A program made the position numbers and the translations under genes. This document shows positions 1-64,000 of a stretch of 64,000 bases of DNA, in pieces. The first letter of the stretch is position 1. Each line of letters starts with the position of its first letter. Under the pieces are notes generated by a model that made no database searches, was not told where the DNA came from, and saw nothing but the letters and a program-made list of their open reading frames with translations. This DNA is from Candidatus Hydrogenedentota bacterium (GTDB taxonomy: Bacteria > Hydrogenedentota > Hydrogenedentia > Hydrogenedentales > JAEUWI01): positions 310,001 to 374,000 of the forward strand of contig JAHBVV010000002.1 in assembly GCA_019637335.1 (NCBI GenBank), written 5' to 3'.

Positions 1-603
1 CTGGCTGATGAGGCCGCCGTCAAGCGCTCCGACGATAACCGAGGGGCGGAAGATCGCGCCGCGAACGCGGCCGCTGGCGAGCGCCTCGCCAAACAGGCAC
101 TCCGCCTCGCGCTTCGTCCGCTCGTAGGTGTTTTTGCACACCGTGTCCAGCAATTCGTTCTCGAGCGCCCGGCCCGTGTGCATCCCGGCCACATACGCCG
201 TGCTCACGTGATAGAGCGGCACGTCCGTGCCGTCGAGGAGGTTGATCATATGGCGCAGCCCGTCCACATTCGCGGCCTGCAACTCAAAGTCCTTCTTCGG
301 GTTAAAACTGATGCTGGCGGCGCAGTGGATGACCATGTCCAACTCGCCGCGAAGCGCTTCGCGCTGCGCATCGCTGAGCCCCAGATCCGGCGCACAGGTA
401 TCGCCCAGCAGGATTCGGACTTCGTCCAGACGCCCGGCATAGCCCGGCAACGCCAACACCGCCTCCAGCCGCTGGCGCGCCTGCTCCAGGGTGGCATCAC
501 GCATCAATACTACCGGGGCAAATCCACGCTCGAGCGCGCGGCCGAGAACCCAGCTACCCAGGATTCCGGTTCCGCCGGTTATCAATATTGATCGCTTATC
601 CAT
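1..603 (-). CDS. Extended SDR / thioester-reductase-like NAD(P)-binding protein, partial
   Basis: This is the amino-terminal 201 residues of a Rossmann-fold reductase whose carboxyl end lies beyond the left edge. Residues 10-16 (GGTGILG) form the extended-SDR dinucleotide motif. HCAAS at 93-97 is the usual strand-4 motif. S134 in HVSTAYVAG, with Y160 and K164 (YERTK), gives the Ser-Tyr-Lys catalytic set. The spacing and the STAYVAG signature fit the NAD-binding-4 branch (fatty acyl-CoA reductase or carboxylate/thioester reductase domains, which reduce acyl thioesters). An ordinary nucleotide-sugar epimerase cannot be excluded without the C-terminus. The ATG at 603 follows an AAGGAG ribosome-binding site four bases upstream. 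It is transcribed divergently from the (p)ppGpp synthetase gene. Confidence 0.85.
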   Translation of the reverse strand, partial: MDKRSILITGGTGILGSWVLGRALERGFAPVVLMRDATLEQARQRLEAVLALPGYAGRLDEVRILLGDTCAPDLGLSDAQREALRGELDMVIHCAASISFNPKKDFELQAANVDGLRHMINLLDGTDVPLYHVSTAYVAGMHTGRALENELLDTVCKNTYERTKREAECLFGEALASGRVRGAIFRPSVIVGALDGGLISQ

Positions 604-1089
604 ACAACTCCTTTCGATACCTCTAGATTACGTGCGCCCGTGGCGCGAATACTGTCACGCCCGAGGACCGGGCGCCGTATGTTCGGGACTCCCACCCATA
701 GATACCGCCGAGGCAAAGGTTCCGTTACAGAAGACCAGGAAATACGGCAAGAGGAGAGGACTTCGAACCTTCCATCGCGGGTCACCGCCGCCGGTTGCAA
801 TCGCCGAACGTACGGTGCATTAGGGTAGAGTGTAGCAGAAAAGGCTGTCAAAATCTATCTTTTCCACGCCGGCTTGCCGCCGAAAAACTGTCACTCGCGC
901 CGCCGGGATCCACGCCGCAATTCGGTGCAAACGGCGTCGCGCGGAACGAAACACGCCCGGATCGGCCAAACCTGCGTGGAAATCCACGCTTTGGAGGGGT
1001 CGCGCGGGGTCCCGGCGTACTGGCGCCGGGCCGGACCCGGTGGTAGAATGAGGCAGATATAGATGCCGCAAGCCCCCCACGGAGCCGCC
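604..1089. other. Divergent intergenic region
   Basis: These 486 bases separate the divergent reductase and rel genes. Apart from the candidate promoter at 822-851 and a weak TAGAAT -10-like box at 1044-1049 ahead of rel, I see no coding frame with a ribosome-binding site, no terminator and no repeat. Confidence 0.5.
822..851 (-). promoter_or_regulatory. Candidate sigma-70 promoter for the leftmost reductase gene
   Basis: On the minus strand a perfect TTGACA -35 box (851-846) is followed 18 bases later by TACCCT (827-822). It points toward the reductase gene and would give a leader of about 210 bases. A second -10-like TACACT lies too close to the -35 to pair with it. This is based on pattern only. 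Confidence 0.35.
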
Positions 1090-3138
1090 ATGCGCAGCCA
1101 GTTCATCAAACTGAAGAAGCAACTCCGGAAAAACTTCTCCGAAGCGAACCTGGAGGTGGTGCGCCACGCCTACCGCATCGCGGACGAGGCCCACGTCGGC
1201 CAGAAACGGCTCTCCGGCGAGCCCTACATCATGCATACCCTGTCCGTGGCCCAGAATCTGGCGGCCATCGGGCTTGATCCGGTCGTCTGCGCCGCCGGCC
1301 TGCTGCACGACGTCATCGAGGACACCGCCCTCACCCGCGAGGACCTCCACCGGGAGTTCGGCGAGGAGATCGCCACCCTCGTGGATGGCGTCACCAAGAT
1401 CAGCAGCCTCCATTTCCTGGACCGGGCGGCCACCCACGAAATCAAGCAGGCCCAGAACATCCGCAAGATGATGGTGGCGACCGCGAAGGACGTGCGGGTC
1501 ATTCTCATCAAGCTGGCGGACCGCCTGCACAATATCCGCACCCTCGAGCACCTGCCCGCGGAGAAGCGTTGGCGCATCGCCCGGGAAACGCTCGATATTT
1601 ACGCCCCCATGGCGCACCGGCTGGGTATTTCGCAGTGGAAGTGGGAGCTCGAAGACCACGCGTTCCACCACCTCATGCCGGACGAGTACCGGGCCATCGC
1701 GCAGCAGGTGGCCATGAAGCGGCGGCAGCGCGAATCCGAATTGATCGAAGTCATTAAGATCCTGGAAGCCCGTCTCAAGGAGGCCGAGGTCGTGGCCCAC
1801 GTCATCGGCCGCCCGAAGCACCTGTACAGCATCTACCAGAAGATGGTGCAGCAGGGGAAGGACTTCCACGAGGTGATGGATATCCAGGCCGTGCGCATCA
1901 TCACGCAGACCGAGGCCGGGTGCTACAACGCGCTCGGCGTCGTCCACAGCCTCTGGACCCCCATCCCCGGCCGTATGAAGGACTATATCGCCATGCCCAA
2001 GCTCAATATGTATCAGGCGATACATACGACGGTCATGAGCGACAGCGCCCGGCCCCTGGAGGTCCAGATCCGGTCCGAGGACATGGACAAGATGGCGCGC
2101 GAGGGCATCGCCGCGCACTGGATCTACAAGGAAGGCGAAAAACACCGCGACAGCAAGCTCGACCACCAGCTCACGTGGCTCCGGCAGATGTACTCGTGGC
2201 TCAAGGATGCGCATGCCCCCGAAGAGCTCATGGACAGCATGCGCCGCGACTTCGGGCCCAGCCACACCTACGTTTTCACCCCCAAGGGCGAGGTGAAGGA
2301 ATTGCCGCCGGGCGCCACCCCCCTCGACTACGCCTATATGATCCACTCCGACGTGGGCCACCAGTGCATCGGCGCGCGGGTGAACGGGCGCATGGTGCCG
2401 CTGCGCTACCACCTGCAAACCGGCGATGTCGTGGAAGTGTTGACCTCGAAAAGCCAGACTCCCCACCTCGACTGGGTGGATATTGTCGTCACGGGCCGCG
2501 CGCGCACGCGCATCCGCCAGCGCCTCCGCGAGCTCGGCATGCTCGCGCCCATGGACGACCCCATGCACCACCCGCACGCGAACGATCAGCCCGCGACCGC
2601 GCCCCCGCCGCGGCCCCGGCCGAAACCCGCCGCCGTGCGCGAGGTGGACGACGAAACGCGGCAGAACCTGGTCCGCATCGAGGGGGACAAGGGCCTCACG
2701 GTCCAGTTCGCCAAGTGCTGCAACCCCATGCCGGGCCACGCCCTGATCGGCTACATTACGAAGAACACGGGCATTACCGTCCACCGGGCCGATTGCAAGA
2801 GCTTCGCGAAATCGAGCCGCGACGCGACGCGCATTGTGGAGGCCTCGTGGGAAGGCGAAGGCCTCTACGAAACGACCATCCGCGTGTCCGTGGGCCAGCG
2901 CCCCAACGTGCTCTCGGACCTGATGAACGCCCTGCGCCCCCTGAATATTGATATCGAGCGGGCGGACTACCATGTGGAGGAGGGCGGCGCAGGCGATTTC
3001 CGCTTTACCGTGCACACCTCCGGAAAGAGCACCATCAACCGGATCGTGCGCGCGCTGAACACCGTTAACGGGGTGCAGGAGGTCACCGTCGAACCGGAGG
3101 GCGAGGGCGCCCAACCCCGGATCGCGCTGGCGGGCTGA
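1090..3138 (+). CDS. rel: Bifunctional (p)ppGpp synthetase/hydrolase, RelA/SpoT family
   Basis: This 682-residue long RelA/SpoT homologue makes and degrades the stringent-response alarmone (p)ppGpp in the cytoplasm. The order of domains is an HD hydrolase domain with the metal-binding pair H73-D74 followed by E77-D78, a synthetase domain starting near residue 240 ([13 protein letters not shown]), a TGS domain at about 395-455 ([20 protein letters not shown]), a proline-rich linker, a cysteine-containing insert (KCCNPMPG) and a C-terminal ACT domain from about 597. The intact HD motif argues for hydrolase activity, unlike RelA. The synthetase loop after the YSIY helix reads MVQQGKDF and matches neither classic charge motif exactly. 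I chose the ATG at 1090, with GGAG five bases upstream; an in-frame ATG lies at 1063. uvrB follows after a single base. Confidence 0.96.
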
Positions 3139-3139
3139 T

Positions 3140-5137
3140 ATGGATCGTTTCACGCTCGCGACGGAGTTCGCCCCCGCCGGCGACCAGCCCGCCGCCATCG
3201 ACGCGCTCGTCCGCGGGCTGGAAGAGGGCCTCGCGCACCAGGTCCTGCTTGGCGTCACCGGCTCCGGGAAAACCTTCACGGTCGCCAACGTCATCGAGCG
3301 GACCCAGCGGCCCGCGCTTGTCCTGGCGCACAACAAGATCCTCGCGGCCCAGCTCTACGGCGAGTTCAAGGCGCTCTTCCCCGACAACGCGGTGGAGTAT
3401 TTCGTCAGCTACTACGACTATTACCAGCCCGAGGCCTACGTTCCCGCGAGCGACACCTTCATCGAGAAGGACGCGTCGATCAACGACGAGATCGACAAGA
3501 TGCGCCACGCCGCCACGCGCGCCCTGCTGACCCGGCGCGACTGCATCATCGTGGCGAGCGTCTCGTGCATCTACGGCATCGGCTCCCCGGAGGTCTACGG
3601 CGCGCTGCGCGTGGAGCTCGAACCCGGCCAAATGAAGGATCGCGACGAGCTCCTCGCCGGCCTCGTCGAAATGCAGTATTCGCGCAATGACGTGGACTTC
3701 CACCGCGGCACGTTCCGCGTCCGCGGCGATACCGTGGATATCTTCCCGGCCTACGAGGCCGATCGCGCGGTCCGGGTCGAGTTTTTCGGGGACGAAATCG
3801 AGAACCTCGTCGAGATCGATCCGCTGCGCGGCACGGTGCTCCGCAAGCTCCGGCGCACGGCCATCTACCCTTCCACGCACTACGCCACCACGCGCAGCGC
3901 CCTGGAGAGCGCCATCGAGAGCATCGAGGTGGAGCTCGAGGAGCGCCTGGGCGAACTGAACGCCGCCAACGAAATCCTCTACGCGCAGCGGCTCGAACAG
4001 CGCACCCGCTACGACCTGGAAATGCTCCGCGAGATCGGCTTCTGCTCCGGAATCGAGAACTACTCGCGCCACCTGGACGGGCGCCTGCCGGGCGAGCCGC
4101 CCTACACCCTCATGAACTACTTCCCCGATGACTACCTGCTCATCATCGACGAGAGCCACATCTCCGTCCCGCAGGTGGGGGCCATGTTCAAGGGGGACCG
4201 CTCCCGTAAGGACAAGCTCATCGAGTACGGCTTCCGCCTGCCCTGCGCGCGCGACAACCGCCCGCTCACCTTCGAGGAATTCGAGGACCGCATGGGCCAG
4301 ACCATCTTCGTCAGCGCGACGCCGGCGAAATACGAGCTGGAACAGGCGGGCGGCGTGATCGTGGAGCAGGTTGTGCGGCCGACCGGCCTCGTGGACCCCG
4401 CTGTCGAGGTGCGCCCCGCCGCGGGCCAGGTGGACGATCTCCTGGAGGAGGTGCGCGCGCGCGCCGAGCGCGGCGAACGCGTCCTCGTCACCACCCTCAC
4501 CAAGCGCATGGCCGAGGACCTCACCACCTACTTCTCCGAGCTCAACGTGCGCGTGCGCTACATGCACAGCGACGTGGAGACCCTGGAGCGCATCGAGCTC
4601 GTCCGCGAACTCCGCCAGGGCGGCTACGACGTACTCGTCGGCATCAACCTCCTCCGCGAAGGCCTCGATATCCCCGAAGTCTCGCTCGTCGCCGTCCTCG
4701 ACGCCGACAAGGAGGGCTTCCTCCGCTCCGATACCAGCCTCATCCAGACCTGCGGCCGCGCCGCGCGCAACCTGGGCGGCAAGGTCATCATGTACGCCGA
4801 CCAGATCACCGGGTCCATGAGGCGCGCCATGGACGAGATGGACCGCCGCCGCGCGAAGCAGCAGGCCCACAACAAGAAACACGGCATCACCCCCGAATCC
4901 ATCCGCAAGGCCATCCCCGACATCGTCGGCGCCCTCTACCAGCGCGAAACGCGCGACCTGCCGCGCGCCGCCGAAGAGCCCGACCTCTACGTGGCCACCG
5001 AGGACATCAACAAGACCATCAAGAAGCTCGAAAAGGCCATGAAGGAAGCCGCCTCCAAGATGGACTTCGAAAAGGCCGCCGAATACCGCGACCGCATGCT
5101 CGCCCTGGAGCGCCGCCAGATCGAGGAGGGGCTGTAG
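3140..5137 (+). CDS. uvrB: UvrABC excinuclease subunit B
   Basis: This is the damage-verifying helicase-like subunit of nucleotide excision repair, which receives lesions from UvrA and recruits UvrC. At 665 residues it has the usual family length. Walker A (GVTGSGKT) is at 38-45, the beta-hairpin that inserts between DNA strands is at 91-102 ([12 protein letters not shown]), and the DESH helicase motif is at 337-340. The family-typical motif III-VI region follows, and a C-terminal UVR coiled coil (about 620-660) binds UvrC. The start codon is one base after the rel stop, so the two genes are almost certainly co-transcribed and translationally coupled. That places alarmone metabolism and DNA repair in one operon here. 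Confidence 0.98.
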
Positions 5138-5158
5138 CGCCCACGCGGGCGGTCCGCG

Positions 5159-5290
5159 TCATAGCGGCGGCAGGCCAAGCTCCTTCAGGAAGCTGTTGTG
5201 GGTCTTCGCGCGCGCCTCGTCAAAGCGCGGTTCAATCGCACACAGGTCCTTGCCCGTTTGATTTTGATTGGCGCCGTTCGTAATCCAGTT
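5159..5290 (-). pseudogene. 43-codon open stretch in frame after the HD gene stop; possible gene remnant
   Basis: Directly after the TGA that ends the HD-domain gene, the same reading frame stays open for 43 codons to a second stop at 5161-5159. It reads as a plausible soluble C-terminus (for example GKDLCAIEPRFDEARAKTH). No start codon or ribosome-binding site precedes it. It could be the tail of a gene whose front was lost when the HD gene arrived, or a readthrough extension. Chance is also possible in GC-rich DNA. Confidence 0.25.
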
Positions 5291-6640
5291 TCACGTGGAT
5301 GAATGATTGGCGGACTCGTTCAAGCGTTTGCTCAATTTGACAGCATCCTCGCGGATTTCTTTGGGGACGTAATAGAAGATGCGATCCTCGGGTGGGTTGA
5401 TAACCGCGCCAAGCCGGGGGAGATGTTTACCGATAGCCACTGGCTCGCCGTCAACAATCAGTCGGATGGTATTGACCGCCGACTGGTCTTTCACCTCTTT
5501 TTCCTCCCGATAAGGCTGGCGATACTTGCCCGTCACGCGGTCCGCCAGACAGTACATCGCCGGTTCTTCAAAACCTTTCCCAAGCAGGAGTTTGTGCAAT
5601 TCGGGTTCCCAGTCACCAAAATCATCGACCTTAAGCTTATTCGGTGGCGGGGGCGGTTTAACCATCGCGAAGCCGTCACGGTCAAGAAAGCGCCGCGCAC
5701 AATCGGCCAGGGACTTATCGGAGTGCCCTTTCCATCGCTGAATCTGCTCCAGTACCGTGAACTCCTCTATGCCGAGGTAATCGTCAATGGCGAGCGTACC
5801 CGGCTCGGGTTTCTCAGTTTTCCAGAAGCGCTCAAGCGGTGGATTTGCGTCGATGTTGGTCCCGTCGAGCCGGAGTTGGTTGGCCCGATTCCACATTGCC
5901 TGCAACAACTGCTCAATGCCGCGGGTCGTCTTGTGCAGATAGACATTCTGATACATATAGTAGCGGGCGAAAATATACTCTTCAATCGCCAGTGCCGCTT
6001 TCTCTGGCCAGATCAAATCGGTTTCATCGTCGTGAAATTGCACGGTGTTCAGCAGCCGGTGCCAGTCGAAATGTCCGTATCCCGCGCCTGTAAACAGGCT
6101 GTCCCGGCGCAAGTAATCCATTCGATCGACGTCGAGCTGACTCGACATCAAGGCGCGCTGCCACGCGGGATGCCTCGTATCTTTGGAATCAATCAGTGCG
6201 GCGACATGGTCTGGAAGGTGCGGATCTTCGCGTCTTAAGACCTGGTTGACCTTGGAATTTCCGTCGAGGATGATGGCGATGGACCACTGCTCATGGTTAA
6301 CGCCAAGACAGGGCTCGAAGAGATGAGAGAACGGGCCGTGGCCGACATCGTGCAACAGGGCGGTGGCGAGCAGGGCCTGGCGCGCCCTTTGGATTTTCTC
6401 CGCGGCGCTTTCACGCGCCAGGCGTTTATGCACCAATTGCATCAAATGGGTGACGCCCAGGCTGTGGGCGAACCGCGTGTGATCCGCGCCCGGATAGGTG
6501 AAGTTGCTTACCCCCAGTTGATGAACGCGCCTGAGCCGCTGGACTTCGGGGCAGTTGATGAGATCGATTAACCAACCGTCCGTCTTTCGATCAATCGCGA
6601 TGTAGTTATACAGCGGGTCGCGAAAAAGCTTGTCCGCCAT
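5291..6640 (-). CDS. HD-superfamily phosphohydrolase (YwfO/SAMHD1-like)
   Basis: This 449-residue cytoplasmic protein has the metal-dependent phosphohydrolase signature of the dGTPase/SAMHD1 branch. H59 lies in RFAHSLG, the HD pair is H97-D98 (LLHDVGHGPFSH), and a later LDVDRMDYLRRD segment is the usual fourth metal-ligand region. Relatives hydrolyse dNTPs or other nucleotides, but the substrate here cannot be read from sequence. The gene sits 15 bases downstream of a YwgA-like gene, a pairing also known from Bacillus (ywfO and ywgA are near neighbours there). It is somewhat less GC-rich in feel than the flanking uvrB and lies beside decayed RhuM fragments, which suggests an accessory or acquired module. 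An antiviral role is possible but is inference. Confidence 0.85.
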   Translation of the reverse strand: MADKLFRDPLYNYIAIDRKTDGWLIDLINCPEVQRLRRVHQLGVSNFTYPGADHTRFAHSLGVTHLMQLVHKRLARESAAEKIQRARQALLATALLHDVGHGPFSHLFEPCLGVNHEQWSIAIILDGNSKVNQVLRREDPHLPDHVAALIDSKDTRHPAWQRALMSSQLDVDRMDYLRRDSLFTGAGYGHFDWHRLLNTVQFHDDETDLIWPEKAALAIEEYIFARYYMYQNVYLHKTTRGIEQLLQAMWNRANQLRLDGTNIDANPPLERFWKTEKPEPGTLAIDDYLGIEEFTVLEQIQRWKGHSDKSLADCARRFLDRDGFAMVKPPPPPNKLKVDDFGDWEPELHKLLLGKGFEEPAMYCLADRVTGKYRQPYREEKEVKDQSAVNTIRLIVDGEPVAIGKHLPRLGAVINPPEDRIFYYVPKEIREDAVKLSKRLNESANHSST

Positions 6641-6655
6641 GCTGCCCCTCCATCG

Positions 6656-7168
6656 CTAGTTCCCCGTGTATTCCAGCACCCGCCGGGCCAGCGCCAGCGC
6701 TTTTTGACTACGGTCGTCACTGGCGGACACTTTCTTGAAAGCGCACGCTTCTTCGAGAGCGCGCTCCCAATCCCCTGTCTGTCCGTAGAAAAAGTGGATA
6801 GTTGAGCCGAGCTCTAACTGCCAGAGATCTTGTGAGATCAAGGTGGTGGCGAGTGTCCTATAGGGGTCCATGGACTGATCGGCGGCCCGATCAAGTAACG
6901 CCTGGGTCCCGGGGGCGAGTTTATAGCTATACTGTATGCCCCAATCCTGAGAACTGGTGGTTTCATCGATCAGGCGGGCGGCAACCATCTCGTCACAGGC
7001 ATCCGCGACATCGCGTGAATAGGGCCCAAAGTGATGGAGCGTGTAGGCGCAATTGAGGTTGCAACCCGCCTGCTGCAGGAAATAGATCACTTTCTGCAAG
7101 CGCTTGCGCCCCTGCACCCCGGACTCACCCGCCCAGGATAATATAGTCGCCAGTTGCAATCGATTCAT
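6656..7168 (-). CDS. YwgA-like / SocA-like small protein paired with the HD hydrolase
   Basis: This 170-residue soluble protein starts with a helical segment (RLQLATILSWAGESGVQGR) and then K-RLQKVIYFLQQAG and HHFGPYSRDV. That pattern is shared by YwgA-type proteins and, more loosely, by SocA/DUF4065 antitoxin-like proteins. It carries no transmembrane or catalytic signature that I recognise. It is the first gene of a two-gene minus-strand operon, with the HD phosphohydrolase start 15 bases beyond its stop. A regulatory or partner role toward the hydrolase is inferred from this context. The ATG at 7168 has a GGGG-type ribosome-binding sequence upstream. Confidence 0.6.
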   Translation of the reverse strand: MNRLQLATILSWAGESGVQGRKRLQKVIYFLQQAGCNLNCAYTLHHFGPYSRDVADACDEMVAARLIDETTSSQDWGIQYSYKLAPGTQALLDRAADQSMDPYRTLATTLISQDLWQLELGSTIHFFYGQTGDWERALEEACAFKKVSASDDRSQKALALARRVLEYTGN

Positions 7169-7267
7169 GGTTACCCCGTCCTAACGTATTCATGATTACC
7201 AGCCTACCACCATTTGTCAACCGAAATCTACGCCCGGCACAATTATTAGTATTCGCAACAACAATAC

Positions 7268-7666
7268 TCAGGCGGCCATCCGGTATTTCAGGCGTTCGAC
7301 GTCCATCGCGAAGCCTTTGAGAAGGTACGCCGTGAGCACCGTGCTGGCCCGGCGCCGGAACTGCGCCCCGCGCGGCGAGCGCACGCGATAGCCCACCGCC
7401 AGCATGGCGTCGAGGTTGCAGAGGGTGAGCGGCCGCCGTACCTGCCGCGCGCCTTCGGTTTGAACTTCCGAGGATTCCTCGGTAGTTGCCTCCCGGCTTA
7501 ATTCGCCATCCGCGTAGATGTTCTTGAGGTGTAGGCCGATGTTGTCCGTACTGACGTTGAACAGTTCGGCCATCGCCCGTTGGGTGAGCCACACCGTCTG
7601 CCTGTCGGCGCGTAGCTGGATCCGGCTCTGGCCATCTTCGGACGTGTAGAGGATAATCTCGCTCAT
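7268..7666 (-). pseudogene. Truncated RhuM-family protein (copy 1)
   Basis: The 132-codon frame encodes the amino-terminal domain of a RhuM-type virulence/Fic-associated protein. It begins MSEIILYTSEDGQSRI, continues with QTVWLTQRAMAELFNV and ends at KGFAMDVERLKYRMAA. Family members are normally about 300-340 residues, so more than half is missing. The reading frame and start (GGAGGCGGCGGAAAT upstream) are intact, so a short protein could still be made. A second, frameshifted copy with the same start and upstream bases is at 11606-11857. The function of RhuM is not established. Confidence 0.7.
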
Positions 7667-7930
7667 ATTTCCGCCGCCTCCAGGCTGGTTATGAGCGGCA
7701 TCAGGCCGACGTTGGAATCACACATGACCGTATCGACCGAATCACCGAGAAATAGGCTTCGAATTACCGATATCTTCCCGTTCCCGGGAGCCGCCCGCCG
7801 CACCCTCCGCCGGGATCACGGCAGACCGGTGATCCAGGCTCAAGCCTGGGAGTATACACGACTCAATCAGCGATAGTCCTTTTCGGCGTTCACGGTCACC
7901 CCCTCCCCACGCCGGTATTTTCGCACCCCC

Positions 7931-8001
7931 TTGACAAAAACATCATATACCGGCTACCCTGCTGTCAGGCCAACATTATTATCATACGTGAGGGTGATAA
8001 T
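7931..8001 (+). promoter_or_regulatory. Candidate promoter with adjoining operator-like inverted repeat
   Basis: TTGACA (7931-7936) with TACCCT 18 bases on (7955-7960) forms a candidate promoter facing the secreted-protein gene at 8139. Just downstream, ATTATCA (7978-7984) and TGATAAT (7995-8001) are perfect 7-base inverted arms around a 10-base spacer. They are strikingly AT-rich for this region and sit where a repressor would block the start of transcription. No regulator gene is adjacent. The rest of 7667-8138 holds nothing else that I can recognise. Confidence 0.4.
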
Positions 8002-8138
8002 CATGCATCTACAGCATTCGCCATCTTCCCAGGCAAACCGGCAGGCCGTGCTTCCGCGTGTCACCGCGCCGCCATCCGCCTCGTGCGACCCGTCTCACCT
8101 TTTTGCCATCTGAATACGCATCCATGGAGACCCGGGGC

Positions 8139-9152
8139 ATGTTGACTGCTTTTTCACTGCTGATTGCGTCCGCCGTGTCAACGACCGGCGCCAAACCGCT
8201 CGGTTCGGCCTCCCCCTTCGACGCGCTCACCACTCGGCAGGCGGATACGCGGGCGGTGTACGACCGCCTCAGCTACCGCGCCGCCATCGAGACCCTCGCT
8301 CATGAGCCCGAACTCCAGGAACCATTGATGCGGAAGGTGGAAATCCAGATTTCGGTGCGCGGCGACACGCGCCTTATTACCGTGACCGCTTCAGATCGGG
8401 TCGAAGCGCAGGAGCGGCGAGAAAACGGCGTCGCGCTTCCCCCCGGAATATCGGTCCGCAATGTCCCCCAGATCCGGCGCTTCCTGCTGGCGCCGGACCA
8501 CACCGTCGCCTGGCTCGACGCCTCGGCGCCGGTGGCGCACTGGTATCGCGCCGAAAACTGGCGGAACCCCGAGCAGGACTATATGCGGAGGCTGGCCATG
8601 TATTGGTCCGACGCTGATCTGAGAACACGCTGCTTCGGAACCTCGGTTCCGATTGGCGAGTTGATTGGCCTGGCCCCGGAATACTCGACCTGGCGTGCGG
8701 AAATCCAGGACGACGGCCTCCTGCGCGCCACGCGGACACCAAAGGACGAAGAGGACTCCAGTCCGGACATGATTATGCTGCTGGATCCGGAAACCGGCCT
8801 GATGCGGGAAACCTCCCTGAATTCCGGCCCGGGCAACCGCGCCGAGTACCGCGTAACGTACACCCCGCTGGAGCATCGCGCCGGCGCCATTCCCGTACCC
8901 GCCACGTATGAACAGATCGCGTACACCCGGGAGAATCGCACGCCGACGGCTACAACCCGCATCACCTTCTCCAACTTCCGGGACGAATCCGATCAGCCCG
9001 AGCACACCATCGCCGACCTGGGGATGCCGGAGGGCTGTGAGCTGCAGCAGATGCGGCAATCGGGCGGCCCCCTGTTCTGGGAGTGGAACGATGGCGACCT
9101 GCGTAAACTCCAGGAATCGAAAATATTGAAGGGGCAGCGTAGGGCCAATTGA
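8139..9152 (+). CDS. Exported protein of unknown function
   Basis: This 337-residue protein begins with a short hydrophobic signal (MLTAFSLLIASAVSTTGA) and so is probably secreted or periplasmic. The rest is rich in beta-strand-like, charged segments: a sentence-like run of antiparallel patterns and an RAEIQDDGLLRATR - LLDPETGLMRE stretch. This is reminiscent of lipoprotein-carrier (LolA-like) folds, but I cannot assign a family. I chose the ATG at 8139 because GGAG lies nine bases upstream and the signal peptide follows directly; an ATG at 8124 is also in frame. It is followed after 72 bases by a larger exported protein with which it may form an operon. Confidence 0.6.
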   Translation: MLTAFSLLIASAVSTTGAKPLGSASPFDALTTRQADTRAVYDRLSYRAAIETLAHEPELQEPLMRKVEIQISVRGDTRLITVTASDRVEAQERRENGVALPPGISVRNVPQIRRFLLAPDHTVAWLDASAPVAHWYRAENWRNPEQDYMRRLAMYWSDADLRTRCFGTSVPIGELIGLAPEYSTWRAEIQDDGLLRATRTPKDEEDSSPDMIMLLDPETGLMRETSLNSGPGNRAEYRVTYTPLEHRAGAIPVPATYEQIAYTRENRTPTATTRITFSNFRDESDQPEHTIADLGMPEGCELQQMRQSGGPLFWEWNDGDLRKLQESKILKGQRRAN

Positions 9153-9224
9153 CCTGAAACAACCGCGCCGGTGGGATCGAAGCTTCCCGAATCGATACGC
9201 GGAGTAATCAAGGGGTGTCCTTTC

Positions 9225-11366
9225 GTGCGTTCGCGCAACAAGAATCTGGTCCTGTTCGTGGGGCTGTTGGCGGCAATCGCCGCGATCCTGGCGCTCTCGC
9301 TCCAGTTTCCGACTTCCGAACCCGCGCCCGGCGATACGGACATCCCCCCAACCGCCTCCGCCACGCCGGAGATGACCCCCGACGCCACGCCGGATGGCGC
9401 GCCCAGCGAGGAAGCGCCACCGGTTCCCCCGGATCCGGATATGACGCCCCCGTACCTGCTCCGCGTCCGCGCGTTGATGCCGGATGGCGGGCCCGCGGAG
9501 GGCGCCGCGATCCATGTGCTGCGCGCGTTGGCGGACAGCGCGGACTCCGGAGCGGACGCCGTCCCCGTGCTGGAAGCGGATATGAATGGCGAGGCCGTCC
9601 ATCGCTTTGCCGATCCGGGGCCCTTTATCGCCTGGTGCGTCCTCGACAGCCACGCCGCCGAGGCCCGATTCGATTTCCGGCGCAACGCCGCCGTCCACCT
9701 CGACCTGGTGCTTGGCCTCGCCGCGCGCGTCGCGGGCCGGACGGTGGACGCCGCGGGTCGCGGGCTGCCGGATGTCCGGGTGGACGGGCTGCTCCGGGGA
9801 GAAACCGCCGAGAGCGCGGTATCGGATGGCTCGGGGCGATTCGCGTTTTCGCGGGCCGTACCGCTGCCGGTCCGGCTGCGCGGCGAGGCCGAGGGCTATC
9901 CGCCCGTGGTGATCGAGCATACGGAACCCGGCGCGGAGGCCGTATTGCGCTTTACCCGGGGCGGCCAGCTTCTGGCGACGGTGCTGGATCGCGATTCCGG
10001 CGCGCCCGCCGGCGCCTTCCCCCTCGGTTTGCGCCCCGCAGTAAATTCCGGCCTGCCCGCCTACGCCGGTGTGGCGGACCGGGCGGGCGTCGTGCGGATC
10101 GACACGATCGCCGCCGGAACCTACACGCTCCACGCGAACGATCCCGCGCGGGCGCTCTCGAATCCCGGTGCAAGCGTCGCCATTGTGGACGGCGAAACGG
10201 CGCGCATCGAAATCCTGGTGGAGCCGGGCGGTCGAATCGGCGGGCGCGTGTTCGACGAACAGACCGGGGCCGGGATTTCCGGGGTTCAGGTCCTGGTGAC
10301 CTACCTTGGCGACACCGGCCGCACCGTTGCCGCGCCGGTGACCGGGTCCGGTGGAGATTTCGAGGCGGCCAGCCTGCCCGCCGGCCCGTACACGGTCGGT
10401 ATCAAGAATGTGCCCCCGCGCTATGGCGGCCAGACCCACGAGCACGCCATCGTGGAAACGCGCGAACTCGCGCTGGAGCCGGGCGAACAGAAGGGCGGCA
10501 TATTCTTTCCCCTGCGGGCGCGCACCCCGCTCGAGGGCCGGGTCGAGTTTACCGGCGGACTCCCCGCGCCGGGGGCGACCGTCTCCGCGTCGGTCCCGGC
10601 GGGCGTTGGCGCGCCGCCTGGCGCCGTCTCCTGGGCTGTCGAAACGGTCTCCGGTCCGGATGGCCGCTTCGCGTTGTACGACGTCCCGGAAAAACCGCTC
10701 ACCCTGCGCGCGCAGTGGCGCGGCTTTGCGAGCGATGTGCTCGGCCCGTTGTCGCCCGCGGCGCGTCAGCAATCGGAAATCGTGTTGACCCTGGAAGAAC
10801 AGCCCACCGGCACGCTTGCGGGACAGGTGCTGGACGCGGACGGGCAGCCGGTTCGCGCGCACGTACGCGCCGCCATTACCGGCGGTCAAACCGGCAGCGG
10901 CGCCCGCCTCGCGGCCACGACGGGCGCGGATGGGCGTTTCCTCTTCACCGAAGCCCCGGCCGGCGAGTACGAATTCCTGTATGGCGCGCGACGAAGCGGC
11001 CTCGTGGATTACAGCCATTCGGACGGCCCCTACGCGTTGAACCCCGGGCAGACGCTGACCGGGATTACGCTCCACCTCACCCGCGATGGCCTCGCGCTGA
11101 CGGGCGTCGTTCGCAACAGCCAGGGGGAATTGCTCCCGAACTACATGATTGACGTGGAAGGCTGGGTGGAGGAAGAAGGGTTCCGGCCGTTCAGCACCGC
11201 CATCACCGACGATGCCGGTCGCTTCATCGTCGAGAACCTCGCCGAAGGCGAATACCAGCTCCGCCCCTACGGCTCGAATCCGGGAAACTGGCGCATGCGG
11301 GTCATGGCGGGCGAAGAGATAGAGATTGTGCTGCCCGACGCCGCCGCGCAAGACCCGCCACCCTGA
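9225..11366 (+). CDS. Membrane-anchored protein with repeated carboxypeptidase-regulatory/prealbumin-like domains
   Basis: The protein has a signal anchor (about residues 7-25, LVLFVGLLAAIAAILALSL) followed by a proline-rich linker. Six or more tandem beta-sandwich units follow, each of about 80-100 residues. They have the recurrent pattern of carboxypeptidase-regulatory-like/CNA-B domains, such as A-G-R-V-D-A-A-G-x-G-L-P-D-V and AATTGADGRFLFTEAPAGEYEF. Such domains serve as extracellular adhesion or stalk modules. I prefer the GTG at 9225, with AAGGGG nine bases upstream and the charged RSRNKN directly before the helix; an ATG at 9171 is in frame. No sorting signal is visible at the end. The role on the cell surface is inferred. 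Confidence 0.75.
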   Translation: MRSRNKNLVLFVGLLAAIAAILALSLQFPTSEPAPGDTDIPPTASATPEMTPDATPDGAPSEEAPPVPPDPDMTPPYLLRVRALMPDGGPAEGAAIHVLRALADSADSGADAVPVLEADMNGEAVHRFADPGPFIAWCVLDSHAAEARFDFRRNAAVHLDLVLGLAARVAGRTVDAAGRGLPDVRVDGLLRGETAESAVSDGSGRFAFSRAVPLPVRLRGEAEGYPPVVIEHTEPGAEAVLRFTRGGQLLATVLDRDSGAPAGAFPLGLRPAVNSGLPAYAGVADRAGVVRIDTIAAGTYTLHANDPARALSNPGASVAIVDGETARIEILVEPGGRIGGRVFDEQTGAGISGVQVLVTYLGDTGRTVAAPVTGSGGDFEAASLPAGPYTVGIKNVPPRYGGQTHEHAIVETRELALEPGEQKGGIFFPLRARTPLEGRVEFTGGLPAPGATVSASVPAGVGAPPGAVSWAVETVSGPDGRFALYDVPEKPLTLRAQWRGFASDVLGPLSPAARQQSEIVLTLEEQPTGTLAGQVLDADGQPVRAHVRAAITGGQTGSGARLAATTGADGRFLFTEAPAGEYEFLYGARRSGLVDYSHSDGPYALNPGQTLTGITLHLTRDGLALTGVVRNSQGELLPNYMIDVEGWVEEEGFRPFSTAITDDAGRFIVENLAEGEYQLRPYGSNPGNWRMRVMAGEEIEIVLPDAAAQDPPP

Positions 11367-11605
11367 TCGACCAGGGCCAGAAACCGGCCTTTGCCCTGCT
11401 CACCCGCCCCCCGCGAATCATCGCTGAGCAGCCGATCATGACGCGTTGCCTAACCAAAATGGACGGCGGCTTCGCCGCCTGGCAGGCGGGGACGCCCACC
11501 ACGGCGCGTCTTCGACCTGCGCTCCCAGCCTTTGACGCTTCCTGGTTTGGGTATGCCGTAATCTGGTTTGTGTGAGGCCATTGTGGTGATGCTGTGTTGT
11601 AAATT

Positions 11606-11857
11606 GTCGGAGCAGGTACGCCGAGAGCACCGTGCAGGCCCGGCGCCGAAACTGCGCCCCGCGCGGCGAGCGGACCCGGTAGCCCCGCCAGAATGACGTC
11701 GAGGTTGTACAGGGTGAGCGGCCGCCGCACCTGCCGCGCGCCTTCGGTTTGAACTACCGAGGATTCCTCGGTAGTTGCCTCCCGGCTCAATGCGCCATCC
11801 GCGTAGCCGGATCCGGCTCTGGCCACTTTCGGAAGTGTAGAGGATAATCTCGCTCAT
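11606..11857 (-). pseudogene. Degraded RhuM-family gene (copy 2)
   Basis: The start MSEIILYTSESGQSRIRL matches copy 1, and so do the bases before the ATG. A deletion then removes the segment corresponding to about residues 19-50 of copy 1, and the frame shifts. The homologous text resumes in another frame (ADGALSREATTEESS, RRPLTLYNLD), shifts again at the GYRVRSPRGAQF equivalent, and diverges after SAYLLRQF. It is clearly non-functional. The 240 bases between it and the preceding exported-protein gene show nothing recognisable. Confidence 0.75.
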
Positions 11858-11937
11858 ATTTCCGCCGCCTCCGGCGCGTCATGCGCGCCCGGGGGGAGCG
11901 CCTCGGCGCCGTGGTCCCGCAAAACCTTCGAAAAATA

Positions 11938-11967
11938 TTCGCCGCTTTTCCGCGCCCGTGGTACAAT
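11938..11967 (+). promoter_or_regulatory. Candidate promoter of the PilT-like gene
   Basis: TTCGCC (11938-11943) and TACAAT (11962-11967), separated by 18 bases, lie 90 bases ahead of the PilT-like start. No gene intervenes. Confidence 0.45.
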
Positions 11968-12056
11968 ACAGCCAGAGAATGTGACTGGACGGCCCTCGCC
12001 CAGCCCGCCATTCGAGACGAATTCCCCGTCACGGAATAACCCAGGAGGGCCCCGCC

Positions 12057-13217
12057 ATGAACTCGACCCTGCAAGCGCCCGGCGCCGAACTCGCCCTGCG
12101 GAAGATCGTGGGCTACGCCCTGAAGAACCGGGCTTCCGACATCCACCTGAAGGTGGGCCGCCCGCCGGCGGTGCGCATCGACAGCGTGCTCCGGTTTGTG
12201 GAGGCGGATGCCGTTGACGAGGCGACCTTCCTGGGCTTTCTTCGCGAAATCATGGACGAGGAGCGTCTGAAGGATTACCTGGCGGAGGGGGACGCGGACT
12301 TTGCGGTGGCCTTTCCGGGGCAGGGACGTTTCCGGGCGAACGTGTACCGGCAGCGCGGCGCGATGGCCATGATCCTGCGGCATGTGCGCACGGATATTCC
12401 TGACTTCAAGTCGCTGAACCTCCCCGAAAAGGCGATGGAGAAGATCGCGCAGCTCCCGCGCGGGCTGGTGCTGGTCACGGGGACGACGAGCAGCGGCAAA
12501 TCGACCACCCTGGCGGCGATTATCGGGCGCATCAACCACACGCGGCACGGCCACATCGTGACGCTGGAAGATCCGATTGAATACGTGCACCAGGACGCGC
12601 AGTGCAGCGTGAGCCAGCGCGAAGTGGGCATCGACACGAAAGACTTCCGGACCGGGTTGCGCGCGATCATGCGCGAGGACCCGAACGTGATCCTGATCGG
12701 CGAGATGCGCGATGTGGAGACGTTCTACACGTGCCTGGGCGCGGCGGAGACGGGGCACCTGGTGTTCAGCACGCTGCACACGACCAACGTCATGATGACG
12801 ATCGACCGAATCCTCGACCTGTTTCCCGCGAGCCAGCACGCGCAGATCCGGTCGCAGCTCGCCCTGCAGTTGAAGGCGGTGGTTTCGCAGCGGCTGCTGC
12901 CCAACGCCAGCGGCACGGGCCGCTTGCCCGCGGTGGAGATCATGTTTGCGAACCCGGGCATCGTATCGCTGATCCGCGACGACGAGATCGGGCGCATCCC
13001 GCAGGTCATCGCGGACGGCGCCGAGGAGGGCATGCAGACCTTCAATATGCACCTCATCCAGATGGTCAAGGCCGGGACCATCACGATGGACGCCGCGGAG
13101 TTCGCCTCCGACAACGCCGACGCGCTCCGCGCGAATATCCAGGGCATCTTCGGCATGCGCGATCGCGGCGGCATCACGAAGGTGCGGCCGCACCACTACG
13201 AGACGCATCACCACTGA
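12057..13217 (+). CDS. Type IV pilus retraction ATPase, PilT/PilU family
   Basis: This hexameric secretion-superfamily ATPase of 386 residues would power pilus retraction at the inner membrane. It has an N-terminal PAS-like region (SDIHLKVGRPP at about 27-37), Walker A GTTSSGKST at 142-150, the Asp box (HIVTLEDPIEY, about 166-176), Walker B VILIGEMRD at 211-219 and the His box (GHLVFSTLHTTN, 233-244). The length and the divergent C-terminal LIRDDEIGRIPQVI motif are closer to PilU than to canonical 345-residue PilT. The end is unusually histidine-rich (HHYETHHH). The start is supported by AGGAGG. No other pilus gene is in the window. Confidence 0.92.
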   Translation: MNSTLQAPGAELALRKIVGYALKNRASDIHLKVGRPPAVRIDSVLRFVEADAVDEATFLGFLREIMDEERLKDYLAEGDADFAVAFPGQGRFRANVYRQRGAMAMILRHVRTDIPDFKSLNLPEKAMEKIAQLPRGLVLVTGTTSSGKSTTLAAIIGRINHTRHGHIVTLEDPIEYVHQDAQCSVSQREVGIDTKDFRTGLRAIMREDPNVILIGEMRDVETFYTCLGAAETGHLVFSTLHTTNVMMTIDRILDLFPASQHAQIRSQLALQLKAVVSQRLLPNASGTGRLPAVEIMFANPGIVSLIRDDEIGRIPQVIADGAEEGMQTFNMHLIQMVKAGTITMDAAEFASDNADALRANIQGIFGMRDRGGITKVRPHHYETHHH

Positions 13218-13350
13218 GGTGGGTGACGCACCCGCGCCAGCCGGAGGCAGTACCAACGTCTTCTCGTCGGACCTTACCGCGGCACGTAGCGCCGCGGAAG
13301 CGGCACGCAATGCATTACCACGGAGGACCGTGGTAACGAGGGGCCACAGC

Positions 13351-13735
13351 GTCATTCCCGCGAACGCGGGAATCCAGTGGAATTCGGAGGTTTGTGCGAT
13401 CGCGTTGCTGGATCCCCGCGTTCGCGGGGATGACGGATCTACTCATTCCTTCCATAGTGTAGGGTGAGCTAAGCAAATCGACATCCCCGAAGGCGGGAAT
13501 CCAGTGGAATTCGGAGGTTTGCGCGATCGCGTTGCTGGATCCCCGCGTTCGCGGGGATGACGGATCTACTCATTCCTTCCATAGTGTAGGGTGAGCTAAG
13601 CAAATCGACATCCCGCGAAAGCGGGAATCCAGTGGAATCCGAAGGTTTGCGCGATCGCGTTGCTGGATCCCCGCGTTCGCGGGGATGACGGATCTGCTCA
13701 CTCCTTCCATAGTGCAGGGTGAGTCCAGTAAATCG
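13351..13735. repeat. Tandem triplication of a REP-like palindromic element
   Basis: Three head-to-tail copies begin near 13351, 13482 and 13609 (periods about 129 and 127 bases). Each consists of two hairpins, an ATTCCCGC-GCGGGAAT type and a GATCCCCGC-GCGGGGAT type, bounded by GTCAT and ATGAC and followed by a shared linker of about 45 bases. The linker contains TTCCATAGTG and GGGTGAG. A solo relative lies at 39071-39156. The stretch 13218-13350 also holds a small palindrome (CCACGGAGGACCGTGG). No gene is seen from 13218 to 13780. This element class is widespread in bacterial genomes as REP/MITE-like DNA. Confidence 0.9.
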
Positions 13736-13780
13736 GCAGCCTCACAGGCAGGAGTCGAGTGTGTCGGGAAGCAGCCAGGA

Positions 13781-15223
13781 CTATTCCTGCGCGGCGACTT
13801 TGGTGGCCTCTTCCTCCTTCTGGCCGTGGGCCAGGACCGTGAGGTACTCGGCGAGCGCGGCGATTTCCTCGTCCGTGCCGACGAGCGGGGGCATGTAGGC
13901 GCGGTAGGGGGAATCCTCCTCGCTGCGGTGGAGCATTTCGAGGATGTTCTCGATGGCGGCGCGGTCGCGGATCTCCAGAAACTTCGCCATGCTCCGGTAA
14001 CCGGTGGCGGTGTGGCACGCCAGGCACTGGCCCTGAAACATGAGCTTACCGCGCTCCAGCACATCGCCGGCCGGGGCGGTGTCGGCGGCGGGACGCACCG
14101 CCGGATCGGACGACCAGCGCGCGCGCTCTTCGGGCGTTATCCAGATGGATTTCGCCAGGTAGCCGTTCTGGTTGAAGCCCTCCACCTCCGAGCGCCGGAT
14201 GCCATTGGAGTACATGTGGTCGACGACCACGTAGGGCTTCCGGATCATTTCGCGCGCCTGTTCGGTTGAGGCCGTGGCCGCGAGCGCGAGCAGCAATACG
14301 GCGATGGCGTGGCCGAAGGTGAAGTCCTTCGGGTTGCGCCACGCCAGGAAGTACACGACGACGGCGATGGTGGCGGAGGTCATCACGGTGACCAGCGCCG
14401 CGCGGGTGACCTGGGTGAAGGCGCCGGAGCCGATGGTGTTGATGCCGATCCGGAGGAGTTCCATGCGGCCGTCCGGAAGCGTGAAGAGCAGCCAGGCGAA
14501 GCACACGGGCAGCAGCAGGAAGGACGGCAGGAGCCACTTCACCGACCAGCGGATGATTTCCTCCTTGAGCGCGGGCTGCGTTTCGGCGTCGATCCGGCTG
14601 GCGGTCACCAGCGCCCACACGCCCGCAAGCGAAATGCAGATCAGCGTCCGCAGCGCCAGGCTGGGCCAGTAGGTCGGGTTGAAGAAGGCCTGCCAGAACA
14701 CGGACGACTCGGCGCCCGTGCCCGCGACGCCGAGCCACGCATTGCCCGGGGTGAGCATGAAGGTCAGAATACCGTTGATGACGAACAGGCTCATCCAGGC
14801 GGTCCCCGCGTAGACCCAGCCCACGCGGAGATGGATTTTGTCGCTCACGCGGCCCCACGTGTAGTAATAAACCATTGCGGCGGTTATCTCGACGATGAAG
14901 AAGGTCCACTCGATCGCCCAGCCGAACACGAAGTTGTGGATCAGCGTGCTCGTGCCCTCGGGGTTGGCCAGGCCGATGGCGAACCAGATCCCGACGCCGC
15001 TGACCGCGCCGAATACGGCGGTGAGCACGAGGAAGAACTTCGCGTGGCGGTGTATGGCCTCCATCCAGTCGTCCCGCCCCTCGCGGAGGGCCTTGCGCTC
15101 GGCCATGGGCAGGTAGAAGCCGCCGCCGATCGCGAAGTGCGAGATCAGCACGTGGAAGATGGCGATGCCGCCGATCACCCACCCGCTGCCAATCACGGGG
15201 ACATCCCATACCGGGTAATTCAT
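13781..15223 (-). CDS. Cytochrome bd-superfamily subunit I-like protein with C-terminal cytochrome c domain
   Basis: This 480-residue membrane protein has an N-terminal CydA-type helical bundle. A histidine in the first helix (HVLISHFAIGGG, H24/H29), a GWAIEWTFFIVE segment at 101-112 resembling the conserved acidic helix of CydA, and further helices to about residue 320 are visible. No long quinol-binding Q-loop can be seen. After residue 385 a monohaem cytochrome c follows (C400-x-x-C403-H404, with a plausible axial Met in YMPPLVG). Bd-like proteins without a Q-loop and with fused c haems belong to the non-quinol-oxidase branches of the superfamily. Here the protein is last in an operon with Rieske and cytochrome b subunits, suggesting it takes electrons from a bc complex. 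AAAGGAG lies nine bases ahead of the ATG. Confidence 0.8.
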   Translation of the reverse strand: MNYPVWDVPVIGSGWVIGGIAIFHVLISHFAIGGGFYLPMAERKALREGRDDWMEAIHRHAKFFLVLTAVFGAVSGVGIWFAIGLANPEGTSTLIHNFVFGWAIEWTFFIVEITAAMVYYYTWGRVSDKIHLRVGWVYAGTAWMSLFVINGILTFMLTPGNAWLGVAGTGAESSVFWQAFFNPTYWPSLALRTLICISLAGVWALVTASRIDAETQPALKEEIIRWSVKWLLPSFLLLPVCFAWLLFTLPDGRMELLRIGINTIGSGAFTQVTRAALVTVMTSATIAVVVYFLAWRNPKDFTFGHAIAVLLLALAATASTEQAREMIRKPYVVVDHMYSNGIRRSEVEGFNQNGYLAKSIWITPEERARWSSDPAVRPAADTAPAGDVLERGKLMFQGQCLACHTATGYRSMAKFLEIRDRAAIENILEMLHRSEEDSPYRAYMPPLVGTDEEIAALAEYLTVLAHGQKEEEATKVAAQE

Positions 15224-15250
15224 GGGGAATACTCCTTTTCGGCGCGCGGC

Positions 15251-16375
15251 CTAATGTGAACCCGCGCCCCAGACTTCGGCGTAGCCGAGGATTGTCAGGG
15301 CAATGAGCGCAAACAACAGAATCAGCCCGAACCACGTTGCGGCGCGGGCGCGCTGTCCCGAGGCCGTGCGCGTGTCGAAGAGGGGCACGGCGGCCCAGAG
15401 GAGACCGGCCCCGCCGAAGAGCGCGAAGCCCAGGTATTCGCCGGCGACGCCGGGGAACCACTGGCCGAGCACCTTCAGCAACTGGAACTGGCTCATGAAA
15501 TACCATTCGGGATGGATGCCGACCGGCGCGGCGGCGAGCGGGTCGGCGGGCGGCCCGAGGGACCAGGGGAACATGCTCGCCAGGATGGCGACCACGTTCA
15601 GCGCGATCAGCCACAAGGCAAAATCCTTCATCAGGAAGTTCGGGAAGAACGGAATGCTCTTCCGCTCGGCGGGCGGCAGGGCCTCTACGGACGGGGGCGC
15701 GGCGTTGCCATGTTTCTGGACGAGCCAGAGGTGGAAGGCGAGCACCGCAATAAAGACCAGCGGCAGGATTACCGCGTGCATCGCGAAGAAGCGCTGGATC
15801 GTGACGCTGGTCACTTCCGTGCCGCCCTGCACCAGGGTGACGATGACCGGCCCCACGCCGGGGATGGCCTGCGGGATTTCGAGGCCGACTTTCGTCGCGA
15901 AGTAGGCGAGCTCATCCATCGGCAGGAGGTAGCCGCTGAAGCCGAAGAGGAGCGTGATGCCCAGGAGCGCCAGGCCGCTCCACCAGCCGAATTCGCGGGG
16001 CTTGCGGTAGGCCTTCATGAAGTACACGGAGAACATGTGCACCACGACGGCGACCACCATCAGGTTTGCCGACCACGAGTGCGCCGAGCGGATGAGCCAG
16101 CCGAAATCGATTTCGTAGGTGATCTGGCGAACGGAATCGTAGGCTTCCGGCCCGGGCTTGTAATACACCAGCAGGAGGATGCCGGTGAGCAGCTGGATCA
16201 GGAAAAAGAAGAGCGAGAGGCCGCCCCAGTAATACCAGAACGAGTGCTTGTGCTCCGGCACCTGCTTCTTCTTCGCGAAGGCCAGGATTTCGTCCAGATC
16301 CAGGCGTTCGTTCACCCAGCCGTACAGGCGGGCGGCGGCGGCGGGCTCAGGCCCGGCGGATGACGACGGTTTCAT
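15251..16375 (-). CDS. Cytochrome b (fused b6 / subunit IV type)
   Basis: This 374-residue integral membrane protein combines the cytochrome b6 part and the subunit-IV-like part in one chain. Haem-ligating histidines are H99/H113 and H200/H215; the 15-residue spacing of the second pair is the b6f-like arrangement. The Qo-site PEWY motif is at 289-292. It would oxidise quinol and pass electrons to the Rieske protein encoded just upstream, whose reading frame it overlaps by 29 bases, implying coupled translation. GGAGGTGA precedes the ATG. The next gene, a bd-like subunit, begins 27 bases after its stop. Confidence 0.93.
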   Translation of the reverse strand: MKPSSSAGPEPAAAARLYGWVNERLDLDEILAFAKKKQVPEHKHSFWYYWGGLSLFFFLIQLLTGILLLVYYKPGPEAYDSVRQITYEIDFGWLIRSAHSWSANLMVVAVVVHMFSVYFMKAYRKPREFGWWSGLALLGITLLFGFSGYLLPMDELAYFATKVGLEIPQAIPGVGPVIVTLVQGGTEVTSVTIQRFFAMHAVILPLVFIAVLAFHLWLVQKHGNAAPPSVEALPPAERKSIPFFPNFLMKDFALWLIALNVVAILASMFPWSLGPPADPLAAAPVGIHPEWYFMSQFQLLKVLGQWFPGVAGEYLGFALFGGAGLLWAAVPLFDTRTASGQRARAATWFGLILLFALIALTILGYAEVWGAGSH

Positions 16376-16838
16376 CGCTCACCTCCACTACGTAGGGGGC
16401 CAGGGGCTTCGGGGGCGGGCCGGCCACGTTGGCCCCCGTATGCATGTCGTATTCGCCCCCGTGGCACGCGCAGTAGATCCGGCCTTCCTCGGGCTGGAAC
16501 TGTACCGTGCAGGCCAGGTGCGTGCAGATCGCGTCAAAGCACACCAGCGACCCGTCGGCGTGGTGGATCAGCATGGCTGGCTTCGTGCCGAAGCGAAACA
16601 TCAGGGCCGCGCCGGCTTCGGGCAGGTCGGCTTTCGCCAGCGCCACTTCGGACACCGCGGCCAGCTCCGCCGACGCGCGCGCGGGCGTGGCCAGGTAGCG
16701 GTACACGGGATAGCCGATCGCGGCGAGGTAGCACGCGCCGACCCCGCCCACGGCGGCCTGCGTGAAGGCGCGCCGCCCCACCGAACCGGGGTCGCCCGAC
16801 GGATCCGGGATTTCCATGGATTCAGAAAACTCAGCCAT
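16347..16838 (-). CDS. Rieske iron-sulfur protein
   Basis: This 163-residue protein has a twin-arginine-like RRAFTQAAVGG followed by one membrane anchor and a soluble Rieske domain. The 2Fe-2S ligands are C105 and H107 (CTHLAC) plus C123 and H126 (CACHGG), and C110/C125 form the stabilising disulfide pair. It accepts electrons from quinol at the cytochrome b Qo site. Its start overlaps the end of the upstream membrane subunit by eight bases, and its end overlaps cytochrome b by 29, so all are one operon. AAAGGAG lies 12 bases upstream of the ATG. Confidence 0.95.
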   Translation of the reverse strand: MAEFSESMEIPDPSGDPGSVGRRAFTQAAVGGVGACYLAAIGYPVYRYLATPARASAELAAVSEVALAKADLPEAGAALMFRFGTKPAMLIHHADGSLVCFDAICTHLACTVQFQPEEGRIYCACHGGEYDMHTGANVAGPPPKPLAPYVVEVSDETVVIRRA

Positions 16839-17937
16839 AGGTCGCCGTTTCTCCTTTCGCCTGAAAGACCACGCGGCCCAGCCAGGCCATGGCCACGATT
16901 ACCCCGACAAAAAGCAGCAGGAACAGGCCCACGGTTCCCCAGTTTGTGCTTACCGCGCGCTCCCACACGTCGTAGCCGTTCTGCAGGAGCGCGATATCGC
17001 GAATGCCATCGCGGAATCCGGTCATCGCGAGAATGTTGACGAAACCCAGCCCGCCCGCGGCCGCGGCCAGGGGCCAGGCCGGCGCGCGCCGCGCCGCCGC
17101 CGCGCCCACCGCAATGAGCGCCAGCGCCGTCAGCAGCCACAGGGCGGTCAGCGCCAGGTAGTAGCCGGATTCCAGCAGGGCCCCGCGAACGCCTGCCGGT
17201 TGACCGCGAAACACGGCGACTCCGAGTAGAATCTGCACGGCGGTGAAGGCGGAGATCAGGCGCCCGCCCTGCCGGGCCAGAAACGCGCGGGTCTCCTCGG
17301 CGATTTTCGGGTAGATTCCCATCAGCAGGAGCCCGACGCCCGAAAAGCCGAGCGAGCCAATCATCATGTAGGCCCAGCGCGGCATGGCGGCCGGCCCCGA
17401 GGCCATGCTCATGCCCAGCGGATCGTTCCGGTAGAGCGCGGTCCACGATTCCGGCGCGAGCATCAGGGTCATGTTCGCGCTGTAGATGTAGCCGACCTTC
17501 AACACGGCCACGATCGCGAGCAGGCCCATCCAGCCGAAGGCGCGGCTGGTTTCCGCGCGCTTCGCCATGCGGTACATGAGAAAGTAGGCGAACATCACCA
17601 GGAAGACCACGGACAGCCAATACACGCCGATCAGCACGCTGGACGTGTACAGCGCGCGGCCGTAGAGCACCTGCGCAAAGAGCAGCGGCGGAATGCCCAG
17701 GTTGATCACATAGGCCATAACCACCGGCAGGCGGTGGATTGTTGCGTTGGACGCGTCAATCTGGATCGCGTCCTGGCGGCGGTGACCGGCGAAGGACCAG
17801 ATCGTGGCGAGGATGAGTCCGCCGGCCATGAGCTGCACCGCGCCGAAGTGAAGCGCGAGCGTGACCACATGCAGCAGCTTGAACAGCCAGACCGGCGCGG
17901 GGAGGGGTATGGGATCCAGGTCGGGCATCAGGTCCAT
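16831..17937 (-). CDS. Polytopic membrane subunit of the bc/bd-like complex
   Basis: This 368-residue protein has about eight to nine predicted membrane helices and no soluble domain. A histidine-containing helix near the start (LLHVVTLALHFGAVQLMAG) and the helix layout recall the CydA/CydA-prime fold of the bd superfamily. I therefore infer that it pairs with the bd-like cytochrome c subunit at the other end of the operon. No c-haem motif is present. It is the first gene of the operon (AAAGGAA eight bases upstream of the ATG) and overlaps the Rieske gene. It could instead be a generic quinone-binding membrane anchor. Confidence 0.6.
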   Translation of the reverse strand: MDLMPDLDPIPLPAPVWLFKLLHVVTLALHFGAVQLMAGGLILATIWSFAGHRRQDAIQIDASNATIHRLPVVMAYVINLGIPPLLFAQVLYGRALYTSSVLIGVYWLSVVFLVMFAYFLMYRMAKRAETSRAFGWMGLLAIVAVLKVGYIYSANMTLMLAPESWTALYRNDPLGMSMASGPAAMPRWAYMMIGSLGFSGVGLLLMGIYPKIAEETRAFLARQGGRLISAFTAVQILLGVAVFRGQPAGVRGALLESGYYLALTALWLLTALALIAVGAAAARRAPAWPLAAAAGGLGFVNILAMTGFRDGIRDIALLQNGYDVWERAVSTNWGTVGLFLLLFVGVIVAMAWLGRVVFQAKGETATYG

Positions 17938-18341
17938 GGGCGGTTCCTTTCACGGTGCGGGTCGTTGGACGCGGGGCGGGCAGACAGATCGTCATTTTCC
18001 GATAGTACGATATATGCGCCAAAAAAAGAGAGCGCCGGAATTCGGGCGCTCTCGGGGTGATCGTGATGGCAGCAAACGGCGGGACGGGCGGCGCGCGGTA
18101 GGGCGTCGCGGTGGGGCATGGGTACTGGATAAGCCGCGTGCATCATGGTTCAACGTGTGCCGGGCCTCGTGGCCCAGGGTAATCCCCTGGTGGGCGGTAC
18201 TTGAGGTGCGCCGATTCAGGGGGCATGCCTTCCAACGTGGGAACGGGGGCGGGCCGGGGCGAATTCCCGGCGCGCCAGTACCGGGATCTTATATGGGAAA
18301 CTTACGACATGTCAATTTTCGATCCCCCCGTCCACAACGCC
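17938..18341. other. Intergenic region between the respiratory operon and a small CxxC gene
   Basis: The region carries a minus-strand terminator (18021-18053). The respiratory operon promoter must also lie here, but no convincing -35/-10 pair was found. No coding frame with a ribosome-binding site is visible. Confidence 0.5.
18021..18053 (-). terminator. Rho-independent terminator
   Basis: On the minus strand a 9-base stem (GAGAGCGCC with GGCGCTCTC, loop of about eight) is followed by seven T. It would end transcription coming from the small gene at 18342-18584 and insulate the respiratory operon. Confidence 0.85.
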
Positions 18342-18584
18342 TCACGGATTGAGGCACGCGCAATTGTCGGCCGGAAGGTTGCAACGCTGGCAGATGGAGA
18401 CAAAACGCTCCACGGGTTTGAAGCCCTTGCGCTCGCGCAGCACAAAGCGGAGCAACTGTTCCTCGACGCCCGCGATGCCCAGCGTCTCGCGATCTTTCCA
18501 GAGCTGGTCGAGATCGGCTTCGCTCAGGGATTCGAAATACGCCCGGTCGCGCCGGCCGCCGGAAGGAGGGGGTGGAGTGGTCAT
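18342..18584 (-). CDS. Small protein with C-terminal CxxC...CxC cysteine cluster
   Basis: This 80-residue protein has an acidic/basic helical middle (SEADLDQLWKDRETLG, LLRFVLRERKGF). It ends in ICQRC-LPADN-CAC, a four-cysteine arrangement suited to one zinc or iron. No family is recognised. The ATG at 18584 has GAGGAA five to six bases upstream. The gene is transcribed alone, divergently from the serine hydrolase gene, and ends ahead of a strong terminator. Confidence 0.6.
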   Translation of the reverse strand: MTTPPPPSGGRRDRAYFESLSEADLDQLWKDRETLGIAGVEEQLLRFVLRERKGFKPVERFVSICQRCNLPADNCACLNP

Positions 18585-18759
18585 GGTGATTCCTCGCGGG
18601 TGGTTGAGCTTTCTTTCTGGTTGCGCGGCGCGCCCCACACGCCCGGTGGAGGCTGCGGGCAAATGTGGCATACTGGGCGCCCCGCCGAGAAGTCCGGGAA
18701 GTGCGCCGCAATCTGGCGGCCCCGATGTCCTTATGATGCCATAAACGAGGTCGAGAAGC

Positions 18760-19911
18760 ATGCAAAACGTTGACCCGCAAGCCATGAAGCAGATCGAAGA
18801 CGCCTTGAAGTGGCTCGTCCGGCGGCGTCCCATTGTTCAGGCGGTCATTGCGGTCGAGCGGGGCGACCGATCATTTTGCTGGACCGGCGCGCATGGCGTG
18901 GCTGAATCCGGCGCGCCCGCCTCGCCGGATACGCCCTTCTTCATCGCCAGCATCGACAAATTGCTGAACGCGACGATTGCTCTGATGCTTCACGAGGCGG
19001 GCCGGCTGGATCTGGACGCGCCAATCCAGATCTGGCTCCCCGGGGAGCTGGTTCGGGGCATACACCGGCGGGGAGACCGGGATTATAGCGACCAGATCTC
19101 GGTCCGGCATCTGCTTACCCACACCTCCGGGCTGCCGGATTGGCTGGAGGAACGCCCGCGGTCTGGCGCAAGCGTGATCGAGTCCATTCTGGAGGCGGGC
19201 GACAGGCCCTTCAGCCTGGCGGAAATCGCGGATCGCGTCCGCATGCTCACGCCGCACTTTCCACCGGCCGGCGCGTCCGACGATGCAGTCCGCGCCCGCT
19301 ATTCCGACACGAATTACGTGTTGCTTGCGGCGATTATTGAGGCGGTTGCCGGAGCGCCGCTTCACGAAGTCCACGAGGAGATGTTGTACCGTCCGCTGGG
19401 CATGCGGCACACCTGGTTTCCCGGGCACAGCGCGCCGCTGGAACCCGCGCCGGCGGCGCTGACCCTGCGCGCCGACGGCGTCCCCTTGCATGTTCCGCGG
19501 CTTATCGCGTCCTTCAACGGAATCTACAGCACGGCGGCGGACCTGCTGGCCTTTCTCCGCGCACTCGTGGGGGGCGAAATCTACCGGCACGCGGAAACAC
19601 TTGCCCTGCAGCAGGGCGGCTGGCTTCGATTCGGGTTTCCGCGCGATCGCGCCGCGCTCCGCGCGCCCGGCTGGCCCATTCAGTACGGGATGGGCATGAT
19701 GCGCTTCCAGTTGCCCCGGGTTTTCACACCGCTCGCCTCGATTCCAGCGGTGGTGGGCCACACGGGGTCAACGGGCTGCTGGCTGTTTTACTGCCCTGAT
19801 CGGGATCTGTTTCTAGCGGGGGCCGTGGATGAAGTGTCCGCGGGCGCGGCGCCATTCCGGTTCGTTCCACGGGTCCTGCACCTGCTTCGCGGCATGGATC
19901 ACACCCGGTAG
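18760..19911 (+). CDS. Serine beta-lactamase-family hydrolase (class C / esterase type)
   Basis: This 383-residue penicillin-binding-protein-like hydrolase has the S64-x-x-K67 nucleophile motif (SIDK), Y181-S-D183 in place of the usual Y-x-N, and H334-T-G as the third motif. The family includes AmpC beta-lactamases, D-aminopeptidases and esterases; the YSD variant occurs among the esterase-like members. No signal peptide is seen, so it is probably cytoplasmic, which argues against a classical beta-lactamase role. A weak GAG-type ribosome-binding site precedes the ATG. It is convergent with the next gene. Confidence 0.85.
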   Translation: MQNVDPQAMKQIEDALKWLVRRRPIVQAVIAVERGDRSFCWTGAHGVAESGAPASPDTPFFIASIDKLLNATIALMLHEAGRLDLDAPIQIWLPGELVRGIHRRGDRDYSDQISVRHLLTHTSGLPDWLEERPRSGASVIESILEAGDRPFSLAEIADRVRMLTPHFPPAGASDDAVRARYSDTNYVLLAAIIEAVAGAPLHEVHEEMLYRPLGMRHTWFPGHSAPLEPAPAALTLRADGVPLHVPRLIASFNGIYSTAADLLAFLRALVGGEIYRHAETLALQQGGWLRFGFPRDRAALRAPGWPIQYGMGMMRFQLPRVFTPLASIPAVVGHTGSTGCWLFYCPDRDLFLAGAVDEVSAGAAPFRFVPRVLHLLRGMDHTR

Positions 19912-19942
19912 GCGCGCTGGGTTCCGTGTGTCCGGGGCCGGT

Positions 19943-21598
19943 TCATGGCGCAATCCAGGCGCGGTTGCCCTCGCGATCCACCTTCAGTCGGACGGCGTCG
20001 CTGTATTCGCGCCGCTCGAATCCGGTCACGTTGCCGGCAGCGTCGTTGACCGGGAACGTGTGCACGGCGGTCATGGTGACGTCCCACGCCTCGCCCTCGC
20101 GCACCAGATCGACCTCCACGTGGCCGTAGTGCCGCCCGCCCTGGAGGAGCTGCCGGCCTTTCCAGAGCTCCGGGTCGTCCGCGTGCGCGATCCACGCCTG
20201 CCAGGGATTGTGGTGGCGCGGATCCTTCTCGTCGTCCGGCGCGCCGAGGCCGTCGCCCGCGACGCCCGCGTCGTAGAAGATGACATCGCCGACCCGGGAG
20301 CGCTCAAAGGTCTCGTTGTGCCCGCAGAAGACGGCGACCACGCCGTATTCCTGGAAGGCGGGCGTGTAGATGCGCATGGGCGTGCCCGCCTGGCCGCTGC
20401 TGCCCTCCATGGACACCGGCAGGATGTGGCCGCCGCTGGAATAGGGAACGTGGTGAAATTGAACGAAGATCACCTGGCCCTTCGCCCGGGCGTCCTTCAG
20501 TTGCGCCATGACCCAGTTCCACTGGTCCGAACCGATGTTGATGTCGGGCTGGTCATCGCCGGGGTACGTCGCCGCGTCGATGTTGATGTTGGTGTCGGAG
20601 TCCGTGTCGTCCGGCAGGCCGTTCGTGGAGTCCAGCGTCAGCACGGTCACCGGGCCGTAGTCGGTGCGGTAGTACGCATCCTCGTATTTCGGATTGTTGT
20701 TGGGCGCGCCGTCGATATGGGCGAGGGACTTCCGGCGGCTTCTGTGGATGGCCTCGGGTTCGTATTCGCCGTTGCGCGCGCCGAAGGTTTCCCAGTTGCC
20801 CAGCGCAAGCAGCATCGGCGTGTGCGTCATGAGTTTCCCGAACTTGCCGGCAGTGTGGAAAAAGAATTCGTCCCACGCGCGCTGGTAGCCGCCGCCCTGC
20901 ACGATATCACCCGCGAGCAGCACAAGGTCCGGTTCGCGCGACGCGATGACCTTCAGGTTTTCGATAAACCCGGTCGTCTCGGTCACGAGGTACGTCGTCA
21001 CCTCCGCCGGGCGTCCGGTGCTCTCGCGATGCTGGTGGGCCGGCTCCCAGTTGCGATAGATTCCGCGGCCCTCGGGATCGGTTTCGGAGTCCGCGAAGGC
21101 GATCAGGCGCATCCGGCTGGCCGTACCCGCCGCCGACGCCGTTCGGAAGGTCGCGGCGTAGGCGCTGTCACCCTGCGTCACGGTGTAGGCATACAGCGTG
21201 CCCGGGGTCAGGCCGTCCAGCAGGATGGAATGCTTGAAACTCGCGTTCGGAAACATGTCGGGAAACGCCGCGCGCTCCGATTCCTCCAGTTCGGAGTAAA
21301 GGGCCTCCGGAACCGCGACCGGATCGCTCTGCACGGCCTGTTCCGGGCCGCCGGAAGCCGGAGCGAACCGCAGTTCGCCGGGGATGGGGTCGGTCGTGAA
21401 CCAGTTGATGCGCATGCGGGACTCCCCGGGCTCCTGAAGATAGGGGAGGATACGGAAGCCCGCCAGGGCCGGGTCGCCCTGGGGGTAGGCGGGTTCGGCG
21501 CCCGCGCCCAGCGCGAGGACTGCCGCGGCGAGACCGAGCACCAGTTGCGAGGCGCGGAGGGTGGGGCGGAAGCGCGAGAATTCAAGGTTGGCAGGCAT
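19943..21598 (-). CDS. Secreted purple-acid-phosphatase-like metallophosphoesterase
   Basis: This 551-residue protein begins with a signal peptide (about 15-39, ASQLVLGLAAAVLALGAGA). A fibronectin-III-like N-terminal domain with G-L-T-P-G-T-L-Y-A-Y-T-V follows, then a metallophosphatase domain. The motifs follow the purple acid phosphatase order: LLAGDIVQGGGY, LALGNWE, FVQFHHVPY and CGHNETFER. In active enzymes the last two signature positions are GNHE and GHxH, so here the catalytic histidine is replaced by Trp and a metal-ligand histidine by Glu. Activity or metal preference may therefore be altered. I chose the ATG at 21598 to expose the signal peptide; the longer upstream reading is less plausible. 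Confidence 0.8.
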   Translation of the reverse strand: MPANLEFSRFRPTLRASQLVLGLAAAVLALGAGAEPAYPQGDPALAGFRILPYLQEPGESRMRINWFTTDPIPGELRFAPASGGPEQAVQSDPVAVPEALYSELEESERAAFPDMFPNASFKHSILLDGLTPGTLYAYTVTQGDSAYAATFRTASAAGTASRMRLIAFADSETDPEGRGIYRNWEPAHQHRESTGRPAEVTTYLVTETTGFIENLKVIASREPDLVLLAGDIVQGGGYQRAWDEFFFHTAGKFGKLMTHTPMLLALGNWETFGARNGEYEPEAIHRSRRKSLAHIDGAPNNNPKYEDAYYRTDYGPVTVLTLDSTNGLPDDTDSDTNINIDAATYPGDDQPDINIGSDQWNWVMAQLKDARAKGQVIFVQFHHVPYSSGGHILPVSMEGSSGQAGTPMRIYTPAFQEYGVVAVFCGHNETFERSRVGDVIFYDAGVAGDGLGAPDDEKDPRHHNPWQAWIAHADDPELWKGRQLLQGGRHYGHVEVDLVREGEAWDVTMTAVHTFPVNDAAGNVTGFERREYSDAVRLKVDREGNRAWIAP

Positions 21599-21769
21599 GA
21601 ATCGGTCCAATCTGAAGATTTGTAGTCTCGTGAATGGGGTGTGTGGGTCGTTTCGCCATTGTCTTCCTTTCGGGCGTGGCCGGGCAAGCTTAGGCCGTGG
21701 AAGGAAGGGGGCGCAGGTCAAAGTAGCGCGGCGGCGGCGCTGTCGTTCCGGAAAGTGAAACGATGGGCT

Positions 21770-21778
21770 GGTATACTC
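21770..21778 (+). promoter_or_regulatory. Extended -10 promoter candidate
   Basis: TGG-TATACT is an extended -10 box 39 bases before the small basic-protein gene at 21817. No good -35 is present, as is usual for extended -10 promoters. Confidence 0.4.
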
Positions 21779-21816
21779 GACATAAACGCGGGATGATGCA
21801 ACCGAAGGAGGCGCGT

Positions 21817-22020
21817 ATGGGACGCAAGTATGGGTTCAGCTTCAGCTGGAAACGCGCGGTGGGGATATCGGCGGCGAAGGGCCGGATCAGCCGGAAAATC
21901 GGGATTCCCCTGACGCGATCGGGGCGGCAGCGGAAGATGGGGCGCGCGGCGGGGTGCTGTGTGCCGCTGGCTCTCGCCGCGGGCGCGATGGCGGCGGCCG
22001 CGGGGCTGGCCGCGTTCTAG
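21817..22020 (+). CDS. Small basic protein with C-terminal hydrophobic segment
   Basis: This 67-residue protein is preceded by a near-perfect AAGGAGG six bases from the ATG, so translation is well supported. The first 45 residues are very basic (FSFSWKRAVGISAAKGRI, GIPLTRSGRQRKMG), and the rest is a small hydrophobic, alanine-rich helix. The FSWKRA-GISAAKGR-SRK-GIPLTRSGRQRK pattern looks like a conserved short family that I have seen as hypothetical proteins, but I cannot name a function. Nucleic-acid or membrane binding would fit the charge distribution. Confidence 0.65.
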   Translation: MGRKYGFSFSWKRAVGISAAKGRISRKIGIPLTRSGRQRKMGRAAGCCVPLALAAGAMAAAAGLAAF

Positions 22021-22112
22021 GGAGCGCTTGCAATGGCGCGCCCGGCTGCCCGAAGATAGCCTCCGCGCGGCGCGCCCCGGCGCCAACCCACCCCGCGCGT
22101 CCGGGAGGATGC

Positions 22113-24104
22113 ATGAAGAAGCTGGCATTGCTGTTGACCGCCGCCGTCCTGGCGCCCGCGATGGCGCAGGGCGCCGACACGCCCTACCTTGAAGCCGTTC
22201 GCGCGCGCGCGGCGGATCTCCGCGCGGGGGATGCCCCGCCCGCGGCGCTGGAGGACTGGACCCGGCAGCGCGAGGCGCTTCGGGCCGCGCTCGAAGCGGC
22301 GTGGGGCGGTTTCCCGGCGGATCACGCCCCGCTGTCGGCACGGGTGCTGGAGGCGCTCCCGCGCGACGGCTACCGCGTGGAGAAAATCGTTTTCCAGACG
22401 CTCCCGGAGGTCTGGATGACGGCGAACGCCTATGTGCCCGAGGCGCCCGGGCCGCATCCGGCGGTGCTTTCGGTGCATGGCCACTGGCCCGGCGCGAAGC
22501 AGGATCCGCACGTGCAGGCGCGTTGCATCGGGCTGGCGAAGCTTGGCTACTTCGTGCTCGCGGTTGATGCGCTCGGCGCGGGCGAACGCGGCATCGGCAC
22601 GGCCCTGGGCGAGTACCACGGGGACATGACGGCCGGCACGCTCTGGCCCGTTGGCCGTCCGCTCAGCGGGCTCCAGGTGTATGAGAACGGGCGCGCGGTG
22701 GACTACCTGCTCACGCGCCCGGAGGTGGACGGCGCGCGCATCGGGATCACCGGCGCCAGCGGCGGCGGCAACCAGAGCATGTACGCGGGCGCGTGGGACG
22801 ATCGCTTCAAGGCGGTCGTGCCCGTGTGTTCCGTGGGCAATTACCAGTCCTATCTCGGCGCCGCCTGTTGCATGTGCGAGGTGGTCCCGGGCATTCTGCG
22901 CCATGCCGAGGAGTGGGGCGTGCTCGCGCTGGCGGCGCCCCGCGCCCTGCTGGTCATCAACGCGACCATGGACGCGCGGCAATTCTCCGTGGAGGAGGCG
23001 CGAAAGTCCCTGGCGCTCGCGGCGCCGGTGTTCACGCTGCAAGGCGCGCCCGGAAACCTGCGCCACGACACCTTTGAATCGGGACACGACTACAACCAGC
23101 CCATGCGCGAGGCGATGTACGGTTGGATGGCGCTCCACCTGAAGGGCGAGGGCGACGGTTCGCCCGTGCCCGAGCCCGCGATGGAACTGGAAGACCCCGA
23201 GACACTACGTTGCTTTCCCGGGGAGACCCGGCCGGCGGATTGGATGACGATTCCCCGGATCGCCGCGCGCGAGGGGCGCATGCTGGTCGATCGCCTGCGC
23301 GCGCCGGAGACGGCGGCGGCCTGGCAGTCCATGGCGGACGGCATGCGCGAACGCCTCGACCGCGATGTGCTGGGCGGGACGGACCCCGAGGCGCCGCGCG
23401 GCATCGACCCCGGCTCGCCGGTGCTGCCGGAGGGCGCTGTGGCCGGCGCGGGGAGCGCGCTGTTGCTGCAGCTCGACGAGACCCCCGGTCCGGCGGAGTC
23501 GGTCGTTGTCGCGGCGCTGGAAAGCGCGGGCCGCGCGGTCATTCCGATTCACCTTCGCGCGGCGGGCGTCCACGCCCAGCCCAACGACGCCATCGGGCGT
23601 GCCCCGGATCACAACACCGCCGAATGGGCGCTGTGGCTCGGCGAGCCCCTGCTCGGGCAATGGGTGCGGGACGTGCGGACCGCAATCGACACGCTCGAAG
23701 CCGCCGGCGCGCCGCTGGACACGATGGCCCTCGTGGGCGCCGGGCCCGCCGGGGTGGTCGCGCTGTGCGCCGCCGCGCTGGACGCGCGCATCGCGAAGGT
23801 CGCGGCCGTCGGGTCGCTCGCCAGCTACATCACCGAGGCGCCCTACGAAGGCCAGCGTCTCGGCATCCTGGCGCCCGGCATCCTCCGCGACGCCGGCGAC
23901 ATCGCGCATATCGCCGCACTCATCGCGCCCCGCCGCCTCGTTATGGCCGGGCCGGTGACCGGCAGCGGAGAGCCGCTCGCGGCCGATACGATCGGGACCG
24001 TGTTCGCGTTTACCCGCGATGTGTATGGGCTGGCAGGCGCGGAGGACGCGTTTCGGCTGGCGGTAGATATGACTGGCGAGGAGATTCTGCGGGGGCTGGA
24101 GTAG
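22113..24104 (+). CDS. Secreted tandem alpha/beta-hydrolase (acetyl-xylan-esterase-like), second domain degenerate
   Basis: This 663-residue exported protein has a signal peptide MKKLALLLTAAVLAPAMAQG and then an alpha/beta-hydrolase domain. That domain carries the nucleophile elbow GASGG (S216), an HGHWPGAK oxyanion region and a late GHDYN histidine. A second half (about 430-655) repeats the fold pattern, but its elbow reads GAGPAG without a serine, so only the first domain should be catalytic. Relatives are carbohydrate esterases and prolyl-oligopeptidase-like hydrolases. GGGAGG lies just upstream of the ATG. Confidence 0.8.
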   Translation: MKKLALLLTAAVLAPAMAQGADTPYLEAVRARAADLRAGDAPPAALEDWTRQREALRAALEAAWGGFPADHAPLSARVLEALPRDGYRVEKIVFQTLPEVWMTANAYVPEAPGPHPAVLSVHGHWPGAKQDPHVQARCIGLAKLGYFVLAVDALGAGERGIGTALGEYHGDMTAGTLWPVGRPLSGLQVYENGRAVDYLLTRPEVDGARIGITGASGGGNQSMYAGAWDDRFKAVVPVCSVGNYQSYLGAACCMCEVVPGILRHAEEWGVLALAAPRALLVINATMDARQFSVEEARKSLALAAPVFTLQGAPGNLRHDTFESGHDYNQPMREAMYGWMALHLKGEGDGSPVPEPAMELEDPETLRCFPGETRPADWMTIPRIAAREGRMLVDRLRAPETAAAWQSMADGMRERLDRDVLGGTDPEAPRGIDPGSPVLPEGAVAGAGSALLLQLDETPGPAESVVVAALESAGRAVIPIHLRAAGVHAQPNDAIGRAPDHNTAEWALWLGEPLLGQWVRDVRTAIDTLEAAGAPLDTMALVGAGPAGVVALCAAALDARIAKVAAVGSLASYITEAPYEGQRLGILAPGILRDAGDIAHIAALIAPRRLVMAGPVTGSGEPLAADTIGTVFAFTRDVYGLAGAEDAFRLAVDMTGEEILRGLE

Positions 24105-24113
24105 GGTGCTATT

Positions 24114-24268
24114 GCGCGGGTACGTCCCTTGAGAGCAAGGGACGGACTCGCGCTGGTGAGCTTGGGCTTGTGTCGCCGGATCCGCGTCGATCAAGCGCCC
24201 CGCCCGTCATCCGCGTGAGCTCCAGGGCGCGTGCCCGTCCCGGTGGGGGTAGTCCGCGATGCCTCGAT
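24114..24268. repeat. 155-bp direct repeat, copy A
   Basis: This segment recurs almost unchanged at 24441-24595, 327 bases downstream. It begins with a small hairpin (GTCCCTT-GAGAGC-AAGGGAC, 24124-24143) that could help terminate the hydrolase transcript. It contains no reading frame that looks coding. Confidence 0.9.
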
Positions 24269-24354
24269 CATGCGGCGCGGTCCGGCGCGACCCCGGTCGG
24301 GGTAGTCCGCGACGCCTCGATCATGCGGCACGGTCCCGCGTGACCCCGGCCGGG
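24249..24354. repeat. Two tandem 53-bp units
   Basis: Two imperfect copies start at 24249 and 24302 with GTAGTCCGCGA and share CGCCTCGATCATGCGGC. They overlap the end of the 155-bp repeat copy A. The second copy of the larger repeat has only the beginning of such a unit. Confidence 0.75.
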
Positions 24355-24440
24355 ACATACCCCCGCCTTGGGGGGGCTGTCGCTTGGGAAACGGGTGTCT
24401 CGTTTACGCGGGGGCGTGCGTTCCAGTTTCGGGCGTATGT

Positions 24441-24595
24441 GCGCGGGTACGTCCCTTGAGAGCAAGGGACGGACTCGCGCTGGTGAGCTTGGGTTTGTGT
24501 CGGCGGATCCGCGTCGATCAAGCGCCCCGCCCGTCATCCGCGTGAGCCCCAGGGCGCGTGCCCGTCCCGGTCGGGGTAGTCCGCGATGCCTTGAT
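24441..24595. repeat. 155-bp direct repeat, copy B
   Basis: This is near-identical to 24114-24268, with only a handful of substitutions. Between copy B and the tRNA terminator (24596-24743) nothing recognisable is seen. Confidence 0.9.
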
Positions 24596-24743
24596 GCCGC
24601 GGACCGCCCGCTGCCGCGTTTTGCCCGATGGCGGATCGGGCGGGGGTGTACGTAGGCCGGCCATTGTCCGAACGTTGCGGTAGTTTTCAGGCACAAAAAA
24701 GGACATCGCCGGACTTACCCTGGACTTACGGCTCGCCAGACAT

Positions 24744-24775
24744 AAAAAAGGCGACTGTGAAATCTCACAATCGCC
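24744..24775 (-). terminator. Terminator of the tRNA-His gene
   Basis: On the minus strand an 11-base stem with one G-T pair (GGCGATTGTGA with TCACAGTCGCC) around a four-base loop is followed by six T. It starts 12 bases after the encoded CCA of the tRNA. Confidence 0.93.
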
Positions 24776-24787
24776 ATTATTATCCAA

Positions 24788-24864
24788 TGGTACCTGGGGG
24801 CGGGGTCGAACCGCCGACCTCTGGATCCACAATCCAGCGCTCTAACCGACTGAGCTACCCAGGC
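24788..24864 (-). tRNA. tRNA-His (anticodon GTG)
   Basis: A 77-base cloverleaf with encoded CCA can be folded. The acceptor stem is GCCTGGG with CCCAGGT (a G-T pair at 1-72), followed by T8-A9, D-arm GCTC-GAGC, anticodon stem CTGGA-TCCAG around loop TTGTGGA (anticodon GTG), variable loop AGGTC, and T-arm GGCGG-TTCGACC-CCGCC. The base before position 1 is T rather than the G-1 expected for bacterial tRNA-His, and the discriminator is A73 rather than C73. It is a single-gene transcript with its own promoter and terminator. Confidence 0.95.
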
Positions 24865-24924
24865 ATGGGGGATGGATTCACGGCGCGGGCGGGTTGGCCG
24901 CTTTCGCGCGTGATTCGAGCGAGA

Positions 24925-24954
24925 AGTATACGAACTGACCGGCGTGAAATGCAA
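24925..24954 (-). promoter_or_regulatory. Promoter of tRNA-His
   Basis: On the minus strand TTGCAT (24954-24949), an 18-base spacer and TATACT (24930-24925) lie about 60 bases upstream of the tRNA. This is one of the best -35/-10 pairs in the window. Confidence 0.75.
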
Positions 24955-25020
24955 GTTTAGATCGGGCTTCGGCGCCCCTTCCCGGCCGCGCGTACCCCTT
25001 CGCCGGGTTTCGGTATGGCT

Positions 25021-25050
25021 TTGCGCGGTTGCGTTGGTCCCGGCTACAAT
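25021..25050 (+). promoter_or_regulatory. Candidate promoter of the Tat-exported isomerase gene
   Basis: TTGCGC (25021-25026) and TACAAT (25045-25050), 18 bases apart, lie 36 bases before the chosen start codon. This promoter runs divergently from the tRNA promoter. Confidence 0.5.
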
Positions 25051-25085
25051 GCGCGGATGTTTGAACCGTATGGAAAGGAATGGTC

Positions 25086-26024
25086 ATGTCCATGAAGCAA
25101 TTTGATGCGTCGCGCCGGGGCTTTTTACAGGCGGCGGCCCTGGGGGCGGGGTTCTCCGCGCTGGCGCCGCTGGAGGGCGCGGTGGCCGCGGCGCCGCCGG
25201 TTCGGAATGGCGCGAGCCACATGAAATTGAGCCTGGCGGCGTATTCGTTCCGGGATTTCATGGCGAAGCGGGGCACGGCGGCGGAAGTTGCGGCGGCGGA
25301 GATGCGCCTGGAGAATTTCGTGGATCTTTGCGCGGGGCTGGGGCTGGACGGCACGGAACTCACGAGCTATTACTTCCCGAAGGACGTGACGCGGGACTAT
25401 TTGCTCTCGCTGAAACAGCAGGCCTTCCGGCTGGGGCTGTCCATTTCGGGCACGGCGATCGGGAATGATTTCTGCCACCCGCCCGGCGCGGAGCGCGACG
25501 CGGAGCTGGCCATGACGCGGGAGTGGATCGATCATGCGGCGGTGATGGGCGCGCCGGTGATCCGGATCTTCGCGGGTTCGGCGAACAAGGGCGAGCCGGA
25601 GGAAACGGCCATCCAGCGGTGCGTGGACGGTATCAACGAGTCGCTGGCCTACGCGGCGGAGAAGGGGGTGTTCCTGGCGCTGGAGAACCACGGCGGCATC
25701 ACGGCGACGCCGGCGCAGATGCTGCGCATTATCGAGGGGGTGGACGATTCGCCCTGGTTCGGCGTGAATTTCGACAGCGGCAATTTCAATACGGACGATC
25801 CCTACCGGGACCTGGCCGTTATCGCGCCGTATGCCGTGAATGCGCAGATCAAGGTGAAAATCCGGCGGAATGACGTGCGGGAGGAGACCGATTTCCCGCG
25901 GGTGATTGGGATCCTCAAGGATGCGGGCTACCGGGGCTACATCGTCCTCGAACACGAGGAGGAGAACCCGAAGGAGGCCGTGCCGCGCTATATCGATATC
26001 CTGCGCGAGTTGCTGGTGCGCTAA
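25086..26024 (+). CDS. Tat-exported sugar-phosphate isomerase/epimerase-like TIM-barrel protein
   Basis: This 312-residue protein starts with a twin-arginine signal (SRRGFLQAAALGAGFSALA), so it is exported folded. The remainder is an AP-endonuclease-2/xylose-isomerase-like barrel with metal-site segments such as LALENHGG (E), GVNFDSGNFN (D) and YIVLEHEEEN (E). Relatives isomerise or epimerise sugars such as inosose or hydroxypyruvate, but the substrate is unknown. Of three closely spaced ATGs, the one at 25086 has AAAGGA at six bases and is preferred. Such Tat-exported members are common in Planctomycetes-like bacteria. Confidence 0.87.
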   Translation: MSMKQFDASRRGFLQAAALGAGFSALAPLEGAVAAAPPVRNGASHMKLSLAAYSFRDFMAKRGTAAEVAAAEMRLENFVDLCAGLGLDGTELTSYYFPKDVTRDYLLSLKQQAFRLGLSISGTAIGNDFCHPPGAERDAELAMTREWIDHAAVMGAPVIRIFAGSANKGEPEETAIQRCVDGINESLAYAAEKGVFLALENHGGITATPAQMLRIIEGVDDSPWFGVNFDSGNFNTDDPYRDLAVIAPYAVNAQIKVKIRRNDVREETDFPRVIGILKDAGYRGYIVLEHEEENPKEAVPRYIDILRELLVR

Positions 26025-26052
26025 ACGGCGGGAGCGCGCCGGGGAAAAGGCC

Positions 26053-26667
26053 GTGTCGCCGGAGATCACCGATCGCAAAGCCGATGTCTACGCCGCCGGA
26101 GAGCGCGCCTGGATGGAGCGTACGCAACGCGTGCGCGCGCGGCTTTTCGGGCCATTGCTGCGCGCGATGGCGGCGCTGGGCCTGAAGCCGGATCACCTCA
26201 CGGCGCTTTCCCTGGTGGCGGGGCTGCTCTTCAGCCCGCTCTATTTCTCGTATCCCGCGTGGGCCTTCGCCGCGCTGGCGCTGCATGTGCTGATCGACGG
26301 GCTCGACGGCCCGCTTGCGCGCCATCTCGGCGTGGCCTCGCCGAAGGGTTCTTTCACCGACAGCATGGCCGACCAGCTGGTGATCGTCACGTCCACCGTC
26401 ACCCTGATGACAGCCGGCGTTGTCGGGCTGGCCCCCGGCGTGTTCTATGTGGTTGCCTACACCGTGGTGGTGCTGTTTGCGATGGCGCGCAACGCCCTCC
26501 GCGATCCGTATTCGTGGCTCTTCCGGCCGCGCTTCTATGTCTACCTCTGGATTCCGGTGGAGACGTGGCGGCTGCCGGGAACCATCGATTACCTGATCTG
26601 GATCTGCGCCGCGGTTCTCTCGGTCAAGGTGCTGACCGGTTTTCGGGGTATCCGCAGAAACATGTAG
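26053..26667 (+). CDS. CDP-alcohol phosphatidyltransferase family protein
   Basis: This integral membrane enzyme of about 204 residues has the complete family motif D-G-x2-A-R-x8-G-x3-D-x3-D, visible as DGPLAR then G-SFT-D-SMA-D. It would transfer a phosphatidyl or related phospho-alcohol group from a CDP-linked donor in membrane lipid synthesis. About six hydrophobic segments follow. I chose the GTG at 26053, 28 bases after the isomerase stop, with AAAGG immediately upstream; an ATG at 26113 is the alternative start. Which lipid it makes is not readable. Confidence 0.87.
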   Translation: MSPEITDRKADVYAAGERAWMERTQRVRARLFGPLLRAMAALGLKPDHLTALSLVAGLLFSPLYFSYPAWAFAALALHVLIDGLDGPLARHLGVASPKGSFTDSMADQLVIVTSTVTLMTAGVVGLAPGVFYVVAYTVVVLFAMARNALRDPYSWLFRPRFYVYLWIPVETWRLPGTIDYLIWICAAVLSVKVLTGFRGIRRNM

Positions 26668-26679
26668 GCCCCGCCTTGG

Positions 26680-26717
26680 CGCGCGGCCTCACCCGTACAC
26701 GCCGGGGAGGCCGCGCG
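26680..26717. terminator. Stem-loop between convergent genes
   Basis: An 11-base perfect stem (CGCGCGGCCTC with GAGGCCGCGCG, loop 16) lies between the convergent phosphatidyltransferase and Hsp20 genes. No T tract follows, so it is either a bidirectional barrier or a stabilising mRNA end. Confidence 0.55.
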
Positions 26718-26739
26718 GGATGCGCTTACTAACAGGCGA

Positions 26740-27192
26740 CTAGCTGACCTTCACGTCGATCTGTTTCGGGACGGCGGCTTCGGGCTTGGGCAGGGTCACG
26801 GTGAGGACGCCCTGCTCGAAGCTCGCTTCCACGCGGGCGACGTCGATGCCGCCGTTGATCCGGAAGCTCCGCTCGAATTCGCCCTCGGCGCGCTCGTAGC
26901 GGCGATAGCCCTTTTCCTCGTGCTTCTCTTCGCGCTTGCGCGCGCCGCTGATGGTGATGCGGTCGTCCAGCACGGAGACGTGAATGTCCTCCAGCTTCAT
27001 GCCGGGCAAATCCGCCTCCAGGATGAAGGCGGCGTCCGTCTCGTGGATGTCGACCGCGGGCAGCCACGCGCCGGAGGCGGTCTGCCCGGCGACCGGCTCA
27101 ATGCCGAAGAGGCGGTCGAACTGCTGTTCCAATTCACTGAAGCCCGCCCACGGGAAGGCGGTGCTGCGCTTTACGGGTACCAGGATGCTCAT
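26740..27192 (-). CDS. Small heat-shock protein, Hsp20/alpha-crystallin family
   Basis: This 150-residue holdase chaperone binds unfolding proteins in the cytoplasm. It carries the alpha-crystallin domain at about 40-145: PAVDIHETDAAFILEADLPG, the ITISGARKREE strand, the RSFRINGGID segment and GVLTVTLPKPE. A short C-terminal KQIDVKV tail is the usual inter-dimer anchor. AAGGAG lies seven bases ahead of the ATG. It is a single gene. No CIRCE element or sigma-32-type promoter could be identified in the 420-base upstream region. Confidence 0.95.
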   Translation of the reverse strand: MSILVPVKRSTAFPWAGFSELEQQFDRLFGIEPVAGQTASGAWLPAVDIHETDAAFILEADLPGMKLEDIHVSVLDDRITISGARKREEKHEEKGYRRYERAEGEFERSFRINGGIDVARVEASFEQGVLTVTLPKPEAAVPKQIDVKVS

Positions 27193-27613
27193 GGTGATTC
27201 TCCTTGCGGCTCGTTCCCGGGCCGGTGTTGAAGGTTTCATCTGCCTGGACAGGAGCGAAAGGCGTGCCGGGATGGGGCGCTGGACCGAGAAAGGGGCTAA
27301 GAAGTTTTGTTTCATAGGTTTAGGCGATAATCTGCGGGGCGGTCGTGTCGGACCGGAAGGTTGGCGGTGTCGCCTAATGAAGCGGATTGCTCTATTTCGA
27401 AGCGAGTTGCATGGATAACGCGCGCCCCGGCGGGCCGAGGGAGGCGGTTCTCCGGGGTTCCAGGGGGTGGAAATCAGGCCGGATACGTTCCGAAAATTGG
27501 TCGAGGTAGTTAATTGACAAGCCCCCCGGGCTGTGCTACACTCGACCCAGTAAACCATTTGGGAACGAGTTTGCACCTTACAATGAACAAACAACTGTGA
27601 ACGTGGAGGGAGC
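27193..27613. other. Divergent regulatory region between hsp20 and the exosortase-associated gene
   Basis: The region contains the strong promoter at 27514-27542 and an inverted pair TTAGGCGA...TCGCCTAA about 50 bases apart (near 27320-27380) that could be a regulatory site for hsp20. No coding frame with a ribosome-binding site is present. Confidence 0.4.
27514..27542 (+). promoter_or_regulatory. Strong sigma-70-type promoter
   Basis: A perfect TTGACA (27514-27519), a 17-base spacer and TACACT (27537-27542) lie 72 bases ahead of the start at 27614. It is the best consensus match in the window and suggests strong expression. Confidence 0.75.
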
Positions 27614-28000
27614 ATGTTGGCTACCAATCACCCGTTGATGCGCGTTGGCGTGGCGGTCCTGCTGGTCGGGGCGCTGCTGGTTCAGGTCGCGCCGGTTTCG
27701 GCGCAGCTCTACAACCCGGAGCTGGACCTGCCGAAGCCGACTGGTCTGGAGAAATCCCTGACCAAACTGGGCCGCGGCCTGTCGAACGTTCTGTTTGGCT
27801 GGGCGGAAATTCCGGTGACCTTTGACGAGAAGTACAAGCAGGGCAAGCCGCTGGCCTACCTGCTTGGCGTTGTTCCGGTGCTGGGCGGCGCGCGCGCCGT
27901 CATGCGCACGAGCACGGGCGTGTTCGAAATGGCGACCTTCCCCTTCACGGACAAGGCCGTCAACTACGACGCGGTTCTGGAACCCGAATATATTTTCTAA
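27614..28000 (+). CDS. Exosortase system-associated protein, TIGR04073-like
   Basis: This 128-residue exported protein has a signal peptide (about 10-30, VGVAVLLVGALLVQVAPVSA). The mature part has the pattern L-T-KLGRGLSNVLFGWAEIP, a Gly-rich turn and TSTGVFEMATFPF, ending in YDAVLEPEYIF. I recognise this as the TIGR04073 family, which co-occurs with exosortase/PEP-CTERM systems. A PEP-CTERM protein is indeed encoded at 33610-34494. Its biochemical role is unknown. It has a consensus promoter, a GGAGGG ribosome-binding site and a dedicated terminator, indicating a highly expressed single gene. Confidence 0.72.
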   Translation: MLATNHPLMRVGVAVLLVGALLVQVAPVSAQLYNPELDLPKPTGLEKSLTKLGRGLSNVLFGWAEIPVTFDEKYKQGKPLAYLLGVVPVLGGARAVMRTSTGVFEMATFPFTDKAVNYDAVLEPEYIF

Positions 28001-28012
28001 TCGATGGTCAGG

Positions 28013-28053
28013 GCCCCACATGACGCCGCGTTACGCGACGTGTGGGGCTTTTT
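28013..28053 (+). terminator. Rho-independent terminator
   Basis: The stem GCCCCACA (28013-28020) with TGTGGGGC (28041-28048) encloses a second paired segment and is followed by five T. It lies 13 bases after the exosortase-associated gene. Confidence 0.92.
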
Positions 28054-28105
28054 GATGATACCCGGCCGGTCTGTGGGACGTGCCGCTTGATCGGCATCGT
28101 GAAGG

Positions 28106-28384
28106 GTGGTTCCAGTCGTGATCACGTGGAAGAAGCAGGGCGAGGCGCTTGTGGGCAGCTTGACGCTACGCAACGCCAGCAAGGGCAGCGTGGTGCTCGT
28201 GGGGCCGGCAAGCAATCCCCGGGGCGCGACGCTGGTGATCCCCGGCGAGGATCCGAAGAAGCCGCAAATGGCGCTGCTTCCCGCGGGGTGCGACCAGATT
28301 ACGCCGGGGCAGTATCTTGAAATCCTGTGCATGCAGGAGCGTGAACACGGCGAGCGGGGATTCCCCGCAACCGAGGTGGCCTAG
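28106..28384 (+). CDS. Small conserved-looking protein upstream of the HDOD gene
   Basis: This protein of about 92 residues is beta-rich, with ITWKKQGEALVGSLTLRNAS and GATLVIPGED. No family is recognised. The start is uncertain: GTG at 28106 with a GAAGGG-type site, or GTG at 28118. Its stop codon shares one base with the GTG start of the HDOD gene (taGtg), which strongly supports it as a real coding region co-translated with that regulator. No membrane segment or cysteine motif is present. Confidence 0.6.
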   Translation: MVPVVITWKKQGEALVGSLTLRNASKGSVVLVGPASNPRGATLVIPGEDPKKPQMALLPAGCDQITPGQYLEILCMQEREHGERGFPATEVA

Positions 28385-29241
28385 TGGCGGCGGACGGCTT
28401 ATTTGATATCGATACCCTGCTCGACGAGGTCGTGACCCTGCCGAGCCTGCCGGATTCCGTCGCCAAGCTCAACGAGATGCTGAACGATCCCGACGTCGAG
28501 TTGAAGGCGGTCGCCCATGTGATATCGTCGGACCCGGCCATCGCGCTCAAGACGCTCCGCCTGGTGAATTCCGCCTACTATGGCCTGGGCCAGGAAGTGA
28601 CCAACGTCGAGCATGCGTCGGTGCTGCTGGGCGCGAAGGTCCTGAAGAACCTGGTTATGACCGCCACGGCCTTCGACTGCATGAAGTCCAGCGCCACGTC
28701 GTTCCTGCGGCATTCGGTCGCGTGCGGCATGGCGATGAAGGCTATCGCGCGGACGGGCGGCATTTCGGGGTTTCACGGGACCGAGGACGAGGCCTTCACC
28801 TTCGGCCTGATCCACGATATCGGCAAGGTGATCCTGGAAGAGTACCTCCCCGACGAGTACCAGGACGTGCGCGACGCGGTGCAGGAGGATGGCATTCCCT
28901 GGTACCGCGCGGAGCGCCGGGTCATCGGTGTGGATCACGCGGAGCTCGGCAGCCGCCTGGCGCAAAACTGGAAGCTGACGCCCCCGGTGGTGAACGCGAT
29001 CCGCAGCCACCACGACCTGGCCGATTGCCCCGCGGAGTTTCAGGGCCTCGCGGCCTCGCTCTCGATCGCGAACCAGATTTGCAATCTCAGCGGGTACCGC
29101 GCGCACCCGGAGAATTACACCGAGGCCGTGGACGACATGTTTCCCGTGGCGGCCATCGACAGCGGGCGATTGCCGGCCATCACCGAGGAATACTTCAATT
29201 CGCGCGGCGCGATCGAGGAGCTGCTGGCGCTGGCGGATTAG
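28384..29241 (+). CDS. HDOD-domain signalling protein
   Basis: This 285-residue cytoplasmic protein consists of one HDOD domain, the HD-related output domain of bacterial signalling. TLPSLPDSVAKLNEML at 18-33, ISSDPAIALKTLRLVNSAYYG and FTFGLIHDIGKVIL are the family hallmarks, with an HD-like pair retained in LIHDIGK. HDOD proteins lack proven enzymatic activity and act in regulation of motility, virulence or cell cycle. The GTG start overlaps the preceding gene's stop by one base. recF follows after about 90 bases. Confidence 0.9.
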   Translation: MAADGLFDIDTLLDEVVTLPSLPDSVAKLNEMLNDPDVELKAVAHVISSDPAIALKTLRLVNSAYYGLGQEVTNVEHASVLLGAKVLKNLVMTATAFDCMKSSATSFLRHSVACGMAMKAIARTGGISGFHGTEDEAFTFGLIHDIGKVILEEYLPDEYQDVRDAVQEDGIPWYRAERRVIGVDHAELGSRLAQNWKLTPPVVNAIRSHHDLADCPAEFQGLAASLSIANQICNLSGYRAHPENYTEAVDDMFPVAAIDSGRLPAITEEYFNSRGAIEELLALAD

Positions 29242-29328
29242 CGGTTCCCGCGCGGGCGGAACGCCTGGTTAATCCCGCGATGCCCCGAGAGTGCCCCGCT
29301 CCACCGCAACCCCCGGTACCCCCAATTC

Positions 29329-30402
29329 ATGTGGCTTACCCGCCTGACATGCCGCCGTTTCCGCTGCCTCGGCGATCTGGCGTTCCAACCGGAACCCGGC
29401 CTCAACATCATTCACGGCGACAACGCCCAGGGCAAGACGTCGCTGCTGGAAGCGCTGCTCTACACCTGCACCGCGCGGAGCCACCGCACCACGAACGAGG
29501 CCGAGCTCGCGCGCCACGGGGAGGACGGCTTCTCGGTCACCGCCGAAGCCCGCCGTTCCGACCGCGATGTCGCCATTGAGGCGTATTACTGGCAGAAAGC
29601 CAAGCGCTTCAAGGTCAATGGGGTCCCGCAGACGCGTATCAGCGATATTCTGGGCCGCATACACACGGTGTTCTTCTCGCCCGAGGATGTCGAGCTCGTG
29701 AAGGGGGGCGCGTCCGCGCGGCGGCGCTTTCTGGACATGGAGCTGGCCCAGATCAATCCCGGCTACCTCGCCGCGCTCCAGCAATACCGGCAAGCGCTCA
29801 AGCAGCGCAACAGCCTGCTAAAGCAGTTCAAGCCGGACCCCGCGTTGATTGAGGTATGGGATGCGCAGCTGGTCCCTCCCGGGGAGGTGCTGATGCGCGA
29901 GCGCGAGCGCTTTGTCCGCGAGCTCTCCAGCCGCGCGGCCGAGGCCTACCACCGGATTGCCGCGCGCGAGCCGCTGGCGCTTTCCTACGCGCCGGACCTC
30001 GATGGGCGGGAAAGCTTTGAGTCCATCCTGGCGCGCACGCGCGACAACGACATCCGCCGGAAGATCACGACGCGCGGCCCGCACCGCGACGATGTTGAGA
30101 TTGCCGTTGATGGGCAGCCGGCGCGGGTTTTCGGTTCCCAGGGGCAGCAGAAGTCCGCCGCGCTCGCGTTGAAGCTGGCGGAGATCGGGCTCATCCGGGA
30201 ACAGACCGGCGAGACGCCGATACTGCTGCTGGACGAGGTGCTTGCGGAGCTGGACGCGCACCGGGCGCAGCGTCTTTTTGAGGCGCTCGGGGATACGGTA
30301 CAATGCCTGGTTACCACCACGGAGCGGGAGCTCACCGAGAAGATCGGCGGACGTCCCTACCGCCGTTACCAGATGACGCGAGGCCAACTTGAAGCGCAAT
30401 AA
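29329..30402 (+). CDS. recF: DNA replication/repair protein RecF
   Basis: This is the 357-residue SMC-like ATPase that binds gapped DNA and helps RecOR load RecA. Walker A GDNAQGKTS is at 30-38, the ABC signature SQGQQKS is near residue 270, and Walker B ILLLDEVLAELD follows. The length is typical. Unlike the classical dnaA-dnaN-recF order, no dnaN is upstream here; an HDOD gene occupies that place. The 3' end overlaps the dciA-like gene by 14 bases. No strong ribosome-binding site precedes the ATG. Confidence 0.95.
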   Translation: MWLTRLTCRRFRCLGDLAFQPEPGLNIIHGDNAQGKTSLLEALLYTCTARSHRTTNEAELARHGEDGFSVTAEARRSDRDVAIEAYYWQKAKRFKVNGVPQTRISDILGRIHTVFFSPEDVELVKGGASARRRFLDMELAQINPGYLAALQQYRQALKQRNSLLKQFKPDPALIEVWDAQLVPPGEVLMRERERFVRELSSRAAEAYHRIAAREPLALSYAPDLDGRESFESILARTRDNDIRRKITTRGPHRDDVEIAVDGQPARVFGSQGQQKSAALALKLAEIGLIREQTGETPILLLDEVLAELDAHRAQRLFEALGDTVQCLVTTTERELTEKIGGRPYRRYQMTRGQLEAQ

Positions 30403-30763
30403 TCCCCAGGGCAGCCCCAAACGCGCCAAACCCCAGGGCGGCGCCAGGCGCAATAAGCTCGAAGGCGTCGGCGATATCCTCGCCGCGATGAAGCAGACCA
30501 CGAACCTTGGCAAACACCTGGAGCACGCCGAGATCTGGGAGCACTGGCCCGAGATCGTGGGCGAGGCCACCGCCCAGCACGCCCGCCCGCGGGGCATCAA
30601 GGAATTGCAGCTGCGTATTGAGTGCGACAGCGCGGTGTGGATGCACAAGATCAACTACCGGAAGTGGCAGATCCTCAAGAAAATCAACCGACTCGCGGGG
30701 AAAGAGTTGGTCTCGGATATCTACGTAATGCTTCTGGGGGACGGGGAGGCGATGGAGGAGTGA
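30389..30763 (+). CDS. DciA-like (DUF721) replication-associated protein
   Basis: This 124-residue basic protein starts with a lysine/arginine-rich tail. It then has the DUF721/DciA domain with W-E-HWPEIVGEATAQHARPR and LQLRIECDSAVWMHKINY. DciA proteins are the ancestral loaders of the replicative helicase DnaB. It begins with TTG inside the end of recF, with GAGG six bases upstream. The recF-dciA adjacency is a conserved replication arrangement and supports the assignment. Confidence 0.85.
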   Translation: MKRNNPQGSPKRAKPQGGARRNKLEGVGDILAAMKQTTNLGKHLEHAEIWEHWPEIVGEATAQHARPRGIKELQLRIECDSAVWMHKINYRKWQILKKINRLAGKELVSDIYVMLLGDGEAMEE

Positions 30764-31299
30764 AGGGGGAAGAGTGAAGGGGAAAGAGCCCGCTGCCGGC
30801 ACACAGGTGAAGGGTTCGTATTCGAAATAGGAGATCTCCTGGCTTAAGGAGATGGAGATTTCTGATCTATCTGTGCGGATCTGCGCGAATCTTCAGGAAA
30901 ACTGCTTCGTTGCGGCGAAAGGTTTGATCTATGTTCTCCGCGGCCGATCAGGTTTCTTGTTGCCTGGATGCCTGGCCGCGGATCTGGGAAAAGGCCGGCT
31001 TCATGATCTGTAACACTTTAGCCGTATGAAGTAGCGCCAGCCCATTCTTGTCATGCCGCGATACTACGACGAGCGTGCGCGAGGCCGGGAGCGCACTTTC
31101 ATGGAAGGGCGGAATCGTGCCGTGGAGGAATCAACCCGACTGCATTCCGATCGAGTCTTACCCGCGCTTCAAATTCGCCGGCCCCCTCCGGCGCGCCATG
31201 TTCCCGTTGTCTCCCCGCACGCCCCCGGCGTATACTGATGGCGGTTCAATCGCTGCCCGCGCGCCGTTCGTGGCGCGCCTTGATCGGGGAGAAGTTATC
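30764..31299. other. Intergenic region after dciA
   Basis: These 536 bases contain GTGAAGGG-type short repeats just after dciA and repeated GATCTGTGCG-like words near 30870-30900. No frame carries a plausible ribosome-binding site. A promoter for the following lipoprotein gene lies at 31207-31236. Confidence 0.45.
31207..31236 (+). promoter_or_regulatory. Candidate promoter of the haem lipoprotein gene
   Basis: TTGTCT (31207-31212), an 18-base spacer and TATACT (31231-31236) lie 64 bases ahead of the start codon. Confidence 0.55.
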
Positions 31300-31902
31300 A
31301 TGCGCGTGAATCCCGTCCTATGTCTGATGTTCCTTTCGCTGTTTCTCCCGGCGCTCGCCCTGCCCGGATGTTCGGCCGATTTTGAGATCACGCGCTGGAC
31401 CCCGGTTGCGCAGCCGGACCTTTCCGACGCCGAGAAGGTCCAGTTTGAGGCGGCGAACGCGGCGCGCGAGGCGATGTTCGGCGCGCTGATGGCCCGGCTT
31501 CAGGCGGCGATGCGGGAGGGCGGCGCGCCGGTGGCCATCGACGTCTGCCGCGCTGAGGCGCCCGCGATCGCCGCCGAGACCGGCGATGCGCGGGGCGTGC
31601 AAATCGGCCGGACCTCCTTCAAGCTGCGCAATCCCGAGAACGCGCCGCCCGCCTGGGCCGAGGCCCATGTTGAGGCGCGCCGCGCCGAACCGCTCGTCCT
31701 GCGGGGCGACAACGGCGCGCTGGCCGCCCTGTTCCCGATTATGCTCAAGCCCGAATGCGTGCAATGCCACGGCCCGGAAGACGCCATCGCGCCGGACGTG
31801 CTCGCGGCGATCAAAAAAGCCTACCCCGCGGATCAGGCGACCGGCTTTGCGGAGGGCGACCTCCGGGGCTGGTTCCACGTGACGGTTCCGCCGGCGTCCT
31901 GA
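31300..31902 (+). CDS. Lipoprotein with Tll0287/DUF3365-like monohaem domain
   Basis: This 200-residue protein has a lipoprotein signal ending in LALPGC and so is membrane-anchored outside the cytoplasm. The body resembles the Tll0287-like (DUF3365) sensor/cytochrome domain: helical N-terminal part, VCRAEAPAIAAETG, an IGRTSFKLRNPENAP segment and a c-type haem site C153-x-x-C156-H157 followed by G. Such domains occur alone as haem proteins or in chemoreceptors. A redox-sensing or electron-transfer role is likely but unproven. GGGGAG lies eight to nine bases before the ATG at 31300. Confidence 0.8.
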   Translation: MRVNPVLCLMFLSLFLPALALPGCSADFEITRWTPVAQPDLSDAEKVQFEAANAAREAMFGALMARLQAAMREGGAPVAIDVCRAEAPAIAAETGDARGVQIGRTSFKLRNPENAPPAWAEAHVEARRAEPLVLRGDNGALAALFPIMLKPECVQCHGPEDAIAPDVLAAIKKAYPADQATGFAEGDLRGWFHVTVPPAS

Positions 31903-31944
31903 CCGCATTCCCGTTCCACCTCAGCTCCCGGAAAGTTTCCCACC

Positions 31945-33489
31945 ATGCCCCAGATCGTATCTGCCGACGAAGCGGTGCGGCGCGTGCCCGAAGGCGCGAC
32001 CGTGGCCGTGGTCCCTATGCCCAGCGAGGCCATCTACCCGGCGTTTCAGCGCGTTTTCGACGCCACCGGCTCGCCGAAGGATCTGACCGTCGTCTGGACC
32101 GCCGGCATCGGCCCCTTCAGCATGGAGCCGAAGGGGATGAACCACTTCGCGCGGGAAGGCATGCTCAGGCGGATCGTCGCCGGGCACATCGGCCTCAACC
32201 ACGCCATCTCCGACCTCGTCGCGCGCGAGCGGATCGAGGCCTACAACCTCCCGCAGGGCGTGCTGGCGCAATTGTTCCGCGAGATTGCCGCGAAGCGCCC
32301 CGGCCTCTTCACCGAAATCGGGCTGGGAACGTTTGTGGACCCGCGAATCGAGGGCGGCAAGATGAATGCGCGCACCCGCGATTGCGAGGATCTCGTCGTC
32401 CGCGTGGATGTCCTCGGCCAGGAAAAGCTCCTCTACAGGACCTTTCCAATACACGCCGCGATCATCCGGGGAACGGCGGCGGATCCCAACGGCTCCATCT
32501 CCTCCGAAGATGAAGCCCTCGACATGGAGTGCCTGGAAGCGGCCATGGCCGCGCGCAATTGCGGCGGCATCGTCATCGCGCAGGTGGAGCGCCTCACGGA
32601 TATACCGCACCGCCCCCACGACGTCTATGTGCCTGGCCTGTTCGTCGACTACATCGTCGTCGCCGGGTCGCGCCAGGAACATCCGCACACGATGTTCGTG
32701 GAGCACGACCCCAGCTACTCCGGCCAGGCGCGCGCGGACCTGACCAACGCCGTACAGCCGATGCCCCTGGGCGCCGAGAAGATCATCTGCCGCCGCGCCG
32801 TGCTGGAAATGCGCGCCGGGATGGTGATGAACCTCGGCATCGGCATCCCCATGGGGGTGGCCCGCGTGGCCCATGAGGAAGGCCTGCTCGAAAAGGTTAC
32901 GCTGAACACCGAGGTCGGTATCATCGGCGGCCTGCCGGAAGGGGGCAAGAACTTCGGCCCCGCGAAGAACCCCGTCGCCTTTCTCACGCAGCCGGCCATG
33001 TTCGACTTCTACGACGGCGGCGGGCTCGACCTGGCCTGCCTCGGCATGGCGCAGACCGACGCCGACGGCAATGTGAATGTGAGCAAGCTCGGCCCGCGCC
33101 TCATCGGCTGCGGCGGATTCATCAACATCACGCAGTCCGCCCGGAAATGCGTCTTCTGCGGGGAGTTTGCCGCGGGCGGCTTCGACGCGGCGGTGGAGAA
33201 CGGCGCGCTCGCGATCCGGCAGGACGGCAAGATTGCGAAGTTCGTGGCGGCGGTGGAGCAAATCACCTTCAGCGGCATCCAGGGCCGAAAGAAAGGCCAC
33301 GACGTGCTCTACGTCACGGAACGCTGCGTGTTCCAGCTCGCGCCCGAGGGCCTGCTCCTCAAGGAGATCGCCCCCGGCGTCGACCTCCAGCGCGACATCC
33401 TCGACCGCATGCAATTCCGCCCCACCGTGCCCGACGCCGTGCCCCTCATGGACGCGAGAATCTTCCAGGAAGGCCCGATGGGGCTGTAG
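31945..33489 (+). CDS. Acyl-CoA:acetate/propionate CoA-transferase family protein
   Basis: This 514-residue protein fuses the alpha and beta halves of a family I CoA-transferase, as in propionate CoA-transferase and YdiF. It carries the active-site glutamate E323 in LNTEVGIIGG, which forms the glutamyl-CoA thioester. GIGIPMGVARV and a C-terminal TERCVFQLAPEGLLL segment complete the beta half. It would exchange CoA between short-chain carboxylates or 3-oxoacids in the cytoplasm, as part of fermentation or fatty-acid/ketone metabolism. It is a single gene, 42 bases after the haem lipoprotein. Confidence 0.9.
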   Translation: MPQIVSADEAVRRVPEGATVAVVPMPSEAIYPAFQRVFDATGSPKDLTVVWTAGIGPFSMEPKGMNHFAREGMLRRIVAGHIGLNHAISDLVARERIEAYNLPQGVLAQLFREIAAKRPGLFTEIGLGTFVDPRIEGGKMNARTRDCEDLVVRVDVLGQEKLLYRTFPIHAAIIRGTAADPNGSISSEDEALDMECLEAAMAARNCGGIVIAQVERLTDIPHRPHDVYVPGLFVDYIVVAGSRQEHPHTMFVEHDPSYSGQARADLTNAVQPMPLGAEKIICRRAVLEMRAGMVMNLGIGIPMGVARVAHEEGLLEKVTLNTEVGIIGGLPEGGKNFGPAKNPVAFLTQPAMFDFYDGGGLDLACLGMAQTDADGNVNVSKLGPRLIGCGGFINITQSARKCVFCGEFAAGGFDAAVENGALAIRQDGKIAKFVAAVEQITFSGIQGRKKGHDVLYVTERCVFQLAPEGLLLKEIAPGVDLQRDILDRMQFRPTVPDAVPLMDARIFQEGPMGL

Positions 33490-33534
33490 CAACGCCCGCG
33501 TCCTGGCGGCGCGGCGACCCAAGAGGGACAGCGG

Positions 33535-33574
33535 CACGGATGCCGATCCCGATCAGACGGGATCAGCATCCGTG
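33535..33574. terminator. Long stem-loop between convergent genes
   Basis: CACGGATGC pairs with GCATCCGTG and, after a one-base mismatch, GATCCC with GGGATC around an eight-base loop. It lies 46 bases after the CoA-transferase and 36 bases before the end of the PEP-CTERM gene. It has no T tract on either side. Confidence 0.6.
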
Positions 33575-33609
33575 CGGTGGGCGATCGCCGCGTGCGCGCG
33601 GACGCACGC

Positions 33610-34494
33610 CTACCGGCGCATTGAGCGCTTTCTAATGACCAGTCCCGCCAGGCCCAGAGCGATGATGCCCAGGCTGGCCGGCTCGGGGATGGGCGGCCTG
33701 CCGTTGACGTCCAGGGAGACCAACCCCATCACCTCAACCGGGAGAAGATCCCCATACGGATCAATGATTCCCACTCCGGAGCCCGTTTCGAAACCCGGGC
33801 CCTCGGCCCACACGAACAGCGAATAGCTCAATGTAAACGAATCGCCGCTCGCAAAGGGTCCCAGGGCAATCTGATCCACAATCGGATCAACGTGGGCATA
33901 CATCCAGCTTGGCAGATACGGACCTCCCGGGTATTGTATGGGCTCGGTGAGCGTATATGCCGCGGATACGCCTTCCTGGAGTACGGAGATTCCGCCGTAT
34001 TTGCCGCCAATAAACTCGGATCGGCTCCGCCAGATCTCCGCCCCATTAAGCAGGACCTCCACTTCATATCCCGCCGCCATCACGGGGCCGGACGCATAGT
34101 CCACGATCAGCATGTCCACTCCGAGGACTTCGATCGCGAATAGGCCTTCCATGTAGCCGCCGGACATATTCGAATAGGTCTCGCTCCACGACGCCAGAGC
34201 TTCGAGGCGAATGTGCGGCTCACCGCCGGCGCCCCCATAGGCCGCATAGGCCGACAGCAGGCCCGTTTCCGACGAGGCCGCCGCCGATTCGCCATTGGAC
34301 GCCACAGCCTGCGATTCCACGACGCCGCCCGATCCGGACTGGGGATCTTCCACCAGTAGGGTAAGCCCCATACCATCCCGCAAATCCTCAAATCCCCGGG
34401 CGTCCGTCTCAAGCGTCAGGGCCTCCGACCACCCGCACATGAGAATCATGCCAAACACGATTGCCGTCGTCATGATTACGTTCTTCGCTGACAT
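33610..34494 (-). CDS. PEP-CTERM sorting-domain protein
   Basis: This 294-residue protein has a signal peptide and a C-terminal PEP-CTERM tripartite signal: IPEPASLG, a hydrophobic helix and the basic end IRKRSMRR. It is predicted to be processed by an exosortase and exported, often to the matrix or envelope. The middle is Ser/Gly/Ala-rich and beta-strand-like without a recognisable enzyme domain. ATG at 34494 with AAGGA seven bases upstream is preferred over a longer reading. The matching exosortase is outside the window; the TIGR04073-like protein at 27614 is the only related component seen. Confidence 0.9.
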   Translation of the reverse strand: MSAKNVIMTTAIVFGMILMCGWSEALTLETDARGFEDLRDGMGLTLLVEDPQSGSGGVVESQAVASNGESAAASSETGLLSAYAAYGGAGGEPHIRLEALASWSETYSNMSGGYMEGLFAIEVLGVDMLIVDYASGPVMAAGYEVEVLLNGAEIWRSRSEFIGGKYGGISVLQEGVSAAYTLTEPIQYPGGPYLPSWMYAHVDPIVDQIALGPFASGDSFTLSYSLFVWAEGPGFETGSGVGIIDPYGDLLPVEVMGLVSLDVNGRPPIPEPASLGIIALGLAGLVIRKRSMRR

Positions 34495-34978
34495 CGTCAC
34501 ATCCTTTCCAAATCCAGTCAATGGATCTCCCCGGGTGCGATGTCCTGGGCCCGCTCAGGGCATTGCCCCAGCGCAATGCACTTCACAGTGGTTGGGGCTG
34601 CATTAATCGTGCCCGAATCGCGCGGGATGTTCCCGGCAACAGCCCGTCTCCTTCACGCCGGAGACGGATGGGTTCGGACGCGGCGACCCGTGACGGCTCA
34701 ATGCCTTGACAACAAAGCGCTTAGAAGATATGGTCGAAATGGACAGGGACAAGCGCTTATTTGAACAACTAGATAGGAGTCATATTATCACCATCGGATA
34801 GGTCGCGCGATTGGACGCCAATGAGCTGGCCAGCGACAAGAAATCGTGTGCGCGCGTGAACAACTTTTTATCGCCACTTACCGGTCGACAACATGGTCCT
34901 GCCCCATGAACAAATGCGACCTCCCGCTTCACACAAGTGTAACAATTGCGCGATCCTGTCATTGTGCCCCTTCGAGAT
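34495..34978. promoter_or_regulatory. Regulatory region with opposed promoters and paired AAGCGCTTA boxes
   Basis: AAGCGCTTA occurs at 34715-34723 and 34751-34759. TTGACA (34706-34711) with TATGGT (34729-34734) forms a rightward promoter at 17-base spacing. TTGTCC (34752-34747) with TATCTT (34730-34725) on the minus strand forms a leftward one toward the PEP-CTERM gene. The boxes overlap both. No gene with a ribosome-binding site follows on the plus strand, so the rightward transcript, if real, would be non-coding or spurious. Confidence 0.35.
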
Positions 34979-36670
34979 TCAGGACCAATACCCCAACCCA
35001 ATCGCCAGCACCAGCAGCGCCGCTGCGAGCGCGTCGCGGCGATTGAGACGGGTCTCGTGGGGACGGCGGCGCGCGTACTCCAGCACGAGCCCCGTGGGGC
35101 AGCCGTACTTGCAGTAGGCCTGCGGGATGACCGCCGAGGCCGCCAGCCCGACGAGGGCGATGGTGATGGTCGCGGCGCCGCCGATGCCGAAGATCCACGC
35201 GTCGAAGGGTTCGAGCGCGGACAGGCTCACGGGCAGGGCCGCCGCCGCGATCGCCACGCCGCCGAGCAACACCAGGAATGGCGCGACGCCAAGCGCGCGG
35301 CGCCAGCGGTGCGGCAGCTGCACACGCCCGGGCGTCCATCGGAATAGCAGGGCCTGCGCCGCGCCGTGGGGACAGAGGTGCTGGCAGTAGACCGGCTTGC
35401 CGGTGGCCCAGGGGATAATCAGGGCCGCGGCGACGAGCGCGACGAGACCGGGCGCGCGCTGCAGCGGTACGGCGCCGCCGGCCCATCCGCCCAGCACCGC
35501 GAGCGAGACCATGTCCCCCGCCCAGAGCCCGAGCGCGGCGATGAGGTAGAGCTGGAGCGCCACGCGCGTGGCGGGCCGGGCGCGCAGCCGCGTAAACGAG
35601 ACGATACAGCCGAAAACCAGCGCCCCAATCGTGATCGCGTCGCGCAGTCCCGGCTGGAATCCGGCGGTGACGATCACGGCTGGTTCCGGCGGATTCACGT
35701 ATATGCCCGCGCGGTGGATGGCGGCCTGCATGGTGGCCGCGCTGGTGATCGTGGCGCCGGAGACCCCGTCCGTCCAGACGGCTTCGGGGTCCAGGGCGGC
35801 AAAGTCCTCAAGGGACATACCCCGGTGTTTCTCGCGGAAATATCGGTCGTTGCGAACGTAGTCGGCGTAGCGCTGGTTGTCCCAACTGCGCCCGAGCGTC
35901 ACGCCGGAAACGGCGCCCTCCGAATCGAGGCCAATCAGCGCGTCGGAGGGGCCCTGATAGCCGGGGATGGCGTCGCCATGGGGCGCGCTCCGCAGCAGCG
36001 CGCCGATTGCGGTTCCCACGCCATCGTGAACCACCATCGCGCCGGTCTCGGGGTCGGGCGTATCCACGCGCGCCGCCTCGGGAAAAATCCGCTGGACATC
36101 CGCCAGGGCCACCGCCTCCGGGAACTTCAGCGAGGGCGGTTTCCCGCCCAGGCGCACCGCGACGGACTCCACAATGGCCAGGCTGGTGAGCGTCGCCCCG
36201 GAAACGGCGTCCACGGCCGCCGTGTTGTTCTCTCCGCCCGGGCGCCAGCCGCGGAATGCCTCGAAAAAGCCCGGGGCGTTGCGGACCGCGGCGGCGTGCT
36301 CGGGCGTGTCCCCGCTCCAGAGCAGGCGCGCGCCCGTAACGGCGCCGTCCGTGTCCAGCGCGAGCAGCACATCGGAGGGGCCGGCGTAGCCCACGGCCCG
36401 CGCGCTTTGGGGCAGCGTTTTCACGGCAAAGCCCAGCACGGCGTCGTCCTCGCCGAGCACCGTCGTCAGGTCATCTCCGGGGCGCAGGGCGGCGGCGTCG
36501 GGATAGAGCGCTCGCGCCTGATCGAGCGAAGGCGCCGTCTCGCCGCCCGTTCCCGCCCCGCCGTGCAGCCGGAGGACGAGCAACACGCCGCCGATCATCG
36601 CGGCGCGAAAAAGGCGCACGCCCCAGTGCCGGAGGCGTGCGCCGCGGGTTGTCTTGGTCGGCGTATCCAA
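34979..36670 (-). CDS. Membrane electron-transfer protein with two FMN-binding domains and NosR-like cysteine motifs
   Basis: This 563-residue protein has an N-terminal membrane helix and two extracytoplasmic FMN-binding domains. Each domain has the S-G-A-T flavinylation motif (157-160 and 304-307), where FMN would be attached covalently to threonine. Several C-terminal helices follow with two C-x3-C-P motifs (C429/C433 and C520/C524), as in NosR/NirI/RnfG-type proteins. It probably moves electrons across the membrane to extracytoplasmic reductases. The start appears to be TTG at 36670. It lies 21 bases after the secreted FAD oxidoreductase gene, suggesting that the two form one redox unit. 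Confidence 0.82.
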   Translation of the reverse strand: MDTPTKTTRGARLRHWGVRLFRAAMIGGVLLVLRLHGGAGTGGETAPSLDQARALYPDAAALRPGDDLTTVLGEDDAVLGFAVKTLPQSARAVGYAGPSDVLLALDTDGAVTGARLLWSGDTPEHAAAVRNAPGFFEAFRGWRPGGENNTAAVDAVSGATLTSLAIVESVAVRLGGKPPSLKFPEAVALADVQRIFPEAARVDTPDPETGAMVVHDGVGTAIGALLRSAPHGDAIPGYQGPSDALIGLDSEGAVSGVTLGRSWDNQRYADYVRNDRYFREKHRGMSLEDFAALDPEAVWTDGVSGATITSAATMQAAIHRAGIYVNPPEPAVIVTAGFQPGLRDAITIGALVFGCIVSFTRLRARPATRVALQLYLIAALGLWAGDMVSLAVLGGWAGGAVPLQRAPGLVALVAAALIIPWATGKPVYCQHLCPHGAAQALLFRWTPGRVQLPHRWRRALGVAPFLVLLGGVAIAAAALPVSLSALEPFDAWIFGIGGAATITIALVGLAASAVIPQAYCKYGCPTGLVLEYARRRPHETRLNRRDALAAALLVLAIGLGYWS

Positions 36671-36691
36671 AGCCCGGACTACCGCGCGCCG

Positions 36692-38980
36692 CTAATCTCG
36701 AACGCGCACAAGCTGGATCGCGTCCGTGTGCACCGCGCCGCCGCCGCCCGCCGCGTGCACCGTCACCACCGGCTGGTCGCCCGCCGCGAAGCGAAACACG
36801 CCGAGCGGCTCGAAGCCCTGCTCGCCGGAAGCCGGGACCTTCATGTTCACCAGCACTTGCGTGTCGCCATCCGCGCCGTGCACCACGATACGCGCGCGGT
36901 CCGCGCGGTTCTCGTGCGGCTGGTGGGCGTGGCGCACCTCATAGCGGCCCGCGTTCTCGATGGTCGCGTGGTAGGTCGCGGTCGCGCCGCCGCTCGCGTA
37001 CACATATCCGTAGGCCACAAAGCCCTTGAGACCGGTGCTCGTGCTCCAATCGCCGTCCTTTTCCGCCGCCATATCGTCCACCACGATGCCGGAAAGCGCC
37101 GTCGGGTCGATGCCCAGATACGGCCCCAGCGCGGGCGCCCGGTCGAGCGCGTCGGCGGGGATGATGATCTCGTCGCGCACCGTCGCGCGGCGCGCCTTGC
37201 CGGGCAGCTCCAGCATGTCCAGCAGTTGCGGGAGGTGATCCTCGTAGACCCCGCGCGGGGTGGTTCCGCGTTCAATGCAGATCGACGCCGCCTTCCCCAC
37301 CACCTCGCCCACCATGCCGAGCGTCTGCATGACGCGCACGGTGCCGAGGGCCTCGTGGGTCACGCTGATGTTCCGGCCGGCCATGAACAGGTTCTCGATA
37401 TTCCGCGAGTAGAAGCTGCGGTAGGGCACGGGATACCCGTAGAGCCGGTCCACGCGGTGGTCAAAGGCCGCGTAGGAAATGAACGGGTTTTCGGGGTATT
37501 TCTTCATGAACTGCTCTTTGGGGTAGTGCAGATCGATGGACCACGTGCTCGGAACGCACCCGTCCGGAAATTCCCGCTTCGTGATGATGTCCTCCTCCGT
37601 CAGCACCACGTCTCCCATGAGCCGCCGCGACTCGCGCGGGCCGCCGATATACGCGATCCACTCCAGGTACGCGTTCTGGTGCTCCGCGGCGCCGCCCCGG
37701 TTCTTCATCGCGTTGAACGCGCCATACGCGGCGCGCAGGTTCCAGTCGCGGATGCCCTCCGCGTCGTTCAGCGGGTCCTTGTCGAAGCCGCTCTCCCAGA
37801 ACCACTCCGCGTGATACTCCCGCGGATAGGGGAAATCCTCCATCTCCAGGTCCAGCGCCCAGGGCGTCTCCGGAAAGGGCACGGGCGCCTCGGCCTCGGC
37901 CCACCGCCACATATTGCTCATCCCCATGCGGCCCACCGGCGTCATCTCCCAGTCCGCCCCGGCCACCGCGCCGATCACCCCGTGGCCCGTCGCATCGACA
38001 AATAGGGGCGCGCGGAAAAGCTTGCGCTCGGAGGTCCGCGTGTCGAACGCGAGCACCCCCGCAATGCGGTTCACTTCCTTTTCCACGTCGTAGGCGTGGT
38101 GGTTCAGGAAGAGATCGATATTCTTTTCCGCGCGGACCACCGCCTCCTTATGCTCGTCCTCGAATTCCTCCGCGCGCCCCGGCGATTTCGTCGCGCTGTC
38201 GGCAATTTCGGAGATAATCTCGCCAATGCGGGGGTACTTGCCGCGCCGGATCAGGCCCTGCGCCCACACGCGCACCTCGGAGGATCCGTTGCCGCCCAGC
38301 ACCGGGCGGTTCTGCACCAGCGCCACGCGCAGGCCCATGCGCGCCGCCGAGATTGCGCTGCCCATGCCCGCGTAGCCGCCGCCCACCACCACCAGGTCGT
38401 AGTCCGGAAGTTCCACCGGCTCGGGCGGCAGGCCCAGCCGCTCCAGGCGCCATGGCCCGAGAATATCCTCCGTCTCGGGCGGCGCGTCGTTCTCGTCCGT
38501 GGTGAAATAGATCGCGTCCGCGCGCCCGTCAAAGCCCGTCAGGTCCCGCAGCGCCACCGTCGCCGACGTCCCCGGAATGTCCACCGTGCCGCCGTATTCC
38601 CAGTGCCACTCCGCGCCCGTGTCCCCGAAGACCTCCGGCAGCGCCTCCCCGTTCACGAGCAGTTGGAAGCGGCCCGGATCCCCCTCCGCGCCCCAGCGCT
38701 CGACCCAGTCCTTCGTCCGCACGTAGACGTGGTAGGTTCCGGCGGCTGGAAACGACACCTCCCCCGACGCGTCCTCCACCGGGCGGCCCAGGCCGTGCGC
38801 CAGCAGATACGGCGAGCCCATCTCATGGATGAACTGCGTATCCAGCTTCCACCCGCCATGCGCCGAGAGCCCCTCCGCCTCCACCAGCACCCCGTTTGCC
38901 CCCGCCACCGGCGCGGACAGCAGCGCCGCAAGAACCAATACAACCACGAAAAGCCCGAACCCGGGCCACGATTTCTTCAT
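36692..38980 (-). CDS. Secreted FAD-dependent oxidoreductase with flanking beta-sandwich domains
   Basis: This 762-residue exported protein has a Sec signal (MKKSWPGFGLFVVVLVLAAL). A beta-sandwich/carbohydrate-binding-like domain with GTYHVYVRTKDW follows, then an FAD domain starting DLVVVGGGYAGMGSAIS and containing NRPVLGGNGSSEVR. A C-terminal golvesin-like beta domain with YHATIENAGRYEVRHAH completes it. The GGNxSSE motif marks the PF12831-type FAD oxidoreductases, whose substrates are mostly unknown but often linked to polysaccharide use. AAGGAGG precedes the ATG. The next gene in the operon is the FMN/NosR-like membrane protein, a candidate electron acceptor. A Tat-exported paralogue is at 53978-56377. 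Confidence 0.85.
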   Translation of the reverse strand: MKKSWPGFGLFVVVLVLAALLSAPVAGANGVLVEAEGLSAHGGWKLDTQFIHEMGSPYLLAHGLGRPVEDASGEVSFPAAGTYHVYVRTKDWVERWGAEGDPGRFQLLVNGEALPEVFGDTGAEWHWEYGGTVDIPGTSATVALRDLTGFDGRADAIYFTTDENDAPPETEDILGPWRLERLGLPPEPVELPDYDLVVVGGGYAGMGSAISAARMGLRVALVQNRPVLGGNGSSEVRVWAQGLIRRGKYPRIGEIISEIADSATKSPGRAEEFEDEHKEAVVRAEKNIDLFLNHHAYDVEKEVNRIAGVLAFDTRTSERKLFRAPLFVDATGHGVIGAVAGADWEMTPVGRMGMSNMWRWAEAEAPVPFPETPWALDLEMEDFPYPREYHAEWFWESGFDKDPLNDAEGIRDWNLRAAYGAFNAMKNRGGAAEHQNAYLEWIAYIGGPRESRRLMGDVVLTEEDIITKREFPDGCVPSTWSIDLHYPKEQFMKKYPENPFISYAAFDHRVDRLYGYPVPYRSFYSRNIENLFMAGRNISVTHEALGTVRVMQTLGMVGEVVGKAASICIERGTTPRGVYEDHLPQLLDMLELPGKARRATVRDEIIIPADALDRAPALGPYLGIDPTALSGIVVDDMAAEKDGDWSTSTGLKGFVAYGYVYASGGATATYHATIENAGRYEVRHAHQPHENRADRARIVVHGADGDTQVLVNMKVPASGEQGFEPLGVFRFAAGDQPVVTVHAAGGGGAVHTDAIQLVRVRD

Positions 38981-39070
38981 AAGGCCTCCTTCAAGGAACG
39001 TAATTCTCTGGCCGTCTGAAGTAGTCACCCTCGTCGCACCCAACGGTGGCGGCTCTCGGTGATCGAACAC

Positions 39071-39156
39071 CGTCATCCCCACGAAAGTGGGGATCCAGAG
39101 ACCATGCAACGTTAACCTCGCAAAGCCTCTGGATTCCCGCCTTCGCGGGAATGACG
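39071..39156. repeat. Solo REP-like cruciform element
   Basis: CGTCATCCCCAC-GTGGGGATCCAG on the left and CTCTGGATTCCCGC-GCGGGAATGACG on the right are each hairpins and together form an imperfect long palindrome. The element has the same architecture as the tandem copies at 13351-13735. Confidence 0.88.
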
Positions 39157-39328
39157 AATACATCCAGTGTAAGTAAGGCATCTCGTATCGGAGATACGCC
39201 TCACTTCGGACGGCTAAAGTATTACCACGGAACAAACACGAGCGCGGAGAAAAGCGCCGCGACAAAGGCCCAGTGTAAGCAAAGCACCCCCCGCGATGCG
39301 AACCCACAGAAGAGAAGGGCCACCCATA

Positions 39329-39380
39329 CTCGTTCCCTCGGTCCGCCGTGGGAATGCATGCCGTTCCGCTCTGCGGAACA
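39329..39380. repeat. Dispersed palindromic repeat (CTCGTTCCC-GGGAATGC family)
   Basis: CTCGTTCCCTCGGTCCGCCG with TGGGAATGCATG, followed by a second hairpin CCGTTCCGC-GCGGAAC. Related copies are at 41229, 44918, 46264 and 63199, all intergenic. Confidence 0.85.
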
Positions 39381-39441
39381 AACGCCGCTGTTCAAGCTCG
39401 AACCAGCAGAACGCTGGGGGGGCAGCGTTTCACTGGTCCGA

Positions 39442-39450
39442 TGGTATACT
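39442..39450 (+). promoter_or_regulatory. Extended -10 promoter candidate
   Basis: TGG-TATACT lies about 185 bases before the first of the two secreted paralogues; no clear -35 box is present. Confidence 0.4.
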
Positions 39451-39634
39451 GATCACGAGGACCTGTGATTGCGCTCGCCTACCGGACTCGGCGACCGAAC
39501 ACACAAGGCGGCCATGGCGTCAGGCTCCTGCTCCGGTGGCGGTCATAAGACATATGCAACGCGCTCGCACCGGTGGTGACGGTGTCGGGCGCGGAATAGG
39601 GAACTGTGGGGCGCGCCAGGAGATTACGGTAAAC

Positions 39635-40369
39635 ATGATACAGTTGATTCGAAACGCAAGCACGCTCGCACTGGTCGCTTCCGCGCCGTTCTCGAATGCG
39701 GAAGAAATGGTGCAGATCCTGAACACGGGCCTGTGGCACGGCAACGAAGTCACGGTAGACGCGGGCGCGGATTGGTGGGGGATCTTTCCGGAGGGTGACG
39801 GCTTCACGCTGCAAGCCGCGCCCGTAACGATAACGGTGGAGCACGATGCCATCGTCGATGCCGAAGGCGAGGCCACGGGCAAGCGTGTGAGCGTGCCCCA
39901 GGAGGCGGAACCGGTATTGCTGGTGCGGGGGATTGCGGGGCTCAAAGAAGGACGGCTCGCCCCTCTCTACCACCAGCCGCACTATGCCTACCTCTTTCCA
40001 AGTCAAACGCTGTGGCTCCGCATCAAGGACGGGGAACACAAATTGGCGCGAACTGTGGCCGCGCTTGGGACCACGGAAGAGAACGGTATTACGCCCGAGC
40101 CCTTTGTCCACAACTACACACTGAAACTCTACGCTGGAAGTCATCCTGTGACGTCGAGTCAGGTGCTCTACACCGCCGAAAGGGTTTACGAAGAAGCGCG
40201 GCCTTCCATCGTATGGGCGGGCGATATTGATCGCGATGGCCAGGTCGACCTGCTGCTCAATACCACCTATCATTACAACGTGACGCGGCTCGTTCTCTAC
40301 CTCTCCAGCGCCGCGAAAGAGGGCGAGCTTGTGGGCAAAGTGGCTGAATGGCGGACGACCGGATGTTGA
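39635..40369 (+). CDS. Secreted protein of unknown function, tandem paralogue 1
   Basis: This 244-residue exported protein has a signal peptide ending near residue 22 (LALVASAPFSNAEE) and a beta-rich body. Landmarks shared with the next gene are DWWGIFPEGDGFTLQAAPVT, a GKRVSVPQE turn, the Asp-rich D-I-D-R-D-G-x-x-D-L loop (a single calcium-binding, FG-GAP/dockerin-like loop), YLSSAAKEGELVGKVAEW, and a terminal cysteine. No known family could be named. GGAG lies 12 bases upstream of the ATG. The paralogue begins 52 bases after its stop, so the two form an operon and arose by tandem duplication. Confidence 0.7.
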   Translation: MIQLIRNASTLALVASAPFSNAEEMVQILNTGLWHGNEVTVDAGADWWGIFPEGDGFTLQAAPVTITVEHDAIVDAEGEATGKRVSVPQEAEPVLLVRGIAGLKEGRLAPLYHQPHYAYLFPSQTLWLRIKDGEHKLARTVAALGTTEENGITPEPFVHNYTLKLYAGSHPVTSSQVLYTAERVYEEARPSIVWAGDIDRDGQVDLLLNTTYHYNVTRLVLYLSSAAKEGELVGKVAEWRTTGC

Positions 40370-40420
40370 GCGGCAACGGCGTCGAAGAAATCGAGCACAA
40401 GAACCAACAGGGGCATCGGC

Positions 40421-41179
40421 ATGCACTTCCGCACGTTTAATATCGCGTTTCTAGTCCTCCTGATGGCCCTGATGAATGTTGGAGCCGAAGAAACTTACCA
40501 GATTCTTCTGCCGGGAGCGTGGCAAGGTCAAGGTATAGTTGCGGAGTCGGGCCCTGATTGGTGGGGCATTTTCCCAGACGGCGATGGATTCACTTTACAG
40601 CATGCTCCGGTGACCATAACGCCCGTTCATAACGCCATGATGGATCGCGAGGGAGAGATGACCGGGAAGAGAGTCGCCATCCCTCAGGAAACGGCGCCCG
40701 TGCTGCTGATCCAGGGCCTGAGGGATCCCGTAGAGGGGCCGGTATTGCCCGCCACCCTGCAACCATTGGATTGGCCGTCGGAGCAAGCGACACCCCTCCG
40801 GCAGAACGCCTTTCTCTTTCCCGGCCAGTCCCATCGTCTCACCCTGCCAACGGACAAGATCCGGCTGACGGCTGTGGGTACCGCGGAAGAGAACCCCGAA
40901 TTCCACCATGCGGACCTGGTGAACTATCAGATAAAGATGTATCGCGGAACAGATGAAAAAGCGGTCTCGCAGGTTCTTACGACCATTCCACGGATGGGCG
41001 ATCTCGGTGAACCCTATCTGGTCTGGGCGGGCGATATCGATCGTGACGGAAAAATCGACCTGATCTATGATTTGTCCGACCACTACATCAAGACACACCT
41101 CGCGCTCTTCTTGTCCAGCGCGGCAAAGGCGGGGGAACTGGTGGGGCTGGTTGCGGAGTGGAAGCGGCACTCCTGCTGA
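40421..41179 (+). CDS. Secreted protein of unknown function, tandem paralogue 2
   Basis: This 252-residue exported protein (signal FLVLLMALMNVGAEE) parallels the preceding gene throughout: GPDWWGIFPDGDGFTLQHAP, GKRVAIPQE, VWAGDIDRDGKIDL, LFLSSAAKAGELVGLVAEW and a final cysteine. The central third has diverged (an inserted ATPLRQNAFLFPG region), while the Asp-rich metal-binding loop and the C-terminal block are almost constant. This suggests that those parts carry the shared function. The terminal cysteine in both copies could form an intermolecular disulfide. Confidence 0.7.
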   Translation: MHFRTFNIAFLVLLMALMNVGAEETYQILLPGAWQGQGIVAESGPDWWGIFPDGDGFTLQHAPVTITPVHNAMMDREGEMTGKRVAIPQETAPVLLIQGLRDPVEGPVLPATLQPLDWPSEQATPLRQNAFLFPGQSHRLTLPTDKIRLTAVGTAEENPEFHHADLVNYQIKMYRGTDEKAVSQVLTTIPRMGDLGEPYLVWAGDIDRDGKIDLIYDLSDHYIKTHLALFLSSAAKAGELVGLVAEWKRHSC

Positions 41180-41228
41180 GATAATGAGGTGGCAGGTCTA
41201 ATTGCCGGGCGGCAGTGGCCGTTGCGAA

Positions 41229-41268
41229 CTCGTTCCCACGGTCCGCCGTGGGAATGCGTACCGTTCCC
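41229..41268. repeat. Dispersed palindromic repeat (CTCGTTCCC-GGGAATGC family)
   Basis: CTCGTTCCCACGGTCCGCCG with TGGGAATGCGTACCGTTCCC lies between the second secreted paralogue and the convergent kinase gene, where it may act as a bidirectional terminator-like structure. Confidence 0.85.
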
Positions 41269-41342
41269 CTCCGCGATATCAACGCCGCTGTGCTTCGCTG
41301 GCCCTTCGGGCCGAAGACCGCGCCGCTGCGCATCGCCCTCCC

Positions 41343-43355
41343 TCAACCCGCGAGGTCTTCGTGGAGATCGCGTTCGGGGACGAGGACGAGGATCCAGAGC
41401 TGTTGTTCGGTTCCGAGGCGGAATGTGCGGCGGGCGGCCCACCAGAAGCCGGCCCCGGTGTCGATGTGGCGGATGGTGTCCGGGCGGCCATCGCCGAAGG
41501 CGTCGAGTGCGCGGGCGGCGGTATCGAGGCCGGCATTGGCCGGGGTCTTGAGAAAGGCCCGCTTCCAGGCGTCGGGATCGGGCAGGCTTGGGGCGCGCGG
41601 CAGGCCGACGAGCTCGCCGCCGGGGGTGAGCACGAGCACGATCCCGTTGTCGGTCGGCGCCTTGCGGGTGGTGTAGGCGGTGATGTCCTCGAGGAGCACG
41701 TCGAAGGCCACCACATGATCGAAGCCATCGCCGGGATCGAAGGTGGTGCTGGCCGTTATGCCGAGGTCCTTCGTGGTGAAGAAGACGTAGGGCGCGGTCC
41801 AGTGCGCGTCCGCGCCGCCTTCGTCCCGCCGGGCAATGGCGCCCTGGTACCAGGGGCGCGCCCGGGGATCGTAATCGGGCATGGACACTTCCTCGCTCCG
41901 GGCCAACGGGTCCGCGCCGGTCCATTCCACCCAGCGCACCCGATCGGGGGATTGATCGCGCTGCGTAATCCGGTTGCGCCACGTGCGTTCCCCGCCGCCG
42001 TGCGGCTCGATCGAGAGCAGCATGTGCTCGCGCCCGCGGCTGTCGGCGATGAGCAGCGAGGAGATCTGCGGGTAGTGCGCGATGAGCGGGGCGAGCAGCC
42101 GGTTGAGGGCGTCGGGATCGTCCTTGTTGAGGAGGCCGGCGGCCCCCCACGCCCGCGCGACCGCGAGCTGCTGCTCGACGGGCTCGAAGAAAAGGCGGAG
42201 CCACTCCTCGGTTTCGTCCAGCGTCTTTTCCAGGACCAGGGCGGAAAGCACGCCCACCATGCGCTGCTGGTCCTGGGCGCGCTGGTGCTCCGCCCGCGCG
42301 CGGTTCCAGAGGGTGACGCCGGTGACGAGGCCGCCGAGGAGCGCGAGGAACAGCGCGGCGCCGAGGGTCGCCGGGACGGGGTTGCGCCGGTACCATCGCC
42401 AGGCCCGGTCCAGCCGCCCGATGGGCCGCGCGAGGATGGGGAGACCGTTTTGCACCCGCGCGAATTCCGCCGCAAGCTCTTCCGCCGAGGCATAGCGGCG
42501 GGCGGGATCCTTCTCCAGACACTTGAGGCAGATCGTCTCCAGATCGCGCGGAATGGCCGGGTTCAGTTGGCGCGGCGGCACGGGTTCGTCGTGGATCACC
42601 TGCTGCATCGTCTCGAAGCCGGTCGCCGCCTGGAACGGGGGTCGGCCGGCAAGCAGGCGGTACAGCATCGCCCCGAGCGCGTAGATATCCGACGGCGGCC
42701 CGACCTCCTCGGTTTTGCCGGCGGCCTGTTCGGGCGCCATGTAGTAAACCGATCCGAGGATGGTGCCGGTGCGGGTCAACTCGCCGTCGTCCTTCATGCG
42801 CTTGGCGAGCCCGAAATCGGCGATGCGCGGCGTGATCCCCCCCTCCAGCAGGATGTTGCTGGGTTTCAGATCGCGGTGGATTACGCCCTGGCCGTGGGCG
42901 TAGGCGACCGCCTCGGCTATCGCGCGCATGAGGGGGATGGCGTCCTCCGGGCTCAGGGGGCGATCGGCCACGCGATCGGCCAGGCTCGGGCCGTCGACGT
43001 AGGCCATGGAGAAGTAGTGGAGCCCCTCGTGCTCGCCGAATTCGTACACCGGGACAATGCCGGGATGGCTCAGGTTGGCCGAGGCCTCGGCCTCAATGAG
43101 GAACCGGCGGATCTCTTCGCCGGACGCGAGCTGCCCGCTGAGAATGACCTTCACCGCGACAATGCGCTTGAGCGTGCTCTGCCGGGCCTTGTAAACGACG
43201 CCCATGCCGCCGCGGGCGATTTCCTCGAGGAGTTCATAGGCCCCGAAATAGCGGATCTTGCCGATCTCGATTGAAGCGGCCGCGCGCTCGGTATCCGGCG
43301 GGCCGATGCGGGTTTCCGCGTAGGGATCGCAGGATCCCGAAGACTTCTCGGCCAT
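41343..43355 (-). CDS. Ser/Thr protein kinase with extracytoplasmic Cache-like sensor
   Basis: This 670-residue membrane kinase has a cytoplasmic Hanks-type kinase domain (about 38-310). The glycine loop EIARGGMGVVYKA, catalytic lysine in VAVKVIL, HRDLKPSNIL, DFGLAKR and YYMAPEQAAG are all intact. A single membrane helix (about 338-360) follows. The C-terminal half looks like a double-Cache/PDC sensor, with the characteristic RPWYQGAIARRDEG and WTAPYVFFTTKDLGITAS segments. It would sense an extracellular ligand and phosphorylate cytoplasmic targets. Two further membrane-anchored proteins lie upstream on the same strand (43472-44812 and 45009-46082). Confidence 0.9.
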   Translation of the reverse strand: MAEKSSGSCDPYAETRIGPPDTERAAASIEIGKIRYFGAYELLEEIARGGMGVVYKARQSTLKRIVAVKVILSGQLASGEEIRRFLIEAEASANLSHPGIVPVYEFGEHEGLHYFSMAYVDGPSLADRVADRPLSPEDAIPLMRAIAEAVAYAHGQGVIHRDLKPSNILLEGGITPRIADFGLAKRMKDDGELTRTGTILGSVYYMAPEQAAGKTEEVGPPSDIYALGAMLYRLLAGRPPFQAATGFETMQQVIHDEPVPPRQLNPAIPRDLETICLKCLEKDPARRYASAEELAAEFARVQNGLPILARPIGRLDRAWRWYRRNPVPATLGAALFLALLGGLVTGVTLWNRARAEHQRAQDQQRMVGVLSALVLEKTLDETEEWLRLFFEPVEQQLAVARAWGAAGLLNKDDPDALNRLLAPLIAHYPQISSLLIADSRGREHMLLSIEPHGGGERTWRNRITQRDQSPDRVRWVEWTGADPLARSEEVSMPDYDPRARPWYQGAIARRDEGGADAHWTAPYVFFTTKDLGITASTTFDPGDGFDHVVAFDVLLEDITAYTTRKAPTDNGIVLVLTPGGELVGLPRAPSLPDPDAWKRAFLKTPANAGLDTAARALDAFGDGRPDTIRHIDTGAGFWWAARRTFRLGTEQQLWILVLVPERDLHEDLAG

Positions 43356-43471
43356 GCGTTTTCGCGCCCCTCGTGCTCGTTCACCTCACCAGGCGCGCCG
43401 CCCGGCACACCGCCGGAGCGCGCCCCGGTAGTGTACCCCATGCCGGCGCAATTTGCACGGCCCGGGCCGCG

Positions 43472-44812
43472 TCAGTTGTGGCCCTCCGCATAGGCGATGA
43501 GCCAGCGGTCGCCGTATTGCTTGAAGCCGACGCGCAATGTGATCACGCTTTCGCCTTCCAGGTCGGATCGGATGAGCACGGGCGTCGCGTAGATCCATTC
43601 GTCCTGCCGGGTGACGCGCGTGCGCTTCCAGTCGAACCAGGCGTGCTTCATGCGCCCGGCCGTGTGGTAGGCCTGGACGATGACGCGGAGCGCGCGCCGC
43701 CCGTTGCCCTCGTCGTCCCGGAAATCGCGCGCGATGGCCGTCATGAACATATCCACGTCGCCGCGGACGCAGGCCTGCGTGGCGACATCGAGAATCGCGT
43801 CCACGATGGCGGCGTCTTCGAGGGAGGCGTTGACTTCGATGCCGGCGCCGGCCTCCGGGGCCCAGAAGCCCAGGAACGCGCGCATGAAATAGACCAGGCC
43901 GGCCGCGAACGCGACCCCGCACATGACCGCGGCGCGCTTGAGGTACTTCTTGATCGGGAGGCGGCGCTGGCCCGGCGGCGTGAAGAAATTGTCCACGATC
44001 GCGCCGGACTTGCCGCGCTGAAGCAGGTCCTTCGCGCGCGCGAGTTCGCCGCACACGGTGTTCAGGTTGCCGTCCACCGCCTGCCAGTCCCGCCCCAGGC
44101 GCCCGCGCCCGCGGATTCCGCCGGCCAGGGCCTCCAGGCTCGTGCCGTCGGACAGGATGCGCCCGAGCCCGCTGGAGAGTTCGTCGCGCCCGCCAAACCA
44201 GCGCGGGAGCGTCGGGTAGTCGCAGGAAAGCTTGCTCCGGAGCTGGATCAGTTCCGACTCCAGCGCGCGGCGGTCCGCGCCCGGGCGGAGGCTCTCCTGC
44301 ACCAGCTCGTACATCCGCCGCCAGTCCGCGCGGAAGGCGTTGAACTGTTTCGTGTAGCGGTCGATGTCCTGGTGCGAGGCGTGGGGCTTGAAGAACGTCT
44401 CCGGCAGGCGGATGGGCTTACCCGGCTTCGCGCGGTCGCGGGCTTCCTGCAGGAGCTGGCGGATGTAGCCCAGCGCCTCGTTCACGAGCTCCCACTCGTC
44501 AATCGTGCGCCCCGCGCCATTGCGCGCGCCCTCAGCGAGGGATTTGAGTGTCGCGCCGTGGTCGAAAAAGGCCCCGATCTCCCCGTAGAGCCCGTGGCCC
44601 TCCCCGCGCCAGCGCGCAAGAATCGGGTAATCACACGAGATCCGGCCCTTCAAGTCCAGGTAGGCCACCTCCAGTTCGCGCTTGTCGAACTTCTCCTGCT
44701 GGTAGCCTTCCAGAAGCTTGAAAAGATAATGCCAGTCCTTGTGCAGCGCCTTGAGCTGCTTATCGAGTTGTTCCCATTCACCCGGGGACACGGTCTGACC
44801 ACGTTTACCCAT
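43472..44812 (-). CDS. Single-pass membrane protein with internal duplication
   Basis: This 446-residue protein has two related N-terminal units of about 130 residues. Each contains L-K/S-SCDYP-L-RW followed by a GTSLEALAGGIRG-like segment, and each is mostly helical and charged. One membrane helix (about 296-315, AAVMCGVAFAAGLVYFMRAF) follows. The C-terminal extracytoplasmic domain of about 110 residues has the strand/helix pattern of NTF2-like folds. No family is recognised. It lies 116 bases upstream of the kinase gene on the same strand, so it may be a partner or substrate, but this is inferred from position only. Confidence 0.65.
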   Translation of the reverse strand: MGKRGQTVSPGEWEQLDKQLKALHKDWHYLFKLLEGYQQEKFDKRELEVAYLDLKGRISCDYPILARWRGEGHGLYGEIGAFFDHGATLKSLAEGARNGAGRTIDEWELVNEALGYIRQLLQEARDRAKPGKPIRLPETFFKPHASHQDIDRYTKQFNAFRADWRRMYELVQESLRPGADRRALESELIQLRSKLSCDYPTLPRWFGGRDELSSGLGRILSDGTSLEALAGGIRGRGRLGRDWQAVDGNLNTVCGELARAKDLLQRGKSGAIVDNFFTPPGQRRLPIKKYLKRAAVMCGVAFAAGLVYFMRAFLGFWAPEAGAGIEVNASLEDAAIVDAILDVATQACVRGDVDMFMTAIARDFRDDEGNGRRALRVIVQAYHTAGRMKHAWFDWKRTRVTRQDEWIYATPVLIRSDLEGESVITLRVGFKQYGDRWLIAYAEGHN

Positions 44813-44917
44813 GCCACCACCCGCGCCACCTCTCCCAAGCCTACCCCCTTACGGTATCCCGTGGCGGGATTTTTTTCAAGCGCGAAGTTGCGCGCGGGGG
44901 GCGGCGGAGAATACGCT

Positions 44918-44946
44918 CTCGTTCCCACGGTCCTCCGTGGGAACGC
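44918..44946. repeat. Dispersed palindromic repeat (CTCGTTCCC family)
   Basis: CTCGTTCCCACGGTCCTCCG with TGGGAACG lies between the membrane-protein gene and the FGE-like gene. It could partly uncouple their transcription. Confidence 0.85.
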
Positions 44947-45008
44947 AGCCCCCGCCGCTCCAGCGGGCGCAACCACCGACAACGGCCCCACGCATCACCC
45001 CGAATCCA

Positions 45009-46082
45009 TTATCGCCGCGCAACCGTCTCTATCGGAGCCGTTCCGGCCACCCGAAATCCATCGTACACCCGCGCCAGCTCCGGCGACCGGGCGTTTCGGA
45101 ACGCGCTCCGGCAATACCATGGTGTGTCGCTCCAGGATCCGCCGCGCTGCACGCGAACTGTTCCCGAACTCGGACCTTGTGGATCCCGCGCGGGGCTGCG
45201 CGCGTAGTAACCCTCGTCAAACCAGTCGGCGCACCATTCCCAGGCATTGCCGTGCATGTCGTAGAGCCCCCAGGCGTTTGGCCTGAACTGTCCCACGGCG
45301 GACGTAACGCTAATTCCATCCTCCCAGGGAAAAGGGGTCCAGTCGAAGCCCAGTACGCCAGCGACGGATGGGTTCATCACATTGGCAAATCCGCGCAGGG
45401 ACGCCGGCGTGTCACCCTCCGCATAAAGTTCGCTACTCCCGGCCCGGCAGGCATACTCCCATTCGGCTTCCGAGGGCAAACGGAACGCGAAACCGGTCTC
45501 CGAGGAGAGCCAGTCACAAAAGGCCCGGGCATCTTCCCACGATACGTTCACAACCGGCTGGGCGTCGCCATCCAGGGAAAAGCCCCGGTACGCGCCGCTG
45601 TTGTGACCGGGCCGAAAACGCCGGAACTGCGCATTGGTGACTTCGTGGCGTCCCATCCAGAATCCCCGGCTAATCTCCACTTCATGCCGGGGAGTCTCGC
45701 TTTTGTGGGATCGCACTTCGGGGCCGAATTCGCTGCGATCCAGAGAATCCGAACTGCCCATCATGAAAGCGCCCGGCGTGATCCAGACCAACTCGAGTTG
45801 CACCCCCCCGCCGAGATCCACGGTGCGGACCTCGCCGGGATCCGGAACCCCGGCTCCGTTCCACGCTATGCCCGGAGCCACCGCCATCCGGAACACATAG
45901 AACGCAAAGCCAAGCAGCATGAGGACCAGCGCGGCAAGCAGCAGAACCATCGTTCCCACGAGTGCGCGCCGCGCCCAGGGGTCCGGCGATTCCAGCGCAA
46001 CCGCCCCACGCCCCCGCCCCATGACGGTTTCCAACTCATCGGCAAGGGGGGATTTCGTGTCCCGAGACTCTACGCCTTGCAT
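45009..46082 (-). CDS. Membrane-anchored formylglycine-generating-enzyme (SUMF1/FGE-sulfatase) family protein
   Basis: This 357-residue protein has an N-terminal cytoplasmic tail, one membrane helix (about 41-66) and an extracytoplasmic FGE-sulfatase domain. The domain has ITPGAFMMGSSDSLDRS, GRHEVTNAQFRRF, QPVVNVSWEDARAFCDWLS, RLPSEAEWEYACRAG, NAWGLYDMHGNAWEWCADW and RGGSWSDTPWYCRSA. True FGEs oxidise a cysteine in sulfatases to formylglycine, but many homologues with this exact fold are non-catalytic adaptors or kinase-linked proteins. No sulfatase is in the window, and a kinase gene is nearby, so an adaptor or substrate role is equally possible. Confidence 0.85.
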   Translation of the reverse strand: MQGVESRDTKSPLADELETVMGRGRGAVALESPDPWARRALVGTMVLLLAALVLMLLGFAFYVFRMAVAPGIAWNGAGVPDPGEVRTVDLGGGVQLELVWITPGAFMMGSSDSLDRSEFGPEVRSHKSETPRHEVEISRGFWMGRHEVTNAQFRRFRPGHNSGAYRGFSLDGDAQPVVNVSWEDARAFCDWLSSETGFAFRLPSEAEWEYACRAGSSELYAEGDTPASLRGFANVMNPSVAGVLGFDWTPFPWEDGISVTSAVGQFRPNAWGLYDMHGNAWEWCADWFDEGYYARSPARDPQGPSSGTVRVQRGGSWSDTPWYCRSAFRNARSPELARVYDGFRVAGTAPIETVARR

Positions 46083-46263
46083 CCGATTGCCCCCCGCACC
46101 GTTTTCGCATTATGAATACTGCAACGCGGCAGCTGAACGGTCTCGCAGCAACAACAGCGCAGGCGCCCCGGTCTACCCACACAAGAATAGCTCCACATCG
46201 GACAAGCCCTCCTTTTTTTCCCAGCATACCACGCCGAGGACGGCTGTTCGAGAGTTAATTCTT

Positions 46264-46292
46264 CTCGTTCCCACGGCCATCCGTGGGAATGC
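46264..46292. repeat. Dispersed palindromic repeat (CTCGTTCCC family)
   Basis: CTCGTTCCCACGGCCATCCG with TGGGAATGC lies between the FGE-like gene and the end of the metallophosphoesterase gene. Confidence 0.85.
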
Positions 46293-46348
46293 GGTTCACT
46301 CCGTCTCGGTTGCGACGATGCGGCGGGCAATCTGGATCTTCCTCCCTC

Positions 46349-47398
46349 TCACGCCCAGGGCAGCGCCTCGACGGTGTCGATCTTCTTCCCCGGCTCGCTG
46401 GTCCAGGTGCTGCCGTCGGGCAGGACGCTCTCGGCCACATACTTGCCCGTTTCCGCGTTGGCGGTGATGATCTTGCCGCCCTTGGGCACCTTGTCGCCGC
46501 CGTAGCCCGCATGGCCCGTCGCGCGCCCGTAGTGCAGCGTGACCCCGCCCCAGACGCCCGCGTAGTCGTTCACGTGGTCGTGGCCGCAGAAGTAGGCGCG
46601 GACGGTCCCGAGCGCGTCGATCAGCGGCAGGCTCGTGCCGTCCTCCGCCCACGAGCACACCTCCTCCAGGAACACGCCGCCGGTCTCCGGCTTCGCCCAC
46701 ACATCCGTGTATTGCTTCACGGGGATGTGGACGACGGCGAACGCATTCTTCGCGCGCAGGCGGTGGTCCTGTTCCGGCAGCGCCTTGAGCCAGGCCTGCT
46801 GCGGGGCGAGCAGGCCGTCGTTCATGGAGTTCAGGCAGAGGAGGTCCCAGCAGGGCGCGCCGTCTCTGCCGGTCAGCGTCACAACATAGTTGCCGCCGCT
46901 GGCGCCGCCCCGGTAGAGCGACCCCTTTGCACCGTGCAGCGCGTCGTGCCCCTTCGCGTAGTCGTCGAGCTGGTCGTGGTTGCCCCACGTAAAGAGCCAC
47001 GGCACGCCCCACCCGGAAACCTTCTCGATCGCATAGGCCTGGAATTCCGCGCCCCGCCCGTCCGGGTTGTCGTGCCAGAGGTCGCCCGAAATGAGCAGCA
47101 GGTCCGGGCGCGTCTTGTCGATCAGCCGCGGGATATCCTCCAGCGTCTTCTCGTCCCGCGCGGGGCCGTGCTTGTCCCGCCCGTTGAAAAAGTGGATGTC
47201 CGTAAGTTGCAGCATGCGGATGCGCGACGGATCCGCCACCGCGAGCGAGGCGTGCTGCCCGGGATAGGTCGGCGAAGGCGCCAGGCCCACGCGCGCGGGG
47301 TCGATTTCCGCGCCAGCTGCGGATGGCAGGACGGCGGCGGCCGAAAGCGCGGCGGCGCTCCCGAGGAACTGGCGGCGGTTGACGTGAAATGGGGACAT
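46349..47398 (-). CDS. Tat-exported calcineurin-like metallophosphoesterase
   Basis: This 349-residue protein has a twin-arginine signal (NRRQFLGSAAALSAAAVLP). A complete metallophosphatase domain follows, with LTDIHF (D-x-H), LLISGDLWHD (GD), WGNHDQLDD (GNHD), AVVHIPVKQY (H) and FCGHDHVND (GHDH). The layout is that of the PAP29/Dcr2-type secreted phosphoesterases. All metal ligands are present, in contrast to the PAP-like protein at 19943-21598. AGGAG lies seven bases before the ATG. The substrate is unknown. It is transcribed alone, flanked by palindromic repeats. Confidence 0.9.
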   Translation of the reverse strand: MSPFHVNRRQFLGSAAALSAAAVLPSAAGAEIDPARVGLAPSPTYPGQHASLAVADPSRIRMLQLTDIHFFNGRDKHGPARDEKTLEDIPRLIDKTRPDLLLISGDLWHDNPDGRGAEFQAYAIEKVSGWGVPWLFTWGNHDQLDDYAKGHDALHGAKGSLYRGGASGGNYVVTLTGRDGAPCWDLLCLNSMNDGLLAPQQAWLKALPEQDHRLRAKNAFAVVHIPVKQYTDVWAKPETGGVFLEEVCSWAEDGTSLPLIDALGTVRAYFCGHDHVNDYAGVWGGVTLHYGRATGHAGYGGDKVPKGGKIITANAETGKYVAESVLPDGSTWTSEPGKKIDTVEALPWA

Positions 47399-47705
47399 GG
47401 GGGTACTCCTGAAGGATGAAATCTAAAGGATTAATGACTTAGGCTTCTGGCCGATTTAAGTTTGCCAAGTTGCAGTAGCATCAGAACGCAAATTCGGTGA
47501 ATTTCGCCGGTCCACAATTCACCTCTGGAACCCGGCGTCCCAACACGAAAGAAGACAGCGCCTGCCGATCCATTGCTACTCCGCCGGTTTTGCCCCGGAG
47601 GGGCGCCGGAACTTAGCCCAAGGTGGAGCGAGGAACGAGCGGAACCCTGGGTAACCGCCCCCCCATAAGCATGAACCCGCGAAGCGGGTGGCGGAAGGTG
47701 CTGGG
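47399..47705. other. Structured, repeat-like intergenic region
   Basis: The stretch 47590-47700 contains several short palindromes, such as CCCGCGAAGCGGG and CCCCGGAGGGG. It has the look of a non-coding repeat unit that ends inside the toxin remnant at 47706. No convincing gene is seen. Confidence 0.4.
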
Positions 47706-47747
47706 GGCATCACCGGCTACTTCCGCCGCGAGATCGCGGGGCAGCCG
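47706..47747 (-). pseudogene. Remnant of a HicA-like toxin gene
   Basis: Immediately downstream of the HicB-like gene, a few codons read RLPRDLAAEVAGDA. This resembles the K-LPRDLS-xx-L start of HicA-type mRNA interferase partners of this antitoxin family. The similarity stops abruptly where the palindrome-rich segment begins, and no start codon is left. Short length makes this tentative. Confidence 0.35.
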
Positions 47748-47748
47748 A

Positions 47749-47967
47749 TTAGACGGCAAAACTGATGACCTCGTCCCGCACAAAATGCAACTGGATCGCG
47801 GGCGGGATATCGTTCTCATTCTCGAAGTGGCATTGCAGCGCGTCGCGGATCATCGTCTTGAGTTCATCAATCGTGTCGGCCTGCGTGGTGATATTCTCGC
47901 CCAACGCGCGCGCCACCCAGCCGCCGCCTACTTCGTCTTCCTCCACCTGAAATACGATTTCCGTCAT
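47749..47967 (-). CDS. HicB-like antitoxin-family small protein
   Basis: This 72-residue protein fits the HicB-fold pattern: VFQVEEDEVGGGWVARALGE, TQADTIDELKTMIRDALQCH and IPPAIQLHFVRDEVISF. Members are frequently annotated as HicB antitoxins or, wrongly, as 2-oxoisovalerate dehydrogenase fragments. They usually precede a HicA-type RNase toxin. Here the toxin is missing or truncated to a remnant, leaving an orphan antitoxin. AGGAG lies seven bases before the ATG. Confidence 0.75.
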   Translation of the reverse strand: MTEIVFQVEEDEVGGGWVARALGENITTQADTIDELKTMIRDALQCHFENENDIPPAIQLHFVRDEVISFAV

Positions 47968-48058
47968 GGCATGCTCCTGTGTCTTAATCAGTATGCCACC
48001 ACCGGTCTTGAACGGGCAACTCCCCGTCTCCGCACGCAAACGCCTGTCTGATCCGCCC

Positions 48059-48637
48059 TTATCCCCCATCCCGCGCGCAGAAATCGTACAGCGCAAAGAA
48101 GACCTCGCGGATGTTCCCGCCGTTCCGCGCGAATTCCTCCCGCGCCCGCGGCCACAGCCGCTCGCAATCCGCCGGCGCGAGTTGCTGGAGGAGTTCCCGG
48201 AGCAGGGCCTCGCCGGTGCGCGCGGTATACAGCGCCGGGAGGCGGCCCGGGCGGTGCACGGTGATCACGAAGCCGCGAAACCGCCGCGCGCGCCAGCGGA
48301 TGCGCCGCCACGCGATCGGGCCGAGCTGTTCGGCCCCGTCGAGAAACAGCACACAATCGGAGGGTGCCGCATGGATCGCCGCCCGCGCCGCCGCAAACTT
48401 CCGGGGCATCTCCTCGTTGAGGAAGACGTACACCACCGGGATCCCCCGCGCCTCAAGCCGCGCCTCCGCTTCGAGCAGCAGCGTGGTCTTGCCGGATCCG
48501 TGCGGCCCCACAATCGCCCCGCGAACGCCCGGCGCCGCGATCCGGCCAATAAACGCCTCCCAATCAAGGTCCGGCGCGCGGTATGGCAGCGCCTCGATCC
48601 GCGCCACCCGAAACGGGTTCTGGTCCGCGCTTACCAT
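48059..48637 (-). CDS. P-loop ATPase, last gene of the DUF3592/beta-domain operon
   Basis: This 192-residue soluble protein has a Walker A motif GPHGSGKTT near residue 45 and Walker B CVLFLDGAEQL near residue 100. A basic W-R-RIRWRARRFRG stretch and FVITVHRPGRLPALYT, resembling a sensor strand, follow. The size and motif order suggest a minimal AAA/STAND-like ATPase without the usual C-terminal lid, but I cannot place it in a family. It follows the small beta-domain gene by 19 bases and ends the four-gene operon. I chose ATG 48637; a TTG at 48643 is also possible. Confidence 0.75.
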   Translation of the reverse strand: MVSADQNPFRVARIEALPYRAPDLDWEAFIGRIAAPGVRGAIVGPHGSGKTTLLLEAEARLEARGIPVVYVFLNEEMPRKFAAARAAIHAAPSDCVLFLDGAEQLGPIAWRRIRWRARRFRGFVITVHRPGRLPALYTARTGEALLRELLQQLAPADCERLWPRAREEFARNGGNIREVFFALYDFCARDGG

Positions 48638-48656
48638 CGACAACGCCGCCGGGCGA

Positions 48657-49025
48657 TCATTCCACTTTCTTCAGGGTCACCTGCTCCACCCACGGCGACA
48701 CGATCAGGGGAAGCCGCTCCACCCGCTTCCCGTTGTTCAGGATCAGTTCGATCGCCCACCGCAGGGAGATGAGCTGCCCCTGGAAGCTGTAGGGCGCGGC
48801 GGGCAGCGAAAAGCGAAAGGTCCCCTGGATCTCCGGGAGGTGGGTTGGGAGGACCAGTTCCTCCACCACTTCCACATCCATGGAGCCCTTGCCTTCCGTA
48901 TACCAGAACAGGCGCAGCACGGCGGATTTGGGCGGGTCATCCAGCCGCCAGCCGAGGGCGCCCTCAAGCACCTGGCCGGGGACGAGCGTATTGGGGTCCT
49001 GGTGAAGCTGTAGAGAAAGGCTCAT
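48657..49025 (-). CDS. Small stand-alone beta-sandwich (arrestin-like) domain protein
   Basis: This 122-residue protein is entirely beta-strand-like. Its sequence pattern (P-G-x-x-L-x-G-x-x-x-W...V-x-E...LPEIQGTFRFSLP...LRWAIEL-LNNGKR-RLPLIVSPW) parallels the C-terminal domain of the two DUF3592 proteins upstream. Those end KIQWQ-KVHGDIRRWPDVNEEFELVVSPLP or similar. I infer that it is the same fold expressed without membrane helices. It begins 11 bases after the upstream gene's stop and has TAGGAG eight bases ahead of its ATG, so co-translation is likely. Confidence 0.65.
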   Translation of the reverse strand: MSLSLQLHQDPNTLVPGQVLEGALGWRLDDPPKSAVLRLFWYTEGKGSMDVEVVEELVLPTHLPEIQGTFRFSLPAAPYSFQGQLISLRWAIELILNNGKRVERLPLIVSPWVEQVTLKKVE

Positions 49026-49036
49026 GCGGCGGGCTC

Positions 49037-50290
49037 CTATTCCGGCAGACGGAACTCAGGCGCCAGCCGGATCGGGCTGGCGATGGGTAAAGGCGATACC
49101 ACGAAGTCGAATTCTTCACGCACATCCGGCCAGCGGGCGATCTCCCCGCGGACCCTTAACTGCCATTGGATCTTGTTGTTCGCGCCCGCCAATGTGGGCG
49201 CGGCGAACTCTGGAACGGCAAGCGCCACCTCACCCTCGCGGATTTCGCGTGGTTCCGTCGCCTCCAGGAGCGCTATCGACACAAATGTGCTTCTTTCGGT
49301 GGCCGTTGTTGTGCCGCGCCGGTACGTAGCCACTTCCAGCCCGAGCAGGGTGATCGAAAGCTTCCGGATGCGCCCGGCATTGCCGCGAAAGGACCATCCG
49401 AGCAGCGTGGAACCGCCGAGCGCCACGTGGCCCGGACGGAGCGTGAGATCGGGACGCGGGTTGAAGAGCTTGAACAGAAAGTATCCGGCGCCGCCGATAA
49501 GCGCGAGCCCAACAAAAACGAACGGGATGAGGAAGAGCAGTGACACCAGTTGGATGCTGCCATCCTCCTCAATGTTTATGTTCTGGAACATGGCGGCCAA
49601 GATCACGCCGTTCCAGACGAGCGCGGCGGCGAGTAAGACCGCAGGGCCGAGGATACTGTTCTTGCCCCCCGATAGCAGGATGGCGCCGGTATCCGACGCC
49701 AGCTCGGGCTGCTCCCGCCCGCGGGGTATCGCGGCCGCCCGGGGCGCTGGCGCGGCGGCCCCGCCCCGGCCCTGCTGCCGGATATCGCGGGCACAATAGA
49801 AAAAGAGAAACAGGCCGAAAAGGACGAAAATCAGTCCGAAGCAGCCGATGAGGTAAACGTTGCTGAATGAGCGGTCCAGCACGGCTTCGCCGGGGTTGTT
49901 CGGGTTAACGTAGCATTCGCGGGTTTCGCCGGCGGGGAACCGCGCTACACGGGCCTCCCCGGCCTCAAGCCCCCCGGAGGCGATGTCGAAGAAGTTGTAT
50001 AGGCCGCTCTCGTAGCGCGTCTCGTTCCAGGTATACGCATAGCGGATTTCCGTACTGTAGCGGATCCCATCATCGCCGGTATGCGTGAGCACCTGGCTTT
50101 CGAGGATGGTGCAGGGCGCGGCGGGCCAATCCTGCGCCGCGCGCCATTCGAGCAGTGGCAGGGCGCTGAAGGCGGTGAAGAAGCCGCCGCCCACAAGCAC
50201 GAAGACGCCCCCCGCGAAACGCAGTATGCGCGCGGAAGACCTCTCGGCCCGCTCTCGGGTTAACGGTCTCAAATCCTGTCTCCTGCCCAT
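49037..50290 (-). CDS. DUF3592-type membrane protein with C-terminal beta domain, paralogue B
   Basis: This 417-residue protein has a DUF3592 N-terminal part: a helix at about 20-45, the extracytoplasmic W-PAAPCTILESQVLTHTGDD and IRYAYTWNETRYES, and CYVNPNNPGEAVLDRSF before a second helix. Two more helices (about 220-290) are followed by a cytoplasmic beta-sandwich ending WQLRVRGEIARWPDVREEFDF. DUF3592 has no assigned function. The paralogue is immediately upstream and the stand-alone domain immediately downstream. Start: ATG at 50290. Confidence 0.75.
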   Translation of the reverse strand: MGRRQDLRPLTRERAERSSARILRFAGGVFVLVGGGFFTAFSALPLLEWRAAQDWPAAPCTILESQVLTHTGDDGIRYSTEIRYAYTWNETRYESGLYNFFDIASGGLEAGEARVARFPAGETRECYVNPNNPGEAVLDRSFSNVYLIGCFGLIFVLFGLFLFFYCARDIRQQGRGGAAAPAPRAAAIPRGREQPELASDTGAILLSGGKNSILGPAVLLAAALVWNGVILAAMFQNINIEEDGSIQLVSLLFLIPFVFVGLALIGGAGYFLFKLFNPRPDLTLRPGHVALGGSTLLGWSFRGNAGRIRKLSITLLGLEVATYRRGTTTATERSTFVSIALLEATEPREIREGEVALAVPEFAAPTLAGANNKIQWQLRVRGEIARWPDVREEFDFVVSPLPIASPIRLAPEFRLPE

Positions 50291-50352
50291 CCGCCTAAGC
50301 GGCCCTGCCGCCGGGCGAAGCCCCGCGCAATAAGCGCCGGCCCTGGCGCAGT

Positions 50353-51573
50353 CTAAACCTGGCGGAATTCGGCGGGCACGGGCCGCAGCGCGGGGTCCGC
50401 CGGCAGCGGCGACACCACCAGTTCGAACTCTTCGTTTACATCGGGCCAGCGCCGAATATCGCCGTGCACCTTCACCTGCCACTGGATCTTGTTGTTCGGC
50501 GCGTTGAAGGTGGGCGCCGTGAACTCGGGTACGGTCACGGCGACTTCGCCCTGCCGGATCTCGGCGGCAACCTCGGTTTCCACGATCACGATCTTCTCGA
50601 AAATGCTGCGATCCGTTGTGCTGGAGGTGCCCCGGCGATATGTGGCCGCCTCCTGCCCCTGAAGCGTGATGGTGAGCTTGCAGATCCGGCTGGCGTTGCC
50701 CCGGAAGGCCCAGCCAATCGTCGCGGTCCCGCCGAGCGGCAGATAGCCGGGCGAGAGCGTCAGGTCGGGCCGGGGATTAAAGAGCGTCAGGAGGAAGTAG
50801 AGCACGCCGCCCAGCAGCGCCAGCCCGATGAGGACGAACGGGATGAGGAAGAGCGTGGCCACCATGTCGAAGCCGCCGTCGCCCTGGCCCAGGGTATTCC
50901 ACAACGCGATGTACGTAATCCCGTTCCAGATGACCGCGAAAATCAATAGAAAAACGAATCCAATGAGGCTGTTGTTTCCGCCCTTGAGGGTGATCCGACC
51001 GGCGTCCAGCGCGGGCGCCGGGATCGCCTCCGAAACCGTGCCGGCCGAGCGCATGCCCGACGAAGAAATGCCCCGCTCCCGGGGGCTCCCGAGCCTGCCG
51101 AAAAGCATGAACGCGCCCACCAGCACAAAGATCAGGCCGAAACTGCCAATGAGATACGTGAAACTGAAGCCGCGCGCCAGCACGGCCTCGCCAGGATTCT
51201 CGGGATTGACGAAGCACTCGCGCATTGCACCGGCGGGGTACGCGTCCACCACGGCCTGCTTGCTGTTGTAGCCGGACGACGAACCCCCGAAGAAGTTGTA
51301 CTGGTCGCTCTCGTACTGCCGCCCCTCCCACGTGTACGCGTAGTGGATGGCGATGCTGTACGTGGTCCCGTCGGACGAACTGTGGGTCCGCACCTCGCTG
51401 CTGACCACCGTGCACGGAACCGCCGGCCAGTCCTGCGCCCCGTACCAGTTGTAGAGCGGCAGGCCGCTGAGGCCAATGGCCACGCCGCTCCCGATCAGCA
51501 TGAACACCAGGCCCATGACCCGCACGACGCAGCCATGCCCGGCGCCCGTACCGCGCCTCGATATCGATTTCAT
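50353..51573 (-). CDS. DUF3592-type membrane protein with C-terminal beta domain, paralogue A
   Basis: This 406-residue protein, first in the operon, has the same architecture as its neighbour: W-PAVPCTVVSSEVRTHSSSD, IHYAYTWEGRQYES and CFVNPENPGEAVLARGFS between helices. Two central helices and a C-terminal beta-sandwich with RPDLTLSPGYLPLGGTATIG and WQVKVHGDIRRWPDVNEEF follow. The proteins are clearly homologous over their full length, so one arose by tandem duplication. AGGAGG lies seven bases upstream of the ATG. The four-gene operon is compact, with gaps of 62, 11 and about 19 bases. Confidence 0.8.
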   Translation of the reverse strand: MKSISRRGTGAGHGCVVRVMGLVFMLIGSGVAIGLSGLPLYNWYGAQDWPAVPCTVVSSEVRTHSSSDGTTYSIAIHYAYTWEGRQYESDQYNFFGGSSSGYNSKQAVVDAYPAGAMRECFVNPENPGEAVLARGFSFTYLIGSFGLIFVLVGAFMLFGRLGSPRERGISSSGMRSAGTVSEAIPAPALDAGRITLKGGNNSLIGFVFLLIFAVIWNGITYIALWNTLGQGDGGFDMVATLFLIPFVLIGLALLGGVLYFLLTLFNPRPDLTLSPGYLPLGGTATIGWAFRGNASRICKLTITLQGQEAATYRRGTSSTTDRSIFEKIVIVETEVAAEIRQGEVAVTVPEFTAPTFNAPNNKIQWQVKVHGDIRRWPDVNEEFELVVSPLPADPALRPVPAEFRQV

Positions 51574-51804
51574 CCCGAACCTCCTGCCGGATACGATACT
51601 GCGAAGCCCGGCGCGATGCAACCGGCGCGATCTACGCCATGCCTGCGATCCGGCGCCAGGCGCTGAGCATGCGGGGGGGAAACTTTTTTTCACTGGACGA
51701 AGCCCGGAAATCGTTATAGTATGAAGTGTACGAGCAAAGACGCGGGGCGCACGGCTCACGAAGGCGGTGCGGCAGCAATGAATCAACCAGAGAGGGATTC
51801 AAGC

Positions 51805-52803
51805 ATGTTGGCGCAAACCAGTCATCGGTGTTATTCGGCATTTGTACTCGCTGCGGGGCTCGTCGGTACGGCGGCCCTCACAACGGGCTGCTCTCAAGCG
51901 GCGCGGTACGTTGAGCAGGACAAAAGCGCCGCCCCCGCAGAGGTGGCTCCACTGTCCAGGCGCTATGTAAGCCCCGAACATGCGCTGCCGCAGAATATGG
52001 GTTTCAACGATTCCTTGAAGCACGTGGCCAGGGCGGAGCCAGCCGCTTCCGCCTCCGTCCTGCCCGTTCCCGCGCTTCCCGCCGCCGCTGCGGCATCCAT
52101 ACTCCAGGGGGCGACGCCGGTGCAGCCGCATCTGGTTAAGACGGTGGATATTCACCTCCAGGCGGACGATGTCCGCGCGCAGAGCGCGGCGCTGCAATCG
52201 CTGACCACCGAAATGGGCGGCTACCTTTCCGCGCTAGACGAAGATTCGAACTCGGTGGAACGGACCGTTATCAGACTGACCTTGCGCATCCCCGCGCAGC
52301 AACTCGACGAGGCCATGAAGCGCATCGAGGCGCTCGGCAAGGTATTTCAACGCAGCATGACGACCCAGGATGTAACCCTGCAATTTGTGGACATGCAGTC
52401 GCGCCTGCGCAACCTGGAAAAGACCGAAGCCCGGCTGTTGGCCCACTTGGAGCAATCGGGTCCGATGGAAGCCATACTGACCGTGGAAAAGGAGATCGAT
52501 CGCGTCCGCGGCGAGGTTGAGACGCTCCAGGGCCGCATCAACGATCTGGGCAACCAGATCGGCTATGCCACCGTCCGCGTGACGCTGTCCGCAACCCCCA
52601 CCGCCGGCCCCATCACGCCCGCCGCCGCTTTCAGCACCAGCGCGACCTTTACCGACGCGCTACGCAACCTGGTCGGCTTCGCCCAGGGCGTGTGGTTCAT
52701 CGCGATCTGGGTTCTCGTCTGGATCCCGGTGTGGGTCCCGCTCGCGTTCCTCACGCGCTACATATATCGGCGTAGCCTGGAGGCAAATTCAAGCGCGTCT
52801 TGA
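51805..52803 (+). CDS. DUF4349-family lipoprotein
   Basis: This 332-residue protein has a signal ending in ALTTGC, so it is lipid-anchored. The DUF4349 domain follows, with VKTVDIHLQADDVRAQSAAL, an E-MGGYLSALDEDS-SVERTVIRLTLRIPAQQLDEAM stretch and a long coiled coil (about 205-270, LRNLEKTEARLLAHLEQSG and on). A C-terminal membrane helix (about 290-315, VWFIAIWVLVWIPVWVPLAF) completes it. Anchored at both ends, it could span a membrane-proximal gap. The function of the family is unknown. ATG 51805 with GAGGG upstream is preferred; 51778 is an alternative. It is divergent from the DUF3592 operon. Confidence 0.8.
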   Translation: MLAQTSHRCYSAFVLAAGLVGTAALTTGCSQAARYVEQDKSAAPAEVAPLSRRYVSPEHALPQNMGFNDSLKHVARAEPAASASVLPVPALPAAAAASILQGATPVQPHLVKTVDIHLQADDVRAQSAALQSLTTEMGGYLSALDEDSNSVERTVIRLTLRIPAQQLDEAMKRIEALGKVFQRSMTTQDVTLQFVDMQSRLRNLEKTEARLLAHLEQSGPMEAILTVEKEIDRVRGEVETLQGRINDLGNQIGYATVRVTLSATPTAGPITPAAAFSTSATFTDALRNLVGFAQGVWFIAIWVLVWIPVWVPLAFLTRYIYRRSLEANSSAS

Positions 52804-52888
52804 GTAGTGCGGGTGCTTGCATTCGCGCCGCACGGCGCCGATACTGGCTGCAGTGCAGCCAACATGCATCCATCGGACACCCACCACC

Positions 52889-53941
52889 ATGCAAACCGCG
52901 CGAATCGTGCAGATCGGGCTCCTGGCGCTCGTCGCCAGTGGCGCGCTGTCTGGTTGCGGCCCCGAGGCGCGGACGGGGTCCAGCGCGAGCCCCCAGGGGG
53001 AGGGCGAACCGGCGTACCGCCAGGCGACGGATCAACGCGCGTCCCATTCGGCTCCGGCGCACGACGCGGCATCCGCGTCCGCCATACACGAGGGCGCAGG
53101 GGCAGCTGGCGCTTCGATCCCTCCCTCCCGCCTGACACCCGAACTCCACGCACAGTTCGTCCGCGGTCTCTCCCTGGCCGAGGCGCGAGCATTGACCGCT
53201 ATCGCGCCCGTGCGCATCGGCGGCGATGGCGAGGCGACCGAGATCTATCGGTGGACCGATGGGGAAGGAAACCATTTCACGGCCCGCTTCGATTCCGGCG
53301 TGCTCAGGACCAAGAGTGGCCTGGGCGGGCAGTACGTGTCACGAAACAACGCGCCGCCCCGGACTCCCGTCGCTCCACCCGACACCGGCGGCGAAGCCGT
53401 CGCGGAGATCGCGCCGGGGGTCTTCATCCCCCTGGAGCGCGCGGTCGCCGCGTCCACGGGCCAGCCGCGCGGCATCGACAACACACCCCGCCCCGGCGTG
53501 CCCGAATCCGCCGCTCCACCCGCGCAGCCGCCCGCCACGACCAGCGGCCCCGCGCCTGGACCGCAAATCGCTATCGCGGGCGATGCGCGCGCCGCGTCGA
53601 GCAGCTACCAGCCGCGCGCGAATCTGCCCCCCTTCACGCGCTCGCTGCGTGACGGACGGCACGAGGTGCGGCTTCTCAACCCAGGCAACGCCACGATCCA
53701 GGCCGGGCTCCGCCAGGACAAGCTCGGCCGGGACATCACCATTCCGCCGGGCGGCCAGGCGTCTTTCCAGGTCGAGCGCGGGGTCTATCGGCTCTACTAT
53801 ATTCGCGAAAGCGAGCCCTATACCCTCCACGAGACCGATCCGCTGACCCTCGACGGCTTCCTCGCCCCGAATGTCGAGGTCCGCCTGGATCCGGCGAACG
53901 TGGAAATGCGCCTGATTGATTACAGCACGCCGGAACAATAG
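52889..53941 (+). CDS. Putative lipoprotein of unknown function
   Basis: This 350-residue protein has a lipoprotein signal (LLALVASGALSGC). A low-complexity Ala/Pro/Gly linker and two small compact regions follow: a FVRGLSLAEARALTAIAPVRI segment, and a C-terminal beta domain with DGRHEVRLLNPGNATIQAGL and GGQASFQVERGVYRLYY. The latter resembles small PEGA/DUF2808-like beta folds. No family is assigned. The ribosome-binding site is weak. It lies 85 bases downstream of the DUF4349 lipoprotein gene and 36 bases upstream of the Tat-exported oxidoreductase gene, so the three may be co-transcribed. Confidence 0.6.
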   Translation: MQTARIVQIGLLALVASGALSGCGPEARTGSSASPQGEGEPAYRQATDQRASHSAPAHDAASASAIHEGAGAAGASIPPSRLTPELHAQFVRGLSLAEARALTAIAPVRIGGDGEATEIYRWTDGEGNHFTARFDSGVLRTKSGLGGQYVSRNNAPPRTPVAPPDTGGEAVAEIAPGVFIPLERAVAASTGQPRGIDNTPRPGVPESAAPPAQPPATTSGPAPGPQIAIAGDARAASSSYQPRANLPPFTRSLRDGRHEVRLLNPGNATIQAGLRQDKLGRDITIPPGGQASFQVERGVYRLYYIRESEPYTLHETDPLTLDGFLAPNVEVRLDPANVEMRLIDYSTPEQ

Positions 53942-53977
53942 CCCAACCGCCGCGCGCGCCACCCGAAAGGACCCCGA

Positions 53978-56377
53978 ATGTTCTGGAAACGACGCCAATT
54001 CTTTCAATACCTCGGCGCCGCGCTCGGCGGAAGCCTCCTGCCGTGGAACCAGGCCCGCGCCGAGGCCGCGCCCCGGACGGATGCCCCGGAGGCGCCAGTC
54101 ACGCCTTCCGGTGGCCATGCGCCCGCGCCCTTCGACCCGCGCCTCATGGGCGATGGCGTCATCCAGGAGCAATTCGACATCGTCGTGGCCGGCGGCGGTA
54201 TCGCCGGCTTCTGCGCCGCCGTTGCCGCCGCCCGAAACGGGGCCCGTGTCGCCCTGGTCCACGAGCGATCCATGCTCGGCGGCAATTCCTCCAGCGAAGT
54301 CCGCCTCTACCCGGAAAACGCCACGGCGCACCAGGTCTGGATCAAGGAATGCGGCATTTTCGACGAGATCCATGTCGAGGAGCGCGTCCGCAACCACATC
54401 CCCTACCGCGAGGGGCTCATGAACTGCCACTGGGACCTCGTGCTGTACGAGTGGGTCCTGCGCGAACCCAATATCACGCTCTTCCTGAACACGCACATGC
54501 ACCGTGCGGTCATGAAGAACGGCGCCATCGAGTCCATCTACTGCATCCAGCTCGGCTCGGAGCGGGAGTACCTCCTGGGCGCCCGGATCTTCATCGACAC
54601 CACGGGAGACGGCGTCCTCGCCCACCGCGCGGGCGCGGAATACCGCTGGGGACGCGAGGCCCGCGACGCCCACAACGAGCCCCTGGCGCCCGATCAGCCG
54701 GACGAGCAGATCATGGGCAGCACGCTCTTCTTCCGCGCCGTGGACACAGGCGCGCCCGTGCCCTTCAAGCGCCCGGACTGGGCCGTGCAATTCGGCGGGG
54801 AGGAGGAATTCCGGGGGCGCAACCACAGCCACATCGAGGGCGGGTACTGGTGGCTGGAGGTCGGCCCGCCCTACCACCCGATCAAGGACAACAACGCGAT
54901 TATCCACGAGGCCATGCGCCACCTCCTCGGTGTCTGGGACCACATCAAGAACGGCGGGGATCACGGCGCGGAAAACTATGGCCTCGAATTCGTGGCCACC
55001 TGGCCCTACAAGCGCGAGTGCCGCCGCATCCTCGGCGACTTCATTCTCACCCAGCAGCACACGCAGGATCCGCCCCTCCTCGACGACAACGTGGCCTTCG
55101 GCGTCTGGTTTATCGACATCCACACCCACGGCATTCTCGACCGCTCCGACACGCCTTACAAGAGCCACTACGCGGACGAAAACTGGGACGCCAAGAGCAC
55201 GCGCTGCTACGGCATCCCGCTGCGCGCGCTCTACTCCCGCAACATCCCGAACCTCATGATGGCGGGCCGCCCCATCAGCTGCTCCTACGTCGCTTTCTCC
55301 TCCTCCCGGGTCCTGTGCACCGGCGCGGTCGCGGGCCAGGCCGCCGGAACCGCCGCCGCGCTGTGCGTTCAGCACGGCAAGACGCCCCGGGAAATCGCGC
55401 GCGACCACGCACGCGAGTGCCAGCAGCGCATCCTGCGCCAGGATGGCTACATCCCCGGCGTGGCGAACGAGGACCCCGCCGATCTCGCGCGCCAGGCCAC
55501 GGTCTCGGCCACCAGCGAGGCCGCGCTCGAATTCCCCGCGCCCACTTCGGAGCTGGAGATGGCGCTGCCGAAAGCGCAGATCTTCCCGGTATCGGCCAAT
55601 CGCGTCGATCGCGTTTCACTCCTCCTGCGCTCTGCCCTGCTTGATCCCGCCGAAATGACGGTCGCCCTGCGGCGCGCCGACCACGTATGGGATTTCCGGG
55701 GCGTGGACGACCTGACGGCGGCGACCGCCAGTATTCCCCCGGACCACGAAGGGTGGGTGCATTTCGATTTGAACGTGGACGTCGATCCCGGGCGCCTTTA
55801 CTACCTCCACACCACCGCACACCCGGGCGTCTTCTGGAAAATGTTCCAGGAAAACGACGCCAACCTGCGCGACCGCTGTCCGGTGGGCGTGGCCCCCGCC
55901 GAACTGCCCGGAGAGGTCTACTGGCGCCCCTTCCGCGAAGGCAAGAGCTTCTGCATGCGGGTTGCCCCGGAGATCCACCCCTTCGCGGGCCAGAACGCCG
56001 TCCGGGGAAGCAACCGGCCCGACCAATGGACCAACCTGTGGCGCTCCAGCCCGGATCGGTCGCTGCCGCAATCGCTGGAACTCGCCTGGGATCGCGAGAT
56101 CCGCTTCAATCGCGCCGAAATAACCTTCGACACCAACATGAACCGCCGAAACCGCGCGCCCTTCTTCCGCTACCCCGAGTGCGTGCGCGATTACCGTATC
56201 GAAGCGCGCATCGCGGGCGTCTGGACGGCCCTGCACGAGGAGCGCGACAACTATCAGCGCCGGCGGGTGCACGATCTGCCGCGCACCGCCGCCGACCGGC
56301 TCCGCCTCACCGTCCTCGCAACCAATGGCGTCCCGGAGGCGCGGGTCTACGAAGTCCGCGTCTACGACGAAGCATAA
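53978..56377 (+). CDS. Tat-exported FAD-dependent oxidoreductase (PF12831-like)
   Basis: This 799-residue protein starts KRRQFFQYLGAALGGSLL, a twin-arginine-like signal. An FAD domain follows (DIVVAGGGIAGFCAAVAA at about 59-76, GGNSSSEVRLYPENA, and a final NLMMAGRPISCSYVA flavin-binding segment). After about residue 500 come beta-rich C-terminal domains. It is homologous to the oxidoreductase at 36692-38980 but uses Tat rather than Sec export, which implies that FAD is inserted before export here. Its substrate is unknown. AAAGGA lies seven bases before the ATG. Confidence 0.87.
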   Translation: MFWKRRQFFQYLGAALGGSLLPWNQARAEAAPRTDAPEAPVTPSGGHAPAPFDPRLMGDGVIQEQFDIVVAGGGIAGFCAAVAAARNGARVALVHERSMLGGNSSSEVRLYPENATAHQVWIKECGIFDEIHVEERVRNHIPYREGLMNCHWDLVLYEWVLREPNITLFLNTHMHRAVMKNGAIESIYCIQLGSEREYLLGARIFIDTTGDGVLAHRAGAEYRWGREARDAHNEPLAPDQPDEQIMGSTLFFRAVDTGAPVPFKRPDWAVQFGGEEEFRGRNHSHIEGGYWWLEVGPPYHPIKDNNAIIHEAMRHLLGVWDHIKNGGDHGAENYGLEFVATWPYKRECRRILGDFILTQQHTQDPPLLDDNVAFGVWFIDIHTHGILDRSDTPYKSHYADENWDAKSTRCYGIPLRALYSRNIPNLMMAGRPISCSYVAFSSSRVLCTGAVAGQAAGTAAALCVQHGKTPREIARDHARECQQRILRQDGYIPGVANEDPADLARQATVSATSEAALEFPAPTSELEMALPKAQIFPVSANRVDRVSLLLRSALLDPAEMTVALRRADHVWDFRGVDDLTAATASIPPDHEGWVHFDLNVDVDPGRLYYLHTTAHPGVFWKMFQENDANLRDRCPVGVAPAELPGEVYWRPFREGKSFCMRVAPEIHPFAGQNAVRGSNRPDQWTNLWRSSPDRSLPQSLELAWDREIRFNRAEITFDTNMNRRNRAPFFRYPECVRDYRIEARIAGVWTALHEERDNYQRRRVHDLPRTAADRLRLTVLATNGVPEARVYEVRVYDEA

Positions 56378-56755
56378 TGCATCCTTGGTATGCTGTACAA
56401 CTGTGTACGCGTATTGGTATAAAGATCGGAATAGAAGAGAAAGCGCGACAAAGGATCGCGGACATTTCCGCCGCGGCGGACCTTCGGCCTGCCCGCGGCA
56501 AAGTGAGCCCACCTCTAAAAGTTCCCCTGCCCCCACCAAAAACCACCTCGAAAGGAAAGTGGCACAGGCGTCTCGCCTGTGTTCAGCGCCGAAAGGCGCA
56601 AATGTAGGATAGCCGTCCCGGCTGTCCACGGCGGCGAAGCCGCCCATGCCGGCAGAGATGCCGGCGCTCCAGCAAGGCGCGGCGCCCCGGGACGCAGACA
56701 TCCCTGGCCGCGCAAGAAACGTTCTGCTGTAAACGAACGCCCGAGACCGCCCGAC
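56378..56755. repeat. Cluster of short hairpins between the oxidoreductase and phage terminase genes
   Basis: Four consecutive stem-loops lie at about 56563-56680: CACAGGCG-CGCCTGTG, ATAGCCG-CGGCT, GGCGGC-GCCGCC and GCCGGCA-TGCCGGC. They form a compact structured repeat. It lies at the boundary between host-like genes and the phage-derived block. No gene is seen in this 378-base stretch. Confidence 0.65.
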
Positions 56756-58210
56756 TCAAAAGCCCAGTACCCCAATGCCCATCCCGGCGGGGAGCGTCTC
56801 TTCGAGCGAGTCCTGGTAGCAGCGCAACACGGCGCACCGGTCCGCGTCGATGATGTGATCGTTGCCTTTTTCGTACACGATCTGGCCCAGCGACCCGACG
56901 GCGTAGGTGTGCGAGGCGTACTGGGACTCCCGGTCGGGCAGGGGCGGGAAGCGGATCGTCCCCTCGTGAATCCGGCGCTGCAGGAGTTCCGTCATGAATT
57001 CCTTCACGCGCCGCCGCGCGAGGCGTCCGTCGGGAAGCGGCTGGATATCCAGGCTCCCGCCAAATTCGTAGGCGCGGACCTTTTCGCACCAGCGCTCCCC
57101 GAGGCTCATCAGCTGGTGGGCGACCGCGCGCCCGCTGTTCCCGGCGTCGATGCCGATGCCCCGGAAGCCGCAGGCCGCGTCGAGTTCCTCGATGACCTGC
57201 TGCTGCCGCGCGTAGTTTACCCCCTCCAGCCGCACGCGCATCACGTTGATAAGGTGCGGCGGCGCGTTACGGTACACGACGAATTCCGAGGGGTCACGCG
57301 CGTAGCCCAAATCGCAACCCAGGTAATAGTCGCCGGGCGGCATCGCGCGCGGCGCTTCGAAACGATCGCCCGCCCGCAGCACGATTTCGTCGAACACGAT
57401 CCCCGCATCCACGCACGACAAGAACTCATCCAACGAGAACACCGCGTGCGACGGCGCGCCGTGTTGGCCCAGCACCCGGTGAATATAGCCGGGCGTCTCC
57501 CGACCGCCGTAAAGCTGGGCCAGTTCCTCGTCCTTCGCCGAATCGAACGACGGATTGAGGCTGCTCGGCCAGTTGTACTGCTCCGCGTCGGGCATCTGGG
57601 TCATGCGGTAGAAGGTGTTCCGCAGCCCGTTGGGCACGCCGTAGACCCAGCGCCGCCCGCCCCCGTTCAGCGCCTGGTACAGCTCGCTCCACGACGTGTC
57701 CGTCATCTCCTGCGCTTCGTCCACGATCTGCCAGTCCACGTGCATGCCCTGGAAGTTGGTCCCGCGCGGCCCCGCGATGCGCCCCCACAAAACGAAGCCG
57801 TTGCGGAACCGGAAGTGCCAGGAGGGCGTCCGCCGCATTTCCACGAGGGAGGGCGCAAACTCGGGCGTACTCTCGAAGCGCCGCGCAATCCGGCTCATCA
57901 GCGGAAACAGCTGGTTCTCCGTCTGCGTCGCGATAAGCATCTCCGTTTCGGGGCACGCCACCATCGCCCAGCAGGCGATCGCCTCGATCTCCGTCGTCTT
58001 GCCCACGTCGCGCCCGTCACAGTGCACTTTCCGCGGCGCGCGCGAATTCAGCGACCCCCGCTGGTACTCCCGAACCCGCCAGGGCCGTCCGCCGCGCTCC
58101 CGAAACAAATGCTCCACGAACAGCGCGCGATCCTGCAGGTTCAGCCAGCACCGTGCCTCATCCGCCGCGATGCCATGGCGCACCAGCGCCTCCAGCGTAG
58201 GCAGATCCAC
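56756..58210 (-). CDS. Phage terminase large subunit
   Basis: This 484-residue packaging motor ATPase/nuclease translocates and cuts DNA during phage head filling. It has a Walker A-type loop DGRDVGKT at 65-72 and Walker B IVDEA at 162-166 in a WQIVDEAQEM context. A VYGVPNGLRN coupling segment and an RNase H-like nuclease domain with acidic residues at D300 (CDLGYARDP) and D355 (GIDAGNSG) follow. No membrane segment is present. No small terminase or portal was identified in the window. It is the most downstream gene of the minus-strand phage block. Confidence 0.87.
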   Translation of the reverse strand: MDLPTLEALVRHGIAADEARCWLNLQDRALFVEHLFRERGGRPWRVREYQRGSLNSRAPRKVHCDGRDVGKTTEIEAIACWAMVACPETEMLIATQTENQLFPLMSRIARRFESTPEFAPSLVEMRRTPSWHFRFRNGFVLWGRIAGPRGTNFQGMHVDWQIVDEAQEMTDTSWSELYQALNGGGRRWVYGVPNGLRNTFYRMTQMPDAEQYNWPSSLNPSFDSAKDEELAQLYGGRETPGYIHRVLGQHGAPSHAVFSLDEFLSCVDAGIVFDEIVLRAGDRFEAPRAMPPGDYYLGCDLGYARDPSEFVVYRNAPPHLINVMRVRLEGVNYARQQQVIEELDAACGFRGIGIDAGNSGRAVAHQLMSLGERWCEKVRAYEFGGSLDIQPLPDGRLARRRVKEFMTELLQRRIHEGTIRFPPLPDRESQYASHTYAVGSLGQIVYEKGNDHIIDADRCAVLRCYQDSLEETLPAGMGIGVLGF

Positions 58211-58250
58211 GATGTAGCCCCCTCCCTTCGCAATTTCCCATGCCCCGGTT

Positions 58251-58280
58251 TTGGCCCGGGCGATCCCCGTGGCGTATACT
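58251..58280 (+). promoter_or_regulatory. Promoter of the lipoprotein esterase gene
   Basis: TTGGCC (58251-58256), an 18-base spacer and TATACT (58275-58280) lie 25 bases before the start codon. The promoter sits inside the phage-like region and faces away from the structural genes, so the esterase can be expressed from the prophage independently. Confidence 0.6.
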
Positions 58281-58305
58281 GGAATCCAGTGAAGGAGTCC
58301 CGTTC

Positions 58306-59220
58306 ATGCGTTATGCAAAATATGCCGCCGTCGTAATAGCCGCCGCCCTGACCCTCTCCCTGTGCGGCTGCCCGCCCCTCTCGCCCGGCGTGTCGCGCGT
58401 GCAAAACCTGGTCTACGGTACGGGGTATGTCGCCGCGAGCAGCACCGGCGCCTTCCAGCAGAAGGATCTTCTTTACGATCTCATCGAGATGGACAGTACG
58501 GCGGACAGCCGCCCCGCCGTGCTTATGATCCACGGGGGGCGCTTCGAACGGGGCTCGAAGGAAGAGGAAGAGCTCGTAAGACTCGCCGACGCCCTGGCCC
58601 TCGCCGGGTACGCGTGCTTCCTGACCGACTACCGGCTCAAGGGCGACAATCCGCCCGCCCCGGATGATTGGTCGCCCGATGCCGACTCCCCCATCTTCGC
58701 GGCGCTCGACCTGCGCGAGGCCCTGCACGCCGCCTTCGTGGACGCCAAAACCGCCATGCGCTACATCCGCGCCAACGCCCGATCGCTGCGCGTGGATCCG
58801 GGTCGAATCGCAATTCTCGGCACTTCCGCCGGCGCCTTTGCCGCCCTGGCCGCCGGCCTCACCGGAGACAACCTCTTCTCCAGTGATGGGCCGGGCTTTC
58901 CCGTGCCCGAGGAGAACAACCCCGGCGTAAGCACGCGGCCCGCCGCCATTATCGACCTCTGGGGCAGCGCCGCGCCCGTGATCAACGCCTTCGACTCCAG
59001 CGACCCGCCGATCATGATTGTCCACGGCAGCCTCGATTTCACGGTCGGCCTCTCGCTCGGCCCGGCAATCGAGATCCGCGACAAATGCATCGAGAACAAC
59101 ATCCCGTACGCCTACTATCCCATCGCGGGGGCCGAACACGGCGCCTGGGACGCCGAAGTGGACGGAAAGAAACTGGCCGAACTCACCATCGACTTCCTGA
59201 ACACCCACCTCGGCGGCTAA
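58306..59220 (+). CDS. Lipoprotein alpha/beta-hydrolase (esterase)
   Basis: This 304-residue protein has a signal ending SLCGC and so is predicted to be a lipoprotein. The catalytic features are HGGRFERGSKEEE (oxyanion region), GTSAG with the nucleophile serine, SSDPPIMIVHGSLDFTV with the acid, and GAEHGAW with the histidine, all of which are typical of HSL/BD-FAE-like carboxylesterases. GAAGGAG lies about eight bases before the ATG. It is oriented opposite to the surrounding phage genes and overlaps the end of the next by four bases. Its position suggests cargo carried by the element. Confidence 0.85.
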   Translation: MRYAKYAAVVIAAALTLSLCGCPPLSPGVSRVQNLVYGTGYVAASSTGAFQQKDLLYDLIEMDSTADSRPAVLMIHGGRFERGSKEEEELVRLADALALAGYACFLTDYRLKGDNPPAPDDWSPDADSPIFAALDLREALHAAFVDAKTAMRYIRANARSLRVDPGRIAILGTSAGAFAALAAGLTGDNLFSSDGPGFPVPEENNPGVSTRPAAIIDLWGSAAPVINAFDSSDPPIMIVHGSLDFTVGLSLGPAIEIRDKCIENNIPYAYYPIAGAEHGAWDAEVDGKKLAELTIDFLNTHLGG

Positions 59221-59618
59221 TCCAAAGCTCCGCGGCGGCGTTCGCCCCGCCGCCGCTTGCGCCGCGCAACGATCCGCGCGATCCAGAGATCCACGTACTC
59301 CGACCCGATCGTCCGCAGAAGATCGATTCCGGCGTCCTTCGCCGCGGCTGCCCCGCGGGCCCGCGCCATCGAACGCGCCCGGGCCTTCTCGGATTCCGTG
59401 AGGCGCCCGTCCGCGCGCGACGCCTTAATCGCTTTCACGTAGGTCTGGTACGTCTGCTCCACGCCGCGCTCCAGCGCAAGCAGCGCCCCGCCGAACCGGC
59501 GCCGGCGCAGCCGTGCATACGCATCCGCCGATCGAAATCCGGTCCAGATCGCGCCGAGCACCGCACCCGCAACCACCGCGCCGCTGTCGCTCCCCAACTC
59601 GCAAAAAATACCGTGCAT
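59217..59618 (-). CDS. Small phage protein of unknown function
   Basis: This 133-residue protein has one hydrophobic segment near the N-terminus (AVVAGAVLGAIWTGF) and a long, arginine-rich helical C-terminus (RARSMARARGAAAAKDAG, RRKRRRGERRRG). The arrangement could fit a small membrane protein of the lysis region, but no known holin motif is visible. GGAGGG lies eight bases before its ATG. Stop codons of this gene and the convergent esterase overlap. Confidence 0.5.
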   Translation of the reverse strand: MHGIFCELGSDSGAVVAGAVLGAIWTGFRSADAYARLRRRRFGGALLALERGVEQTYQTYVKAIKASRADGRLTESEKARARSMARARGAAAAKDAGIDLLRTIGSEYVDLWIARIVARRKRRRGERRRGALD

Positions 59619-59678
59619 GCCATCGCCCTCCCTTCGTCCGCTGCCTTCGTCTTCGCGCCTTTGCGCGCCTCCAGGACG

Positions 59679-60200
59679 CTACAGAAAATCCCGCGCGTCC
59701 ACGATATAGCCGTTGACGCTGTCGTCCGCGTTCGTAATCGACCCCATGCCCGGGCGCAACACCAGCGCCGCAAGCGCGATGGAACCGCTGTCGGGCACCG
59801 GGGCCTCGGGCGTGGCCGACTCCGCGCCGGCCTTCACCGTTACGCCCCAGGTCGCCAGATCCGCCTGCACCAGGTCGATGCGCTCCTCCGAAACCGGCGG
59901 CGCGATTGCCGCTGTCTCAATTCCCGCCGCGAGCCGGTACGGATACCCGTCCACGAAAGCGTAGCCCGGCCCCACGGCCACCCGCAGGCTCGCGGGCGCC
60001 GTGGCCGTGACGGCGAGTTCCCCCGCGGGCGCGCCCCGGAGCACGCCGCTGCCGCCGCCCCACGCCAGGTTTAAGAGGTGGAACGCGACTTCGAGCGCGC
60101 CCTCGATGCGATCATCCCACTGATTCAACTTCGCGCTGGAGACCGGGCGCTCCTCGAACGCCCAGCTCGTCTTGTTGTAGGCCTGTCCCTGAATCGCCAT
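59679..60200 (-). CDS. Phage tail/baseplate-associated protein
   Basis: This 173-residue protein starts MAIQGQAYNKTSWAFEERPVSSAKLNQWDDRI, a form of opening common in tail-tip and baseplate proteins. A Gly/Ala/Val-rich beta section follows (LRVAVGPGYAFVDGYPYRL, VQADLATWGVTVKAG). Position between the large tail protein and the small arginine-rich protein supports a tail-tip role. AAGGGAG lies seven bases before its ATG. Confidence 0.6.
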   Translation of the reverse strand: MAIQGQAYNKTSWAFEERPVSSAKLNQWDDRIEGALEVAFHLLNLAWGGGSGVLRGAPAGELAVTATAPASLRVAVGPGYAFVDGYPYRLAAGIETAAIAPPVSEERIDLVQADLATWGVTVKAGAESATPEAPVPDSGSIALAALVLRPGMGSITNADDSVNGYIVDARDFL

Positions 60201-60212
60201 AATTCGCTCCCT

Positions 60213-64000: not shown

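Follow-up and report, generated by a model that had tools for sequence, protein, structure and literature searches.

A predicted split, membrane-anchored arrestin encoded with a P-loop NTPase in Hydrogenedentota and other bacterial phyla

In the window, that is, the whole stretch of 64,000 nucleotides analysed here, four neighboring genes lie wholly on the minus strand (Table 1). The initial annotation described a compact set with two full-length DUF3592 paralogues and a small ATPase, and the measurements agree: the intergenic gaps are 62, 11, and 19 bases (62, 11, and about 19 had been claimed), both membrane proteins score above the Pfam cut-off for DUF3592 (PF12158; 68.1 and 56.4 bits, cut-off 25.3) and share 50% identity from end to end (409 aa), and a P-loop is present in P0004 according to Pfam. 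Translation of P0004 is assigned to an ATG, with an in-frame TTG at 48643 as a possible alternative. Promoter and terminator scans gave nothing informative.

Table 1. Genes and predicted features of the locus, with positions in the window.
Feature	Coordinates	Strand	Description
P0001	50353..51573	minus	406 aa membrane protein; Pfam DUF3592, 1.1e-18
P0002	49037..50290	minus	417 aa membrane protein, paralogous to P0001 and of the same layout; Pfam DUF3592, 4.9e-15
P0003	48657..49025	minus	122 aa soluble stand-alone protein; predicted arrestin N-lobe
P0004	48059..48637	minus	~192 aa P-loop NTPase (AAA+/STAND type)
P0001 predicted arrestin C-lobe	50374..50766	minus	profile match to one-piece C-lobes, E 1.1e-21
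P0002 predicted arrestin C-lobe	49049..49462	minus	belongs to alignment A3
P0001 DUF3592 ectodomain	51166..51420	minus	cysteine pair C54/C120 conserved
P0001 segments (residues)			TM1 12-48, DUF3592 ectodomain 52-136, TM2 138-158, linker, TM3 202-229, TM4 237-264, arrestin C-lobe 268-385 (AlphaFold2 and secondary structure)

The topology of the membrane proteins was predicted from charge bias and the conserved cysteine pair, which place the ectodomain outside and the C-terminal domain in the cytoplasm. C54 and C120 are each retained in 33 of 34 relatives, and the DUF3592 domain is probably extracytoplasmic and disulfide-bonded. Phylogenetically, P0001, P0002, and a copy from the same genus form one clade (support 100/97), within which P0002 evolves faster (branch of 0.82 vs. 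0.22). Judged from these sequences, the two DUF3592 genes go back to a genus-level duplication and do not represent the "expanded domain family" suggested earlier. Since most relatives carry a single membrane paralogue, two are not the rule.

The ectodomain resembles the beta subunits of BK channels, although the similarity is only remote. The Pfam model CaKB (PF03185) matches 9 of 34 relatives (best 3.6e-5) but neither P0001 nor P0002; Foldseek relates the P0001 model to hSlo1 beta subunits (E 2e-4, TM-score on target 0.32), and the sequence profile reaches KCNMB4 (E 0.025) with both cysteine regions in register. KCNMB proteins similarly hold a cysteine-containing extracellular domain of similar fold between two helices, but they have neither an arrestin lobe nor the TM3-TM4 pair of P0001. 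The A5 profile also hit serotonin receptors, a result judged to be a hydrophobic-helix artefact.

Structural comparison points to the arrestin clan for both the stand-alone protein and the C-terminal domain of the membrane proteins. The AlphaFold2 model of P0003 (pLDDT 93) retrieves ARRDC3, TXNIP, Spo0M, and VPS26 from the PDB with Foldseek (best E 3e-7, probability 1.00), and that of P0001 (pLDDT 86) retrieves the same clan (E 5e-7, probability 1.00). For both models the top matches are arrestin-clan structures, aligned at a sequence identity of about 8-17%. The initial annotation had called for this comparison, and the two folds prove not to be unrelated. None of the four proteins reaches an arrestin Pfam cut-off on its own, and P0003 matches no Pfam family; among its relatives, Arrestin_N matches 9 of 42 (best 4.8e-4), and an Arrestin_C match of 9.1e-4 was found among family members.

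The sequence link is provided by relatives from Planctomycetota (L159-L166, L169) in which both lobes lie in a single polypeptide, with two membrane helices between them. All six of these one-piece proteins that were scanned pass the Arrestin_N cut-off (best 3.2e-14), and two of the six pass that of Arrestin_C (best 7.8e-13). Their N-lobes match TXNIP at 1.3e-11, the Spo0M model (PF07070) is matched in L162 and L163, and a PDB search with their C-lobe profile returned zero matches. When profiles were aligned with hhalign, P0003 matched the one-piece N-lobes at E 2.2e-15 and the C-terminal domain matched the one-piece C-lobes at E 1.1e-21, whereas crosswise pairings reached only ~1e-4. On ten one-piece arrestins, the profile built from 42 P0003 relatives scored 24-44 bits on N-lobes and 0.6-10.5 on C-lobes, and the C-terminal-domain profile scored 15-73 bits on C-lobes and 0.8-16 on N-lobes; the order was correct in all ten, with the P0003 profile assigned to lobe 1 and the membrane-protein profile to lobe 2. 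In addition, the conserved motif LPxxPYSFxGKLIxLxW lines up with the final strands of the arrestin N domain. By these models and profiles, P0003 is predicted to be an arrestin N-lobe and the C-terminal domain of P0001 and P0002 an arrestin C-lobe. For P0003, itself without a Pfam match, this identity comes from its family and from the one-piece bridge.

The proposal that the three proteins share one beta domain is confirmed, with a refinement. Both domains are arrestin folds, as judged by structure and by the sequence bridge, but they are different lobes (N vs. C) and not copies of one. Pairwise BLAST of P0003 against P0001 and P0002 found no similarity, and direct comparison of the two family profiles was weak (E 0.033, 102 columns aligned); neither was relied on for this conclusion. 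The tandem of N- and C-lobe in one polypeptide is absent from this locus, where separate genes encode the lobes.

The conserved unit comprises three genes, for a membrane C-lobe protein, an N-lobe, and an ATPase, and is found in eight bacterial phyla. As the initial annotation had anticipated, these genes are kept together in other genomes: their order is conserved far beyond chance, in 37 of the 38 loci with room upstream and in 33 of the 40 with room downstream, which supports a functional unit. Of 68 Hydrogenedentota species, 11 carry all three genes and the others carry none of them. Among planctomycete genomes, 22 of the 23 with the ATPase (E<=1e-12) also have the N-lobe. Where the ATPase gene is no longer linked to the unit, the genome usually retains it at another place. 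In a few genomes with both lobes (G071, G073, G085, G173) no ATPase was detectable, although most of these are draft assemblies. No partner gene recurs beside the unit across phyla, the only additional conserved neighbor being a lipoprotein within Hydrogenedentota, and the unit was not found in viral and plasmid collections. No description of it was found in the literature searched, in which subscription journals and preprints are largely uncovered.

Alternatively, the two lobes might not pair but act as independent peptide-binding beta sandwiches, with P0003 as a cytosolic adaptor delivered to its clients by P0004 and the membrane lobe as an anchor or dimerisation domain. Single beta-sandwich lobes are able to work alone, some membrane paralogues have been duplicated without a second N-lobe, and evolution of the C-lobe family follows that of the N-lobe family only in part, its distance correlations with the other two families being modest (0.20 and 0.25; Spearman 0.20 against the N-lobe). 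We nevertheless consider this explanation unlikely, given that N- and C-lobe identities come out separately in the profile comparisons, that all 33 planctomycete genomes with an N-lobe also have a C-lobe, and that two different types of natural fusion join the lobes: the one-piece arrestins, and a second type (L136/L167) in which membrane protein, C-lobe, and N-lobe follow in one frame.

The ATPase also connects the split and one-piece forms. Its gene adjoins a one-piece arrestin in L162, L165, and L166, and the encoded protein aligns with P0004 over its full length. One-piece membrane arrestins have lobes homologous to those of the split unit and, in these three loci, the same ATPase family, but they form a single chain and lack DUF3592; no description of them was found in the literature searched.

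P0004 itself carries an N-terminal NPF, a Walker A motif (GPHGSGKTT), a Walker B-like motif (FLDGAEQL), and sensor-1-like (TxH) and sensor-2-like (GNxR) motifs. Nine residues (N9, P10, G46, G49, G51, K52, D102, H130, Y186) are invariant in 34 relatives; the four of Walker A (G46, G49, G51, K52; 34/34) are followed by T or S. In Walker B, the residue after the invariant D is G in 28 relatives, S in five, and C in one, and an acid lies three residues after the D in 32 of the 34. Because the usual glutamate never occupies this second position, P0004 could prove weak or non-canonical as an ATPase; in the ATPases of one-piece loci, Walker B has the ordinary DE. Walker A and the sensor-like motifs are shared with AAA_16/AAA_22 and STAND/NACHT NTPases, and the DGxE of Walker B recalls the NACHT DGxDE, but P0004 differs from these families in lacking the DE glutamate and in falling below every Pfam cut-off (AAA_16, 4.1e-5). 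RFC subunits match its family over profile positions 40-189, and there are weak matches to the Pfam models for NACHT and novel-STAND. Pfam found no added domain, effector or winged-helix, in this protein of fewer than 200 aa.

Such features could suggest envelope assembly or quality control, with P0004 as a remodelling ATPase, the arrestin lobes as substrate adaptors, and DUF3592 reading the state of the envelope. This seems rather improbable to us: the AAA+-like motifs (GNxR included), the RFC-like profile matches, and an extracytoplasmic ectodomain with a conserved cysteine pair would fit, but so small a P0004 has no recognisable pore-loop region or oligomerisation domain, and the genes that flank the unit include no recurring protease, chaperone, or secretion gene. 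The defence device suggested in the initial annotation was not borne out; such a role, against phages or other bacteria, appears very improbable. P0001-P0003 match nothing in PADLOC, no defence neighbors recur, Pfam finds no effector domain on the NTPase, and the unit was not found in the viral contigs and plasmids searched. Besides the weak NACHT and novel-STAND matches, what speaks for defence is that P0004 and 22 relatives match the PADLOC mads_8 ATPase profile (best 5.2e-7); however, the match in P0004 spans only positions 30-101 of 314, and other genes of the MADS system do not lie alongside (PADLOC on P0001-P0003; neighbor survey).

Because the models match arrestins, the lobes separate in ten of ten one-piece proteins, the one-piece relatives pass Arrestin_N, and three of them adjoin the same ATPase, we favor, with reasonable though not high confidence, the reading of the locus as an arrestin that is split, anchored in the membrane, and accompanied by an ATPase of its own. 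Computation supports both lobes and their identities, the three-gene unit and its co-occurrence, the one-piece relatives, and the predicted topology; from these we infer docking of the lobes, a switch role for the ATPase, and an adaptor role for the whole. The membrane protein would expose its DUF3592 domain outside and, after four helices, its C-lobe in the cytoplasm, where docking of P0003 would complete an arrestin of two lobes on the inner side of the cytoplasmic membrane. P0004, through its nucleotide state, might load, lock, or release the N-lobe. The initial annotation had also named an envelope stress sensor and protein sorting; the arrestin identity, which it did not notice, favors an adaptor or sorting role. 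According to what the ectodomain encounters outside, the completed arrestin could bind or regulate the cytoskeleton or a membrane partner (transporter, channel, or receptor).

In textbooks, arrestins are eukaryotic adaptors, and assembly of lobe with lobe is the central step of their action. To our knowledge, bacteria are known mainly for one-piece soluble arrestins and prokaryotic kin are thinly studied; the papers that we found on such kin concern soluble Spo0M, which has two lobes in one polypeptide and no membrane anchor that we know of. Unlike Spo0M, the set described here has split lobes, one of them membrane-anchored, and includes an ATPase. The Spo0M family (PF07070) is present in bacteria and archaea. 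It belongs to the arrestin clan as a prokaryotic member (PMC2515105). Its Pfam model has no match in P0001-P0004, and the Bacillus subtilis structure (5cl2), which has the arrestin fold, ranks near the top in the structural searches with both lobes. The best structural matches also include the alpha-arrestins ARRDC3 and TXNIP and the retromer subunit VPS26, but these are eukaryotic and have two lobes per chain, and their partners (ubiquitin ligases, VPS35) were not seen here.

A split membrane arrestin with an ATPase would be a small genetic system in which lobe assembly could be switched by mixing proteins, and thus a new place for studying how arrestins work and arose. Three unannotated families, one without any Pfam match, gain a shared identity, and DUF3592 is tentatively linked, by its predicted fold, with the beta subunits of BK channels. 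More tentatively, and with some doubt on our part, at least eight phyla may run a three-part switch for receptor or channel regulation, in which two separately made lobes are put together into an arrestin on the inner side of the membrane, controlled by a dedicated nucleotide-binding protein and a BK-beta-subunit-like ectodomain. If so, this would be bacterial regulation built from parts so far tied to eukaryotic membrane signalling and trafficking.

On the minus strand of the window, four consecutive genes are separated by gaps of 62, 11, and 19 bases, matching the tight packing reported in the initial annotation. P0001 (406 aa) and P0002 (417 aa) are membrane proteins, paralogous over their full length (50% identity), and both contain DUF3592 above the Pfam cut-off. 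P0003 (122 aa), a soluble stand-alone protein, matched no family in Pfam or NCBIfam, and P0004 (~192 aa) has a P-loop with weak AAA matches, all under Pfam cut-offs. For P0004, ATG 48637 was taken as the start in preference to TTG 48643 because it better fits the family start M-x-ARDNPF. In four other genomes of Hydrogenedentota (L060, L061, L062, and L066), relatives of a putative lipoprotein encoded near the operon directly adjoin the unit.

Coordinates of the operon, its surroundings, and selected loci of relatives
Feature	Location	Position (strand)	Remark
Four-gene operon	window	51573-48059 (-)	P0001 to P0004
DUF3592 region with two flanking helices	window	51166-51420 (-)	alignment A5
Small HicB-like protein	window	47752-47970 (-)	directly downstream of the ATPase gene; DUF1902, E 6.4e-4, just under cut-off
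Predicted calcineurin-like phosphoesterase	window	46349-47398 (-)	start signal-peptide-like; from reading the sequence alone
Predicted formylglycine-generating-enzyme-like (SUMF1) gene	window	45009-46082 (-)	same basis
DUF4349 gene	window	51721-52803	separates lipoprotein gene from operon
Putative lipoprotein	window	52817-53941 (+)	opposite side of operon, transcribed away from it; no Pfam match
One-piece arrestin and ATPase	L162	6422-8341	
One-piece arrestin and ATPase	L165	7007-8696	
One-piece arrestin and ATPase	L166	5960-8453	
Tandem pair of membrane C-lobe proteins	L097	7266-9995	in a planctomycete; one of the two copies is highly divergent (branch 2.04)

The initial annotation had also proposed that the C-terminal domain of the membrane proteins and the stand-alone protein share one beta domain, and in P0001 and P0003 both do match arrestin-type structures. 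The AlphaFold2 model of P0003 (pLDDT 93, 42 natural relatives in the input) resembles the ARRDC3 N-lobe (3e-7), TXNIP, Spo0M, and VPS26 in a Foldseek search of the PDB. The P0001 model (pLDDT 86) independently retrieved the same list, and the aligned stretches were roughly as long as its C-terminal domain. By sequence, Arrestin_N was matched by 9 of the 42 P0003 relatives (best 4.8e-4), and the nearest PDB sequence was TXNIP, at a non-significant E of 0.32.

Distant planctomycete relatives (L159-L166, L169), in which a single protein consists of a lobe, two helices, and a second lobe, allowed the two lobes to be assigned. All six one-piece proteins scanned passed the Pfam cut-off of Arrestin_N (up to 3.2e-14), while two passed that of Arrestin_C (7.8e-13 and 2.4e-7) and two that of Spo0M. 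The P0003-family profile scored 24-44 bits on first lobes versus no more than 10.5 on second lobes; the profile of the membrane-protein domain scored 15-73 bits on second lobes versus no more than 16 on first lobes, and lobe order was consistent in 10/10 pairs with both profiles. In profile-profile comparison, matching lobes gave 2.2e-15 and 1.1e-21, versus about 1e-4 crosswise, and the one-piece N-lobes matched TXNIP residues 11-146 at 1.3e-11. The N-lobe of the arrestin is therefore P0003, and the C-lobe belongs to the membrane protein. In three of these loci (L162, L165, and L166), the neighbor of the one-piece arrestin gene encodes a P0004-family ATPase; its alignment with P0004 is full-length and covers NPF, Walker A, TxH, and the terminal R-x(n)-LY. 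A second type of fusion occurs in L136/L167, where membrane protein, C-lobe, short linker, and N-lobe form a single open frame of 738 codons, although it could conceivably reflect a MAG assembly error.

The genes for the membrane protein, P0003, and the ATPase form one unit. P0003 relatives occur in 11 of 68 Hydrogenedentota species, and exactly these 11 also carry the ATPase (E < 1e-20) and the membrane protein (E < 1e-50); chance agreement of this kind between two families has a probability of 6.5e-13, a naive value uncorrected for shared descent. Scanning 84,980 species genomes yielded 42 loci, almost all from metagenome assemblies, which by record name belong to Hydrogenedentota, Planctomycetota, Sumerlaeota, Verrucomicrobiota, Lentisphaerota (Victivallis), Acidobacteriota, Bdellovibrionota, and Pseudomonadota. 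The gene order is indeed kept in other genomes: where a locus leaves room upstream, the membrane gene precedes P0003 on the same strand (37 of 38), where it leaves room downstream, the ATPase gene follows (33 of 40), and starts and stops of neighboring genes often overlap. For loci lacking an adjacent ATPase, a full-length one lies elsewhere in four genomes (G068, G069, G070, and G072). It is also distant from the arrestin genes in three more sampled Planctomycetota (G099, G212, and G269), by about 5 Mb on the same contig in G099. In G034, from the family of the window genome, P0003 and the ATPase share one contig and the membrane gene is on another. Among 294 Planctomycetota, the N-lobe was present in 33, all with the C-lobe, and 22 of 23 ATPase carriers (E<=1e-12) had the N-lobe. 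Family distances of N-lobe and ATPase were correlated (0.46, reached in 0/1000 permutations), those involving the C-lobe more weakly (0.20 and 0.25). No further gene recurred beside the unit across phyla in the neighbor survey of the loci.

P0001, P0002, and the only copy in a same-genus genome group together in the tree (support 100/97), and the P0002 branch is long. The P0001/P0002 duplication arose within the genus of the window genome, and the 'expanded family' of the initial annotation is a local feature. An independent tandem pair in L097 indicates that the membrane C-lobe gene was duplicated more than once.

In the P0001 model, helices span residues 12-48, 138-158, 202-229, and 237-264. 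Positive charge is enriched ahead of TM1 and in the 160-200 linker, with no such enrichment in the DUF3592 loop; C54 and C120 of DUF3592 are each conserved in 33/34 relatives. The DUF3592 region with its flanking helices is similar in fold to BK-channel beta subunits (Foldseek E 2e-4); Pfam CaKB was matched by 9/34 relatives (best 3.6e-5), and a weak sequence match (E 0.025) placed both cysteine regions in register. Together, charge bias, cysteine pair, and this likeness argue that DUF3592 is external and the C-lobe internal, which places the latter on the P0003 and P0004 side of the membrane. Five relatives that lost or never had DUF3592 (L063, L065, L066, and second copies in L064 and L069) retain the helices and C-lobe; DUF3592 is thus dispensable, and the C-lobe is the core part of the membrane protein.

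The invariant residues across 34 P0004 relatives are NP, the Walker A glycines and lysine, D102, H130, and Y186. After the Walker B aspartate comes G, S, or C and in no case E, and an acidic residue follows three positions later in 32/34, a pattern resembling the DGxDE motif of NACHT proteins; ATPases neighboring one-piece arrestins have an ordinary Walker B DE. P0004 may be a slow NTPase or nucleotide switch, not a motor.

Arrestin-clan proteins are already known in bacteria (PMC2515105), and we found no description, in the open-access library searched, of a bacterial arrestin that is split, anchored in the membrane, or coupled to an ATPase. The results presented here support the lobe identities, the membrane anchoring, and the coupling of the three genes. 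In known arrestins, the lobes meet at a polar core, which a phosphorylated partner disrupts, switching the protein (PMC2699828). Because the lobes are separate chains in the present system, their assembly can in itself act as the switch: the free N-lobe would bind or leave the anchored C-lobe, and P0004 would be the natural candidate for timing this docking or release. An interaction of B. subtilis Spo0M with cytoskeletal cell-division proteins has been reported (PMC5325327); the completed arrestin would lie at the inner membrane face, where it could be the adaptor of a partner membrane protein or of the cytoskeleton.
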